Origin: Tridacna crocea
Lineage: Eukaryota > Mollusca > Bivalvia > Cardiida > Cardiidae
Assembly: GCA_943736015.1 (NCBI GenBank)
Contig: OX031064.1
Span: 59,069,861 to 59,133,860 of the forward strand
Direction of reading: 5' to 3'
DNA length: 64,000 nucleotides
Each line of letters starts with the position of its first letter. Within the stretch, counting starts at the first letter, position 1. The notes below the pieces were generated by a model, which worked only from the letters and a program-made list of their open reading frames with translations, had not been told where the DNA came from and did not search any database. This document shows positions 1 through 64,000 of this stretch, piece by piece. Made by a program: the position numbers and the translations under genes.

Positions 1-89
1 TTGAAAGCTTTTTCTTGTAAAGTCATAAAGAAACAGAATTGTGTAGTAAAACCAAAAGATTCATTTTTTTTCCTCTAAATATTTTAAAG

Positions 90-3000
90 GTAGCAGATTC
101 GAGCCCGGCCCCAATCATACTATACAGCGTACCTGGTAATACAAGTATTGATATGCCAGTCGATGTTGTTGTTGAACTGTCAGCACATCCAAATATCATA
201 GGAATCAAGGACAGTGGTGGAGATGTAAGTTTATGGTGTTCCCCTTTGTAGTACAAATGGAAATAGCCTATGGCAACTTATCTCAGTTTGTTTTAACCCC
301 TAGGCTGTTAAACACAACTCAAGGACCTTTTACAGACAGTGTAGATCAAGATCAGACTGCACAGAACATGCAGTCTGAAATTGGATCTATGCTGTCTGAT
401 AAGGAAATATTTCTCAACTCTCGATAACTTTCAAATCGTAATATTCAGGTTTTTACTATTGGCTCGAAAGTTTGAGTGATTAATCAACTTAACTCTTTAC
501 CACACAATCCAAACTTTTAACGACCTGGAGAAAGAAGCCTTTTGAAAACATTGTAGGAAAAGGAGAAAATGCTGGTAACCAGCATTTTCTCCTTTTCCCA
601 CAATGTTTTCTCTACCCTTCCAAAACCAAATTTCAATTTTTCCAGTCATGTTTGTTGTCTGCAAATGCTTTCAGTTTGGACAGGTCTAAATTTTCTTGTT
701 TGGTAAAGAGTTAAGGGTTTAAAATCCTTTATTGCTTCTGCTTATGGCTTCTACCTGGAGCTCTGAATAAGGGTTAAAGGAAAATGAGAAATGTGTGATA
801 TAAGGGACAGTCCCTGACCCACGATATTATCCGCGAAAATTGAAATTGCACACCATTTTCAACATTTATTCTGTCGTATTATGGCAACAGCTCACTTACT
901 CATGTCTATCCATGGTTTAACTCTTTCCCGAACAATCCCTGGTTTTTACGACCCTGAGATAGAAGCCTTTTGAAAACATTGTTGGAAAAGGAGAAAATGC
1001 TGGTATCCAGCATTTTTTCCTTTTCCCACAATATTTTCTGCCCTTCCGGAAACAAATTTCAGTTCTTTAGTTGTGTTTATTTTGGTGTCTGCAAGTGCTT
1101 TCAATTTGGACAAATCTAAAATGTTGTTGTTTGGTAAAGAGTTAACTGTTACCTGGCTAGGGCTTTGAATTGTCTTTCCCAAGGACAGTCCAATAAAAAA
1201 ATCTAGTGATTCATGTGAGGATTAAATACTTGACCTCTAAGACCACACAAATATCATGACCCTATTGAAGAAAAAGGAGCAATCAATTAACCCTTTCCCA
1301 AACAATCCTTGCTTATTACAGGTCTAAAATAGTAGCCTTTTGAAAACATTGTGGGAAAAGGAGAAAATGCTGGTAACCAGCATTTTCTCCTTTTCCAACA
1401 ATGTTTTCTACCCTATTATAGATAGAAATCATCTTTTCAGCAAGAGTTGAATTGTCGTCTGCAAATGCTTTCAATTTGGTCTAGTCCAAAAGTTTGTCGT
1501 TTGGGAAAGGGTTAAGAAGTAGTCCCTTTTCCTACACAGTTTTTCTAATGATAAGAGGCACCAATTTCTTGTCTTTAAAATGTTTCTCAAAATTAGGTTA
1601 TTGTAAATCTGTGTCTGCTTATTTGAGGACAACAAAGTAAATGTGACTCAAAACTGAAATTTCATCTTGAAAGGATAGAAAACATAGGTGGGGAAGGAGA
1701 AAATGCTGGTTACCAGTATTTTGTTCTTTTTCCACAACGTTTTCAAACACCTTTTGCAAGGTTTCCAAAACTTGGGATTATGTGATAAAGGGTTAACCCT
1801 TTACCAAACAACAAAATTTTAGATTGGTCCAAATTTAAAGCACTTGCAGACGACAACCATAACTCAAAAATTGAAATTTGTTTCCAGCAGGGTAGAAAAC
1901 ATTGTGGGAAAAGGAGAAAATGCTGGTTACCAGCATTTTCTCCTTTTCCCACAATGTTTTCAAAAGGCCTTTGTCTCAGGGTCGTAAAAACCAGAGATTG
2001 TTTGGTAAGGGGTCAAAGCTAAAGCTACATGTATCTTTCAAGATCAGCAGGTTCCATGGTTTATTTCAGATATCTAAAATAGGTTCCCTTGTGTACAAGA
2101 CTCAACACAATAATTTTCAAGTATTAGCTGGATCTGCAAGCTTCCTGTTGGCATCGTATGTTGTAGGTATGCAAATTCAAATCTATGAGGAGTAGCAGGC
2201 AACTGATAAGACGGAGCTTCCAGCTTCAGTAATACTACAATGTCATCAGTAAATTTGCAACAATAATTTCCACATATTATCAGCAGTCTTAGTTTTCTGC
2301 AGGATCATTAAAACTTGGGATTGTTTCGTAAAAGTCCAACCCTTTCCCAAACAATCCCTGGTTTTTACGGGTTTGGAATAGCAGCCTTTTGAAAACATTG
2401 TGGGAAAAGGAGAAAATGCTGGTAACCAGCATTTTCTCCTTTTCCCACAATGTTTTCTACCATATCATTGATAGAAATCATCTTTTTAGCAAGAGTTGAA
2501 TTGTCATCTGCAAATGCTTTCAATTTGGTCTAGTCCAAAAATTTGTCGTTTGGGAAAGGGTTAAGTATCTTTTTGCATGCCAGCTTGGTTGCATTGTGGG
2601 TATTATGATCAGGATTGCTATAGCTCAGGATTTAACCGTCTCAAAGAAACTGGAATGAACTTGTGCAGATATAGCTCTCTACCAAACAACAAAGTTTTAA
2701 CCTTGTCTAAATAGGAAGTATTTGCAGACACATTAAATGCTATTCAGGACATAAAATTCATCTTTCAAAATAAAGAAAAAGGGAAAATGCTGATTATCAG
2801 TGATTTCTCCTTTTCCAGTAATGTTTTCAAAAGTCTTTTGTCTGTCTTTAAAATTAGGGATTGTGTGGTTAAAATATAGCTGAATAGAAGATCAGTTTAC
2901 CAAATAGCTCTCTCTCATTATCTTCTTAGGAGTGGTCATTTTGTTTTTAGCTCCACTGGCCAAAGGCCAGCGGGCTTATGTCATGGCCCGGTGTCCGTCG

Positions 3001-5545
3001 TGCGTCCGTCCGTCTGTGCGTGCGTCCGTTAACTTTTATTTCAAACATCTTCTTCTCTGAAACTACCCATCCAATTTTGATGAAACTTCACAGAAATGAT
3101 CCTACCATGGTCCTCTTCAGAATTCCTTGAAAGAATTTTATTCCTTCAAAAACTCTGGTTGCCATGGCAACAAAACTGAAAAATATTTAACATTTTTAAA
3201 AATCTTCTTCTCTGAAACCATAAGGCCTAGGGCTACCAAATTTGGCATGTAGCTTTATCTAGTGGACCTCTACCAAGTTCCTTCAAATATTAGCCCTGGG
3301 GTCAAAATTGGCCCCACCCTGGGGGTCACAAGTTTTATATGGGCTTCTATAGGGAAAACTTTAAAATCCTTCTGGTACCTAGCCATAGGGCCTAGGGCTA
3401 CCAAATTTGGCATGTAGCTTTATCTAGTAGACCTCTACCCAGAGTGCCCAAATGATACCCCAGAGGTCAAATTTGGCCCGGCCCCAGGGGTCACAAGTTT
3501 TATATGGGCTTATATAGTGAAAACTTTAAAAATCTGTTCGTACCAAGCCATAAGGCCTAGGGCTACTCAATTTTGCATCTAGCTTTATCAAGTACCAAAG
3601 GTGCCCAAATTGTAGCCCTGGGGTCAAAGTTGGCCCTGTCCTGGGGGTCACAAGTTTTACATGGGCTCATATTGGGATTTTTTTAAAAATCTACTTGTAC
3701 CTAGCTATAAGGCCTAGGGCTACCAAATTTTGCATGTAGCTTTATCTAGTGGGCCTCTACCAGGAGGGCCCAAATTATAGCCTTAGGGTCAAGTTTGTCC
3801 CCACACCAGAGGTCACAAGTTTTACATGGGCTTTTGTGATGAAGACTTTCTAAGTCATCTTGTTACTAACCATAATAAAGACAAGGACCACTAAATTTAG
3901 CCCTGTCTCATGGATTTTATGTTTTACAGGGCCTTTTATTGAGAAAACTTTGAAAATCTGCTTCTTTATAACCACACATTCTAGACCTGCATTATTTGGT
4001 ATGGGGCTTTATCTTGTAGACCTCCACCAGGATTCAAGTAATTATAGCTTTGTGGTCAAAACTGGATTTGCCCAGGGGTCACAACTTTTTTTGGTTTTTA
4101 TGGAAAAAATTGGATGCCCTCAAGTTTGAAACCAGTTGGCCAAATAATGTAATGTTTGGCTTGTAGTGTTTTTACGAATTAGCCAGTGGAGCGATACAGG
4201 GCCATCATGGCCCTCTTGTTCTGTCTCCTTATCCATGATTTGAAGAGCCACAAAGTAAGGTTAATTTTTCGTTACTTTTTGTTTTCACGAATTAGGTGGA
4301 GTTGGTGGTGTACTTGGACTAGCCAATGTTTTAGGTCAGGAATGCTGCAAACTTGAAAAACTCTTCAAGGAGGGTAAAATGGAGGAAGCCAAAGCACTTC
4401 AGCATAGATTAATTGGGCCGAATGCTGCAGTAAGATGTTTCTACATATATACAATCAGTACTTAATTATAAAGGGGCAATTTAGGTTTTTAGTAATAAAA
4501 CAAGACTTTCCAGATATTTGTACACTACCAATTTACTCAGTATTTTTTCTCCTATACATCATTGAAACAATGTTCTGGGATGAGATAAGGATGATTCATG
4601 GGACAATGAATTTTGGGAAAGAATTGAACCAGCAACCCCTAGCTTCCAAACCCTATATTTCATTGACTGATCTTTCCTGGCCAGGCAAAGCTAAAAGAGT
4701 AATCACAGCTCCCGTTGTTTGCATACCATATGTCATATTCTTCACAGATTAGAACTGTCTGCTATGATGCATCACCCATCTCTCCTGTAACTGGGAAAAG
4801 TAGGTCTTGCACCGAAGCTATTACCCCTATACCCAAGCGTGTAGGGGCTGTATTAACCCATTACCAGACGACAATATTTTAGACTAGTCTAAATTGAAAG
4901 CATTTGCAGACGACAAAATAAAAGTGACTGAAAATTGGAAATTTGTTTTGTGAAGGGTAGAAAACATTGTGGGAAAAGGAGAAAATGCTGGTTACCAGCA
5001 TTTTCTCCTTTTCCTACAGTGTTTTCAAAAGGCTTCTTTCTCAGGGGCATCAAAAGTAGGGATTGTGTGGTAATGGGTTAATAAATGGCCATTGCATAGG
5101 TTACAAGCGGAATAAATCACACCAAGTAGCGTTTTATTGAGCAAACGTTTATTTCATTTTGAAATTCAAAGTAAGGTTGTTGTTTTGAAAAATTAGTCCG
5201 CCTCTGTAACCAGAATGCCCAAATTAGACAGATGTGTGTTTGTAGAATGCCATCTAGTGGGAGATAATGTCACAGTTTAGATATGTGTTTGTAGAATGCC
5301 ATCTAGTGGGAGAAAATGTCACAGTTTAGATATGTGTTTGTAGAATGCCATCTAGTGGGAGATAATGTCACAGCTCCTCTTATTTTCTCCTTCAGGTCAC
5401 AAAGATGTTTGGTATGCCAGGGTTAAAAAAATCCATGGAATGGAAAGGATACTACGGTGGGCCCTGTAGATCCCCTATCCAGCCCCTAACCTCTCAGGCT
5501 GAGGAAGTTGTTAGAAATATTTTTAGTCAGAATCAATTTTTGTGA
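90..5545 (+). CDS. HOGA1: 4-hydroxy-2-oxoglutarate aldolase, mitochondrial (3' part of gene, four exons)
   Basis: This enzyme of the DHDPS/NAL aldolase family cleaves 4-hydroxy-2-oxoglutarate to pyruvate and glyoxylate in mitochondrial hydroxyproline breakdown. Four exons are read: 90-224, 2070-2166, 4296-4429 and 5396-5545. All have AG/GT borders and phases that join in frame. Exon 1 encodes [18 protein letters not shown], then [13 protein letters not shown]; the K at 207-209 is the family's Schiff-base lysine. Exon 2 gives [20 protein letters not shown], exon 3 [13 protein letters not shown] and [11 protein letters not shown], and exon 4 [20 protein letters not shown], ending in QFL and TGA. 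The order and motifs match vertebrate HOGA1 to its normal C-terminus. The 5' exons, including the transit peptide, lie left of the window. The introns hold MITEs and one Helitron-like block. Recognition is by remembered motifs, not by a search. Confidence 0.93.
330..480. repeat. Dispersed repeat with short hairpin (family X)
   Basis: It holds TCAGACTGCA and TGCAGTCTGA around a 9-base loop, then a shared tail (TTTTTACTATTGGCTCGAAA). Related stretches occur at 27283-27360 and 41925-42115. The class is unknown. Confidence 0.5.
489..714 (+). mobile_element. TTAA-MITE, type A, full length
   Basis: Reference copy. TTAA flanks inverted ends ACTCTTTACCA/TGGTAAAGAG; the left arm has the CACACAATCC motif; a hairpin of about 66 bp is centred on GCTGGTAACCAGC; the right arm has TTTGG..AGGTCTAAA. 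The TTAA target and CCCTTT-type ends point to the piggyBac superfamily. It is in a HOGA1 intron. Strand + in this family means the CACACAATCC arm comes first. Confidence 0.85.
917..1145 (+). mobile_element. TTAA-MITE, type A
   Basis: Both TTAA ends are present, with CTCTTTCCC at the left and GGTAAAGAG at the right. The hairpin is almost perfect. HOGA1 intron. Confidence 0.8.
1287..1515 (+). mobile_element. TTAA-MITE, type A, CCCAAAC-end variant
   Basis: The ends read CCCTTTCCCAAAC / GTTTGGGAAAGGG, a 13-bp perfect terminal inverted repeat next to TTAA. The right arm (AAATCATCTTTTCAGCAAGA) is diagnostic of a subgroup shared with 2336-2564 and 27024-27252. Confidence 0.85.
1625..1796 (-). mobile_element. 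TTAA-MITE, decayed
   Basis: Part of the arm (GACAACAAAGTAAATGTGACT), the hairpin and the right TTAA remain. The left end is lost. Confidence 0.55.
1793..2016 (-). mobile_element. TTAA-MITE, type A, abuts previous copy
   Basis: It shares one TTAA (1793-1796) with the copy before it. The right flank has mutated to TCAA. It ends 54 bases before HOGA1 exon 2070-2166. Confidence 0.8.
2336..2564 (+). mobile_element. TTAA-MITE, type A, CCCAAAC-end variant
   Basis: The hairpin is perfect over its whole length. The left TTAA is now CCAA. It is preceded by a fragment (2308-2335) of another copy's right end. Confidence 0.82.
2673..2874 (-). mobile_element. TTAA-MITE, decayed
   Basis: The CCAAACAACAAAGTTTTA arm and GGGATTGTGTGGT end are recognisable. 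The hairpin centre has drifted to GCTGATTATCAGT. Confidence 0.5.
2947..4220 (+). mobile_element. Non-autonomous Helitron-like (Helentron-type) element with about 160-165 bp tandem core
   Basis: A 5' subterminal AGCTCCACTGGCC is matched inversely by GCCAGTGGAGC near the 3' end (4182-4192). Then comes the hairpin GGGCCATcATGGCCC (4199-4213) and the terminus TCTTGTT. The core is a decayed tandem array: GGCCTAGGGCTACC recurs at about 3224, 3389, 3554 and 3711. Subterminal inverted repeats, tandem core and 3' hairpin are the plan of Helentron-derived non-autonomous elements. It fills the HOGA1 intron between exons 2166 and 4296. Confidence 0.65.
4853..5081 (-). mobile_element. TTAA-MITE, type A
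   Basis: Full length, with CCCATTACC / GGTAATGGG ends, the ACTTTTG-related subgroup. It lies between the last two HOGA1 exons. Confidence 0.82.
5231..5380 (+). repeat. Minisatellite, 49-bp unit, three copies
   Basis: GTAGAATGCCATCTAGTGGG recurs every 49 bases (5242, 5291, 5340). The array ends 16 bases before the acceptor of the last HOGA1 exon. Confidence 0.85.
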
Positions 5546-5620
5546 TGTACCAAGTAATGTGACTTGTTACCCCACTTTGTTTTTATCATTATTTATATTT
5601 TTCTAGATGAAAGAAAACTG

Positions 5621-5626
5621 AATAAA
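5621..5626 (+). promoter_or_regulatory. Candidate poly(A) signal of HOGA1
   Basis: An AATAAA lies about 75 bases after the HOGA1 stop codon, a usual distance for a short 3' UTR. No transcript evidence is available. Confidence 0.45.
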
Positions 5627-5763
5627 TCAAATGGAAGTATTTGCCATAAAAATGTTCCCCCTCCCCTCTTAAAAAATGCAACTATAGGGACAAATGAAAA
5701 ATTTGCTGAAGAGCATTTTCTCCATTTGCCACATTGCTTGTCACTCTGCACTTTCATGAAATA

Positions 5764-5926
5764 AACTTTTAGCAAACAATCATGGGCAGATACTGAGGAT
5801 GAGCCTTCATAAATCATGGTGGAAAATGGAGAAAATGCTTTTAACCATCATTTGCTCCTTTTCCCACAATGTGTTTCAAAGCCTTTTTCAAAAGTTGGAA
5901 CTAAAAATTGTTTGGTAAAGGGTTAA
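5764..5926. mobile_element. TTAA-MITE, decayed
   Basis: It has an imperfect hairpin (GGAGAAAATGCTTTTAACC..) and a good right end, TTTGGTAAAGGGTTAA. Confidence 0.5.
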
Positions 5927-6257
5927 TAAACCAATTCTAGTCTCAGAATTTCCATGAGGTAATTGCAGTAGACAATATCCAAGAATTTCTTCATGATGTA
6001 AAAGGCAAGACAAATACAGCTGTACAATCTTTGTGATTTGATGCTACTTTCAAATTGAAAATTAATCAGATCTCGCAAATAGTTTTATTTTATTTATACA
6101 GTTTAGCGAGCCAATTATGTATAATTCTTAATGGGCTAAAATGATATGAAAGATAAATATATATTTTAGAGAATTTTGTATTTTTTACTTTGCATTGGTA
6201 CATGTTTATAGGAAAATTTACACAAAAATGTGGCAGATATAAGCCTTGTAGTAGCAG
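5927..6257. other. Intergenic, nothing recognised
   Basis: AT-rich spacer 3' of HOGA1. No ORF, RNA gene or repeat could be supported here. Confidence 0.6.
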
Positions 6258-6376
6258 TTAACACTTTACCACACAATCCTGACTTTTAACAACCCTGTAA
6301 AAGAAGACTTTTGAAAACATTCTTACGAACAAAGTCCGTAACAAAGAAACAAATGAATAAATGCATGGCAGAAATA

Positions 6377-6460
6377 AGGATCGGAGCGGGATTCGAACTC
6401 CGAACTCCCGGACGCAAAGCCAATACCCTAACCACTGAGCCAAAGAGATATCTCCCTGAC
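6377..6460 (-). promoter_or_regulatory. tRNA-like pol III promoter inside the first LTR
   Basis: On the - strand, TGGCTCAGTGG (A box, at 6432-6442) is followed by GTTCGAATCCC (B box, at 6388-6398). The arms do not fold as a proper tRNA (no matched acceptor stem), so this is a tRNA-derived promoter and not a tRNA gene. Confidence 0.7.
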
Positions 6461-6698
6461 GCAGTAGCCAGGTATTGTATTTAAATCGGGAGAATGCCAT
6501 GCAGGAAGGAGTGGTCTCCCGTAACACACCCCCTCTTAAAGTCATCATTTATTGATGACTCAAAGCCTTATTAGGCAGGAAGTCCAATTTTGGACAACAA
6601 ATGGGATTAATGGCTCAATGGCCAATCCCGGACGAGCCCCCATCTTACGAACAAAGTCCGTAACAAAGAAACAAATGAATAAATGCATGGCAGAAATA

Positions 6699-6782
6699 AG
6701 GATCGGAGCGGGATTCGAACTCCGAACTCCCGGACGCAAAGCCAATACCCTAATCACTGAGCCAAAGAGATATCTCCCTGAC
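6699..6782 (-). promoter_or_regulatory. tRNA-like pol III promoter inside the second LTR
   Basis: The same segment as in the first LTR. The single difference between the LTRs falls in the A box region (GTGATT instead of GTGGTT). Confidence 0.7.
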
Positions 6783-7330
6783 GCAGTAGCCAGGTATTGT
6801 ATTTAAATCGGGAGAATGCCATGCAGGAAGGAGTGGTCTCCCGTAACACATTGTGGGAAAAGGAGAAAATGCTGGTAACCAGCATTTTCTCCTTTTCCCA
6901 AAATGTTTTCTACTCTTCCAAAAACAAATTTCAATTTATCAGTCACCTATGTTCTGTCGACAGCAAATGCGTTCAATTTGGGGAAGTCTAAAAGTGTTGT
7001 CATTTGGTAGAGAGTTAAACACAGATTATCATTTGAAAAAGGAACTGGTCTATGGCTGCCTTATTTGTATACTGTTTAATGTCTCTCAATGGATGTTATC
7101 CTCCACACATGGTGATAGCCGTAAGAAAGAGACCAAATCACTTTGTGTGATCCTGAAAGCTGAAGCGGCCCAGATTTGTTCTGCCTTCTACAAAGCTATT
7201 TCAAGTCAACCATAATGCATTTTTGAACATTTTGAATGTGTCTGAACCTAGGACTGAAACATAGTTGCCTTGTCGCAGGAACAGGAAAAAACAGTGTAGG
7301 GCTGTAACTCCTGGGCTGGTGCTCAATAGA

Positions 7331-7518
7331 AGTCTTAAGAACATTCTTGGTCTTACTGAAGCCTCATATTTGAAAGTACTACAATACATTTGAATCATAA
7401 CATTTGAAAGAGACACAACCCCTTATTGGCTAAAATGGTTTAGCCAATCAGAGGTTATGTTACTTTCAAATTTAGAAAATTCTGGAAAATAAGACTGAGA
7501 AGGGTTCTTAAGAATGGT
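7331..7518. mobile_element. Foldback MITE, CTTAAGAA family (decayed)
   Basis: CTTAAGAACATTCTTGGTC at the left is answered by GGGTTCTTAAGAATGG at the right, around ATTGGCTAAA..TTTAGCCAAT. Confidence 0.65.
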
Positions 7519-7745
7519 TAACCCTTTACCACACAATCCCAACTTTTAACACCACTGTGAAAGAAGCCTATTGAAAACATTGTGGGAAAAGGAGAAAATG
7601 CTGGTAACCAGCATTTTCTCCTTTTCCCACAATGTTTTCTTCCCTACCTAAAATAAATTTTAATTCTTTAGTCACATTCATTTTGCGTCTGCAAATTCTT
7701 TCAATTTGCACCAGTCTAAAATTTTGTCATTTGGTAAAGGGTTAA
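7518..7745 (+). mobile_element. TTAA-MITE, type A
   Basis: Full length with both TTAA and a perfect hairpin. It lies between the convergent HOGA1 and NOP14 3' ends. Confidence 0.85.
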
Positions 7746-7957
7746 TACCATTACGGGCCCTGTAATAGAAGATTAACCATTATGAAAATCACAGATGGCA
7801 TGCCCCTTGTGGTAGGAATGCTTCCCCCAAAATTTCAGCCAATGTTGAAAGCTGTAGGAGCTGAAGAGGACATAGAATAATTGTATCTACCATAGGATGG
7901 ATAAACAACCTGATTTCAAAATACCCCCCCCCCCATTTTTCTTGTCTAGGGGTATGA

Positions 7958-8138
7958 TTAACACTTTATGAAATAAAATTTCCGACTGGTCCAAATTGTA
8001 AGTACATGTTTTTGTAGACAACAAATTATATGTTGCACTTATTATGAAAATTGTCTTTGAAAGAGAGGAAAACAATCAGGGAAAATATCTACTTTTCCCA
8101 CAGTGTTTTCAAAAACTTCCTTCTTCATGGCTGTTTAG
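7958..8138 (-). mobile_element. TTAA-MITE, decayed
   Basis: The left TTAA and CCGACTGGTCCAAATTG arm survive. The hairpin is shortened and the right end merges into the next copy. Confidence 0.55.
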
Positions 8139-8362
8139 CCCTTTCCCAAACAAGCCCTGGTTTTTATGTGTCTGCAGTACAGGTCTTTTGAAAACACTGT
8201 TAGAAAAGGAGAAATTGCTCATAACGAGCAATTTCTCCTTTTCCCACAGTGCTTTCTACCTTTTAGGAGAACTTTCTACCATTTTCATCAAATTCAAAAT
8301 TATTGTCTGCAAACTCTTTCAATTTGGGTGAGTCTAAAATTAGTCGTTTGGGAAAGGGTTAA
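8135..8362 (+). mobile_element. TTAA-MITE, type B
   Basis: The hairpin centre is AAATTGCTCATAACGAGCAATTT instead of type A. The ends are CCCTTTCCC / GGGAAAGGG. It is 58 bases from the NOP14 stop codon. Confidence 0.82.
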
Positions 8363-8420
8363 ACTAAACTTTAAGCAGTATTGGGTTAAAAAAACCAAAA
8401 AACCACTCTACACAGTTTGA

Positions 8421-11400
8421 TCAGAAAAATGACCCTGTCTTCTTTAATTTCATCTTTTTGTATTCACCCTCTTGATTTGCCAGTGATCCTAAAAGTTCTT
8501 TTACTTTTCTCTTTCTCTCTTTATCTTTATCCATCTGATCTTTCAATCTCTGTCTAGCAATAAACTGAGTATCTTTCTTGAGTTCCCTGCGAGCCCCTTT
8601 CATTTCCTTTTTGTATTTATGTAACAATTTCTGTTTTTCGTTCAACTCCTTGCTGCCCTTTTTGTACTTTTTCCTTCCATCGAAACTGAAAGAGCAAATA
8701 CAGGGTAATCAACAAATGGATAAAAACATGAAGAATACTTTGGTGGTGTATCAAGCTATCCTGGTCTTTAACCCATTACCACACAACCCCTACTTTTGAC
8801 GCCCCTGAGAAAGAAGCCTTTAGAAAACATTGCGGGAAAAGGAGAAAATGCTGGTTACCAGCATTTTCTCCTTTTCCCACAATGTTTTCTACCCTTCATA
8901 AAAGAAATTTGAAATTTTCGGTCACTTTTATTTTGTCGTCTGCAAATCCTTTGAATTTGGACCAGTCTAAAATATTGTTGTTTGCTAATGAGTTAACTCT
9001 TTACCAAACGGCAAAATTTTAGACAGGTCCAAATCAAAAGCACTTGTAGACAACAAAAAAATAAACAAAACTCAGGAGTTGAAATTTGATTTAGGACGGG
9101 TAGAAAACATTGTGGGAAAAGGAGAAAATGCTGGTTACCAGCATTTTCTTCTTTTTCCCACAATGTTTTTGAAAGGCTTCTTTCTCAGGGTCGTAAAAAC
9201 CAGGGATTGTTTGGTAAAGGGTTAATCACCAACCATTTTTAAGAACATTTTTTTATTTTATTCTCTATGTTTTCTGCCTGAGAAAGTAACAGAACTACTG
9301 ATTGGCTGAACCAGATGATTTTTGCCAATCAGCAGTTCTGTTATTTTCATGCTGAAGAATAAGACTTAAGAACGTTCATAGAAATGGTTGATAAATATTG
9401 ACCAATTGTTTCAACTTCTTGAAACACTTCAACTTCTTCAACTTCCACAATGCTTTCAAAGACATTTCCTATTACAAGAGCAACTTTTGCTTTCAAAAAT
9501 TTTTAACTCTTTACCAAATGACAAAATTTTAGGCTGGTCCGAATTCAGAGCATTTGCAGACGAAATATTAACTCAATACCAAACAGCAATATTTTAAGCT
9601 TGTCCAAATTGAAAACATTTGCAGACGTCATAACAAAAGTGCCTGAAAATTTGAAATCTGTTTTTTGAAGGGTAGAAAACATTGTGGGAAAAGGAGAAAA
9701 TGCTGGTTACCAGCATTTTCTGCTTTTCCCACAATGTTTTCTAATGGCTTCTTTCTCAGGGTCGTCAAAAGCAGGGATTGTGATGATGAAGAAAGTGGAA
9801 AGGGAGATGGGTTTTGTGATTTCAAAGCTTCAAAAAAAAAAAAAAAGGGATTGTGTGGTAATGGGTTGAATGTAGCTGAAATAATGCTTATTGTCAGGCA
9901 AAGAGTAGGAAACCTTGCAGAAAAAGGAGAAATTTGCGGTTAACCAGCATTTTCTCCTTTTCCCACAAGGTTTTCAAAAGGCTCATTCTTCAGGGTTTGT
10001 TAACCCTTTATCAAACAATCCCTGGTTTTTACGACTCTATAGACAGAAGCCTTCAGAAAACATTGTGGGAAAAGGAGAAAATGCCAGTAACCAGCATTTT
10101 CTCCTTTTCCAACAATGTTTTCTACCCTTCTGGACACAAATTTCAGTTTTTGAGTCAAGTTTGTCTTTTGCAAATACTTTCAATTTGGACAAGTCTAAAG
10201 TTTTTTCGTTTGTTAAAGAGTTAAAACTAGGGATCGCTTGCCAAAGGGCTAAATACTGGTACTCTGTGATACCCTTTTGTAATACCAACAGTGGTCAATT
10301 TTTATTTTAGATACATATTTTGAAACTGCAAATTTGTCTTCTGGAGATAACGTGTTAACCCCAATGTGATGTCTAAACCCTCTTTGGAACAAGAGCTTTG
10401 CAGAGCTGCTCATATATGCCCGAAGGGGCTTGTCAGTGAAATGAATTAAAGTCTAGAACACATACAGAGATCCGAATGTCAAGAGCCACATGCACAATTC
10501 CAAATTTTAAAAGTCACACACACAACCACACATCTGATATTAATTGTAGTAAGTTTGAACTTATTCAAATGGAAACTGTAGGAGTTGAATTGTAGAAGAA
10601 ATTACCAATGGACAAATGTATGGATAGACAAACGGATAGACCACTAAGTCCACAATATAACACAGCCCTTCGGACAAATGGAAAGGTTTTTGAGTATACA
10701 TGTATTTGAAGAGACCATTCTAGTAACCAGCATTTTCTATTTTGTCCCAATTATCTTCTCTCTATCAAAATCATATTTAACTGAATCACTTAGGTTTCTT
10801 CTATGCAAATGCTTTCAATTTGGATGGCAAGAACCATGCTCTGTGAAAAGGGGGCTTACTGCATCTGCAAAAAAATAATATCGACACAGGTCAGCCTGTG
10901 CAGTCCACACAGGCTGACTTGGGCAAAAGCTTTTCCCTATTGGTTGATTTTCGGTATGTCAAAGTGCCACTTTCCCTACAGATTCAGTCAATCATTAGAC
11001 TATGTGGATTTATACATCCCTAATTAAGTGGTAATTTGCTTAGTTTAACCCTTTACTCCATCGGTACTCATTGCTTGTAGGAGCCTTTGGAAAACATTGT
11101 GACAAAAGGTGAAATTTTTTGGTCATAATGTTTTCTAAGCTATCAAAAAGGTGTCATGTACACATAGGAAACGGCTTCATCCTTGCTGTTATTTCGGGTG
11201 AATAAGAGATACCATAGAAATGCCTTATGGGGTAAAGGGTTAATGGATCATGGAGTTGCATGAAGCCCCCATTTGTCAGAGCATGGCTCATAATATTTTG
11301 ATGACAGGTAAAGGGGTTCAACTACTTACTCCTCTTCTATTTGGGGCTCCATCAGAGCTAATGGTTTAGGTTTGGCCTTTTGCATTGCCAGCACTGGCAG

Positions 11401-14400
11401 TTTTTTCTTGAAACTTTCCTCACATGTAGAAATAAAAAATTCAATTCTTTTCTGAAAATAGCAATGTAAAAATGAAATAAGAAAATATTAAAATACTCTA
11501 AAGTACCTGTTATCATTGTTTATCCCTTTACCACACAGTTCTGGGTTCTATTAACCCATAAAAAGAAGACTTTCAAAAAAACTGTGGGAAAAGGAGAATG
11601 TTTCGATACCTTTTCCTTCAGTGTTTTTTAACTTTCTACAGATAAACATCACACTAAGAATGATATATAATTTGTGGTTTCATATTGCTTTCTATTTGAG
11701 TATGTAAATAGTTTGATCATCTGGTTAAGGCTTAACTCTTTACTGCACAATCCCGACTTTTAACAACCACGAGAAAGAAAGCCTTTGAAAACATTGTAGG
11801 AAAAGGAGAAAATGCTGATAATCAGCATTTTCTCCTTTTTCCCACAATCTTTTCTACCCTTCCCATATCAAATTTCAATTTATGAGTCATTTATTTTGTT
11901 GTCTGCTAAAGCTTTCAATTTGGACCAGTCCAAAAATTTGTTATATGGTAAAGAGTTAAATGCTGCTGTGAAAAAACTTCAAATTTAGCAATACAAAATA
12001 TTCAGTTTTCCAACTGAAGCATGTGTCTACAGAGTCCTATTAACTTTTTACTAGTCGTTCTTAGTTCTAATGATCCTCAGAATGGAGACTTTTAAAAACA
12101 TAACGGGAAAAAGAAGAGAAAATGCCAGTAAGAAACATGTTATCCAGCTCCTTCTCCAACAATGTTTTCCTACTATTCAAAGACAACCTCAATTATTTGA
12201 GCCATAAAGGTTCAAGTGAAGACATTGTGGTAGAATAGGAAAATCTGCTTGTTATTAACAATTGCTCATATGAAGCAAATTTGTCCTTGCCACATTTTAT
12301 TCTGATAACATGACAAGGAGGTATCATATTGATAAGAAAACCTCCAACATCAGCATTCTTTCTTTCTAATTTGAAAATTCCTCAACCAGGAAGAGCTGAC
12401 ACTTGAAAATTGTTATCTTGCATGTCTACAATATATGATCAGTATACGTGCAAAGTTTCAATACAATTGAAGGAAAACTGTAGGAGGAGTGCGTGACACA
12501 AAACTATTACTATTTTGTGCACAGATGGACACACAGACGGACACAAGGACAGACAGAATGATTCCAGTTCACCTTGAAAACATTTATTTTGCTGGGGTAT
12601 AAGAATTATGATTACATCACTGTTACCTTAAAAGCTTCTGGATAATGATCAGTTGGTAGTTTTTTGCATAGATGTATCACAGGTGAGAAAATGGTTTTAT
12701 AAGATGGCATACTGCGGTACAACAAAGAAAACTCTTCCAATAACGTAATACACTGTTGCACTGCCTCCAATCTGAAAAAAAAAGTGACATGTACAACTAA
12801 AAAAATTCCCAACATTTTACAGTTGGCTCTAATTAAAGCATTTGTTGGAGTCTCCCACATGGCATCAATGGTATAATTTTTCTATAAAAAGGTAGTAAAC
12901 ACTGTTGTATGAGGAGAAAATGCAAGCTATTCCCACTTTCTTCTATTCCCCATTTTTTTCTTTTTTAACCACTAACTGCAGTTGCATCTGAAAGACTTTT
13001 TTAGGTATGGTAACTATAAAAAGTGTAAAAAATAGACTTTATTTTTATGTAAATACTGTCAAAAAACAATAGTTTTTACTGTAATGTGTGTCAACAAACA
13101 GTTTTCTGTAGCATATTTTTGTAGGACCAAGGTTGATCTGTACATTTTATCAAGTACTAAAAGATCTATAATTAAAATGACCTACTTGACTTTTATGTAA
13201 TTACATGTACTGTCAAAAAACAATAGTTTTTACTGTAATGTTTGTCAATAAACAGTTTTCTGTAGCATTTTTTTGTAGGACCAAGGTTGGTCTGTACATT
13301 TTATTAAGTACAAAAAGAACTATAATTATAATGACTTACTTGAATCTGTCACTCTTGTACATGTCCACATCTACCTCTGGACCCAACATTTTACTGAGTG
13401 ACCATTTGCTACTAATCTCTCTACAAAAAATAAAAATATTTACCCTAAAATCATATTTCAGACACCTGGGATCAAGACATGTAATGAAGGCAACATTTCA
13501 GAAGTATTGGTGTCAGTGCTTTAACCCATTAGCACACAATCCCTGCTTTAGACGACCCTGAGAAAGAAGCCTTTAGAAAACATTGTGGGAAAAGGGGAAA
13601 ATGCTGGTAACCAGCATTTTCTCCTTTTCCCACAATGTTTTCTTCTCTTTCAGACACAAATACCAACATCTGAGCTGCATTCAATATGTCTTCATGGTGT
13701 TCTTTCAATTTGGACAAGTCTAAAATTGTGGTAAAAATTAATCCTTTACCCCATCAGGCGTCTCTGAGGTATCTCAAATTGACCCTAAATAACAGCAAGG
13801 ATGAAGCCGTTTGTTATATGTATATGACACCTTTTGATAGCATAAGAAAACATTTTGACAAAAGGTGAAATTGCTCGTCACGAGCAATTTCACCTTTTGC
13901 CACAATGTTTTCAAAAGACTCCTACAAGCATGCATAGAAATGAGTATCTGTGGAGTAGAGGGTTAAGTGAAATTTGCACTCAGTGGACAGAAATCAGATT
14001 GTGATACTATACCAGCAATATTGTGACACATGCTGTGGTAAAAACCAATTTTTTTCCCCATAAAAACGTATGAAATAAGTAATTTTAACTATGATAATCT
14101 TAACCCTTTACCACACAACAAAATTTTAGACCCATGCAAATTGAAATAATTTCCAGACAACAATTTCATAGCGACTCAAATGACGCAATTTATCTTTGAC
14201 AGGGTAGAAAACATTGTGGGAAAAGGAGAAAATGCTGGTTACCAGCATTTTCTTCTTTTCCCACCTTGCCCAGGGTCGTCAAAAGTCGTCATTGTGTGGT
14301 AAAGGGTTAATTCATAATAGATCTACCCACTCGCTGTTATTATTTCAGAATTTGTATTTACATGAACTTGTAATTGATACAATGTTGCCAGTCAGGTATT

Positions 14401-17400
14401 GAGTCTTTAACTCTTTATCACACGACAAAATTTTAGACTGGTTCAAATTGAAAGCTTTTGCAGACGACAAAATAAAGGTGACTGAAAAATTGAAATTTGT
14501 TCTGGGAAGGGTAGAAAACACTGTAGGAAAAGGAGAAAATGCTGGTAACCAGCATTTTCTCCTTTTCCTACAGTGTTTTCAAAAGGCTTTCTTTCTCAGG
14601 GTCATCAAAAGTCGGGATTGTGTGGTAAAGAGTTAACAAATACAACATGTGGAATTATGTATTGTAATCTGTCATCATGGTACAAAATCTTTGACATTTT
14701 CTGATATATCTGTCATTATTGACAGACATTTACTTTAAGTCATTACCAAACAACAAAAAAATAGACATGTCCAAATCGAAAGCATTCCAGACAACAAAAG
14801 AAAAGTGACTGAAAATTTGAAATTTGTTTTGTAAAGGGTAGAAAACATTGTGGGAAAAGGAGAAAATGCTGGTTACCAGCATTTTCTCCTTTTCTCACAT
14901 AGTTTTCTAAAGGCTTCTTTCTCAGGGTCGTCAAAAGTAGGGATTGTGTGGTAATTGGTTAAACTAGGGCTAGACGTCGACTATCAAAGGGCAGGTAACT
15001 ATCATAGGGTAGGTAACTCTCAAAATGTTTTTAGCTCACCTGAGCACGAAGTGCTCATGGTGAGCTATTGTGATCGTGCTGTGTCCGGCGTCCGTCGTGC
15101 GTCGTCAACTTTTTACATTGTGTACGCTCTACAGGCCACAGTTTTGGTCGGATACTCATGAAAGTTGGTCAGGATGTTTGTCTCGATGAAATCTCGGACG
15201 AGTTCGAAAGTGGGTCATGTGGGGTCAAAAACTAGGTCACTAGGTCAAATCTTAGAAAAACCTTGTGTACGATCTAGAGGCCGCATTTTCAGTCCGATAC
15301 TCATGAAAGTTGGTCAGGATGTTTGTCTCGATGATATCTCGGACGAGTTCGAAAGTGGGTTACGTGGGGTCAAAAACTAGGTAATCAGGTCAAATCTTAG
15401 AAAAACCTTGTGTACGCTCTAGAGGCCACATTTTCAGTCGGATACTCATGAAAGTTGGTCAGGATGTTTGTCTCGATGATATCTCGGACGAGTTCGAAAA
15501 TGGGTCACGTGGGGTCAAAAACTAGGTCACCAGGTCAAATCTTAGAAAAACCTTTTGTACGCTCTAGAGGCCACATTTTCAGTCGGATACTCATGAAAGT
15601 TGGTCAGGATGTTTGTCTCGATGATATCTCGGACGAGTTCGAAAATGGGTCACGTGGGGTCAAAAACTAGGTCACCAGGTCAAATCTTAGAAAAACCTTT
15701 TGTACGCTCTAGAGGCCACATTTTCAGTCGGATACTCATGAAAGTTGGTCAGGATGTTTGCCTGGATGATATCTCGGACAAGAACGAAAATGGGTCATGT
15801 GGGGTCAAAAACTAGGTCACTAGGTCAAATGTTAGAAAAACCTGTTGTAGGCTCTAGAGGCCACATTTTCAGTCCGAAACTCTTGTAAGTTGGTCAGAAT
15901 GTTTGTCTTGATGATATCTCAGACAGGTTTGAAAATGGGTCATTGGGGGTTAAAAACTAGGTCACCAGGTCAAATCTTAGAAAAACCTTGTATATGCTCT
16001 GGATGCCACATTTTCAGTCCAACACTCTTGAAAATTAGTCAGAATGTTTGCCTTTATAATATTTTGGATGAGTTTGAATATGGGTCATGTTGGGTCAAAA
16101 ACTGGGTCAATAGGTCAAATGTTATAAACACCTTTTGTATGCTCTGGAGGACACATTTTCAGTCTGATACTCCTAAAACTTGTTCATAATATTTGTCCTG
16201 GTGATACCTTGAATGAGTTTGAAAATGGGTCATGTGGAGTCAAAAACTAGGTCAATGGGTCAAATATTAGAAAAACCTTGTGTACACTCCAGAGGCTACA
16301 TTTTCTGCCTGATACTCTTCAGACTTGGTCAGAATGTTTGTTTTGGTGATGTCTCAAAAGAGTTTGATAATGGGTATTTGTTGGGTCCAAAACTAGGTCA
16401 CTTGATGAAATCTTAGAAAAACCTTTTGTACACTGTAGAGGCCACATTTTCGGTCCAATACTCATGAAACTTGGCCAGAATGTTTGTCTTATTGATATCT
16501 CAAAAGTGTTTGATGATGGGTAATGTCTGATAAAAAACTAGGTCACTGGGAAACTAGATGGTGCATGTTTGGTCAATAAACTCAGGTGAGCGATTTCAGG
16601 GCCATCATGGCCCTCTTGTTTGATATCATTATGTATTATTTTCAATTTAACACTTTACCAAACAACATGATTTTAGATTGGTTAAAATTGAAAGTATTTA
16701 CAGATGCCAAATCTAACATTGATTAGATTGTAAAATTTGCTTGTGATAGAATAGAAAACACTGTATTGAAAAGGAGAAAATGCTGGTTTCCAGTATTTTC
16801 TCCTTTTCCCACTGTTTTCAGAAGGCTTCTTTCTCAGGGTTGTAAAAACCCATGACTGTTTGGTAAAACGTTAAATAGTTCTATTGCTTGGAATCTACGC
16901 ATGTCCTGTACATTTAAGAAAGCAACTGCAGACGAGACTTAGTGTGGGAAACTGCAAGCAGTGCTCAGGTTTTCAATCAGTGTATACTGAATTACTTACG
17001 TTTTGACAGGAGACGTTATATGCAGTAGGTTGATCGTCTTTCCAACAGGTTTGAATGGTGGTACAACCTTTTCATCTTAAAGTGAAAAAAAAAAAAGAAC
17101 ATCATTAAGTTTAACCCTTTACTCCATAGATACTCATTTCTATGTATTGCTAGTAGGAGCCTTTGGAAAACATTGTGACAAAAGGTGAAATTGCTCGTGA
17201 CGAGCAATTTCACCTTTTGTCACAATGTTTCCTGACCTATCAAAAGGTGTCATATACACATAAGAGACTGCTTCATCATTGTTGTTATTTAGGGTCTATT
17301 AGAGATACCATAGAAATGCATTATGGGATAAAGGGTTACTCACTAATTACCTACCAAAACAATTTCACAGCAACTATCTTTAAAAACCTGCTAGTAAAAA

Positions 17401-20400
17401 ATAGATAGTCACTAAATTTCTAGTGACTAGAAATTCAGGTCTAATTCACAAGCATGTGTATAATTATGGTGGCAAAAGACAACATTGCTCCTAATGAGCA
17501 CTTGATTCTTTTCCATCATATTTGCCAAGGTAGCCTAAAGCAAGTAAAAAGGAAAATCTGGAGGTGGCTACATGGTATCCGAGTTAACTCCCTACCAGAT
17601 GACAACATTTTGGGCCAAATTCAAAACTTAAGCAGACAACAAATTCACTCAATACCAAACAACAAAATTTTAGGTTTGTCCAAATCGAAAGTATTTGCAG
17701 GTGACAAAATAAGTGACTGAAAATTTGAAATTTGTCTTGTGAAGGGTAGAAAACATTGTGGGAAAAGGAGAAAATGCTGGTTACCAGCATTTTCTCCTTT
17801 TCCCACATTGTTTTCTATAGGCTTCTTTCTTAGGGGCATCTCAAGTTGGGATTGTGTGGTAATGGGTTAATTGATGAACAAATTCCCTTTGAACTGGAAG
17901 TTGGCAGTAACCATCTTTTATAGTGACTGTGATACAAGAAAATGTCAAACTTTTCACGATACAATGAAGGCATTTTCACAGTACAATGAAGGCATTTTCA
18001 CAGCACAATGAAGGCAATGACAGGGATATGACAAAACCTTGATATTTTCTGTGAAATGGCCAAACTAGAGGTAATCCCCTGATCTGTACATCATGGTGAA
18101 GAATTGTGTAGGTTTTGTCTTGATACACTTACTGCATGGAAAAATATTGGAATTTTGATAAATTGCAGAGTCAAATGGCTTTTTCTCGTCCTCTGTGCTT
18201 AGTTTTTCTCAATCAATCTATGCATTATATTCCAGCAAACTCATGTCGACAAATTTTAATGTTATCAGAATGGTGTTCTAAAAATTCAGACCCTTTGAAA
18301 ATAACCTTGTCATGAAATTTTAAGCAATTAGTATCCCAATAGCATTTGTCAAAATTATCTTAATATTTTGCTGAAATTCCGCTATCTGTCCATTATGGTG
18401 TATCAAAACAAAAATCATAAGATAAACCACCTTGTGCCTAATACTTACATTTGTTAGGTTCTTTAGTACAAGACAGGAATAAAATTCCATGTAGAAAGTT
18501 TATAGTTTCAGGTACCAGTCTTTTTGACATTGACACATACTGTAGAAGTAAAACATAAATCCATATTATACCAGTCCATCTGTAGACATTCGCACTATAA
18601 AGGTTTTAAATATGATACAACACATATGTAAGAACTAGAAATTACATATTCAAGAAGAAAAGAGCAAAAAGTTCTAAAGTCACAAGCAATATCATAAAAA
18701 AACATTATTCATTGGATTTGCCACTACAAGGTAAATGATTCAGGGGAATTTGTCTAACCCAAGATCTACATGGTTCTATATCTTTTTAAGCCTTTTCTAA
18801 ATGACACATTTTAGACTGTCCCAAACTCAAAGTGTTTGCAGAAGACAATTTTGAATTTGATAAGAATATGGCAGAAAGTTTTCTGATAGGCTAGAAAACA
18901 CTGTAGGAAAAGGAGAAATTGCTCGTTACGAGCAATTTCTCCTTTTCCCTCAGTGTTTTCTGAAGAATTGTACTGCAGACAAGTAAAAACCAGGGTTTGT
19001 TTGGGAAAGAGTTCAGCTAGAATTGTCTAAACAGCAACAATAAGAAGTGGCCATTTTCTACAAGATGCAAATAATTTTTATTTTGATTAATATATCTTTT
19101 GGTTTGTTTTGTGTTTGGCATCCTTTTACAGTTACATTGTGGAAATCAGTGAACCTGTCCTGGATTTTTTGTTACCAGTTCCTAAAACAACATTACTTCC
19201 AAGCCACTAGCTACCTTCCTACAAAAAAAGTCTTTATACAATATGAAAAAGAAATTAATCCTGTTGCACTATGACTAATTCTTGGAAATAACTCAGCTGA
19301 GCTGAAGGTTGACACAGCAATGCCTGTAATTTAAATCAAGAATGACACCAACAGAAGTTTATCTAGTAGTCAAAGCACTAATGTATAAAAGAACAAATTT
19401 TTCAAATTTCTTACTTCAAGACATAAGTTACATAGAAGAAGGCCAGTCACGACATCTCTACTATGGTGAACAGAACACTGAGATAAAATCTGACACATAA
19501 ACAACATGGTTGGTGTTGTTACATGGTGATAAAAATCTGAGGTTGGGAATAAAGTGGATACCAGCTTGAATAACATCACCTGCAGACAAGAAAATTTGTT
19601 TTTTTTTTTCTAAAATCCAAGAAAATTTGATTTTTTTTTTAATCTAAAATACAAAGAACTATCTAAAAGCATTACTGTAAAGACTTTTTATCTAAAATAC
19701 AAAGTACTGTCTAAAAAAATTACTGTAAAAGACTGTCTTAAAACATTTCAAATATATTTAACCCTTTGCAACACTTATCTTGGGTTGTACATTGCTAGGA
19801 ACCAGCATTTTCTCCTTTAACTCTTTATCAAACAACAAAATTTTAGACTGGTCCAAATTGAAGGCACTTGCAGATGACAAAATAAACTTAACTCAAAAAT
19901 TGAAATTTGTTTCCAGCAGGATAGAAAACATTGTGGGAAAAGGAGAAAATGCTGGTAACCAGCATTTTCTCCTTTTCCCACAATGTTTTCAAAAGGCTTC
20001 TGTCTCATGATCATAAAAACCAGGGATTGTTTGGTAAAGGGTTAACCACAACGTTCTCTATCCTTTGAGAAGCAAATCCTATCATACAAGTTAAATACAA
20101 TTTCTTGTCATCAAATGCTTTGATATCAATTTATATTTTTCTCATCTGAAAGAGTGAAAGTAAGACCAGAACAAAATATAAAGTAAAATAACACTACAGA
20201 CAATTTTTATTTCTTCTGTAAGGAGTGTTGATCAAGAGCAGATAGCACTAAACATACAGTTTGACCTTGTCTGTGATACCCTTCATATTGTTTTTGGCAA
20301 AGACAATGTTGAACCCTATGTTTAGTGCACTCTGATGAACTCGGTGTTCTATAAAAGTTCTGTATACATCTACATATAGTTTCAAAAGTCTAGGGTCATC

Positions 20401-23400
20401 AACTTTTTACAGGTAAACCCTTTACCAAACAACCCCTGGTTTTTACGACCCTGTGATAGAAGCCTTTTGAAAACATTGTGGGAAAAAGAGAAAATGCTGG
20501 TAACCAGCATTTTCTCTTTTTCCCACAATGTTTTCTACCCTGCTGGAAACAGATTTTAACTTTTAAGTTACGTTTATTTTGTCGTCTGCAAGTGCTTTAA
20601 ATATGCACCAGTCTCAAATTTTGTTGTTTGGTAAAGAATTAAGATGACAAAGTACCATACCGTATCAAGGGCTGGAAACAAACCCCTGCCACCTTTTCTC
20701 TCACAAATTTCTTTAAATTCTGCCTGTCTGTCTGCTATTTCATTTACAATAGTTTGAGCAGAGGATTCTGGCGCCATCTGAGTCATTTCATATAGGGGCT
20801 TTAACAATCTCTCCACAAACTCTAACTGTGGGGGATCTTGTAAGCACAAATCTCCATAAAACTGGACTAGATATCCAAACAAGGCCTGAAAATAAATAAG
20901 ATAGAAAGCTTTTTATTCAATATCCTAACAATCGGTTATGTATATCATAGTGTTAGGTCACATTTAGATAGTGATGGGGAGCTGTTATATGGCTTACAAC
21001 ACGCAAAAAGGATCATTCGGACATTTGCGTAAAGTGTCGTCTCGGATCAGCACGTGCAGTCCGCACAGGCTAATCCAAAACGACACTTTCCGATTTTATG
21101 TGATTTTCTGTTTTACGTAAGTCTACTGTAGCACAAAATCTAATGTAGTCATAAAGTGTTGTCTCGGATTAGCCTGCGCGGATTGCTCAGGCTAATCTGG
21201 GACAACACTTTATGCAAATGTCCGAATGTACCTTTTCGCGTGTTGCACTCCATATACTCTTGAAAAAAGGGTATGCCATTATTCAAAGAATTTACAATTT
21301 TACGGTGCTTCCAATATTATCATTACGACAGATCATTTATAAAGGATCCAGAAGGTTTAAGCCAATTACAAACGAGGACTCCCTATAAACCATGAGGCCT
21401 TTGGTTTGATTAACCCTTTACTAAATTCTGGCAATAAGCAGTCTACTTCTTTCTCCACAAAGTTTTCAATTCTTTCAGAGGCCTATGCAATTATTTTAGC
21501 CTTATGTAATATGTTGCCTGTAGATTCTTTGAAAACAGACCAGTCTCAAATCATGTACTGGTAATCTGGTGTTAACCAGTCTCAAATCATGTACTGGTAA
21601 TCTGGTTTAACACTTTACTCCAGAGATACTCATTTCTACGCATTGCTTGTAGCAGCCTTTGGAAAACATTGTGGCAAAAGGTGAAGTTGCTCGTGATGAG
21701 CAATTTCACCTTTTGCCACAATGTTTTCTATGTTATCAAAATGTGTCATATACAAATGAGAAACAGCTTCATCCTTGCTGTTAGTTAGGGTCAATTAGAT
21801 TTACCATAGAAATGCCTTATGGGCTAAAGGACTAAAGACATGGGCAGGTAACTGATGAGCCTGTTATGTTGTGTTTATAATGCAATACCTGTAGTTTATC
21901 TTTGTTTTCTTCAGCAAGGCTTGGATGATGACATTTCCTGATTCTGTCTATTATCGTTAACTGATCCTCAAGGTCGTGACCTTCGAGTAACTCCAACAGA
22001 TCATCATAAGACGCAGGAGCTGAGACAAAAGAAGTAATCTGTTTCATTGCATTCATTGCATCTGACAAGCCTTACTGAAATTATACTTATTCAAGTAAAC
22101 ACCTTGGTCCATATTCACAAACCAATCTTAAGAACATACTTTGTCCAATTCTGGATTTAGAAAGTAACACGACTTCTGATTGGCTGAACCAAATAGTTTA
22201 GTCAGTCAGAGGTTGTATAACTTTCAAATTTGGCAAATTCTTGCAATGATGATTTTTCATTGTCACTGGCTGTTTTTACAATAAAAGGATCGTACAAGAG
22301 ATTTTTTAAATTTTGTTACTGCTTATCAAGCAATTTTGTCAAAACCTGATGAACAATCCTAAGAAAAATGTCTTGTGAAAACATGGCGGGAAAAGGAGAA
22401 AATGCTGGTATCCAGTATTTCCTCCTTTTCAAACAGCATTTTCTACCCTTCACAAAACAAATTTCAAATTTTCAGTCACTCTTATTTTGTGCTCTGCAAA
22501 TGCTTTCGATTTGGATAAACCTAAATCTATCTGATCATGGTCTAAACCCATTTCATGCATGTATTTGAAGCATATTTAGTTAGTTGTCTGCAAATAGTTT
22601 TAATTTGGATGAATCTAAAATATTGTTGAGTGGTAAAGAGTTTACACAGCTTTACACAACTGTATAGTAAGACAAGCACTCACCTGTGAATGTATAGGGA
22701 AGTTCCTTCTTTGCCTTTTTCATTTCCTCAGTTTCAGTTTTACTGTCTTTCTTTTTACTTTTATTTTGTTTGTTTTTCAGTTTAGTCTCTTTAGTTTCTA
22801 CTGTATGTTCTTCATCATCATTTTCAAGATCGGATAACAAATCATCGTAACTGTCCTCTGCTTCCTCATCTATAATAGAGTTCACAATAAGTCATTTCAA
22901 CCACAGCTGTATATTCTAATTATAGACTTATGTGGCCCTTTACTAGTCCCCTGTTTTGATGATCCTAAAAGGGGGTTGCTTTTAACCCATTACCAAACGA
23001 CAATATTGTAGACTGGTCCAAATTGAAAGCATTTGCAGACGACAAAATAAAAGTGACTAAAAATTTGAAATCTGTTTTGTGAAGGGTAGAAAACATTGTG
23101 GGAAAAGGAGAAAATGCTGGTTACCAGCATTTTATCCTTTTCCCACAATGTTTTCTAAAGGCTTCTTTCTCAGGGGTGTCAAAAGTAGGGATTGTGTGGT
23201 TATGGGTTAAAACAATGTGGGAAAAAGAAAAAAAGATGGGAACTAGTATTTTTTCCTCTTCTTTCAATGCTTTTCCCTTTTTAACATTTAGTCTAATCAT
23301 TTGAGCTATAGGTTTTGTTGTTTGATAAAGTTATAGGCAATATAAATCAAGAAAGGAAATACTTTTGATGGAAAAAATGTAGAAGAAGAAAAGGTGTGAA

Positions 23401-26400
23401 ACTACTGAGTATTTCTAGGAAAATTATAATTCCAATCTGATCAAAGAACATAGGTTAGCACTTGTGTTGCCGAGAGTTTGTGTGCTAAAGCTTTTAATAC
23501 AGTAAGAAAATGGAGAGAAAATGATTGTGTATTCTTTTTCAAATTTCTGCAAGTCTTACAAACCTGACTCATCATTTTCATCACTAACTTCCTCATTGTC
23601 TTCATCGTTCTTGTCATCTTCATTTTCCGAATCGTCATCTTCTCCCTCCACTATTTCTGTATCTTCCCCTTCCTCCTCTCCTTCTTCCTGCTCCTCTTCC
23701 TCATTCTTGTTGTCATCCTCTTTTAGAAGTTTTCCATCCTTGTAACTAACATATTCAAAATCTTTGTCTTCAAAATCAAATCTGAAATAAAATAACAAAC
23801 ATATTATTTCTTAACAAAGAACCCTACAATTGATAAACATCACATTGCCACCAGAAGTTTTTTTCATATTGCAACTGATCCCTTCCTAAAATACTGTGAC
23901 CAAAAAAACTTGCTTACAACCATATCTATTGGTTTAACCCTATACTGCACAATGCCCACTTTTAACGACCCTGGGAAAGACACCTTTTGAAAATGTTGTG
24001 GAAAAAGGAGCAAATGCTAGTAACCAGCATTTTCTCCTTTTCCCACAATGTTTTCTTCCCTATCCAAAGAAAATTGCATCATTTGGGCTGCATTGAAATT
24101 GTCATCTGCAAATGCTTTCAATTTGGACATAGCTACAATTCTGTCTTCTGGTGAAGGGTTAAATGCTATGAGAGAACTTGAAGTCATTGTTTTTAACTAT
24201 CATTTTAATAATCCTTGATGTTCAATAGTCATATCAAAGTAACAGCTTAGCTATTCATGTTATTCCTAGATCACACTAAAGGATTTTAACCCATTATCAC
24301 ACAATCCTTCCTTTTGATGACCCTGAGAAAGAAGCGTTTAGAAAATATTGTGGGAAAAGGAAAAAATGCTGGTAACCAGCATTTTCTCCTTTTTCCACAA
24401 TGTTTTCTACCCTTACAAGAACAAATTTCAATGTTTGAGTCACTTTTACTTTGTCGTCTGCAAATGCTTTCAATTTGGGTCAGTCTAAAATTGTTTCGTT
24501 TGGTAAAGAGTTAAAGAAAAGACCAATGTGGTGAGTGATGTAGAGAAAGAAAGCAAGAGAGGGAGAGAGAGAGACAGAGAGAGGCTCACAGACACACATA
24601 CAGAAAAGGAACTTGAAAAGACAAATAGAGCAAATTTAAATGGTTACCCATCATCAAGGTCATCAGCAGATTTATGTTGAAACTTTGGCTGTTTAGAATC
24701 TTCACTTATACCTTTCATACGACTGATACGATCAGCCTGAATTTTAAAGTACAGTAAAAACCTTATTAACCCTTTACCACACAATGACAACTTTAAACGC
24801 CCCTGAAGAAGAAGCCTTGTCAAAACATTGTGGGATAAGGAGAAAATGCTGGTAACTAGCATTTTCCCCTTTTCCCACAAAGTTTTCTACCCTATCAAAG
24901 CAAAATTGCGTCACCTGAGCCACTTTGAAATTGTCATCTGCAAATGCTTTCAATATGGACAGGTCTAAAATATTGCTGTGTGGTAACAGATTTAATTCTA
25001 GCTGTCAAATGTATGGAGCTGAAAACATTGATTTTTCCTAACATGCAATATTTTTTTTCTAACAATCTAGCAATTTTGGAAATCTAGTGTGTAGGAAAAT
25101 TTAACAATCCTAAGGAAGAAGCCTTTTGAAAGCATTTTGGTAAGTTTCTCCTTTTGTCACGATGTTTTCTACTCTTTCAAAGGTGTAGTCGTTTTGTCAT
25201 CTGCAAATGCTTTAACCTTGGACTTGTCTAATATCTTGTTTGGTAAATCATTTCACAAAACATTTTATCAACAGACAAAACTAAGACCAGACCAGTTTGA
25301 AAACATTGGTAGGTAACGAATTTCCAGTTTTTGAAGTTTTAACAATCTCTAACAAATGAAATATACAGGAAAATCACACTGGAATTACAGAAAAAATATG
25401 ATTTTAAAGAAATTTACAGCATCTCATAAAGTCTGCATAAGGAGATGTTTTAACATAGAAAATTAAAAAGAAAATTAAGTTTAGTTTTCTCACACACACA
25501 CAGACAAAACTGCATTAACCCTTTACAACACAATAAACTATTTAGCTACCATGAGATATGAGCCTGTGGGAATAAGGTGAAAATGCTGCTCACCAACATT
25601 TTCCTCTTTTCCCATAAGGTTTCAATATAAAAGACACAATTCACACCCAAAATGTGCTTGCTTAACTCTTTACCACATAACAAAATTTTAGATCCCTTCA
25701 AATTAAAAGCACCTGCAGACGACAGAATGAACATAACTCAAAATTGGAAATTTGTTTCCAGCAGGGTATAAAACATTGTGGGAAAAGGAGAAAATGCTGG
25801 TTACCAGCATTTTCTCCTTTTCCTACAATGTTTTCTCAAGGCTTCTTTCTCAGGGTTGTCAGAAGTAGGGATTGTGTTGTATGAGTTAAGTCAGAGTTTT
25901 TTAATCCAATATAGGTCAACATATCTGCCTTCCCTGGGACTACAGTAAGTTTTCACAGATTGCTCCCTTGACCCTTTACCACACAACTCCGAGTTTTAAT
26001 AACCCAAAGGAAGAAGGCTTTTGAAAATGTTGTGGGAAAAGGAGAAAATGTTTGAAACCAGCATTTTCTCCTTTTGTCATATTTCTACCCTATCAAAGAC
26101 AAATTACATCCTTAGACCCATTTTAGTTTTTAGATTGTTGTCTGCAAATGGTTTGAATTTGGACTAGTCCAAAATTTTGACATCTGGTAAAGAGTTAAGC
26201 CTGTACTAAACAATTCCTGGTTTTTACAACCCTGAGAGAGAAGCCTCTTGAAAACATTGTGGGAAAAAAGGAAAATGCTGGTTGCCAGCATTTTCTCCTT
26301 TACCCACATAATTTACAATATTTACTACCTCGCTCTAAACAAATTTCAATTTACTTTTGTAGTCTCATCTGCAAGTGCTTTCAATTTGGACCAGTCTAAA

Positions 26401-29400
26401 ATTTTGTCCTTTGGTAAAAAGTTAAGACAAAGTTTTAACTACAGGTATAGGTCTATATACACTTTTGCATTCTCATTGATCAGTATAAGTTAATGAATGC
26501 TCCCTTAATATAGAGATGGCCACAAAGACTGCTCCCTTAACTCTTTACCACACAATCCCGACTTTCGACAACCCTGAAAAGGAAGCCTTCTGAAAACACT
26601 GTGGGAAAAGGAGAAAATGCTGGTAACCAGCATTTTCTCCATTTCCCACAATGTTTTCTACCCTTTCTAGAACAATTTTTAGAATTTCGGTCATTAAATT
26701 TGTTGTCTGCAAATGCTTCAATCTGGACCAGTCTTACATTTTGTTGTTTGGTGAAGAGTTAATACAGATGGCCACAAAGACATTCTCTGCTCTATTTGTA
26801 AGTAGTCCTACCTCTAGTTTATCAAGTCTTTCTTTTTCCTCTTTTGCCAATTCTTCTTCTGTCTTTAACCTATCAGTTGCCTGGAAGTTAAGGAAAAAGG
26901 ATCATGAGAAAATCAAAAGCCCATTACTCCAATAAAAACTGTCCAATTGTGATGAAAATCTCACTGGCACTAGTTTATATGGAAAAGGCCTCCCATTAAA
27001 ATTTCAGCCAAATTAGTTCACCCTTAACCCTTTCCCAAACAATTCCTGGTTTTTATGGGTCTAGATTAGTAGCCTTTTGAAAACATTGTGACAAAAGGAG
27101 AAAATGCTGGTAACCAGCATTTTCTCCTTTTCCCACAATGTTTTCTACCCTATCATAGACAGAAATCATCTTTTCAGCAAGAGTTGAATTGTCGTCTGCA
27201 AATGCTTTCAATTTGGTCTAATCCAAAAGTTTTTTGTTTGGGAAAGGGTTAAAGGGCTTACTACTTTTGTTGCTTTTGTGGCCAGTGTAGATCAAGATCA
27301 GACTGCAGAAAAGATGCAGTCTGATCTTCACTGTCCTCTTTCCTAGGACACTAGAAACAAAAAGCTGACACAAAATTGCAATTACCTGCATCTTTATCTA
27401 AAATGAAAATGTCAGTTGGGTTTACCTGGTGCCTAAGGGTTAAAAGAACCCGATTCCACTATCCCACCCCCACTTTGTTGTAGGGATTAAAAAGATAGGA
27501 ACTAAAATCGGCACTAAATGTAAAGTGATCTAGTTGATGAATATAGCATGATCTATTCAATGATTTTTGTAACCAGATGAATGTCTGCCACTAAATGGTG
27601 ATTTTACCCCTTCCAAAGCAATAGGTGAAAAAAAGGGCTTTTGCTCATAGTTTTCATTTTAGGCAAATCAAAAGTTTTGAACTTTGTAAAGAGTTATGTT
27701 TTTCTGCTGCTTTGCCACATAAAAACAGATCAGTTTTGGGGTCAAATCAATGCAACGATACTTTTATCTTTCATCAACTCAAACAAATGTCCTTCATATG
27801 ATAATCTTGAAAACTTGACATTACCTGAGCCCTGATTTCAAACTGTAGAGATTTCACCATCATGTCATAGTCATCTTTTACAGGCTTCGTATCCTCACTG
27901 TCGTCCTTCTTCTTTGTCTAACAAAAAACACCAAAAACATGTCAACTCTAATAGTAAAGAGTGTAGTAAGGATTAAGAGCTACTTAGGGTCATAATTTTT
28001 TCCTTGTAACAAATTGTAGCAAGTTTGAAAGCAAGATTTCCTTTTCTTATTTTTACAAGAAACCATCATATGCTGATAAAAAAGAAGAGCTGTGCAAACC
28101 AGTGCCACTGCTATCCTGTCAATGTATTTTCACGGAAAATTCTAATTCAAACAAGAGTAAGCCATGAAGATGCCAGCCAGCAGACTTTCAATGACTATGT
28201 TAACCCTTTGCCAAACAATCCCTGGACTTTAGGACCCTGAGATAGAAGCCTTTAGAAATCATTGTGGGAAAAGGAGAAAATGTTGGTAATCAGCATTTTC
28301 TCCTTTTCCCACAAAGTTTTCTACCCTGCTGGAAACACATTTTAATTTTTGAGTTACATTTGTCATCTGCAAGTACTTTCAATATGGAACAGTCTAAAAT
28401 TTGGTCATTTGGTAAAGGGTTAAGTGAATATAAAGGTGCATCACTCAAAATTTGTTTTAGAATTATCTGCTCTTCTGGTATTGGTTCCTCTCCTCTTATA
28501 AGGGTAAAAAAAATCCCTTTAGTAATGACATAAATATTAGAAAACATTTACATTTTAGACAAAGCAAGTGCCATGACAACACCTCAACACTCTCTTCAAA
28601 AAATAATAAGCTAAAACATTCATCTTCTTCTGAAACCTTTGTGGGTACTCTTTAGAATTGTTCCCTTCAGACAATTCTAAAGGGTATCGACAATGTAAGT
28701 TTCAGTGATAAACTACATTGTATATTATAATCCTTTTTAACCAAACCATATTTCCCCTGACCTGTAACTTCAAGTATTATGTTTACCTTACCTTTACAGT
28801 GTTCGGTTTGACCAAGAGACGCAAATCTTTCCATTCAGCATCTACACCTTCTGTTAACTTTTCAGTTTCATCCTTTTCAACCTGACGATCATGCTAAGAA
28901 AAACAGAAAGATCAATTTGAATCTAAATAAACACAACCTGTTTTTCCTACATACACCCAGTAATTTAACCCTTTCCCAAACAATCCCTGGTTTTTACGAC
29001 CTTGAGATAGAAGCCTTTTAAAAACATTGTGGGTAAAGGAGAAAATGCTGGTTACCAGCATTTTCTCCTTTTCCCACAATGTTTTCCACCCTACTGAAAA
29101 CAAATTTCAAATTTGAGTTACATTTAATTTGTCGTCTGCAAGTGCTTTCAATTTGGACCAGTCTAAAATTTTGTCATTTGGTAAAGGGTTAATAACCTTA
29201 AGAAGAAAGCTTTCTGAAACATTTTTGAAAAAGGAGAAAATGCTGTTTACCAGCATTTTCTCCTTTTCCAACAATGTCTTCAACCATTTTTATAGATCAC
29301 CAAATAATATTTATGTTACAACTAAATGTAATCTGCTTTCTGAAAATCCCTACACACAATTTGGAAAAGTCTTAAATTTAATCATCAGCTAGAGAGTCAA

Positions 29401-32400
29401 TTTGTTATCTCTTGCTTAACCCTTTATCACACAATCCCGAGTTTATACAATTCAAAATGATTACCATTATGCTAAGATATATGATATAAAAGACATTACA
29501 AGTCACACGTACAATGTTCTTAACCCTTTACTCCATCCATACTCATTTTGACGCATCAACAACAGACAGCTTTTGAAAACATTGTGGGAAAAGGAGAAAT
29601 TGCTCGTAACGAGCAATTTCTCCTTTTCCCACAATGTTTTCCACTCAATCAGATATTTGTATCTTCATTTGTCCATATTTTTGACATCATATCTTTATTT
29701 GCTGCTGAAATGGAAGAGCCTCAAATTGGCATTTCAGGTAAAAGATTAAATAGGGCTTATGATAAGAGCATTCTAATTGCACAATAAAACATCAAAACTA
29801 ACATTCAAAAAAGAAATACATGTACATGTATGTACAACCACATACAAATTTAGCCATGCTTGGGCAAAAGGGAGTGTTACATTTATGCATCTTCCTGGTG
29901 CATGATGGTATGCAAGTCATCACATAATTATAGATTGATAAAATTTATTTTGTCTAACATCTTACTGAATTATGGGGTAGATTGGTCCTTCAAAATGCAT
30001 AAAATTTACAAATAGCAGACAGTTTCCATCCATGTCAGCCTGCTCAGAGTGTGTAAGATGACATGAACCCATACTTTTTGTAGATGCATTACAACCTTTT
30101 CACATAAGTATACACGACAAACATCCCAGCAGTAGATTTCCTCTAGCAGTTCATTTGCTGTGCAGAAATGCTTGAATTTTGTCATCTTGTTAAGATTTAA
30201 AAGTTAAAATCGTCTTACTTTTGCTTTCTTTGATTGCAGAATCATTTCCCCCATCCTCTCCTTCCAGGATTTTGGACCATCGTCACCTTCTGTCTCAGTT
30301 TTTCTACTTAAAAATCCACCAAAATGCTGTTCAGCAACAAATTTGGCTGAAATCATATTATATAGTCCTCATTTTATCAAACAGGTTTTGTTGTACAGTA
30401 ATTGAACTCATGGTGTAAAATTGTTTTCTTATTGGTCAGAATCAGGTCATGAGACAAAAAAAACCCTGCATACCATTTTTTCATAAACGCAATGGGACTA
30501 CTTTCGTTTTTTGTTGCTTCATATCTAATTTGAGATTTTATGCAAACTGTTTATGGGCTGTATTTAGAGTTCCATTGCTGAATCAGTCAAATGTAGAAAG
30601 ATTGATTTCTTTTTCTTTACATAAAAAATACACTATGCCAACAGTGAATCAAGTGCATTATGCAAACAGAAAATTTACTCTTGCATAAATTAATTTGATT
30701 TTTTGTTTCTTGATGGAGTTACTCTTAATTTTTTTCATTGTGGGGATTAGGTAAAAAAATGATAGATTATTATTGACCAAAAAAAAGTAATCGTGGATTT
30801 GATGGAATAAAAGAACTGTTTGAGAAAGGACTGAAAGAAGTGAATACACTGTGTTAAGAATTTTTGAAATGTTGGCATGATGGGGACGATATCTGAAACA
30901 AGCCTAGAACTGGGAAACCAAAAATATTGAAGAATTAACAGCTTAGCCTCAAGTTCAGATAGTTGATTGCATTGTTCATTTACAGAATTAGGTTCTTTTT
31001 TTTATTTTGTTCAATTAATCATTGAAACTATTGATTTCAAAGCCAGCAAAATGGCTGCCTTCCACTGAAAAAAAAAATGTTGAAAATCTAAAAATAGACT
31101 GTGCATTCATGCTACCAAGCATCTGCCAAGGAAATTAACTCGTATTTACTGTCATAATTGGTCGTGATTTTTTCTCTCTATCATTTTCAAAAATTGATTT
31201 AACCCATTACCACACAAGAAAAAATTAGACTGGTCCAAATTGAAAGCATTTGCAGACGACAAAATAAAGGTGACTGAAAAATTGGAAGTTGTTCTGGGAA
31301 GGGTAGAAAACACAGTGGGAAAAGGAGAAAATGCTGGTTACCAGCATTTTCTCCTTTTCCCACAGTGTTTTCAAAAGGCTTTTTTCTCAGGGGCGTCGAA
31401 AGTAATGATTGTGTGGTAATGGGTTAAGTGAAAACTTTGTTTGCTGCAAACTTGTACCATGAGGTTATGACGTAACCCTTTACCAGAAAATAATATATTA
31501 GACTTATCAAACTTAGAAGACAAAGTACATGTGGTTTGCACAAGATTTGAACCTATGAAAAGGTAAAAATCATTGTGAGAAATTGATCTTGTTCTTCAGA
31601 GTACATGTTTAACTCTTTACCACACAATCACCAGTTTTAACTAACCTGTAGGAGAAGCTTTTTGAAAACATTGCTGGAAAAGGAGAAAATGCTAGTAACC
31701 AGTGTTTTCTACTCCATCAAAGACAAATTTCATCATTTAACCCTTCACCACACAATGACGACTTTTGACAACCCCGAGGTAAAAACCTTTTGAAAACAAT
31801 GTGGGAAAAGGAGAAAATGCTGGTAATGCCGACCTTTGATGACCCTATAAACATTGTGGGAAAAGGGAGAAAATGCTGGTAACCAGCATTTTCTCCTTTT
31901 CCCATAATGTTTTCTACCCTTCACATAGCAAATTTCAACTTTTCAGTCACATTTATTTTGTCGTCTGCAAATGCTTTGAATTTGGATCAGTTTATACATT
32001 TGTCGTTTGGTAAAGAGTTAAACAAAATTTAAATTGTCCCCTGCACATGTTTTCATTTTGAACACAGCCAAATTTTTGTTGTGTGGTAAAGAGTTAACAC
32101 AGGATCCTTAAGCTTTTAATAAAAAGATAAAGTTTTACCTGCTGCTCTTCTATCCTCATCATCGTCATCATCATCATCACTATTGACTGGATCATCGAAC
32201 TTTTCAATCTCAGCTAGAGACTGTCCATAGTGTGTAAGTTCATCATCTTCATTTAGGTTGTACTTGTTTTTAACTCCAGATTTCTGAAAATCACCTATAC
32301 ATCTAAGATACATACATTTATTATATACCTAGCAGTGAAATTCTGAAATTTCCCGGTTTAATAAATTTTGATATCATCACTAGTGACGATATCAACTTTC

Positions 32401-35400
32401 ACTTTCACTTCCTGCTATAATTTAGGAACTACATGTACTTTTTTTCATTAAGCACTTATAGATAGTGTTAATTAAAAATAACGATGTTTATAAGGTATAT
32501 AATAAATAGAATAATCAACTGGTTATTTTTTATATGAAAAATATCTCACTTGGATGCGTCGTAAGGCGTTAAAAAACATTCATGCTGCACACTCGTTTTT
32601 TCAATGCCTAACAACGCATCCTCGTGAGATATTTTTCATATCAAAAATAACCAGTTGATTATCCTCTATGTATTCCACCCTCTATCAAACAAAAAAACCC
32701 CATCTCAACCACCAAATTTAAAATATAGCACAGCAATGGTCATATAATACACATCACTTTTTAACTTTTCACTGAACAACAAAAATATTAAACTTGTCAA
32801 TATTGAAACCTTTACAGATAACAAAACAAAGGTGACTCAAACATTGAAAGTTTTGTCTAGAAGGACAGGAAACATGGTAGGAAAGGATAAAATGATCGTT
32901 ATCAGCATTTTCTCCTCCACCCTCTATGTTTTCAAATACTAGCCCTTTCTGCATATTGTGTAATGACTTGCAACATCCACTACATTCCATTGTTAACAAT
33001 ATGATGGATATATCAAAGTGCTGAAAGCACTGATGGCTAGGTGTAAGTGGAAAGTGCATATATGCGTAAAGCAATCTGCATTCAATCATGAAATTTCCAG
33101 TTAACCCTTTACCACTCAATGCCCACTTTTGATGGCCCCCCAAACCAAAAATATAGTAGGAAAAGGGAGAAAATGCTGGTAACCAGCATTTTCTCCTTTT
33201 CCCACAATGTTTTCTACCTTTCACAAAACAAAATTTTAATTTCAAATTTCCAGTCACTTTTATTTCATAGATCTGCAAATGCTTTTCATTTGGACAAACC
33301 TAAAATTTTTTTGTTTGATAATAAGTTGAAAAACAGAAGCTATCTGAATGCTCCTTGAAGCTTTTAATACCCCAATCCTTTCTTGAGCTCAGTCAATTTC
33401 TTTCCCAGGACTGATGATCAATATTGTGACAGGATTCATTCCTCTTTCACTGCTGATCACTTTTTCCACAATATTTATGTGAGAAAGCAGCCAGTGGCTT
33501 GGAAAGACTATTGTGCAAAGTACTGGCAACATTAACTCCCTAAAAGCATGGATAGATGCACTGGCTACCAGGATATAACTGAAATAATGTTGAAAGGCAC
33601 CATACATTCAATCAATCACCCCTTTCCGGACATCTAGGTTCTAATCATAGGAAGAACTAAAATCAACTCTGTACAACTTACTGCTCTCTCCATAGCATAT
33701 CTTTTCATCATTTTATCATCTTTAGTCAATGATGAATCATATTCTCCAAATCTCTTATCCACAATCTTGTTAACTTTAAACTGCTGCTCATACTCCTTGA
33801 GCAAAGTTTCTTTCCTCTGAAAGAAATATAGAAGTTTATCAACATGTTGTAAGGTATAACTCTTTACCAAACGACAAAATTTTAGACTGGTCCACATTGA
33901 AAGCTTTAGCAGACAACAAATTAAACGCGAGTCAAAAATTTAAATTTATTTCCAGCAGATTAGAAAACATTGTGGGAAAAGGAGAAAATGCTGGTTACCA
34001 GCATTTTCTCCTTTATCCACAATGTTTTCAAAAGGCTTCTATCCCAGGATCATAAAAACCAGGGATTGTTTGGGAAAGGGATAACTGAAGTTACTTTTTT
34101 TGTTGCGAAAAGTCCAGGGTCCGTATTCACCAACCATTCTTAAGAACGTTCTTTGTCTTATTCTACAGAATTTTCTATATTGGTAAGAAACGCAACTTCT
34201 GATTGGCTAAACCATTAGATTTAGCCAGTCAGAAGATGTGATATTTACAAATTTAGAAAACCTTGGAGAATAAGACTAAGAATATTTTCAAGAATGGTTG
34301 GTGAATTCAGGCCCAGATCAAGGTAAGTTTTTGCAATACAAGGTCTTTGATAAACACAGACAAGTATTTTCTTTACTATTTTATTTACATGAATATTTAT
34401 ATTATTCATTTTATAAATATTTTCAGACCAAAGCTGCTAAGAATTTGGCACACCTGTAATTAATTCTTTACCAAACGACAAAACTTTGGACTTGTCCGAA
34501 CTAAAAGATCTTGAAGCAAACCAAGTGCTAAAGCTTATGACAGTAGTATCCATAATGGATGATTTGTCATAAAGATGACATTCCTGACAACACGGGAAAA
34601 AGAAGAAGCTGCTGCTAAGATGCAATCTTTCCTATTGCAGACAGTTTTTCAAAAGGTATAAGGTCTTAATTTATCTCTATGATCCACATCATACAAGTAT
34701 GCTTTGGAAGTTGCATGTTGCAAATATTTATTTCAGGACCTAGTATATTTGTCTGAAATACTGAGTGCATGTAATACATATAGCTAGTTCTAATTTCCTA
34801 GCAAAAGAAAAAATCTATTTTACTATTTTACAGCTCAAGACAGAAGGAGCGATTTTAATTTCAAAACTGAGAATGTCAATAATTCTCCATGAAACCCTAT
34901 GTTGTGGGTACTCATTAGAATCATCTCGATGAGAAAATTCTAAAATGTACATGTACCAACAAAAATAGAGTTTAAAAAAGAAATAATGGATTTATTCTCT
35001 CTTCTCTGGAGCTCTGCTCATAACAGGACAAAATTTTAAAAGCATTATCAGACCTCAAATCAGTTAAGATCCATAACGAAAATACTATCATACATCATAG
35101 GAAAAAAAATGTGGGAAATATACATAATGTTGGCTTTCAGCACTTTCTTTCTCAACATTTTTTTTAAAAGCTATTTTCCTTTGGGTCATAAAATCACTGG
35201 ACTGTTAGTATAAAGTTAATTACTACCTTTTTGATGGCTTTTGACCTTGATACCCCAGGCATGCCTCTCTCATGTTTGGTAATTTTCCTTCCAAGAACAT
35301 CATGTTTTTGGCGATTTATTTTCACCTCAAACGGATTTGTTTTCTTCTCACTAGTTTCTTTTTTTCTGTTGCGAGTAATGTCTGCAACTGCTCTCTTTTT

Positions 35401-35409
35401 CTTTCCCAT
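8421..35409 (-). CDS. NOP14: Nucleolar protein 14 (complete, 19 coding exons)
   Basis: NOP14 is a nucleolar SSU-processome protein needed for 18S rRNA maturation and 40S assembly. The exons in transcription order are 35227-35409, 33682-33816, 32139-32283, 30219-30346, 28792-28893, 27825-27917, 26812-26880, 24648-24736, 23564-23781, 22684-22869, 21889-22019, 20661-20885, 19415-19579, 18449-18539, 17000-17075, 13340-13420, 12627-12771, 11330-11451 and 8421-8685. Every border is AG/GT and phases close to 2649 nt (about 882 aa; human is about 857). Signatures in order: NPFEVKINRQKHDVLGRK and GMPGVSRSKA (exon 1), DKRFGEYDSSL (2), YNLNEDDELTHYGQSLAEIE (3), DDYDMMVKSLQFEIRAQ (6), HKSADDLDDG (8), a long Glu/Asp tract (9), ELPYTF (10), KCHHPSLAEENK (11), LFPTSDFYHHVTTPT (13) and the basic tail KDTQFIARQRLKDQMDKDKE then LGSLANQEGEYK (19). 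The start is the first ATG before the basic N-terminus. No break is seen. Confidence 0.96.
8768..8996 (+). mobile_element. TTAA-MITE, type A
   Basis: Full length, in the last NOP14 intron. It shares its right TTAA with the next copy. Confidence 0.85.
8993..9225 (-). mobile_element. TTAA-MITE, type A, tail-to-tail with previous copy
   Basis: Opposite orientation to 8768-8996, with a single TTAA between them. Full length. Confidence 0.85.
9226..9391. mobile_element. Foldback MITE, CTTAAGAA family
   Basis: CACCAACCATTTTTAAGAAC is answered by AAGAACG..AAATGGTTGA, with the core CTGATTGGCTGAACC..TGCCAATCAGCAG. Confidence 0.65.
9503..9571 (-). mobile_element. TTAA-MITE left-end fragment (first half of a dimer)
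   Basis: Only TTAACTCTTTACC plus about 60 bp of arm, joined to the full copy that follows. The same fusion occurs at 17584-17870. Confidence 0.7.
9568..9869 (-). mobile_element. TTAA-MITE, type A, with about 65-bp insertion
   Basis: The right arm is interrupted between two copies of GGGATTGTG by a purine-rich stretch and a poly(A) run of 15 (9832-9846). The right flank is TTGA. Confidence 0.75.
9895..10003 (-). mobile_element. TTAA-MITE, 5'-truncated
   Basis: Only the hairpin and a short right arm remain. It shares TTAA with the next copy. Confidence 0.6.
10000..10224 (+). mobile_element. TTAA-MITE, type A
   Basis: Full length. It is followed at 10225-10252 by a stray right-end fragment (GGGATCGCTTGCCAAAGGGC). 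Confidence 0.8.
10253..10684. other. NOP14 intron, nothing firmly recognised
   Basis: No ORF or hairpin. The CACACACAACCACAC and GGACAAATGTATGGATAGAC runs look like the tail of an older dispersed repeat. Confidence 0.4.
10685..10826 (+). mobile_element. TTAA-MITE, decayed
   Basis: CTAGTAACCAGCATTTTCT and ATGCAAATGCTTTCAATTTG remain from hairpin and right arm. Both ends are lost. Confidence 0.5.
10878..10995. repeat. Fragment of the GGCTAATC-type foldback repeat
   Basis: GTCAGCCTGTG..CACAGGCTGAC and GTGCCACTTTCC match the core of the fuller copy at 20994-21248. Confidence 0.45.
11045..11243 (+). mobile_element. TTAA-MITE, type C, hairpin shortened
   Basis: Type C arms (CTCCATCGGTACTCATTGC / GCCTTATGGGGTAAAGGG). 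Most of the right half of the hairpin is missing. Confidence 0.75.
11519..11735 (+). mobile_element. TTAA-MITE, decayed
   Basis: CCCTTTACCACACAG at the left, a shrunken hairpin, and TTAA shared with the next copy at the right. Confidence 0.6.
11732..11959 (+). mobile_element. TTAA-MITE, type A
   Basis: Full length. The hairpin centre carries paired changes (GCTGATAATCAGC) that keep it palindromic. Confidence 0.82.
12040..12205 (+). mobile_element. TTAA-MITE, heavily decayed
   Basis: Traces only: AGACTTTTAAAAACATAACG, GAGAAAATGCCAG and CAACAATGTTTTCC in the right order. Confidence 0.4.
12206..12626. other. NOP14 intron, possible old repeat tail
   Basis: CACAGACGGACACAAGGACA at about 12530-12550 resembles the ACAGACGG runs often found at the ends of molluscan retroposons. 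Nothing else could be identified. Confidence 0.35.
13044..13345. repeat. Tandem duplication of about 150 bp spanning an exon donor
   Basis: 13044-13190 and 13191-13345 are about 85-90 percent alike by eye (shared TGTCAAAAAACAATAG, TTTTGTAGGACCAAGGTTG). The second copy runs into the donor of NOP14 exon 13340-13420. The first contains the matching ACCTAC|TTGA, a mutated duplicate of that donor. Confidence 0.75.
13521..13741 (+). mobile_element. TTAA-MITE, type A
   Basis: Full length with a drifted right arm. It shares TTAA with the next copy. Confidence 0.8.
13738..13967 (-). mobile_element. TTAA-MITE, type C
   Basis: Full length. The hairpin is ACAAAAGGTGAAATTGCTCG / CGAGCAATTTCACCTTTTG. Confidence 0.82.
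14100..14310 (-). mobile_element. TTAA-MITE, type A, short deletion after hairpin
   Basis: Both TTAA ends are present. The ATGTTTTCAAAAGGCTTC segment is missing after TTTCCCACC. Confidence 0.78.
14407..14636 (-). mobile_element. TTAA-MITE, type A
   Basis: Full length. Both hairpin arms carry the same changes (CACTGTAGG / CCTACAGTG) and so still pair. Confidence 0.85.
14735..14962 (-). mobile_element. TTAA-MITE, type A
   Basis: Full length, CATTACC / GGTAAT ends, NOP14 intron. Confidence 0.82.
15031..16620 (+). mobile_element. Non-autonomous Helitron-like element with 145-bp tandem core
   Basis: AGCTCACCTGAGCAC (15033-15047) is matched inversely by CTCAGGTGAGCGA (16581-16593). The hairpin GGGCCATcATGGCCC (16599-16613) and TCTTGTT end it, exactly as in 2947-4220. 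About nine 145-bp units follow one another (GTTGGTCAGGATGTTTGTCT recurs). Units at 15310-15750 are nearly identical and later ones more diverged. Short ORFs in the array are by-products of the repeat. Confidence 0.7.
16647..16874 (-). mobile_element. TTAA-MITE, type A
   Basis: Full length, 26 bases right of the Helitron-like element. Confidence 0.8.
17111..17339 (+). mobile_element. TTAA-MITE, type C
   Basis: Full length. The hairpin pairs perfectly (GTGACAAAAGGTG / CACCTTTTGTCAC). It lies 35 bases beyond NOP14 exon 17000-17075. The right flank is TTAC. Confidence 0.83.
17584..17870 (-). mobile_element. TTAA-MITE dimer (left-end fragment plus full type A copy)
   Basis: About 60 bp of left arm (TTAACTCCCTACCAGATGAC) runs into a complete copy starting ACTCAATACCAAACAAC. 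The join is the same as at 9503-9869. Confidence 0.78.
17957..18019 (+). repeat. Short tandem repeat, 22-24-bp unit
   Basis: ACAATGAAGGCATTTTCACAG is repeated about 2.7 times. Confidence 0.8.
18020..18448. other. NOP14 intron, nothing recognised
   Basis: Unique-looking AT-rich sequence with no hairpin or ORF of note. Confidence 0.5.
18786..19015 (-). mobile_element. TTAA-MITE, type B
   Basis: Full length. The centre is AAATTGCTCGTTACGAGCAATTT. The right flank is TTCA. Confidence 0.82.
19016..19414. other. NOP14 intron, nothing recognised
   Basis: No repeat, RNA gene or conserved ORF could be supported. Confidence 0.5.
19758..19820 (+). mobile_element. TTAA-MITE with large internal deletion
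   Basis: TTAACCCTTTGCAACAC jumps straight to GGAACCAGCATTTTCTCCTT, and then the next TTAA. Confidence 0.6.
19817..20045 (-). mobile_element. TTAA-MITE, type A
   Basis: Full length with a perfect hairpin. It sits on the TTAA of the deleted copy before it. Confidence 0.85.
20046..20412. other. NOP14 intron, nothing firmly recognised
   Basis: The stretch near 20230-20340 (GATCAAGAGCAGATAGCACT) may be an old repeat. No gene is seen. Confidence 0.4.
20413..20642 (+). mobile_element. TTAA-MITE, type A, 18 bases from an exon
   Basis: It ends 18 bases from NOP14 exon 20661-20885. Both hairpin arms share the change GGAAAAAGAG / CTCTTTTTCC. Confidence 0.85.
20994..21248. mobile_element. Foldback MITE, GGCTAATC type, about 255 bp
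   Basis: ACAACACGCAAAAAGGATCA / TACCTTTTCGCGTGTTG are the ends. CATTCGGACATTTGC is inverted at CAAATGTCCGAATG. The inner blocks are GTGTCGTCTCGGATCAGC and GGCTAATCTGGGACAACAC. Confidence 0.75.
21410..21575 (+). mobile_element. TTAA-MITE, decayed, hairpin lost
   Basis: Arms recognisable between two TTAA. Its last 37 bases (CAGTCTCAAATCATGTACTG..) are duplicated in tandem up to 21610. Confidence 0.6.
21607..21835 (+). mobile_element. TTAA-MITE, type C
   Basis: Full length. The hairpin is GTGGCAAAAGGTG / CACCTTTTGCCAC. It lies 54 bases from NOP14 exon 21889-22019. Confidence 0.82.
22104..22255. mobile_element. Foldback MITE, CTTAAGAA family (3' end lost)
   Basis: TATTCACAAACCAATCTTAAGAACATAC with core CTGATTGGCTGAACCAAATAG..TTTAGTCAGTCAGAGG, read in parts. 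Confidence 0.6.
22350..22643 (+). mobile_element. TTAA-MITE, type A, left end lost, right arm duplicated
   Basis: The hairpin is imperfect. Right-arm motifs (GCAAATGCTTTCGATTTGG, GCAAATAGTTTTAATTTGG) occur twice before GGTAAAGAGTTTA. Confidence 0.6.
22982..23210 (-). mobile_element. TTAA-MITE, type A
   Basis: Full length with CATTACC-type ends, NOP14 intron. Confidence 0.83.
23207..23333. mobile_element. TTAA-MITE fragment
   Basis: ACAATGTGGGAAAAAGAA..TTTTTCCTCTTCTTTC hairpin trace starting at the previous copy's TTAA. Confidence 0.45.
23934..24162 (+). mobile_element. TTAA-MITE, type A
   Basis: Full length with several changes in the left hairpin arm. Confidence 0.8.
24286..24514 (+). mobile_element. 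TTAA-MITE, type A
   Basis: Full length, both TTAA intact. Confidence 0.83.
24538..24606. repeat. GA-rich microsatellite
   Basis: GAGAGGGAGAGAGAGAGACA followed by an ACACACA-rich tail. Confidence 0.8.
24766..24995 (+). mobile_element. TTAA-MITE, type A
   Basis: Full length, 29 bases from NOP14 exon 24648-24736. Confidence 0.82.
25101..25253 (+). mobile_element. TTAA-MITE, decayed
   Basis: AAGAAGCCTTTTGAAAGC and CATCTGCAAATGCTTTAACC remain. Only half the hairpin is left. Confidence 0.5.
25515..25625 (+). mobile_element. TTAA-MITE, 3'-truncated
   Basis: TTAACCCTTTACAACACAAT and a poor hairpin, with no right arm. Confidence 0.55.
25662..25889 (-). mobile_element. TTAA-MITE, type A
   Basis: Full length, both TTAA. 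Confidence 0.83.
25968..26198 (+). mobile_element. TTAA-MITE, type A, decayed hairpin
   Basis: Ends and arms are good. The left flank is TTGA, and the right TTAA is shared with the next copy. Confidence 0.78.
26195..26425 (+). mobile_element. TTAA-MITE, type A, head-to-tail with previous
   Basis: Same orientation as its neighbour across one TTAA. Confidence 0.8.
26537..26762 (+). mobile_element. TTAA-MITE, type A
   Basis: Full length, 49 bases from NOP14 exon 26812-26880. Confidence 0.83.
27024..27252 (+). mobile_element. TTAA-MITE, type A, CCCAAAC-end variant
   Basis: Same subgroup as 1287-1515 (right arm AAATCATCTTTTCAGCAAGA). Confidence 0.85.
27283..27360. repeat. Dispersed repeat, family X (partial)
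   Basis: It carries the same GATCAGACTGCA/TGCAGTCTGATC hairpin as the stretch at 330-480 and directly follows a MITE. Confidence 0.45.
28200..28423 (+). mobile_element. TTAA-MITE, type A
   Basis: Full length, both TTAA. Confidence 0.82.
28640..28692. mobile_element. Foldback fragment, GGGTACTC family
   Basis: GGGTACTCTTTAGAATTG..CAATTCTAAAGGGTATC hairpin, the core of the element at 44275-44459. Confidence 0.6.
28965..29192 (+). mobile_element. TTAA-MITE, type A
   Basis: Full length. The right TTAA is shared. Confidence 0.83.
29189..29397 (+). mobile_element. TTAA-MITE, decayed
   Basis: The hairpin centre GCTGTTTACCAGC is intact and the arms have drifted. Confidence 0.6.
29416..29523 (+). 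mobile_element. TTAA-MITE left-end fragment
   Basis: TTAACCCTTTATCACACAAT and part of the arm, up to the TTAA of the next copy. Confidence 0.55.
29520..29749 (+). mobile_element. TTAA-MITE, type B hairpin with type C-like end
   Basis: The left arm CTCCATCCATACTCATTTT is type C-like, while the hairpin (GGAAAAGGAGAAATTGCTCG) is type B, so this is an intermediate. Confidence 0.78.
29750..30218. other. NOP14 intron, nothing recognised
   Basis: TACATGTACATGTATGTAC and AT-rich unique sequence only. Confidence 0.5.
30347..31198. other. NOP14 intron, nothing recognised
   Basis: Short ORFs on both strands lack any familiar motif or splice context. No hairpin repeat is seen. Confidence 0.5.
31199..31427 (-). 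mobile_element. TTAA-MITE, type A
   Basis: Full length with CATTACC / GGTAATGGG ends. Confidence 0.83.
31473..31612 (-). mobile_element. TTAA-MITE, decayed
   Basis: CCCTTTACCAGAAAATAATA arm and an AATCATTGTGAGAAATTG trace. Confidence 0.45.
31609..31740 (+). mobile_element. TTAA-MITE, 3'-truncated
   Basis: Good left arm and half hairpin. It stops where the next copy's TTAA begins. Confidence 0.65.
31737..32021 (+). mobile_element. TTAA-MITE, type A, partial internal duplication
   Basis: The left arm and left hairpin half (GTGGGAAAAGGAGAAAATGC) are present twice. The right arm is normal. Confidence 0.75.
32018..32097 (+). mobile_element. TTAA-MITE right-end fragment
   Basis: TTTTTGTTGTGTGGTAAAGAG and TTAA. 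It may be the missing right part of 31609-31740, split by the insertion between them. Confidence 0.6.
32511..32662. mobile_element. Foldback element, about 152 bp
   Basis: ATAATCAACTGGTTATTTTT is matched by AAAATAACCAGTTGATTAT. Inner arms TATGAAAAATATCTCAC and GTGAGATATTTTTCATA also pair. Confidence 0.8.
32761..32970 (-). mobile_element. TTAA-MITE, decayed
   Basis: Arm CAACAAAAATATTAAACTTG and a broken hairpin remain. Confidence 0.5.
33101..33328 (+). mobile_element. TTAA-MITE, type A
   Basis: Full length. The right flank is TTGA, and part of the left hairpin stem is altered. Confidence 0.78.
33388..33625 (+). mobile_element. SINE, tRNA-headed family, 5'-truncated
   Basis: Body motifs GACAGGATTCATTCCTCTTT, AAAGCAGCCAGTGGCTTGGA and GGATAACTGAAATAATGTTG, ending in CAATCAATCA. 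The tRNA head is missing. Confidence 0.75.
33856..34084 (-). mobile_element. TTAA-MITE, type A, flanked by ATAA on both sides
   Basis: Full length, but the four bases at each end read ATAA. It lies 40 bases from NOP14 exon 33682-33816. Confidence 0.82.
34117..34314. mobile_element. Foldback MITE, CTTAAGAA family, full length
   Basis: GGGTCCGTATTCACCAACC is matched by GGTTGGTGAATTCAGGCCC, with a palindromic interior around CTGATTGGCTAAACC. Confidence 0.82.
34460..34668 (-). mobile_element. TTAA-MITE, decayed
   Basis: TTAATTCTTTACCAAACGAC is well kept and the rest is drifted. Confidence 0.5.
34831..35018. mobile_element. Foldback MITE, GGGTACTC family
   Basis: Core GGGTACTCATTAGAATCATC and ends CAGCTCAAGACAGAAGGAGC / TCTGGAGCTCTG. 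Confidence 0.6.
35020..35220 (-). mobile_element. TTAA-MITE, decayed
   Basis: A hairpin trace (AAAAATGTGGG..CTCAACATTTTTTT) ends at TTAA 35217-35220, seven bases from NOP14 exon 1. Confidence 0.45.
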
Positions 35410-36030
35410 AATCCTTCAATACACTGTTAAAATGAATGAAAATCATAACATAATCAACACAATATCTCAATAGACTCTTTCAAAATTTGATTGTCTGATA
35501 CAGAGCTTCCGAGTTTTGGCCAATGTGAGACTACCAGGTAATAGTCACAACCCTTTGAATACACTACCATTACTAGCTCGAAGCCTTGAGTTGCCAATGA
35601 GCTAACTTCAGTCTGAAGGCTTGCCCCGATGCTATTTTTGCAATTGGGTCTCTGCCACAGGGATTTTTAGCGTTTGTTAGTAAAACATAAAAAACGCTAA
35701 AAATCCCTGTGGTCTCTGCTAGCCTTCTAAGCAGCCCTTCTTTCCTACTATCTGGAAATCTCAAAATCTTACTGTCATTTTTCAGTTGGCTAAATGTGTC
35801 TTTAATCTGCTTGTCAGCTATGAAAATGGACATGAATCTATGGATAAATGATTTAACTTCAATTGACATTAAGTTAAGTGAAAGTGTTTTCGTTCATTTT
35901 TTGTAATATACCATTCATTTGACATAAATATACCTGGCTAATTTGTTACCAAACAATCATTATAATTTCAGTGACCAGTAACTGTGCATGCATGGTCAAT
36001 TTGAATTGAAAAAATGATGTATTGTGATTG
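35410..36030. other. NOP14 5' flank
   Basis: Presumed promoter region of NOP14. The only structure I see is a hairpin, CCACAGGGATTTTTAGCG / CGCTAAAAATCCCTGTGG, at 35655-35712. No TATA box is convincing. Confidence 0.4.
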
Positions 36031-36259
36031 ACAACTCATTACCAAACACCAAAATTTTAGGTTTGTCCAAATCGAAAGCATTTGCTGACAAGAAAATAAA
36101 AGTGACTGAAAATTTGAAATTTGTTTTGTGAAAGGTAGAAAACATTGTGGGAAAGGGAGAAAATGCTGGTTACCAGCATTTTCTCCTTTTCCCACAATGT
36201 TTTCTAGAGGCCTCTTTCTCAGGGTCTTCAAAAGTAGGGATTGTCTCGTTATGGGTTAA
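36031..36259 (-). mobile_element. TTAA-MITE, type A
   Basis: Full length. The left flank has changed to CAAC. Confidence 0.8.
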
Positions 36260-36778
36260 TTATAAAGTGATAAATACAACTCCTCATAAATGAAATACAT
36301 CTGGTACTTTTAGTTTTCCTTTTCATGCCAATTCTAATAGCACAGAAGTTGATAAAATGTGAAAAAAAAAGTTTAATGTACCGAAAGTGACTTCTGAAAC
36401 ATGTGTAGTAAATGTCAAGCTTAGTTTCTATTTTGAGGGTAGTAGGTCAACGGATATTTTTATTTTGAACTAATGGAACCATAAGGAAGCAAACCTGTCA
36501 TTCTTAAATTATTTAGGTGTTTTTCTTAAGATCAATCTATCCATTAAGGATCTTCTTCTTCACTGACAGTTTTTAGAAAAGATCGACGCATAATTATGGT
36601 CATTTGAAACAACTTTTCACTCCATGTGGGTCATAAGAGCACTTGCTGCGGCGGCTAGTGGAAAACTATCACAAAAATAACATACCCATGTATACCTTCC
36701 ATCATAACTATTGTATCGTGTATGATACTCTAGTATTGTGACATGGATGTTGTTTTGTATGTATGGAAGAAATAAAGC

Positions 36779-37007
36779 TTGACCCTTTACTCCATAGATA
36801 CTCATTTCTACGCATTGCTTGTAGGGGCCTTTTGAAAACACTGTGGCAAAAGGTGAAATTGCTCGTGACGAGCAATTTCACCTTTTGCCACAATGTTTTC
36901 TACACTATCAGAAGGTGTGATATACACATAAGAAAGGGTTTCATCCTTGCTGTTATTTAGGGTCAATTAGAGATATCATAGAAATTCCTTATGGGGTAAA
37001 GGGTTAA
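36779..37007 (+). mobile_element. TTAA-MITE, type C
   Basis: Full length. Hairpin GTGGCAAAAGGTG / CACCTTTTGCCAC. The right end runs into a poly(A) tract. Confidence 0.83.
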
Positions 37008-37370
37008 AAAAAAAAAAAAAAAACAGAGCTAGTCCCCAAATCAGACATACCAATGAGCCAAATCCATTTTTAAGTATTTTGGATAGACCTATATCCAGCA
37101 TAATACTGGAAAACTTCCCGTTGTATAGCATGATAACGCATGAAAATCAAAATTAATGCGGCAAAAAACTTGTAACTGTTTTACAGATTCATTTCAAAGA
37201 TATCAAATACAATATTTGTCAATGAAATGAATCAGAAAATCTCATTAATTTCTTCTTTTAACTCAAAATACAATGCCACATGTATGCATTGACTGTATAG
37301 CTGCAGGGCGTTTGCCGTTATTATGCCCTATAACCTGATTATATTGTGCATTTCTGTGGACTTGAGGCCC

Positions 37371-37616
37371 TTAACCCTTTATCAAGCAATCCCTGATTTC
37401 TAAGATCCCTAGAAAGAGGCGTTTAGAAAACACTGTGGGAAAAGGAGAAAATACTGGTAACAAGCATTTCTCCTTTTCCCAAAATATCTTTTCTACCCTG
37501 TTGGAAACAGAATTCAATTTCTGAGTTAGTTACTTTTCTTTTGTCGTCTGTAAGCACTTTCAACTAGGACTTGTCTTTGGACTAGTCTAAAATTCTATTG
37601 TCTGGTAAAGGGTTAA
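37371..37616 (+). mobile_element. TTAA-MITE, type A, decayed
   Basis: Both TTAA present. The hairpin is weakened and the right arm carries a small duplication (GGACTTGTC/GGACTAGTC). Confidence 0.75.
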
Positions 37617-38142
37617 TTAATTTAAAGGAAGACAGTGTTGCCTATTTGAGCGAAAACTGATGACAAAAACAAAATGCTCGGTGAAAACGATATCGTTTTT
37701 CACCAAAAAAGGATCATTATAAATGCGAATCACAATAACATTGGCTGTGTTAACTTACAAATTATTTAATTCACTTTCAACTGATAAAATTGTTTTGGGT
37801 TCCAGAATTACTAAAGAAAACACGTTTCTGGTTTGTTTGTTTCTTCCATATTTTTAGTAGCATCTACTAATAGTAGAAAATTCAAGACAGGAAACATGAG
37901 GTTTGATAGTCGTTTTATCTGATATCGCAATTAAATATGGCTTTTAAGTGTAAGTGCCTGGTTAAAAAAAAGGCAAGATGTCTAATCCAAGGTTTCCTCG
38001 TCATTTAACTTACGATGGAATAAGCCTGTAATTTTGTTCGCATTGTTCACAACACCAAATTTCGAAGAACATTCTAATCGAACGTACCTATTATCATTTC
38101 TCGGTGGAAGACGCTTCAGACTCGAACAAAAACCATTATCAC
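37617..38142. other. Intergenic, nothing recognised
   Basis: Repeat-poor stretch between the divergent NOP14 and DUF3504 genes. It may hold regulatory sequence or unseen 5' exons. Confidence 0.4.
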
Positions 38143-38349
38143 TCACTCACGATGTACTAGAATGATACTACACATGAATTGGTTTAATTTTGGTGCTTTT
38201 AATGTCATTCCCATGTGGAGACCGTATTGAGTCTTCAGCAAAGCCCTGAAGGTATTTGATACTTGTTCGGCCCCAAGTAATCTCGAAATTCCTGCATGCA
38301 TTCCAGTCTTTATCATGCGACAAAAGTTCAGACACCCCCTAACATTCAA
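38143..38349 (-). CDS. Possible unrecognised first exon (orphan ORF with splice donor)
   Basis: This 68-codon ORF begins MNVRGCLNFCRMIKTGMHAG. At its low-coordinate end it runs into a strong GTGAGT donor (after ...IILVH), which is what a first coding exon would look like. Its N-terminus is basic and hydroxylated, so a mitochondrial presequence is conceivable. I recognise no family. It lies upstream of NOP14 on the same strand, in a repeat-poor stretch with more CpG than its surroundings. It could also be a 5' UTR exon or a chance ORF. Confidence 0.2.
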   Translation of the reverse strand: MNVRGCLNFCRMIKTGMHAGISRLLGAEQVSNTFRALLKTQYGLHMGMTLKAPKLNQFMCSIILVHRE

Positions 38350-38692
38350 CCAGATCTGCTACTTTAATATTCATTTATAAAGAGAATTAACATTAGTAGG
38401 GTCAATATTAAAACCCCTATTTTCTAACAATTTTTTTTAAGTCGTAGTACAGGAATTTGGCATTCTTAACCAAAATCAATGATAAAATATGAAAAAAAAT
38501 ATCTACCCTGTATAATATAAACACAAGGAATGCAACGTCTCGATTGCTGGCGCTAGCATTCGACAGCCTTTCCCAACCAAAATCACCCACGAAACAAACA
38601 TTGATCATAATTTCATTTAGCCTAGCAATAATGTACCTGGGACATCCGGCGATACCTCAGTAGACACCTTTCAACCGGAGATATCCATCATG

Positions 38693-38991
38693 TTTTACAA
38701 CTCTATCCGAAAACTTTGATTCGTCCGAGACTCCAATCGCTGACGTCACTAAAAGAGCCAGGAAGCATATTTTCGTATTACTATTATTTTTTCGTTTTTA
38801 AGATACTTATGGACATCACATGATACTAAAGATTTTTCTAGAATCTTTAGTATCATTTGATGTCCATAAATATATTAAAAACGAAAAAAATAATAGTAAT
38901 AAGTAATAGGAAAATACGCTTCCTTGCACTTCTTGTGACGTCAGCGAATGGAGTCTCGGATGAATCAAAATTTTCGGATAGAGTTGTAAAA
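38693..38991. mobile_element. Large foldback element, about 300 bp, with two CRE sites
   Basis: TTTTACAACTCTATCCGAAAA-type ends are inverted at TTTTCGGATAGAGTTGT. The centre GATACTAAAGATTTTTCTAG pairs closely with AGAATCTTTAGTATC. Each arm holds TGACGTCA (38741-38748 and 38936-38943). Confidence 0.8.
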
Positions 38992-39211
38992 CCCCAATAA
39001 GGCATTTCTATGGTATCTCTAATTGAATCTAAATAACAGGAAGAATGAAGCCGTTTTTTATGAGTTTAGGACACCTTTTGATAGCATAGAAAACATTGTT
39101 ACAAAAGGTGAAATTGCTCGTCACGAGCAATTTCACCTTTTGCTACAATGTTTTCCAAAGGCTCCTACAAACAGTGCGTAGAAATGAGTATCTATGGAGT
39201 AAAAGGGTTAA
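38992..39211 (-). mobile_element. TTAA-MITE, type C, left end missing
   Basis: It starts abruptly at the edge of the foldback element. The hairpin and right TTAA are intact. Confidence 0.75.
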
Positions 39212-39224
39212 GATAAACAATCAG

Positions 39225-39925
39225 ACTAATTTTCTTGAGCGTAATTGAACTGAAAATGTAGCCTCTAGAGTGTACACTTTACACAAGGTTTTTCAAAGAT
39301 TATACCTGATTACTTACTTTTTAACCTAACAAGACCCACTTTCAAAAAGCTTTGAGATATCATCAAGACAACATTCTGACCAATCGTCTAGAGTTTTGGA
39401 CAAAGTATGTGGTCTCTAGTGTTTATTTGCCAAGCCCTGGTAGCTCAGTGGGTAGATTTCAGGGCTTGAGAACAAAGGATTGCAAGTTTGATCCCCAGCT
39501 ATGCCAATTTCTTTTCTAGGTCTGACGGTATTCATTGCTACAGGATTCAATCCGCTTTCACCTCTGACCAGTGTTTCAATGACCGCAATGTCAAAAAGCA
39601 GCCAGTGGCTTGGAGAGAATATTGTATGGAGACTGGTAATGGAGTATTGTAAGAGAGACTGCAGCAAAGCATGAATAGGTGCACTCGTAATTGTGATAAA
39701 ACTGAAGTATTGTTGAAAACAGCATCAAACACAATACTCACAAGTAGCTGGTGACTGTGATCATACAATCTATCATTCAACTAGAGTGTACACAAGGTTT
39801 TCCTAGGATTTAATCCTGGTGATCCATTTTGTAGCCAGATGTGACTCATTTTGAATACCCAAGGAGACCAACTTTCTTGTGTACTAGACTGAATTTGTGT
39901 ACGTGAAAAGTCTAGGATAGGGTCA
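39225..39925 (-). mobile_element. Helitron-like tandem-core fragment, interrupted by a SINE
   Basis: Read on the - strand it gives units of the 145-bp type (TTGTCTTGATGATATCTCAA, GCCTCTAGAGTGTAC). The SINE at 39429-39779 splits it. Confidence 0.55.
39429..39779 (+). mobile_element. SINE, tRNA-headed, full length
   Basis: The head GCCCTGGTAGCTCAGTGGGT (A box) with GTTTGATCCCC (B box) is followed by the shared body (AGCAGCCAGTGGCTTGG) and tail (CATACAATCTATCATTCA). Confidence 0.8.
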
Positions 39926-40352
39926 TAATTGGGTCATGTCAGGTCAGAATCAAGGTCACTGGGCCAAATTTTATTATTGGGTGCACTCTAGAGGCTACAC
40001 TTGTTTTCCCATACTTATGAAACTTGGTCAGTGTTTGTCTTGATATTTTGACATGTTCGAAATTGGGTCATGTAGGGTCAAAAATTAGGTCACTGGACCA
40101 AATCTCAGTAAAACTGTGTGTGTACCATAGATGCCACATTTGCAGCCTTATACTCATGAAACTTGGTTAGAACATTTGTCTTGATGATACCTTAGACTAT
40201 TTAGAAGTTAGGCTATTTAGAGTCAAAAATTAAGTCACTTTTACGCATGTGTGTTTGCATCATTAAAACAGGGACCTCTTAAGGTTTATTAGCTGAAGAT
40301 TAATTTACTCAGGCGAGTGTTTTAGGGCAAATGGCCATCTTGATGATCTTGT
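39926..40352 (+). mobile_element. Helitron-like element, 3' half
   Basis: About three decayed 145-bp units, then CTCAGGCGAGTG, a broken hairpin GGGCAAATGGCC and ATCTTGTT, the family terminus. Confidence 0.55.
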
Positions 40353-40700
40353 TACTTATTCTCATAGCACATGTATTGGGCAGAAAATGTGGCTCCTAAG
40401 TGTACACCATGTTTTTACAAGTGTAAAAGATTTGACCATAGTGACTTCCTTTTTTACCTGACATGACTTATTTTCATTCTCCAAAGAGATTATAAAGACA
40501 AAAACTCTGACTACATGTAATTCTCATGAGTATTGGACTGAAAATGTGACCCCTAGATTGTACATAATAAGGTTTTTCTTGGAGTTGCCCCAATGAAGTT
40601 AGCTTTCAGAGCATATTCAAAGTGAAAATTGATGATGAACAATGGATACAGCATGATCTTACAAAAGCTCACCTTGAGCACTTTGTGGGTGAGCTGAAAG
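40353..40700 (-). mobile_element. Helitron-like element, 5' end
   Basis: On the - strand it starts AGCTCACCCACAAAGTGCTC and continues into decayed units. It ends about 40 bases before the DUF3504-gene exon A. Confidence 0.5.
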
Positions 40701-40742
40701 TGGTCAACAGTTAATCATTGCTAAATGTACATGTACTTACAG

Positions 40743-43395
40743 GAACATTAGGACTCAGTATACCAGACAAGGACTTGCTTAAAGAGAGGAAAGGCATTTC
40801 AAACAAAGGTCAGATTCCAAGCACTTCTAAAAGTTTAAAGGAAGAACTCACCATGACAGATCAAGTAATTGATATAAACAATCAGTGCACAGCCTCTGCT
40901 GAAAAAATGTCATTGGAACTGGCTAAATCTAGCCAAGGGCTACAGCAGAAGCAAACAGCAAAAAGTAAAGTAAAAAGAAAAGCAACACCTTCAAATCCAG
41001 GCTCATCACTGAAACAAAAACCTCATAAAAAGTTCAAAAACATTCCAGCTAGTTCTGCACCAGAGGATATGCTTGAAGACCTTGAAGAAGATGATATGAA
41101 AATGGATGCTGCAGGAGAGGTTAACAATGAAAGAGAACTAGGTAGCATTTTTCGGAATCTTGAGAACATGGAAAGTATCGAGTTACTGACTGAATGCATG
41201 GCTAAAAGACCGCCTCATCCAGATGGCCAGGAAGTCATTATTGGTGATTTGGTATCTGGGTATTGTCAACAGCTGACTGTGTACTACTGTGCTGACTGTA
41301 AATATGTGTTCCCAGAGGAGAAGTATTTCACAGAACACAAGAAAGTTGGCCAGTGTATATTCATATGCTTCACCTGTGGAGAGAGTTTCACATTCAAAAT
41401 CTACAGCAACTACATGAAACATCTGAAAAACCACAATCCATGGTAAGTACATTCACATATGGGTTGGATGACTGAGATTATTTCCGTTCAAAAATGATTA
41501 GATCTATGCTAGAACAAATGTTATGGGTATTAACCCTTTCCCAAATGACAAAATTTTGTACTGGACCAAATTGAACGTGTTTGCAGACGATAAATGTAAT
41601 GCAAATGATGATTTTTGTCTATGAAAAGAGTAGAAAACATTGTTGGAAAAGGAGAAAATGCTAGTTACCAGCATTTTCTCCTTTTCCTACAGTGTCTTCA
41701 GAAGCCATCTTTCCCAGTATGGTAAAAACCAGGGATAGTTTGGGAAAGGGTTAATGTGAATTTTCCTTCTGATAGCTGTCAGTGAGATTTCCTTTTTTAC
41801 CACATAGTTTTCAATGATACGAGCCAAGTGCAAGATATGTGATGATACAAGTCTAAATGTGTAAAACCAGTTGTGTTTGATGTACAAGCGACGAAGTCAA
41901 GTCCCGAAATGGCTCAGTGCAAGTGTCCTTGGGCAAGACACTTCAGAACTCACTGACAGCATAAATAAGGATCAGACTGCACAAAAAGTGCAATCTAATC
42001 TTAGATCTACACTGTCCAGTAGACATAAGAGATATAATCATATCCTCCAAAAATACCTTTCAGTCAGCAATATTTGGGTTTTTACTATCTGCTTGAAAGT
42101 TTCATTGCTTTTAATTTAGCAGGATAAGGTCAACTCTTAACCACATGAGAAAATTTTAGACTTGTCAAAATTGAAAGCATTTGCAGACAACAAAATAAAG
42201 GTGACTGAAAAATTAAGATTTTGTTTGGGAAGGGTAGAAAACACTGTTGGAAAAGGAGAAAATGCTGGTTACCAGCATTTTCTCCTTTTCCTACAGTGTT
42301 TTCAAAAGGCTTCTATCTCAGGGTCGTAAAAACCAGGGATTGTGTGGTAAAGGGTTAATTAAAGAGATGCATCATTTTTGTCATTTCAGGGATGAAGCAG
42401 GGGGGCTCCCAGACACTGTAACTGGAAGAGAGAATCTGTTCATGGAACTGAATCCTCTTGTACCGAAAAATACAATTAGGGTCAACCTTTGTGTAGCAGA
42501 GAAATTTAGGACCTATTTGAAGAAACTAGATGCTGATGAAAACTTTGAGAAATATGATGAAGACGCTCTTGCCCTTTATCTAGCAGGATTTTATGAGGAA
42601 GTGCGGACAAGAGATGGGGAGATGTTCAGAGTTCATTCTTTTGAAAATCTGAGGTATTCTTTGAATAGATATCTGAGATCTGCCCCGTTTAATTTGCCCA
42701 TGGATATCATAAATGGGCCAGCATTTAGAGGTGCTAATGCAAGTTTCGATGCAGTTTTATCAGAAATCAGAGAAATTTGGAAAGGATCAACAGAACAGCA
42801 TCACCTGATTGAGCCCGTTGATTTTGTTACGCTATATGAGAGCCCCTACCTTGATCCCAGCACACCAGCAGGCTTGTTAAATCGAGTACAGATGAATGTT
42901 CGGTTGTTTTTCTGCAGGCAGTCTCGTGACTACCTAGAAAAAATGTCGAAGGAAACATTCGCTGTGGACGTATTCCCAAATGGAAAAAAATGTGTAATCC
43001 GACAAAATGCAACAATCAATGAATATATGCCGGAGGACTGCAGTAACCCAAAGGTTTGCCCAGTTGGAACTTTCGAACTTTATTTGTCTAAACTGAATCC
43101 TGCATGTGACAAATTATGGCAGGTTCCGAAGGATTTTTTCAACCAGACAGACAAAACATGGTATCATAACAAACACATTGGCAGAGATACACTTGGTAAA
43201 TTTATGGCAAATATCAGTAAAACAATTCCACTCTCTATGAAATACACCAACCATAGTGTGCGTCTGACAGGGAATTCATTCTACAACAGAATGAAGTTGA
43301 CTCCTGAACAGATTCTAGCTGCTACTCAGATGAAGTCAAATCTGCCTAACTATAGCAAGGAGAAACTAAAAAAATCAACGGAGGCTGATAAATAA
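40743..43395 (+). CDS. Crypton-derived DUF3504 protein with zinc fingers (two exons; 5' end uncertain)
   Basis: Exon A is 40743-41442 (acceptor TTACAG, donor GTAAGT). Exon B is 42390-43395 (acceptor CATTTCAG, stop TAA), and the join restores a Trp codon. Exon A has a Ser/Lys-rich region with nuclear-localisation-like runs (KSKVKRKA, KQKPHKKFKN), an acidic patch, then a C2HC-like finger from CADCKYVF and a C2H2-like finger, CFTCGESF...HLKNH (41282-41433). Exon B is a DUF3504 domain, the host form of a Crypton tyrosine recombinase. It has an Arg-containing FFCRQSRDYL (near 42916), NHSVR matching HxxR (43252-43263) and a Tyr in LPNYSKEK (43351) where the recombinase nucleophile sits. The family includes ZMYM2, QRICH1 and KIAA1958, usually chromatin or transcription factors. 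Exon A could hold the start at ATG 40855 (context ACCATGA), or further exons may lie upstream. The ORF is intact, so it looks like a working host gene rather than a transposon fossil. Confidence 0.8.
41530..41754 (-). mobile_element. TTAA-MITE, type A
   Basis: Full length, in the DUF3504-gene intron. Confidence 0.83.
41925..42115. repeat. Dispersed repeat, family X
   Basis: It shares GGATCAGACTGCA and the tail TTTTTACTATCTGCTTGAAA with the copy at 330-480. It lies in the DUF3504-gene intron. Confidence 0.45.
42130..42358 (-). mobile_element. TTAA-MITE, type A, 31 bases from exon
   Basis: Full length (left flank TCAA). From 42247 inside it, a reading frame stays open through the acceptor into exon B of the DUF3504 gene. 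Confidence 0.83.
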
Positions 43396-43415
43396 CCTTG
43401 CTTTTAGTTTAGTAT

Positions 43416-43651
43416 TTAACCCTTTCCCAAACGACAAATTTTGGACCCTTCCAAACCGAAAGAGTTTGCATACAACAATTTTTGATTTGGAGAAAATGGC
43501 AGAAAGTTCTCAAAAAGGGTAGAAAACACTGTGGGAAAAGGGGAAATTGCTCGTTATGAGCAATTTCTCCTTTTCCCACAGTGTTTTCAGAAGACTTTTA
43601 CTGCAGACAGCCAGACACGTATAAACCAGGGCTTGTTTGGGAAAGGGTTAA
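43416..43651 (-). mobile_element. TTAA-MITE, type B
   Basis: It starts 21 bases after the DUF3504-gene stop. The right TTAA is shared with the next copy. Confidence 0.82.
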
Positions 43652-43864
43652 CAACAACATTTTAGGTTTGCCCAAATTGAAAGCATTGGCAGACCACAAA
43701 ATAAAAGTGACCGAAAACTTAAAACTTGTTTTGTGAAGGGTAGAAAACATTTTGGGAAAAGGAGAAAATGCTGGTTACCAGCATTTTCTCCTTTTCCCAC
43801 AATGTTTTCTAAAGGCTTCTTTCTCAGGGTCATCAAAAGTAGGGATTGTGTGGTAATGGGTTAA
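43648..43864 (-). mobile_element. TTAA-MITE, type A
   Basis: The left end is shortened (TTAACAACAACATTTTAGG). The hairpin is good. Confidence 0.8.
43700..43705 (+). promoter_or_regulatory. Candidate poly(A) signal supplied by a MITE arm
   Basis: This AATAAA is about 305 bases after the DUF3504-gene stop. It lies in the right arm of the reversed MITE copy at 43648-43864 and is the first AATAAA I see downstream of the gene. Confidence 0.25.
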
Positions 43865-44274
43865 TGTTGTTTTCAACAAAATTATAGTTTTTATCTTAGC
43901 AGATATTAAGCTTGCACCACTACTATTTCTTGGGCATTTCTAGTAGGTATGAACGATCAAACTTACAGATAATAAATTTTCATGTAGATTGCAAAAAAAA
44001 AAAAGTGTTTCAAATGAAAACATTGCTAAACTTGCCCTTTTATCAGTGTTGTCAAATGTTTATTCAGCAAAGGATGAATTTTGGAAAGAATAACGTGAAA
44101 CTCTTAATGACTAGGACTCAAAGGGACGACCCTCTCAACTTCTTTTGTTATTTATGAGAATTGGAAAATTTTTATCACTCTAAAATGAGAGAAAAATGTA
44201 TGAAATACATATTAAATATGTACCATATTTTGCTGACATTTAGTTGCTGCACTATATATTTCACACCTTTTCAG
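43865..44274. other. Intergenic, nothing recognised
   Basis: AT-rich spacer with no supported feature. Confidence 0.5.
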
Positions 44275-44459
44275 AGCTCCAGATAAGAGGGAGTGATGTT
44301 GTTCATAAGTCATTGTTTCTCTTTGAAACCCATTGTTATGGGTACTCATTAGAATCGTCTCAATGATACAATTCTAATGAGTACCCACAACATAGAGTTT
44401 AGTGGAGAATAATTAACATTTTCAATTTTGAAATCAAAATCACTCCTCTATCTGGAGCT
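44275..44459. mobile_element. Foldback MITE, GGGTACTC family, full length
   Basis: AGCTCCAGATA / TATCTGGAGCT ends and a GGGTACTCATTAGAAT / ATTCTAATGAGTACCC core. Confidence 0.78.
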
Positions 44460-44701
44460 GTGCCTTTTCATTTAATCATTTTAGATATAAAGAATATTGT
44501 ACAGGCTGCTCCACACAAAGGCCCTGACCCACTTGCTTGGTTAATATCCACGTATGATAATAATAATAAATACATGAAACAAATTCAACTCCTGTATTTA
44601 CTTTTTTTTTTTCATTCTACTGCAGTGAGTAGCCCATCTGGAGATCAAATCACACAGGAGACTTTAGACCTTTATCATTTGTTTACCCCTTATAAAATGT
44701 T

Positions 44702-44930
44702 TTAACTCATTACCAAACGACAAAATTTTAGGTTTGTCCAAATTGATAACATTTACAGACTTCAAAATAAAAGTGCCTGAAAACTTGAAATTTGTTTTGT
44801 GAAGGGTAGAAAACATTGTGGGATAAGGAGAAAATGCTGGTTACCAGCAATTTCTCCTTTTCTCTCAATGTTTTTGAAATGCTTCTTTCTTAAAGTCGTC
44901 AAAAATAGGGATTGTGTGGTAATGGGTTAA
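44702..44930 (-). mobile_element. TTAA-MITE, type A
   Basis: Full length with a few hairpin mismatches. Confidence 0.82.
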
Positions 44931-45008
44931 GGTATTTCAGAATTGCCAAATTGTCGCTTGGATTGATTGATGGGACACATCAAACAATGCCTTTAAGTAT
45001 GTTGCAAA

Positions 45009-45235
45009 TTAACTCTTTACCACTTCCCGACTTTTAACGACCATTAGAAAGAAGCCTTTTGAAAACACTGTAGGAAAAGGAGAAAATGCTGGCAACCAGC
45101 ATTTTTCTCCTTTTCCCACAGTGTTTTCTACCCTTCACAAAATAAATTTCAATATTTAAGTCACATTTATTTTATCATCTGTATATGCTTTGAATTTGGA
45201 ACACTCCAAATTTTTGTCGTTTGGTAAGGAGTTAA
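45009..45235 (+). mobile_element. TTAA-MITE, type A
   Basis: Full length. The left end has lost a few bases after TTTACCAC. Confidence 0.82.
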
Positions 45236-45831
45236 CCACAGATTGGTCCTAATCTATATCTTAAATTAACAGGTTTGAAAATTAAGGTTGGTCACGAGTT
45301 TTGACATATTTGTAAGTTTCCAAGCAGACTAATTCATCTATCAACTAAAGGTACATGTATGTAGGTGTCAGTGATAGGGAAATGCATTAGGGACATGAAC
45401 CAAAATGATGTCCACATGGGGAATTTATTTTCAGTTTTACTGGCAACTCTAAAAGATCATTTGGAAAAATAGAATGAAAATCAATATATAAATGGCTGTC
45501 TTACTGGCTAAACCCTTGAAACTTTCCTGTGTTTTAATTGATAGGCTGCAACCAAATGTCTGGAAAACAGGGTATGCATTCTTCCTTAGAAGTTTTTATC
45601 GTACCTAGAGTTGTTACAAAAAGCTATTTACATGTACTGGATAAATCTTATGATTAAAATCTGATTAAGGGACTGTCATCTTTTTCAGTATCATTGTACT
45701 CTGCAAAATATGGAGAACTTTTTTCATGCCCAACTCTCCTAATATATTATGAAATCTAAAATTGTTTGAAACCAACTCAACATACCTCACTCATCAAGTT
45801 TTTGACATTTTAGACTTCTCCTTGCGTCTTA
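45236..45831. other. Intergenic, nothing recognised
   Basis: Unique-looking sequence between the convergent DUF3504 and RRP5 genes. Confidence 0.5.
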
Positions 45832-46191
45832 TTGACCCTTTTCCACACAATGCCGACTTTTAACCAGAAGAAAGCTTTTAAAAACATGTAGGAAATGCAG
45901 TGAATGCTAGTAACCAGCATTTTTACCTTTTCCAACAATTTCTATGGTGTTAAGAACAATTTCATCCTAATTATCATCCTTCAAAGCTATTGAAGATGAT
46001 AAAACAATTGTGGTTCATGAAACAGAAATTCCATTTGGAGGGCTTAAAATAATTGTGGTTCACGAAACAGAAATTCCATTTAGAGGGCATGAAATAATTG
46101 TGGTTCATGAAACAGAAATTCCATTTTGAGGGCAAAAATAATTGTGGTCCTCAGGATCATTAAGGCTCAGGCTTGTGTGGTAAAGGATTAA
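45832..46191 (+). mobile_element. TTAA-MITE, decayed, with internal minisatellite
   Basis: Recognisable ends (left flank TTGA, right TTAA) and a weak hairpin. The right arm is expanded by AATTGTGGTTCATGAAACAG-type units. Confidence 0.65.
46005..46150 (+). repeat. Minisatellite, about 51-56-bp unit, nearly three copies
   Basis: GAAACAGAAATTCCATTT recurs with AATAATTGTGGTT between, inside the MITE at 45832-46191. Confidence 0.85.
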
Positions 46192-46261
46192 TCGTGAATG
46201 TCTTGGGTTTCACCTGTTCGTGCAACTAAAACAGCCTGAAGTCTTCTACCCAAGGAAACTG

Positions 46262-46595
46262 CCATGATTGATTGATCAATTGTATGATGTTTAACGCCGG
46301 TTTCAACATTATATCAGTTATATCGCGGCGGCCAGTGCACCTATCCATGTGTTCCTAGAGTTTCTTTTGCCAGTACTTTGCTTAATTTTCTTTCCTAGCC
46401 ACTGGCTGCTTTCCCACATGATCATCGTTGAAACAATGGTCAGCAGTGGGAGAGGAATGAATCCTGTTGCAGTGACTATCATCAATCCTTGGAAAGAAAT
46501 TGGCCAAAACAGGGGTCGTGGCCAGGGATAGAACCCTAGACCCCGTGTTCTCAAATCATGCACGCTACAGACTGAGCTACCGGGGCTTGGCTAAA
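46262..46595 (-). mobile_element. SINE, tRNA-headed, full length
   Basis: On the - strand it starts AGCCCCGGTAGCTCAGTCTG with B-box-like GGGTTCTATCCC, then the shared body and an ATTGATCAATCAATC tail. Confidence 0.8.
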
Positions 46596-46599
46596 CTCC

Positions 46600-46685
46600 C
46601 ATGAGAAACCTTGTGCTTCCAGTGTGGCTTGAACCTAAGGTTTCAAGATGACAAGTCCTACACTTTACCACTGAGCCACATCTGG
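46600..46685 (-). repeat. tRNA-like fragment
   Basis: On the - strand, GTGGCTCAGTGGTAAAGTGT then GGTTCAAGCC. A/B boxes are spaced as in a tRNA-derived SINE head, with no tRNA cloverleaf. Confidence 0.5.
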
Positions 46686-46873
46686 AAAAGAAACGTTTAA
46701 AGAAATGTTCACACAAATTGTTGACACTTGACATAGAACAAGAGATAGGCTCTTCATGCTTGAGTTAGGTTAACAGACACTTTTAGTTGTGTTTCAAAGT
46801 TTAATCTATAAACAACCTCTGTAATTATATTTATAAAAATTGAGTTCCATAAAAAAGTGACACACTGTTTATT

Positions 46874-47060
46874 CAACTCTTTAACAAACTAGATTTTGGA
46901 CTTGTTCAAGGCAACACCAGGTAATAATTTAGATATGGCTAACACAGTGGAAATGGTCTTTGAACAGATAGGAAACATTGTCAAAAAAGGAGAAGTGCTC
47001 TTTAAAAGCATTTTCTCCTTTTCCACATTGTTCTTTAACACCTGTGTTGACTTGGAATAG
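46874..47060 (-). mobile_element. TTAA-MITE, decayed
   Basis: CAACTCTTTAACAAAC end, and AAAAGGAGAAGTGC / GCATTTTCTCCTTTT hairpin remnant. Confidence 0.5.
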
Positions 47061-47940
47061 TACAGTTAATACATTACCCTCACAGACCATTTCTTTTCAT
47101 AGCATATATCATGGCTATAGGAGGCTGTTTTACCAGCAATATATCTTTTTGTGAGAGTATTTTCACTAGTGTCAACTATTTACTGAATAATTATTTAATT
47201 AATTTGGTGTCTGCATAAGCTTTGAATCTGGAAGAATCTAAAATTCTTTTCTTCAAGACTTCAATTAAAAGTTAACTTGACATTCATTTAATAGTAATAT
47301 ATAAGACACATGTTCTTTTTCGATTTTTTTCTACTTTTCATTATGACTTTATCACACATATCAACAAAATATTTCAATACAGCACCTTGATTAGCATTTC
47401 TAAACCGTGTTGTCTATGTTAAAAACATTTACAGACAACAAAAGTTGATCAATGTCTGAAGACTATGCTGCCTTATTTTCATGAATTTCTCCTCAAGAGT
47501 TGTAAAGAAAATGCACTCAGCTCTATATCGGATGACAAAATTGTAGACTTGTCCAAAATGAAAGTATTTGCAGATAACAACTGATAGAAATGGTCTTTGA
47601 GAGGATACAAAAGAAAAAGTTTTTTTTTCCAGCATTTCCTCAGCAAAATCCATTCTTTGCCCTGGTCAAATTGTTGTCTGTAGGTGCTTTCCACTTGGGC
47701 ATGCATTCTATTATGATTCACCTCATCACCAATCAATCCACAGGGTGTGCGACTACTGAGAGAGAAGGCCTTCCAAAATATGGGATAGAGAAAAATGCTG
47801 ACAGCATTTTTTCACTCTCCTGTAATACTTTCCAGATTCTACCCATTTACAGTCAAATTCAATCATTTGAACCTTCTATTATTCATCATTCCCTTGGGTC
47901 AGTAAAAAACTTCAAGATGGAAGAATCCAACATCAATGGT
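47061..47940. other. RRP5 3' flank with decayed MITE debris
   Basis: Fragments of MITE arms at about 47195-47275 and 47520-47700 (GTAGACTTGTCCAAAATGAA, GTATTTGCAGATAACAA). No gene is seen. Confidence 0.45.
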
Positions 47941-50900
47941 CTAATCAACTGTTCCTCCAGACTCCACATACTCCAGAGCTTTCTGCTTAACTTCTGCTAC
48001 TTGTGCCTCTGTCCCAAATTTCTCTTCAAACTCCAAATATTTCTTGAAAAAGAATTTTATCTTCTTGGCAGGTAGAGAAAGTCCAATCATTCTTTTATAT
48101 AATGCTCTGAATATGAAAAAGATAAACATGAGAGACACATAGAAAACATTTCACATTTTAACCCATTACCACACAATACAGAGTTTTAATGACCCTGTTT
48201 GAGAAAGCTTTTGAAAATATTGCAGGAAAAGAAGAAAATGCTGGTAACCAGAATTTTCTCTTATTTCTGCTATGTTTTTTACCCGATCAAAACAAAAATC
48301 ATCATTTCACTTACATTTTATTAAACTTGTTGTCTGCAAATCTTCTCAATTTGGACCAGTCTGAATTTTTGTTATTTGGTAAAAAGTTACATAATATTCA
48401 AACCTCTACAACATACTCATGAGTTAATGTTTTCACAAGCTTGAAGACAATGGATTTTGAAAACTTCTTTTTGAAATGATAAAAGCTGGTAACCAGTACC
48501 AGTTTTTTTCTCTTTTTCCCAAAATGTTTTCTACCCTTTAAAAGACAAAACCTATTACTTTAACAAATACTGATATCCAAAATTTTGTCATCTGGTAAAC
48601 AAGCAAAAGCACTGTTATGTTTACAGGCTGATCTACCTATCCTTGGTTTGAGCCTTTGAATTTGTCCATAACAAAAGCTTTGTAAGCCGGTTAATGATGG
48701 AAGGTATTCACAGGGTTTGTTCCTATACATTGCTTAACCCATTACCACACAATCCCTACTTTTGATGCCCCTGAGAAAGAAGCTTTTAGAAAACATTGTG
48801 GGAAAAGGAGAAAATGCTGGTAACCAGCATTTTCTCCTTTTCCCACAATGTTTTCCACCCTTCACAAAACAAATTTCAAATTTTCAGTCACTTTTCTTTT
48901 GTTGTCTGCAAATGCTTTCAATTTGGTCAAGTCTATAACACTGTCGTTTGGTAATGAGTTAAACTTTGTGTTTTGGGGAGCCGCCTGTGGCCTAGATAGA
49001 GTGATGTGCATAATACCTATAGTGTACTCCTGGTACAATTTGATAGGTGCACTTACTGGTGTGATAGGTGCACTAAGTGCAGATACCAGTAACATATCCA
49101 AAAATACCAAATAATCTTAATTTTTCTCACCTGGTTCAAATGTGAATTTAATTTATTCAACTCTTTACCAAACAATCCCTGGTTTTCACAACTCTGTGAC
49201 AGAAGCCTTTTGAAAACATTGTAGGAAAAGAAGAAAATACTGGTAACAAGCATTTTCTCCTTTTTCCACAATGTTTTCTACCCTGCTGGAAACAAATTTC
49301 AATTTTTGAGTTATGTTTGTCGTCTGCAAGTGCTTTCAATTTAGAAAACTCTAAAATCTTCTTGTTCGGAAGAGTTAACACGTTAAAAAACTGTACGTAT
49401 TTGTTTTGGTGTTGGTGCCCACAATAATGTCAAATATGGTCTCAATTCCCTAAACTCTCATATAACTGCAGAAATGTGAACACGGATAAAAACTTTATCT
49501 CACCTTGTAGCAGCATGATCTTTCAGTTTGGTCAACAAGTCCACATAAACTGACCAAATGTCTGTTCGTTTCGGGTAAGTGCTCAGAACATTCTCAAACA
49601 TGGTCTTTCCTCGCTCTGGCTCACCATATTTAAACTCCATCTGAGCAAATTTGATGATAGTCTCCACATCTGTATTAACAGAAAGGAAATACAAACTATC
49701 ACATCTAACATATCACTCAACATTCCTAATCTTCAAAGACTATGAGGATAAACATTAGAAAATGTTGTGGAAAAAGAAAAAGATCCTGATACTGACTATT
49801 TAATATCCCTTCTAATGGCCCTCTTCATTTGGGTTGAGAGTACATAGTACTGTTTAGATATGAAATATCTCATTAACCCATTACCAAATGACAATATTTT
49901 AGACTGGTTCAAAATGAAAGCATTTGCAGACGACAAAATAAAAGTGACTAAAAATTTGAAATTTGTTTTCTGGTTACCAGCATTTTCTCCTTTTTCCACA
50001 ATAATTTCTAAAGGCTTTTTTCTCAGGGGCATCAAAAGTAGGGATTGTGTGGTAATGGGTTAACTCAAACAATTTGCATCCTACAACTGTAACCCTTTAC
50101 CAAACAACAAAATTTTATACTTGTCCAAATTGATAGCATTTGCAGAGGACAATAAGCGTGGAAAAAAAAAATATTATTTTCTTTGCAAAGGGTAGAAAAC
50201 ATTGATGGAAAAGGAGATAATGCTGGTACCAGCATTTTCTCTATTTCCAACAGTGTTTTTAAAAAAAACTTCTTTCTCAGATTTGTTAAAAGTCTGTTTA
50301 GTGTGGTAAAGGGCTAAAAGTATCCTGAAATAAAAATATTACAACAAAGAACTGCAATCTTGACAATTCTTTGTGAAATATTGGGTGCTCTCCAAAATTT
50401 GTATAGTATAACACAAATGAATGAATGAATAGTGTTTTAAGGCCCGTCGACAACTTGGGTCATATTGGGCGCACTTACAATAATGTTAGGTGAAAATAAC
50501 ATACATGTCGAACAACACAAGACAAACATGATAAATGAGGAATGGATGAAACACAAAATGATGCCCCTTTTGTCGCCTTTTACGACATGCATGCTGTCAC
50601 TTTTGTTCCGCCAGATGAAATGGCAGATGTGACGATCGCGGGACTGCAGTGGTTTATTCTTATACCCCCGATTAAACCACACGGGGTCCCACAGGCCAAT
50701 TGATTCCCATTCCAAACCCTATTTACACTGAGAAAAAAATATAGGATTTGGAATAAGAACTACCCAGCCTGCTGCAATCCTACGAATTACGAGGAAAGCA
50801 GCCGTTTGTCTCTAATTTTAGTCGCCTTCTACGACATGCCATAGAGAAAGGCAGAGGTCCTATTCTATACAATAAAAACCCCCGGGACCCCACGGGGATA

Positions 50901-53900
50901 GTATAACACAAATGATTCGAGTTTCGTAAGTGGTGCGAGAGGCATTATTGCTTGCATGAGCAAGACCTGCTGCCCCTGATTATTCTGGAGCTAGTATTCA
51001 CCAACAATTCTTGAGAATATTCTCAGTCTTATTCTCCAAAGTTTTCAAAATTTGTAAGTAACACGACTTCTGATTGGCTAAACCGAATGGTTTAGCCAAT
51101 CAGAAGTTGTGTTACTTACAAATGTAGAAAACTCTGGAGAATAAGACAAAGAATGTTCTTAAGAATGGTTGGTGAATATGGGCCCTGGGCTAGTAAGAGC
51201 CTACCAAAATGAAACTATCAAGAAACTCAGTAAGAAACCATGTGTAGTCAAGCACATTACACTTACGATTTCTATCTTCAAGACTTTTCAGCGATCTCTG
51301 CATCAATTTTCTGGCTGAATCAGGTCTGCCTTGTTGAAAATAGAACTCACCAAACTTTGGCCATACCTCTGCTCTTGAAGAGTACTTCTTGACCATCAGG
51401 GAGTATAAACGTTCTGCTTCCTGTGTAATTACATACCGAGACATCAAAAGGTGCATTTCTAAGAAAACAGGTTAATCTTTGACAAGATGACAAGATACTA
51501 GTATAAGATTTGTTGAAATAATTTACAGAAAAGAACTAAACTTAGCCAAACTGATGGGATCTGTACTTTAACCCCCTCCCAATTGACAAATTTTAGACTG
51601 TCCCAAACTCAGTGTTTGCAGATGACAATTTTGAATTTGATGGGAATGGCAGAAAGTTTTCCGATAGGCTAGAAAACACTGTGGGAAAAGGAGAAATTGC
51701 TTGTTACCAGCAATTTGTCCTTTTCCCACAGCGTTTGTAGGGATTTGTACTGCAGGAACATTAAAACCAGGGCTTGTTTGGGAAAGAGTTAATGAATACA
51801 GGAAATTGTGGGAAAAGGAGAACAGATGATGGTATTACAGTATTTTCTCTTTTTCCCTTCTAACAAACACCGTTTTCATCTGGTTTGTTAACCATATACA
51901 GCACAATCCTTCTAACGACTCTTTAGACAGAAAGCTTTTGAAAACAATGTGGGAAAAGGAGAAAATGCTGGTAACCAACATTTTCTCCTCTTCCAACAAT
52001 GTTTTCTACACTATCAGATACAACCTCCACAATTTGAGCATGATTTAACTAATTATCAAAGACAATATTTTAGGCTTGTCCAAATCTAAAGCATTTGCAG
52101 ATGACAGAATGAAAGTGATTAAGAATTTAAAATTCGTTTTGTGAAGGGTAGAAAACGTTGTGGAAAAAGGAGAAAATGCTGGTTACCAGCATTTTCTCCT
52201 TTTCACACAATGTTTTCTAAAGGCTTCTTTCTCAGGGTCATCAAACATAGGGATTGTGTGGTAATGGGTTAATTCACTGTCTGCAATGCTTTCGTAGTAA
52301 TCAAGTCCAGAATTTTGTTGTGTGGTAAAGATTTAATTTATAGAATTTTTTGTATACTTATATTGGACAAACATTAAAGGTCCTGACTTACCTCAGTTTT
52401 TGAAGAATCAATATACATGTGTACCAGTGGCATATATATATCCAAAGGTTCACACTGGGTTGTTGCCCTTGCAAGTACTTTTCCAATAGACTCATTCGTG
52501 CCATACATGTTCTCCAGATTGAGGTAGGCCAACCAGATATTCCGTTTTTCTCCTTCCTCTCTGTGAATGTAAAATCAAGTCTGTACCAGATGAAAAAAGT
52601 GTGTTTTTTTCCATATCAAAACTATCTGTAGGTGCAAAGTAAATCTAACTATAATATGATCCATGTTCCTTGAAAAGGGGGCTTCATGTAAAAAAGTATT
52701 GACCTGGTTTTGCTTATGTATTTACAACCTGGGTCAGTGTTTTTTGCTTTTGGTCAATTTTCTGCATGTAAAAGGATAAGTTTACCTCATGATTCAGTTG
52801 ACCGTTAGTCTAAATGGATCTTCCGATCCATAATTATGACCTGCTTGATGTAATTCATCACAGCATGGCAGCCATATGCATTATTTTTTCAGAAATTTTT
52901 TCACAGGAAATAAAGCTTGAAAATTTTCTTAAAACAGAATGTTTAACTTTTTATCATTTTCATATGAGATAAGGGCCATCTTATAAAAAAGTCACTTTTC
53001 CTTTTTCTACCACCCAATAAGGACATCTTCCCCCTTTTTTTTTATTGATTCTTCTATGTTTAACTTGTTCTAGTTCATTGTCAAAGTAGCTGCTCTTTTA
53101 TCAAAAATGTTAACAGAAATTGAGCTTTCATACATATCAGTGTCAAACATGTGTTTATATGGTGAACTCGAGATAATTCAATCAGTTGAGTAGTTCAATG
53201 GAGTTCTTAATATTATTTCAATTATTGTATCACAAATACAGCTCAACCATTTATGTGTTTCCAAGGCAGGGACCAACCAATCTGTCCCAAGGATACGTCT
53301 GTATCAAAATAAGAAATTCAGTAAACATACCTAAATGAAATAGTTTTTAAAGCCCTCTCTGCCACAGTCCTAGCTTTGTCAATCTCTGAAGTTTCCAGGT
53401 GAAAGGCCATGTATCGTAACCATACGACTGAACTGTCTGGAGAATTAATCACCAGCCTGTCAAAGTCGTCTGCTGTCTCAGGCACTACTTCCCCTTCTAG
53501 TTTCTTCCTTTCATACTAAGACAGCAAAAGAAAAAGAAAATGTGACAACAGTTTGTTTCATTGTGAGATCAGGGTCCATACTCATCGCACATTCTTAACT
53601 GAATTTCTAGTCCTGATTCCAGATTAAGGACGTAACAATTTCTGATTGGCTTAACTCTTTACCACATGACAAAATTTTAGACCTGTTCAAATTGAAAGCA
53701 CCTGCAGATGACAAACGTAACTCAAAAGTTAAAATTTGTTTTGAGCAGGGTAGAAAACATTGTGGGAAAAGGAGAAAATGCTGGTTATCAGCATTTTTTC
53801 CTTTTCCCACAATGTTTTCAGAAGGCTTCTTCCTCAGCATCATAAAAACCAGGGAATTTTTGATAAAGGGTTAACTACACAGTTTTGCCAACCATATGGT

Positions 53901-56520
53901 ATAACCAATAAGAAATTTCTATAATTCCAAATTTAAGCTGATAAGCTTTCCTGGCTGCAGAATTTAAACTTAAAAGTAGTTACTTTTCTGTTACTAATTG
54001 TATATTTTTTTTTATTCAAAATCAATTTGGTTCAAACTATTGAAGTTATAAAGAAACTGTGCAAGTTTCATAATCATCTGACCACAAATGTGGACTATAT
54101 CGTGTAAATAAGAAATGTAAATTTTCAACTTTAACTGAAAACTTTTCCCTGTTTGTCAGATCTTTTTCCACAATTAGTAGGACTCAAGCTATTGATGATT
54201 TAAAGGAGCTGCAAGTTTAATGAAAATTCTACCACAAATGCAGACTTTAAAGCATAAAAACGGGAGAAAAGACAAATAGAAGGACAAAATTACAAACAGA
54301 CTGATAGACAGAAATCAAGCCATGACATAACCTCTACTGGGTTTGGCCAGGACAGCTGAAGGTCCTCAGAACGAGACAGAATGTTCTAAAGAATGGTGGG
54401 TGAACACCAGGGCACATATTCATCAAGCATTCTTAAGAACGTTTTTTTCTTTCTTTTTTTTTTTTCAGAATTTTCTTAATTTGAAAGTCCATGTAACATA
54501 ACCTCTAATCGGCTAAACCCTTTATATTGGCTGGTTTAACCAATCAGAAATTTTGATACTTTCAAATTTAGTAAATCTTTGAATATGAGACAATGAACGT
54601 TCTTAAGAATGCTTGCTGAATATGATCCCTGGTCCTAAGTCTGAACACAAAAACGGATATTTTCAAAGGATCTAAAGCCAAAAACTACTTTATAGAATTT
54701 AATGTTTATGGATGAAATTGTTATGAGCAGAGGAGGAAATGCTGGTAACTAGCACTTTCTCCCTAACCAACCTTGTTTTGTACCTTTTTAAGGTTCAGCT
54801 GCACCTTTTGCCTAAAAATTCGATATGAACAAGTCTAAAATTTGGTCATTTAAATTTTTTTTTTTAAATCAACGAAATTCAAGACTGGTCCAAATTGTAA
54901 GTTTTTGCAGCTTCCAAATTAAATGTGGTTCAAATGATGATATTTATATCTGTCAGAGAAGAAGACATTGTGGCAAAAGGTCAGAATGCTGGTTATCTAC
55001 AGTTTTTTAAGTTTTATTCTTCAGGGTCATTAAAACACTGGATTGTTCTGGAAAGCATTAGCCCATTACCACACAGCAAAATTTTGGACCTATCCAAATT
55101 GAAAGCATTTGCGACAATTTCCAAGTGGCTCAAATGGTGCAATTTTGCATTCAATGGGTAGAAAACTTTGTGGGAAAAGGAGAAATTGCTGGTCACCAGA
55201 ATATTTTCAAAAGGCTTCTTTCTCAGGGACGTTTAAAGTTGTCATTGTGTGGTAAAGGGTTAAAAACTTGAAACAAAAGAAAACACAAATCATTTCACTT
55301 TACCTCATACAACCTTTTCTCCTCTTCAAGTTTTTCTTTCCGTATCTGTCCCTTTGTCTTCTTTGCAGGTCTCTATCAAATAGAACACATGTTGACATGT
55401 AATCCTGCAATCCGTCTTACATAATTCACAATTAGCAGTACACAAAGTAAGAACGTATAAGAGCAAAATTTTAAGGAATAGAAGTAAGTCACTGCTCTAA
55501 CCTTGTTTTCAGCAATGAAGGGGGCATGACGGTACTTTTGTATGAAAAAAAAGTGGACAGGAAATATGGGATGAATTAACACATGTCAAAACAATTCCTC
55601 TCTACATTTCAGCAGGTTTTATGTTGTGCTCAGGTGAGCTAAAAACATAGTTCCTAAACAGATCCATATGAGCTTGACAGTTTCAAATTTTTAAGTTTGA
55701 GCTTTGTATCTCTACTATCACGTCTGTATGAGATTGGGAAGGTATTTGAATTCAAAGCTGTCAAAAATCGTAACATTTGTTTCTGGTCTACATACCAAGC
55801 CCCAGTTGTGCAGTTGATAACATGCAAGACATAAGAACAGAGGGTCGCTGGTTTGATTCCTTGCTTGGTCAATTTCTTTCTGAGGACTGGTGATAGTCAT
55901 TGCGACAAGATTCATTCCTCTTTCACAGCTGAACAATAGTTATGTGGGAAAGCATCCTGCTGCTTGGAAAGAATATTACGGTAACCCTTTCCCAAACAAC
56001 AAACTTTTGGACTAGACCAAATTGAAAGCATTTGCAGACCACAATTCAACTCTTGCTGAAAAGATGATTTCTGTCTATGATAGGGTAGAAAACATTGTGG
56101 GAAAAGGAGAAAATGCTGGTTACCAGCATTTTCTCCTTTTCCCACAATGTTTTCAAAAGGCTACTATTTGAGACCCATAAAAACCAGGGATTGTTTGGGA
56201 AAGGGTTAAAAGGACTTCTAGTAAGAAGAAACTCAAGGGAAACATGGATAGTTGCACTGGCTGCCAGTATATAACTGAAATAATGTTGAAAATGGCATTA
56301 AACACCATACAATCAATGAATCAATGTTCTTCTACATAGAAAGACCTGCATGTCAAAGAAGTTGATCTGGCAATTATATATATAAGAAACACTTTACCTG
56401 TTTCACTTCCTCACTGTCAGACTCATCAGAGCTCGACTCTATCTTCGTAGTTGGTAGTTTGAACTCTGTGTCCCACGCTAAACTGTTGCTCAGCTGTAAG
56501 GTAGGTTTTTCTGTCCCCTT
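47941..56520 (-). CDS. PDCD11: RRP5 homologue, HAT-repeat C-terminal region (seven exons)
   Basis: RRP5/PDCD11 is a nucleolar rRNA-processing factor made of S1 domains followed by HAT/Suf repeats. Exons in transcription order are 56398-56520, 55304-55372, 53331-53515, 52392-52560, 51267-51420, 49504-49669 and 47941-48106, all AG/GT with compatible phases. They encode [16 protein letters not shown] with a Ser/Asp-rich run, then a Lys/Glu helix ([18 protein letters not shown]). The HAT repeats follow: [71 protein letters not shown] and [20 protein letters not shown], ending [12 protein letters not shown] and TAG. Human PDCD11 has the same order and nearly the same C-terminus. No S1 domain is in the window; the N-terminal part must lie beyond 64000 or between unseen exons. 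No clear poly(A) signal is seen below 47941. Confidence 0.93.
48158..48389 (+). mobile_element. TTAA-MITE, type A, decayed hairpin
   Basis: Full-length outline. The right flank is TTAC. RRP5 intron. Confidence 0.75.
48425..48602 (+). mobile_element. TTAA-MITE, decayed
   Basis: GCTGGTAACCAGTACC, CCCAAAATGTTTTCTACCC and CATCTGGTAAAC remain. Confidence 0.5.
48734..48962 (+). mobile_element. TTAA-MITE, type A
   Basis: Full length with a perfect hairpin. Confidence 0.85.
49157..49378 (+). mobile_element. TTAA-MITE, type A
   Basis: Full length with a right end shortened by a few bases. Confidence 0.8.
49873..50063 (-). mobile_element. TTAA-MITE, type A, left half of hairpin deleted
   Basis: The arm runs from GAAATTTGTTTT directly to CTGGTTACCAGCATTTTCTC. 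Confidence 0.78.
50089..50317 (-). mobile_element. TTAA-MITE, type A
   Basis: Full length. Flanks have drifted to GTAA and CTAA. Confidence 0.78.
50405..50900. repeat. Two joined dispersed repeats with GTCGCC..TACGACATGC motif
   Basis: GTCGCCTTTTACGACATGC (50573) and GTCGCCTTCTACGACATGC (50821) each lead to a CACGGGGTCCC / GGGACCCCACGGGG-type end. They look like two related SINE-like units in tandem in an RRP5 intron. Confidence 0.55.
50986..51186. mobile_element. Foldback MITE, CTTAAGAA family, full length
   Basis: GTATTCACCAACAATTCTTG / AAGAATGGTTGGTGAATATG, with perfect core GGCTAAACC..GGTTTAGCC. Confidence 0.82.
51568..51792 (-). mobile_element. TTAA-MITE, type B
   Basis: Full length. 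The right TTAA joins a hairpin-only fragment (51793-51892). Confidence 0.8.
51888..52335 (+). mobile_element. TTAA-MITE, type A, split by a second copy
   Basis: The left part runs to 52044 and the right part resumes at 52273 (TTCACTGTCTGCAATGC..GGTAAAGATTTAA). The break is a TTAA within the host arm. Confidence 0.8.
52045..52272 (-). mobile_element. TTAA-MITE, type A, nested in another copy
   Basis: Complete element with TTAA at both ends, in opposite orientation to its host copy. Confidence 0.83.
52561..53330. other. RRP5 intron, nothing recognised
   Basis: AT-rich sequence, no hairpin element, no supported ORF. Confidence 0.5.
53572..53945. mobile_element. Foldback MITE, CTTAAGAA family, decayed and split
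   Basis: GGGTCCATACTCATCGCACATTCTTAA begins it (read in parts). The core CTGATTGGC is cut by the TTAA-MITE at 53651-53874 and continues as AACCAATAAGAAATTTC. Confidence 0.5.
53651..53874 (-). mobile_element. TTAA-MITE, type A, nested
   Basis: Full length, inserted in the core of an older foldback MITE. Confidence 0.8.
53946..54370. other. RRP5 intron, possible old repeat tail
   Basis: AGACAAATAGAAGGACAAAA and ACAGACTGATAGACAG recall retroposon tails. No gene is seen. Confidence 0.35.
54410..54631. mobile_element. Foldback MITE, CTTAAGAA family
   Basis: GCACATATTCATCAAGCATT / AATGCTTGCTGAATATGATC. It is preceded by the right end of another copy (54371-54409). Confidence 0.72.
54716..55063 (-). 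mobile_element. Two decayed TTAA-MITE copies
   Basis: AAATGCTGGTAACTAGCACT (about 54739) and GACTGGTCCAAATTGTAAG (about 54882) mark the two. Ends are mostly lost. Confidence 0.5.
55058..55263 (-). mobile_element. TTAA-MITE, type A, half hairpin
   Basis: The left hairpin half ends at GCTGGTCACCAG and jumps to ATATTTTCAAAAGGC. Right TTAA present. It lies 40 bases from exon 55304-55372. Confidence 0.72.
55795..56320 (+). mobile_element. SINE, tRNA-headed, split by a TTAA-MITE
   Basis: The head AAGCCCCAGTTGTGCAG, B box GGTTTGATTCC and body GGAAAGCATCCTGCTGCTTG run to 55980. The body resumes at 56209 with GGAAACATGGATAGTTGCAC and ends ACAATCAATGAATCAATG. Confidence 0.8.
55981..56208 (-). mobile_element. 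TTAA-MITE, type A, nested in a SINE
   Basis: Full length. The hairpin is perfect and the left flank has drifted to GTAA. Subgroup with ACTCTTGCTGAAAAGATGAT in the arm, like 56628-56856. Confidence 0.83.
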
Positions 56521-56627
56521 CTAAAATGTATTGTTTATAACAGTATGTTATATGTTTTACTCTGCTTTCATATTACTAAAGGCATCTCTCGTAACACTAC
56601 TTTCATTCACATTTTAAAACTTATCCT

Positions 56628-56856
56628 TTAAACCTTTCCCAAACGACAAACTTTTGGACTAGACCAAATTGAAAGCATTGGCAGACGACAATTCAGCTCT
56701 TGCTGAAAAGATGATTTCTGTCTATGATAGGGTAGAAAACATTGTGGGAAAAGGAGAAAATGCTGGTTACCAGCATTTTCTCCTTTTCCCACAATGTTTT
56801 CAAAAGGCTACTATTCCAGATCCATAAAAACCAGAGATTGCTTGGGAAAGGGTTAA
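56628..56856 (-). mobile_element. TTAA-MITE, type A
   Basis: Nearly the same sequence as 55981-56208, so the two stem from a recent burst of that subgroup. Confidence 0.83.
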
Positions 56857-56998
56857 ACTCATGCTCTCAATATACTGTAGGCTTTCAATAGACCAGCAAT
56901 AATCAAAATAGTATTGTTCTGTCAGGCTACTTTTTGCACTACTTGAAATAGTGAAACACAGCAAGCCCATGTAAAAACACACACATAGACACACACAC

Positions 56999-57023
56999 AA
57001 CCCCCCCCCTCCCCCCCCCCCCC
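56999..57023. repeat. Poly(C)-rich tract
   Basis: A C run broken by one T pair, preceded by ACACACA. Confidence 0.85.
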
Positions 57024-57352
57024 ACACAAAAATCAAGATTTAAATTATCTTTTGGGTGACAAAATGATAAATCAAATCAAAATTGATTTATATTTGAAAT
57101 GATTTACTGCATTTATTAATTTTTCCCATTTCTTTTCATCTTGGCCAAAGTCTTTCTGATGCTAGACAGGTCACAGTGACAGTGATTTTTCTCCACAAAA
57201 TATTTCATAGGTTAAAGACACATTCTCAAATCATGTTCCAATGTTGAAAATTTGGTAATATGATGGCACCTCAGCTGAGTGATGCAAGATCACTGATTTT
57301 CTAATTATGATCTTACATGGTTCAGTAACTTGTCACATTTTAGATCTTAACA

Positions 57353-57587
57353 TTAACCCTTTACCAAACGACAAAATTTTAGACTGGTCCAAATTCCAAG
57401 CACTTGCAGATGACAAAATAATATAAATGTAACTTAAAATTGAAATTTATTTCCAGCAGGGTAGAAAACATTGTGGGAAAAGGAGAAAATGCTGGTTAAC
57501 AGCATTTTCTCCTTTTCGTACAATGTTTTCAAAAGGGGTATCTTCCTAAGGGTTGTTAAAACTCAGGATTGTGCTATAAAGAGTTAA
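57353..57587 (-). mobile_element. TTAA-MITE, type A
   Basis: Full length, both TTAA, in the intron between the KH exon and RRP5 exon 56398-56520. Confidence 0.82.
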
Positions 57588-57777
57588 ATTTTTTCTGAAG
57601 TGTTATGTTGAAAATCATTGTTTAGAAGAATGATTACTGAACTGTTGTGAAGGTTCTTTTCATAGCATTGTTAATGCGCATGCACAAAAAATAGAGTTAA
57701 GGCTTTCAAAAACACACACATATACAATCAACTTGATGTTGATGTTTTCAAAGACATCTACTGCAAATTTGTTATCT

Positions 57778-57963
57778 GGGCCTTTATTCACCAACCATTC
57801 TTGAGAATATTCTTAGTCTTATTCTCCAAGGTTTTCCAAATTTGTAAGTAACACAAATTCTGATTAGCTAAACCAAATGGTTTTGCTAATCAGAAGTTGT
57901 GTTATTTACAAATGTAGAAAATTCTGGAGAATAAGACCAAGAATGGTTGGTGAATACGGGCCC
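57778..57963. mobile_element. Foldback MITE, CTTAAGAA family, full length
   Basis: GGGCCTTTATTCACCAACC / GGTTGGTGAATACGGGCCC. Confidence 0.82.
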
Positions 57964-58143
57964 AGGAGTTATTAACTCACACATTAGCACTTTCTTTATT
58001 TTCTGAAGAAGATTTAGTCAGACCAAATTGCAGTGAGTAAAAGGAGAAATCTATTACTGAAAACTGGTGCTAAGCTAAGAAAACAATTAGTAACCTGCTG
58101 TTACAAGGAACAGTGTCAGAAAAGAAAAGTTTCAGTCCCTTAC

Positions 58144-58434
58144 TTTGCCTTCAATATCCTTCAATAGTTTCTCAAACTTCTTCTTTGCCTCCATAACATC
58201 CTCCTCTTTGCCTTTTATAGAACAGACTGTGTCTGTGTCTTCTTCCTCTTCATCAAAAGAAATTTTAGACTGGGACTTAGTTTGTAGTTGTTTGAACTTT
58301 TTGTTTTGTAAAAGTTCTTGTGCACATGAGCTGGGAACCATGATGCGCACTTCAACCATACCATCTGGTTCCTGTTCCATATCGCTCTCCCCGTCATCTT
58401 CAAACTCTTCTATTATTTCCTCTGCTTTTTGAAA
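58144..58434 (-). CDS. Exon with degenerate KH domain, in frame upstream of RRP5 exons
   Basis: The exon is 291 bp, phase 0 at both ends, with acceptor TTTCAG and donor GTAAGG. It encodes an acidic leader (EEIIEEFEDDGESD), then VEVRIMVPSSCAQELLQ, a basic loop NKKFKQLQ in place of the usual GXXG, KISFDEEEEDTDTVCSIKG, and a long helix ending KKKFEKLLKDIEGK. The strand-helix-helix-strand-strand-helix order fits a type I KH fold lacking the RNA-contacting GXXG. It splices in frame to the next recognised exon downstream (56520). It could belong to RRP5 or to a separate vigilin-like KH gene whose last exon I missed. Confidence 0.75.
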
Positions 58435-58489
58435 CTGAAAGCAAATACATGGTTATTAATTTCAACATTTATTTTCTATTCTCTTTAAA

Positions 58490-58667
58490 AACATGACAAA
58501 AAATTTCGATTTGTCCAAATTAAAAGCATGCAGAGATAACATATTAATTGCAGTTCAAAAATAAAGATTTGCCTTTGAGAAGGCAAGACAACATTTCGAG
58601 AAAAGGAGAAAATGTTCTTTCAGATGATTTTCTCCTTTTCCCAAGTTTCCTTCCTGTGGGTAGTTAA
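58490..58667 (-). mobile_element. TTAA-MITE, decayed
   Basis: Hairpin GGAGAAAATG..GATTTTCTCC. The right end reaches TTAA 58664. Confidence 0.5.
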
Positions 58668-58701
58668 CCCTTTCCGAAACAATCCCTTTGGAAAGGGTTA
58701 A
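58664..58701. mobile_element. 38-bp minimal TTAA element (ends only)
   Basis: TTAACCCTTTCC and GGAAAGGGTTAA with only 14 bases between: both terminal inverted repeats and both TTAA, with no hairpin or arms. Confidence 0.75.
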
Positions 58702-58723
58702 CAACATGGTTATTTCTGGTATT

Positions 58724-58934
58724 TTAACCCATTACTACACAATCCCTACTTTTGATGCCCCTGAGAAAGAAGCCTTTTGAAAACACTAAGGGAAAAGGAG
58801 AAAATATCCTTTTCCCACAGTGTTTTCTACCCTTCCCAAAACAAATTTCTATTTTTTAGTCACCTTTATTTTGTTGTCTGCAAATGCTTTCAATTTGGAC
58901 CAGTCTAAAATTTTGTCATGTGGTAAAGAGTTAA
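58724..58934 (+). mobile_element. TTAA-MITE, type A, hairpin tip deleted
   Basis: GGAGAAAATATCCTTTTCCC replaces the centre. The right TTAA is shared. Confidence 0.78.
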
Positions 58935-59159
58935 CTCTTTACCACACGAGAAAATTTTAGACTGGTTCAAATTGAAAGCATTTGCAGATGACAAAATAAA
59001 GGTGACTGAAAAATTGAAATTTGTTCTGGGAAGGGTAGAAAACACTGTGGGAAAAGGAGAAAATGCTGGTTACCAGCATTTTCTCCTTTTCCCACAATGT
59101 TTTCTGAAGGCTTCTTTCTCAGGGGTGTCAAAAGTAGGGATTGTGTGGTAATGGGTTAA
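58931..59159 (-). mobile_element. TTAA-MITE, type A
   Basis: Full length, tail-to-tail with 58724-58934. Confidence 0.83.
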
Positions 59160-59166
59160 GTATCTT

Positions 59167-59394
59167 TTAACCCTTTCCCAAAAGACACATTTTAGACTCT
59201 TCCAAACTCAAAGCATTTGCAGACGACAATTTCAAATTTGATAAAAAAGGCAGAAAGTTCTCCAAATTGGTAGAAAATACTGTGGGAAAAGGAGAAATTG
59301 CTCATTACGAGCAATTTCTCCTTTTCCCACAGTGTTTTCTAAAGACTTGTACTGCAGACACGTAAAAACAAGGGTTTGTTTAGGAAAGGGTTAA
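59167..59394 (-). mobile_element. TTAA-MITE, type B
   Basis: Full length. Only eight bases separate it from the previous copy. Confidence 0.82.
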
Positions 59395-59574
59395 AGACAC
59401 AACAAATCTATTAGCCACATAAGAGTTAAAAGTCATGGACAAAGTTCTGCATGCAGACAACATTTCCGGAAGAGCAAAGTTTAGACAATAATTCAAGCGT
59501 AAAATTTATGATGATAGAGGCCCTTTATTTCATGTCAATTTGTTCATGTAATACATGAAAATGACTATATATGT

Positions 59575-59800
59575 AATTCCTTTACCAAACAACACAATGT
59601 AATCATGACCAGTTCATACTGCAAGCATTTGCTGATGATAAATTGGTTACAAATGATAAAACCTGTCTTTACAAGGATACAAAAAAGGTTGTAGGAAAGG
59701 AATACTGCTGGTTTCAGGTATTTTCTCCATGTCCCACAATAATTTCTAAAGCTTCATTTCTCATGATTTGTGTTTCAAACAGGGTTAGAAAAAAAAAAAC
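59575..59800 (-). mobile_element. TTAA-MITE, decayed (duplicated at 63492)
   Basis: CCTTTACCAAACAACACAAT and GGAATACTGCTGGTTTCAGG. It closely matches 63492-63712, as part of a local duplication. Confidence 0.6.
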
Positions 59801-59811
59801 AGTAATATTTC

Positions 59812-62619
59812 AACAAGGGCTGCAAAACTGTCGCAATATTCGCCCGTCTTACCCCAAGTTGTAAAGCTGGGGCATGCACCAGACTAAATTCAAGTATGAA
59901 AAACGACAAAGGGCAGTAACTCAAAAATTAAACGAGCAAAAGTTATGATTCCTGTGCACTGCACTCCCCCTTGATGAGATCTATCCACCCATGAAATTTC
60001 ATAACCCTAGCTAGTATAGTTTTGGAGACATGCTCCAGACAAAAATCAAGTATGAAAAACAACAAAGGGCAATAACTCAAAAATTAGGCAAGCAAAAGTT
60101 ATGATTCCTATGCATTGCACTCCCCCTTGATGAGATCTATCCACCCATGAAATTTTATAACCCTAGGTAGTATAGTTTTAGAGATATGCTCCGGACAAAA
60201 ATCAAGTATGAAAAACGAGAAAGGGCAATAACTCAAACATTAAGCAAGCAAGAGTTATGGTTCTAATGCACTGCACTCCCTCTTCATGAGATCTATCCAC
60301 CCATGAAATTTCATAACCGTAGCTAGTATAGTTTTGGAGATATTCACCGGACAAAATTCAAGTATGAAAAACGACAAAGGGCAATAACTCAAAAATTAAG
60401 CAAGCAAGAGTTATGATTTCTGTGCACTGCACTCCCCCTTGATAAGATCTATCCACCCATGATATTTCATAACTCTAGGTAGTATAGTTTTGGAGATATG
60501 CTCCAGACAAAATTCAAGTATGAAAAACGACAAAGGGCAATAACTCAAAAATTAAGCAAGCAAGAGTTATGATTTCTGTGCACTGCACTCCCCCTTGATA
60601 AGATCTATCCACCCATGAAATTTCATAACCCTAGGTAGTATAGTTTTGGAGATATTCACCGGACAAAATTCAAGTATGAAAAAAGGACAAAGGGCAATAA
60701 CTCAAAAATTAAGCAAGCAAGAGTTATGGTTTCTGTGCACTGCACTCCCCCTTAGTGAGATCTATTCACCCAAGAAATTTCATAACCCTAGCTGGTATAG
60801 TTTTGGAGATATGCTCCGGACAAAATTCAAGTATGAAAAACGACAAAGGGCAATAACTCAAACATTAAGCAAGCAAGAGTTATGGTTCCTCTGCACTGCA
60901 CTCCTCCTTGGTGAGATCTATCCACCCAAGAAATTTCATAACCCTAGCTGGTATAGTTTTGGAGATATGCTCCGGACAAAATTCAAGTATGAACAAGAGC
61001 GGCAAATTGTCGCAAGATACGCCTGTCTTACCCCAAGTTGTAAAGCTGGGGCATGCACCAGACTAAATTCTAGAATGAAAAACGACAAAGGGCAGTAACT
61101 CAAAAATTAAGCCAGCAAGAGTTATGATTCCTGTGCACTGCACTCCCCCTTGATGAGATCTATCCACCCATGAAATTTGATAACTCTAGCTAGTATAGTT
61201 TTGGAGATATGCTCCGGACAAAATTCAAGTATGAAAAACAACAAAGGGCAGTAACTCAAAAATTAAGCAAGCAAGAGTTATGATTCCTGTTCACTGCACT
61301 CCCCCTTGGTGTGATCTATCCACCCATGAAATTTCATAACCCTAGCTAGTATAGTTTTGGAGACATGCTCCGGACAAAATTCAAGTATGAAAAACAACAA
61401 AGGGCAATAACTCAAAAATTAAGCAAGCAAGAGTTATGGTTCCTATGCCCTGCACTCCCCCTTGATGAGATCTATCCACCAATGAAATTTCATAACCCTA
61501 GCTAGTATAATTTTGGAGATATTCACCGGACAAAATTCGGGTATGAAAAACGACAAAGGGCAATAACTCAAAAATTAAGCAAGCAAGAGTTATGGTTCCT
61601 GTTCACTGCACTCCCCCTTGATTAGATCTATCCACCCATGAAATTTCATAACCCTAGCTAGTATAATTTTGTAGATATGCTCCGGACAAAATTCAAGTAT
61701 GAAAAACGACAAAGGGCAATAACTCAAAAATTAAGCAAGCAAGAGTTATGGTTCCTGTGCACTGCACTCCCCCTTGGTGAGATCTATCCACCCATGAAAT
61801 TCCATAACCCTAGCTAGTATAGTTTTGGAGATATGCTCCGGACAAAATTCAAGTATGAAAAACAACAAAGTTCAATAACTCAGAAATTAAGCACGCAAGA
61901 GTTATGGTTCTTGTGCACTGCACTCCCCCTTGATGAAATCTATCCACCCATGACATTTCATAACCTTAACTGGTATAGTTTTGGAGATATGCTCCGGACA
62001 AAATTCAAGTATGAAAAACGACAAAGGGCAATAACTCAAAAATTAAGCGAGCAAGAGTTATGGTTCTTGTGCACTGCACTCCCCCTTGATGAGATCTATC
62101 CACCCATGAAATTTCATAACCCTAGCTAGAATAGTTTTGGAGATATGCTCCGGACAAAGAACTGGACGCCGCCCGCCCACCCGCCCACCACCGGTGATCC
62201 CATAATACGCCCCGTCTTCGACTGGCGTATAAAAACAACAAAGGGCAATAACTCAAAAATTAAGCAAGCAAGAGTTATGGTTCCTGTGCACTGCACTCCC
62301 CCTTGATGAGATCTATCCACCCATGAAATTTCATAACCCTAGGTAGAATAGTTTTGGAGATATGCTCCGGACAAAATTCAAGTATGAAAAAGACAAAGGG
62401 CAATAACTCAAAAATTAAGCAAGCAAGAGTTATGGTTCCTGTGCACTGCACTCCCCCTTGATGAGATCTATCCACCCATGAAATTTCATAACCCTAGGTA
62501 GAATAGTTTTGGAGATATGCTCCGGACAAAGAACTGGACGCCGCCCGCCCGCCCTCCCACCCACCCGCCGGTCACGGGTGATCCCATAATACGTCCCGTC
62601 TTCGACGGGCGTATAAAAA
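59812..62619 (+). mobile_element. Helitron-like tandem-core element with a second copy nested inside
   Basis: The 5' end AACAAGGGCTGCAAAACTG is followed by TTCGCCCGTCTTACCCC. 156-bp units (CTCCGGACAAAATTCAAGTA..) follow, then a GC-rich tail, the hairpin CCCGTCTTCGACGGG (62596-62610) and GTATAAAAA. The 5' GCCCGTC block is the inverse of the 3' GACGGGC. Units are interrupted at 60992-62231 by a complete second element. Confidence 0.7.
60992..62231 (+). mobile_element. Nested Helitron-like element of the same family
   Basis: It starts AACAAGAGCGGCAAATTGTC, carries about seven 156-bp units, and ends with CCGCCCGCCCACCCGCCC, hairpin CCCGTCTTCGACTGGCG and GTAT. The outer repeat unit resumes directly (AAAAACAACAAAGGGC). 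Confidence 0.68.
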
Positions 62620-62690
62620 GTGTTATTGACTAACTTTTTAAGAAGATTTGGAAAACATAATACCCGTTGGACATTGAGAAGAGAAACACT

Positions 62691-62918
62691 TTAACCCTTT
62701 ACCCCATACGCCATTTCTATGGTATCTCTAAATGACCCTAAATAACAGCAAGGATGAAGCAGTTTCTTATGTGTATATGACTTCTTTTGATAGCATAGAA
62801 AACATTATGGCAAAAGGTGAAATTGCTCGTCACGAGCAATTTCACCTTTTGCCACAATGTTTTCCAAAGGCTCCTACAAGCAATGCGTAGAAATGAGTAT
62901 CTATTGAGTAAAGGGTTA
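62691..62918 (-). mobile_element. TTAA-MITE, type C
   Basis: Full length. It lies 88 bases from the KH exon at 63007-63240. Confidence 0.83.
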
Positions 62919-63006
62919 ATTAATTTCATTGGCAAACCTTGAGCATCATGAGCTAATCATTGCTAACAGACGTATTATAAACATGTGTATAAAAATACTG
63001 ACTTAC

Positions 63007-63240
63007 CTTACTTGAACTTAAAATTTCCTCAATTAATCCTTTTGCTTTCAAGGTTTTTTGTTCCGGTCCTGATATTCTACATAATCGACCAGCTCCTTCT
63101 ACTTCACCATCTAGTATTTGAACTCTAGCACCGGATTTGGCTTCAATCATTTTAATTGTTTTTCCACCTTTGCCAATAACTTTCCCAACCTCCTCTTCTG
63201 GTATATTTAGCTCTTGTGTGCCTTGTTGGAGGTCTGAATC
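63007..63240 (-). CDS. Exon with canonical KH domain
   Basis: The exon is 234 bp, phase 0 at both ends, with acceptor TTCTAG and donor GTAAGT. It encodes LNIPEEEVGKVIGKGGKTIK, including the GKGG of the KH type I RNA-binding loop, followed by IEAKSGARVQILDG and a closing helix (LKAKGLIEEILSSSK). It is the upstream neighbour of the degenerate KH exon on the same strand. The two probably form a tandem KH unit in one transcript. The gene continues right of the window. Confidence 0.85.
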
Positions 63241-63263
63241 CTAGAATAAGGGAGAGGAATGTA

Positions 63264-63472
63264 TTGACTCTTTAAGTCTCAAATTTTTACAGCCATGAAG
63301 ATGACAGCTTTAGATTTGGAGAAAATGACAGAAAGTTCTCAAAAAGGGAAGAAAACATTGTGGGAAAAGGAGAAACTGCTTCTTACGAGTAATTTCTCCT
63401 TTTCCCACAGTATTTTCAGAAGACTTTTACTGCAGACCCGTAAAAACCAGGGCTTGTTTGGGAAAGGGTTAA
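63264..63472 (-). mobile_element. TTAA-MITE, type B, left arm shortened
   Basis: The hairpin is GGAGAAACTGCTTCTTACGA, slightly unpaired. Right TTAA present. Confidence 0.75.
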
Positions 63473-63795
63473 TACATGAAAATGACTTTATCTGTAACTC
63501 CTTTACCAATTAACAAAATGTATTCATGACCAGTTCATACTGCAAGCATTTGCTGATGATTAATTGGTTACAAATGATAATACCTGTCTTTGAAAGGGTA
63601 CAAAAAAGATTGTAGGAAAGGAATACTGCTAGTTACAAGCATTTTCTTTGTCTCCCACAATAAATTCCAAAGCCTTGTTTCTTATGATTATTGTTTCAAA
63701 CTGTTAAGAAAAAAAGAGCATTAAAGACTAACTTTTTTGGAAGCTTTGGAAAAACATAATACCTGTTGGACATTGAGAAAACACTTTAACCCATT
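63471..63795 (+). repeat. Local duplication of 59548-59811 plus 62620-62695
   Basis: GACCAGTTCATACTGCAAGC, GGAAAGGAATACTGCT and GTTGGACATTGAGAA recur in the same order. This copy lacks the Helitron-like block. Confidence 0.75.
63492..63712 (-). mobile_element. TTAA-MITE, decayed (within the duplication)
   Basis: Counterpart of 59575-59800. Confidence 0.55.
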
Positions 63796-64000
63796 ACCAC
63801 ACAATCCCTACTTTTGACGCCCCTGAGAAAGAAGCCTTTAGAAAGCATTGTGGGAATGGGAGAAAATGCTGGTTACGAGCATTTTCTCCTTTTCCCACAG
63901 TGTTTTCTACCTTTCCCAGAACAAATTTCAATTTTTCAGTCACCTTTATTTTGTTGTCTGCAAATGCTTTCTATTTGGACCCGTCTAAAATTTTCTTGTG
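63786..64000 (+). mobile_element. TTAA-MITE, type A, cut by window end
   Basis: Left TTAA and hairpin present. The right end lies beyond the window. Confidence 0.8.

Follow-up and report, generated by a model that had tools for sequence, protein, structure and literature searches.

The TRIM found in the window (the 64,000-nucleotide stretch of Tridacna crocea DNA analysed here) belongs to a Helenus-type family with roughly 3,400 copies in this genome; some members of the family are fused to a Gypsy element and some form palindromic insertions. We explain these observations, with a probability of roughly 70%, by a TRIM RNA that would start at LTR positions 73-77, a Gmr1-like Gypsy that would act as its helper, and dimers of strong-stop cDNA that would give rise to the palindromes, with pol III as the most likely polymerase. 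The TRIM alone is a further Helenus-type element; what is new are the helper fossils and the palindromes.

The element occupies positions 6321-6848, its sense strand being the minus strand, on which all its features are given. It is 528 bp long and consists of a 5' LTR (6643..6848, 206 bp, TGTTACG...CGTAAGA), an interior of 116 bp (6527..6642) and a 3' LTR (6321..6526, 206 bp). The original prediction described 208-bp direct repeats (6321-6528 and 6643-6850) with one difference, around an interior of 114 bp. The single difference is real, but the length had to be revised because the last 2 bp are coincidental, as the genome copies show; the LTR ends were fixed from the 4-bp target duplications (TSDs) of these copies. 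The mismatch is at LTR position 95, where the A box ends in GA in the 5' LTR and in the canonical GG in the 3' LTR. The 18-nt primer binding site (PBS, 6625..6642) abuts the 5' LTR and would pair with the 3' end of a tRNA-Pro(AGG) encoded in the same genome, its sequence being complementary to the final 15 nt of the gene followed by CCA, in agreement with the tRNA-Pro primer site that had been proposed; ARAGORN found this gene in one of the two loci examined (exact sites listed, n=6). The purine tract reported at the opposite end is the polypurine tract (PPT) TTTAAGAGGGGGTG at 6527..6540, adjoining the 3' LTR. The TSD of the window copy is imperfect (AATG/ATGT), with AATG at 6849..6852 beside the 5' LTR and ATG at 6318-6320 on the far side, where one A was apparently lost.

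Each LTR contains an A box (LTR 85-95) and a B box (LTR 128-138) downstream of a TATA-like sequence (LTR 42-49), as had been claimed. These are TGGCTCAGTGA (6754..6764, its final base departing from the consensus), AGTTCGAATCC (6711..6721) and TTTAAATA (6800..6807) in the 5' LTR, and TGGCTCAGTGG (6432..6442), AGTTCGAATCC (6389..6399) and TTTAAATA (6478..6485) in the 3' LTR. The self-complementary 10-mer GAGATATCTC, at LTR 73-82 (6767..6776 in the 5' LTR and 6445..6454 in the 3' LTR), is the putative start of R and the axis of the palindromes described below; an imperfect palindrome is already present around it in the ordinary LTR. Dinucleotide shuffling of the LTR yielded a pair of boxes of this quality (each with at most one mismatch, spacing of 20-80 nt, either strand) 3 times in 10,000. 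The earlier view, a TRIM whose LTRs contain a promoter of the tRNA type, is upheld. The promoter had also been called tRNA-derived, and here the boxes stand while the tRNA itself does not: ARAGORN found 0 tRNAs across the window and no Rfam match at E<=1 within 6200-7000 was a tRNA, so that the likeness to tRNA is confined to the promoter boxes. The same Rfam matches included no 5S, the promoter type of Cassandra and Ajax. Neither AATAAA nor ATTAAA is present in the LTR, and the predicted fold of the R-U5 RNA is no more stable than those of shuffled sequences (z -0.80).

The TRIM lies at the edge of one copy of a hyper-abundant, near-perfect hairpin repeat (6851-6909; throughout 1-64000) composed of GCATTTTCTCCTTTTCCCA and its inverse. 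The window contains 147 matches to this motif (<=3 mismatches), which form 65 pairs spaced 26-30 bp apart. No insertion preference for the hairpin repeat was found, with 6 motifs in 6,080 bp beside elements vs 110 in 100,144 bp of flank.

To place the element in its family we searched the genome (1.049 Gb, 31 contigs), and obtained 7,265 LTR cores and 3,403 interior cores (<=3 mismatches in 26), the reversed controls giving 0. All 40 scored matches, from 1,085 candidates, were near full length with the order LTR-INT-LTR, an order also seen in all 38 loci selected via the whole element or the interior. Perfect 4-bp TSDs flank 36 of these 38 loci, or about 33 of 35 independent ones, L032/L033 being a single insertion and L023/L024 and L037/L038 having common flanks. 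The census of copies that the original prediction called for was made with 30 exact LTR seeds from the start of one contig, which correspond to 21 insertions: 13 are LTR-INT-LTR, 2 are three-LTR tandem arrays, 5 are solo LTRs and 1 is rearranged (L040). The solo LTRs of this sample are tailless, and a perfect 4-bp TSD encloses each of the five. In 53 non-redundant units the median divergence between LTRs is 1 base and 24 pairs are identical; these units, picked because they matched best, had an identical interior or contained the exact LTR core, are young and related by virtue of that choice and do not constitute independent tests.

The copy structure refutes the reading of the element as two tRNA-derived SINEs in neighbouring insertions, which we regard as having practically no chance of being correct. 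An A/B box pair in each repeat is what such SINEs would display, and the original prediction had named mostly single 208-bp units with tails as the outcome that would point to them. Instead, the 7,265 LTR cores are accompanied by the 3,403 interior cores, 15 of the 21 LTR-seeded insertions (the 2 tandem arrays included) contain LTR-INT-LTR, a PBS and a PPT are present, the TSDs around LTR-INT-LTR are uniformly 4 bp and the solo LTRs are tailless. Single units with a 3' tail and a variable TSD were not found among the genome copies examined. We are therefore next to certain that the element is a Helenus-type TRIM.

The proposal of an animal counterpart of Cassandra holds for the design and not for its novelty, since the design is that of Helenus (Kojima 2024, PMC10886601). 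According to the parts of that report considered here, Helenus elements are TRIMs of animals, fungi and one plant, with 51 families in bivalves, where tRNA-Pro is among the primers; the animal families have 4-bp TSDs, and the molluscan ones come from Pteriomorphia (PMC10886601). Our element is likewise a short non-coding TRIM with two LTRs, tRNA-like A and B boxes in each, a PBS matching tRNA-Pro, a PPT and a 4-bp TSD; the solo LTRs, the tandem arrays, the lack of a functional tRNA in most cases and the proposal of a Gypsy helper in animals are further points in common (PMC10886601). In those parts, assignment to Helenus uses the boxes and tRNA similarity, pol III transcription not being validated there, and the helper was proposed via PBS similarity, whereas here chimeric insertions link TRIM and helper (PMC10886601). 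The terms 'palindrom', 'inverted' and 'transcription start' are absent from its main text as far as covered. Cassandra of plants and Ajax of nemerteans, the other TRIMp3 groups, also have the promoter of a small-RNA gene in TRIM LTRs, but this is a 5S rRNA promoter in place of the tRNA-type boxes seen here (PMC10886601, in part).

We also considered identity with biv-TRIM, another bivalve TRIM, with repeats of 202-218 bp, tandem arrays and solo repeats (PMC6934838). The sections of that paper covered give an interior of 77-80 bp, no clear PBS, a PPT that is mostly GGGGAGA and no helper found, and its main text, to the same extent, does not contain the word 'polymerase' (PMC6934838). The conserved biv-TRIM segment TGATCCCAAAGGAC is absent here within 4 mismatches on either strand, as is GGGGAGA, and with the 116-bp interior this rules out identity. 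A separate observation concerns a related Helenus family that is older and whose A and B boxes are further apart, the longer spacer lying around CCTCGAAAAACGAGG (L051:2584-2813; L075; L111, L113, L114, L116). This family makes palindromes too, some of them mixed with the shorter family.

The route to a helper was a search for the TRIM PBS followed by a base other than T, which gave 210 sites. The 8 examined first comprise five TRIMs (2 of them tandem), a Gypsy element (L076), a chimera (L072) and a palindrome of the related family (L075). The helper copy (C1:35629543-35635772; n=1) was read stretch by stretch. Its LTRs are TGTTATG...CGTAACA and its TSD is ATTA, its PPT CAAGAGGGGAAG is placed like that of the TRIM, the same PBS as in the TRIM follows after a 5-nt spacer, and it encodes integrase followed by RT and RNase H. 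A SCAN domain was found on L077, which is 97.4% identical to the helper copy over 1.2 kb. SCAN in gag and integrase upstream of RT are features of Gmr1-like Gypsy elements in the parts of the literature covered (PMC8220671, PMC4131045), and for the helper the domain order and the SCAN domain point to that group. TRIM and helper have the same PBS and similar PPTs and LTR termini, and the bodies of their LTRs differ: that of the helper contains 14 TTTT and one AATAAA, and neither box was detected in it with up to 2 mismatches allowed. The portion of the Helenus report covered describes a comparable fungal pair, LTR-1_PTrit and Copia-9_PGr, in which interior sequence is common to TRIM and helper and the LTRs are not; there the entire TRIM interior matches the Copia element, (PMC10886601), whereas here the stretch in common with a Gypsy amounts to about 21 nt at the PBS, besides the similarity of the PPTs.

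Direct traces of contact between the two elements were found as fusions in which the end of a TRIM LTR and the PBS are followed by the Gypsy leader (16 sites with <=2 mismatches; control 0). Two of the 16 belong to the palindromic loci L072 and L078, and 11 of the remaining 14 were examined. The search pattern itself fixes the joint, and the loci add the flanking LTR and leader: in all 11, a whole TRIM LTR precedes the joint (from base 1, or from base 3 in L141), and Gypsy leader follows it, reaching gag except in L142, L143 and L146, where it ends after only some 40-135 bp. The reverse fusion, Gypsy LTR-PBS-TRIM interior, is present in L141 and L142. Positions 153-901 of L142 form a mosaic of TRIM LTR, Gypsy leader, Gypsy LTR, PBS, TRIM interior and TRIM LTR. 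With only about 21 bases shared between the two elements, strand transfer inside one particle is the most likely source of the fusions, and very probably the SCAN-gag, Gmr1-like Gypsy is the helper in the manner described.

The second class of unusual insertions consists of palindromes in which two R-U5 arms stand head to head about the centre of GAGATATCTC (LTR 77/78). The first three (L040, L072 and L075) came from LTR and PBS searches that were blind to the axis, and the axis is common to all. A 44-mer across it matched 55 sites, each on both strands, and its reversed control 0; 44-mers for two alternative axes only, LTR 100/101 and 50/51, matched 0 sites each, although the design of the 44-mer fixes the axis and the 100/101 control would miss B-type arms. 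A count of 1,076 from a 32-mer was discarded in favour of the 44-mer, because ordinary LTRs of one subfamily are merely 3 mismatches away from the 32-mer.

We examined 46 of the 55 palindromes. Full arms terminate at the LTR end, with extra bases near the axis in L096 and L110. Some palindromes are solo, others continue on one side as palindrome-PBS-interior-LTR, and L089 has interiors on both sides. The sequence beyond the PBS may also come from the helper: in L072 the palindrome and PBS are followed by Gypsy gag, and in L078 one palindrome is flanked by Gypsy sequence at one end and by TRIM sequence at the opposite end. In L087 and L075 the PBS is followed by other sequence, and in L084 the PBS bases CGGGAT are joined into the B box of another LTR. 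L072 and L077 are the two ends of one 3.8-kb element (G000:C2:32619977-32623784) that has the TSD ACTA and a TRIM palindrome at either end; it contains a PBS, and its open gag(SCAN)-integrase frame breaks off upstream of RT. Its right-hand palindrome, in L077, joins integrase coding sequence without a PPT, for which the dimer model given below does not account. In L100 (336-360), an arm turns again at the B-box TTCGAA into a second LTR, which suggests an extra fold-back site.

Perfect 4-bp TSDs flank 24 of the 46 palindromes, corresponding to 23 insertions, of which 11 are solo, 11 one-sided and one two-ended (L072/L077); the solo ones include L114, which is old, and L092, which is without part of one arm, and among the one-sided ones L040 and L080 were read by eye. 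The remaining 22 palindromes, which are truncated, tandem, composite or old, show no perfect TSD; L091 matches at 3/4 positions, and L117, with a 4-bp match and poor arm ends, was left out of the count. By the diagnostic letters of the spacer, the two arms belong to different subfamilies in 20 of the 46 (18 loci) and to the same one in 19, with 7 left without assignment; 4 of the 20 depend on one diagnostic base (A/C), and one arm of L115 is short. The combinations are A/A, C/C, A/B, A/C, long/long and short/long, and the arms of L081, L083 and L113 come from two different Helenus families. The insertions thus include units with LTR ends on both sides and a TSD of the length typical of the family, joints at the PBS, and palindromes made from two template sequences.

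The palindromes are probably reverse-transcription dimers. We propose that the TRIM RNA has its 5' end at about LTR 73-77, within the self-complementary 10-mer, and that it is packaged, primed with tRNA-Pro and integrated by the Gmr1-like SCAN-gag Gypsy. The palindromic RNA 5' end would give minus-strand strong-stop cDNA a self-complementary 3' end, by which the strong-stop cDNAs of two co-packaged RNAs may sometimes pair and extend on each other. The product would be a 258-bp U5-R:R-U5 DNA with an integrase end at either side, and copying 18 nt of the tRNA into its plus strand would create a PBS end. Such a dimer could be integrated as is, or its PBS end could make the second strand transfer to TRIM or Gypsy minus strands. 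It is from this reading of the palindromes as paired strong-stop cDNAs that an RNA start around LTR 73-77 would follow. Snap-back of a single molecule as the sole source was rejected, since the arms can be of different subfamilies. In the sections of a study of HIV-1 covered here, minus-strand strong-stop DNA also self-primes and gives aberrant products, but these are tied to the TAR stem-loop and abortive, whereas the dimer proposed here would come from two molecules and be integrated (PMC4668388). Palindromic strong-stop insertions or TRIM chimeras did not appear in the part of the literature covered, which includes portions of PMC4668388 and PMC5651808.

We weighed two other origins for the palindromes. 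Template switching in chromosomal DNA at the quasi-palindrome of the LTR, outside reverse transcription, could make use of the imperfect palindrome that pre-exists around LTR 73-82, and it could be reflected in L103 and L112, which retain U3 beyond a short palindrome and for which the dimer model does not account either. It is nevertheless improbable as a general source in view of the 23 insertions in which a perfect 4-bp TSD encloses an entire palindromic unit, the full arms that end at the LTR end, the fusion via the PBS to TRIM or Gypsy interiors and the arms of different subfamilies in 20 of the 46. Slightly less probable still is a single event that founded one self-spreading family of transposable elements. 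The similar palindromes at both ends of L072/L077, within one TSD as in a real LTR element, would suit such a family, but the diversity of arm types, from A/A to short/long, calls for many origins. Reverse-transcription dimers thus remain our preferred source. With odds that we put slightly better than even, they may represent a recurrent alternative branch of reverse transcription, yielding either mirror-image solo elements with divergent pol III promoters or portable two-way LTRs that capture TRIM or Gypsy interiors via the common PBS.

The axis also bears on the choice of polymerase. Genes of the tRNA type start 8-12 nt upstream of the A box, which is where the putative RNA start lies, and the same place is about 30 nt below the TATA-like TTTAAATA. 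Judging from the sequence, we moderately favour transcription of the TRIM by pol III from its A and B boxes. On the transcribed strand TTTT occurs in 0 of the 53 units and AAAA in 52 of 53. Dinucleotide shuffles of LTR plus interior contain a mean of 5.66 TTTT (P=0.003; single-base shuffles are weaker, P=0.043), and those of R-U5-INT-LTR a mean of 10.28 (P 0.000 of 5,000; 0.004 with single-base shuffles). In a pol III element with identical LTRs, a terminator inside the LTRs would be expected to cut the element short. The group as a whole does not always lack TTTT, because 9 of the 12 arms or LTRs read from the older related family contain it in the spacer that separates the A box from the B box.

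It is possible, though rather unlikely, that the same TRIM is transcribed by pol II from TTTAAATA and that its boxes are the passive remnant of a SINE inserted in an ancestral LTR. The TATA-like box at LTR 42-49 would place a pol II start at the same spot, and its mean major-allele frequency in the 53 units is 0.995 vs 0.985 for the whole LTR, while the stretch 125-135, which overlaps the B box, shows no more conservation than that LTR mean (0.981). The B box is one base off the consensus, as is the 5' A box of the window copy, and the TTTT that follows the A box in the older family would also fit pol II. Against this, the older family keeps its A and B boxes though the spacer between them has been replaced, TTTT is lacking on the transcribed strand of all 53 units, and the LTR is without AATAAA or ATTAAA, whereas the helper LTR has AATAAA.

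Two questions about pol III-type TRIMs are which element mobilises them and whether their RNA begins at the tRNA-like promoter. Both leave fossils in this one genome, with the PBS fusions connecting the TRIM with a single lineage of Gypsy and the axis of the palindromes indicating a putative RNA 5' end to within a few bases. The palindromes further suggest how strong-stop cDNA could end as a stable insertion and how genomes could acquire perfect inverted repeats and two-way promoters, and they warn that some MITE-like palindromes may be products of reverse transcription.
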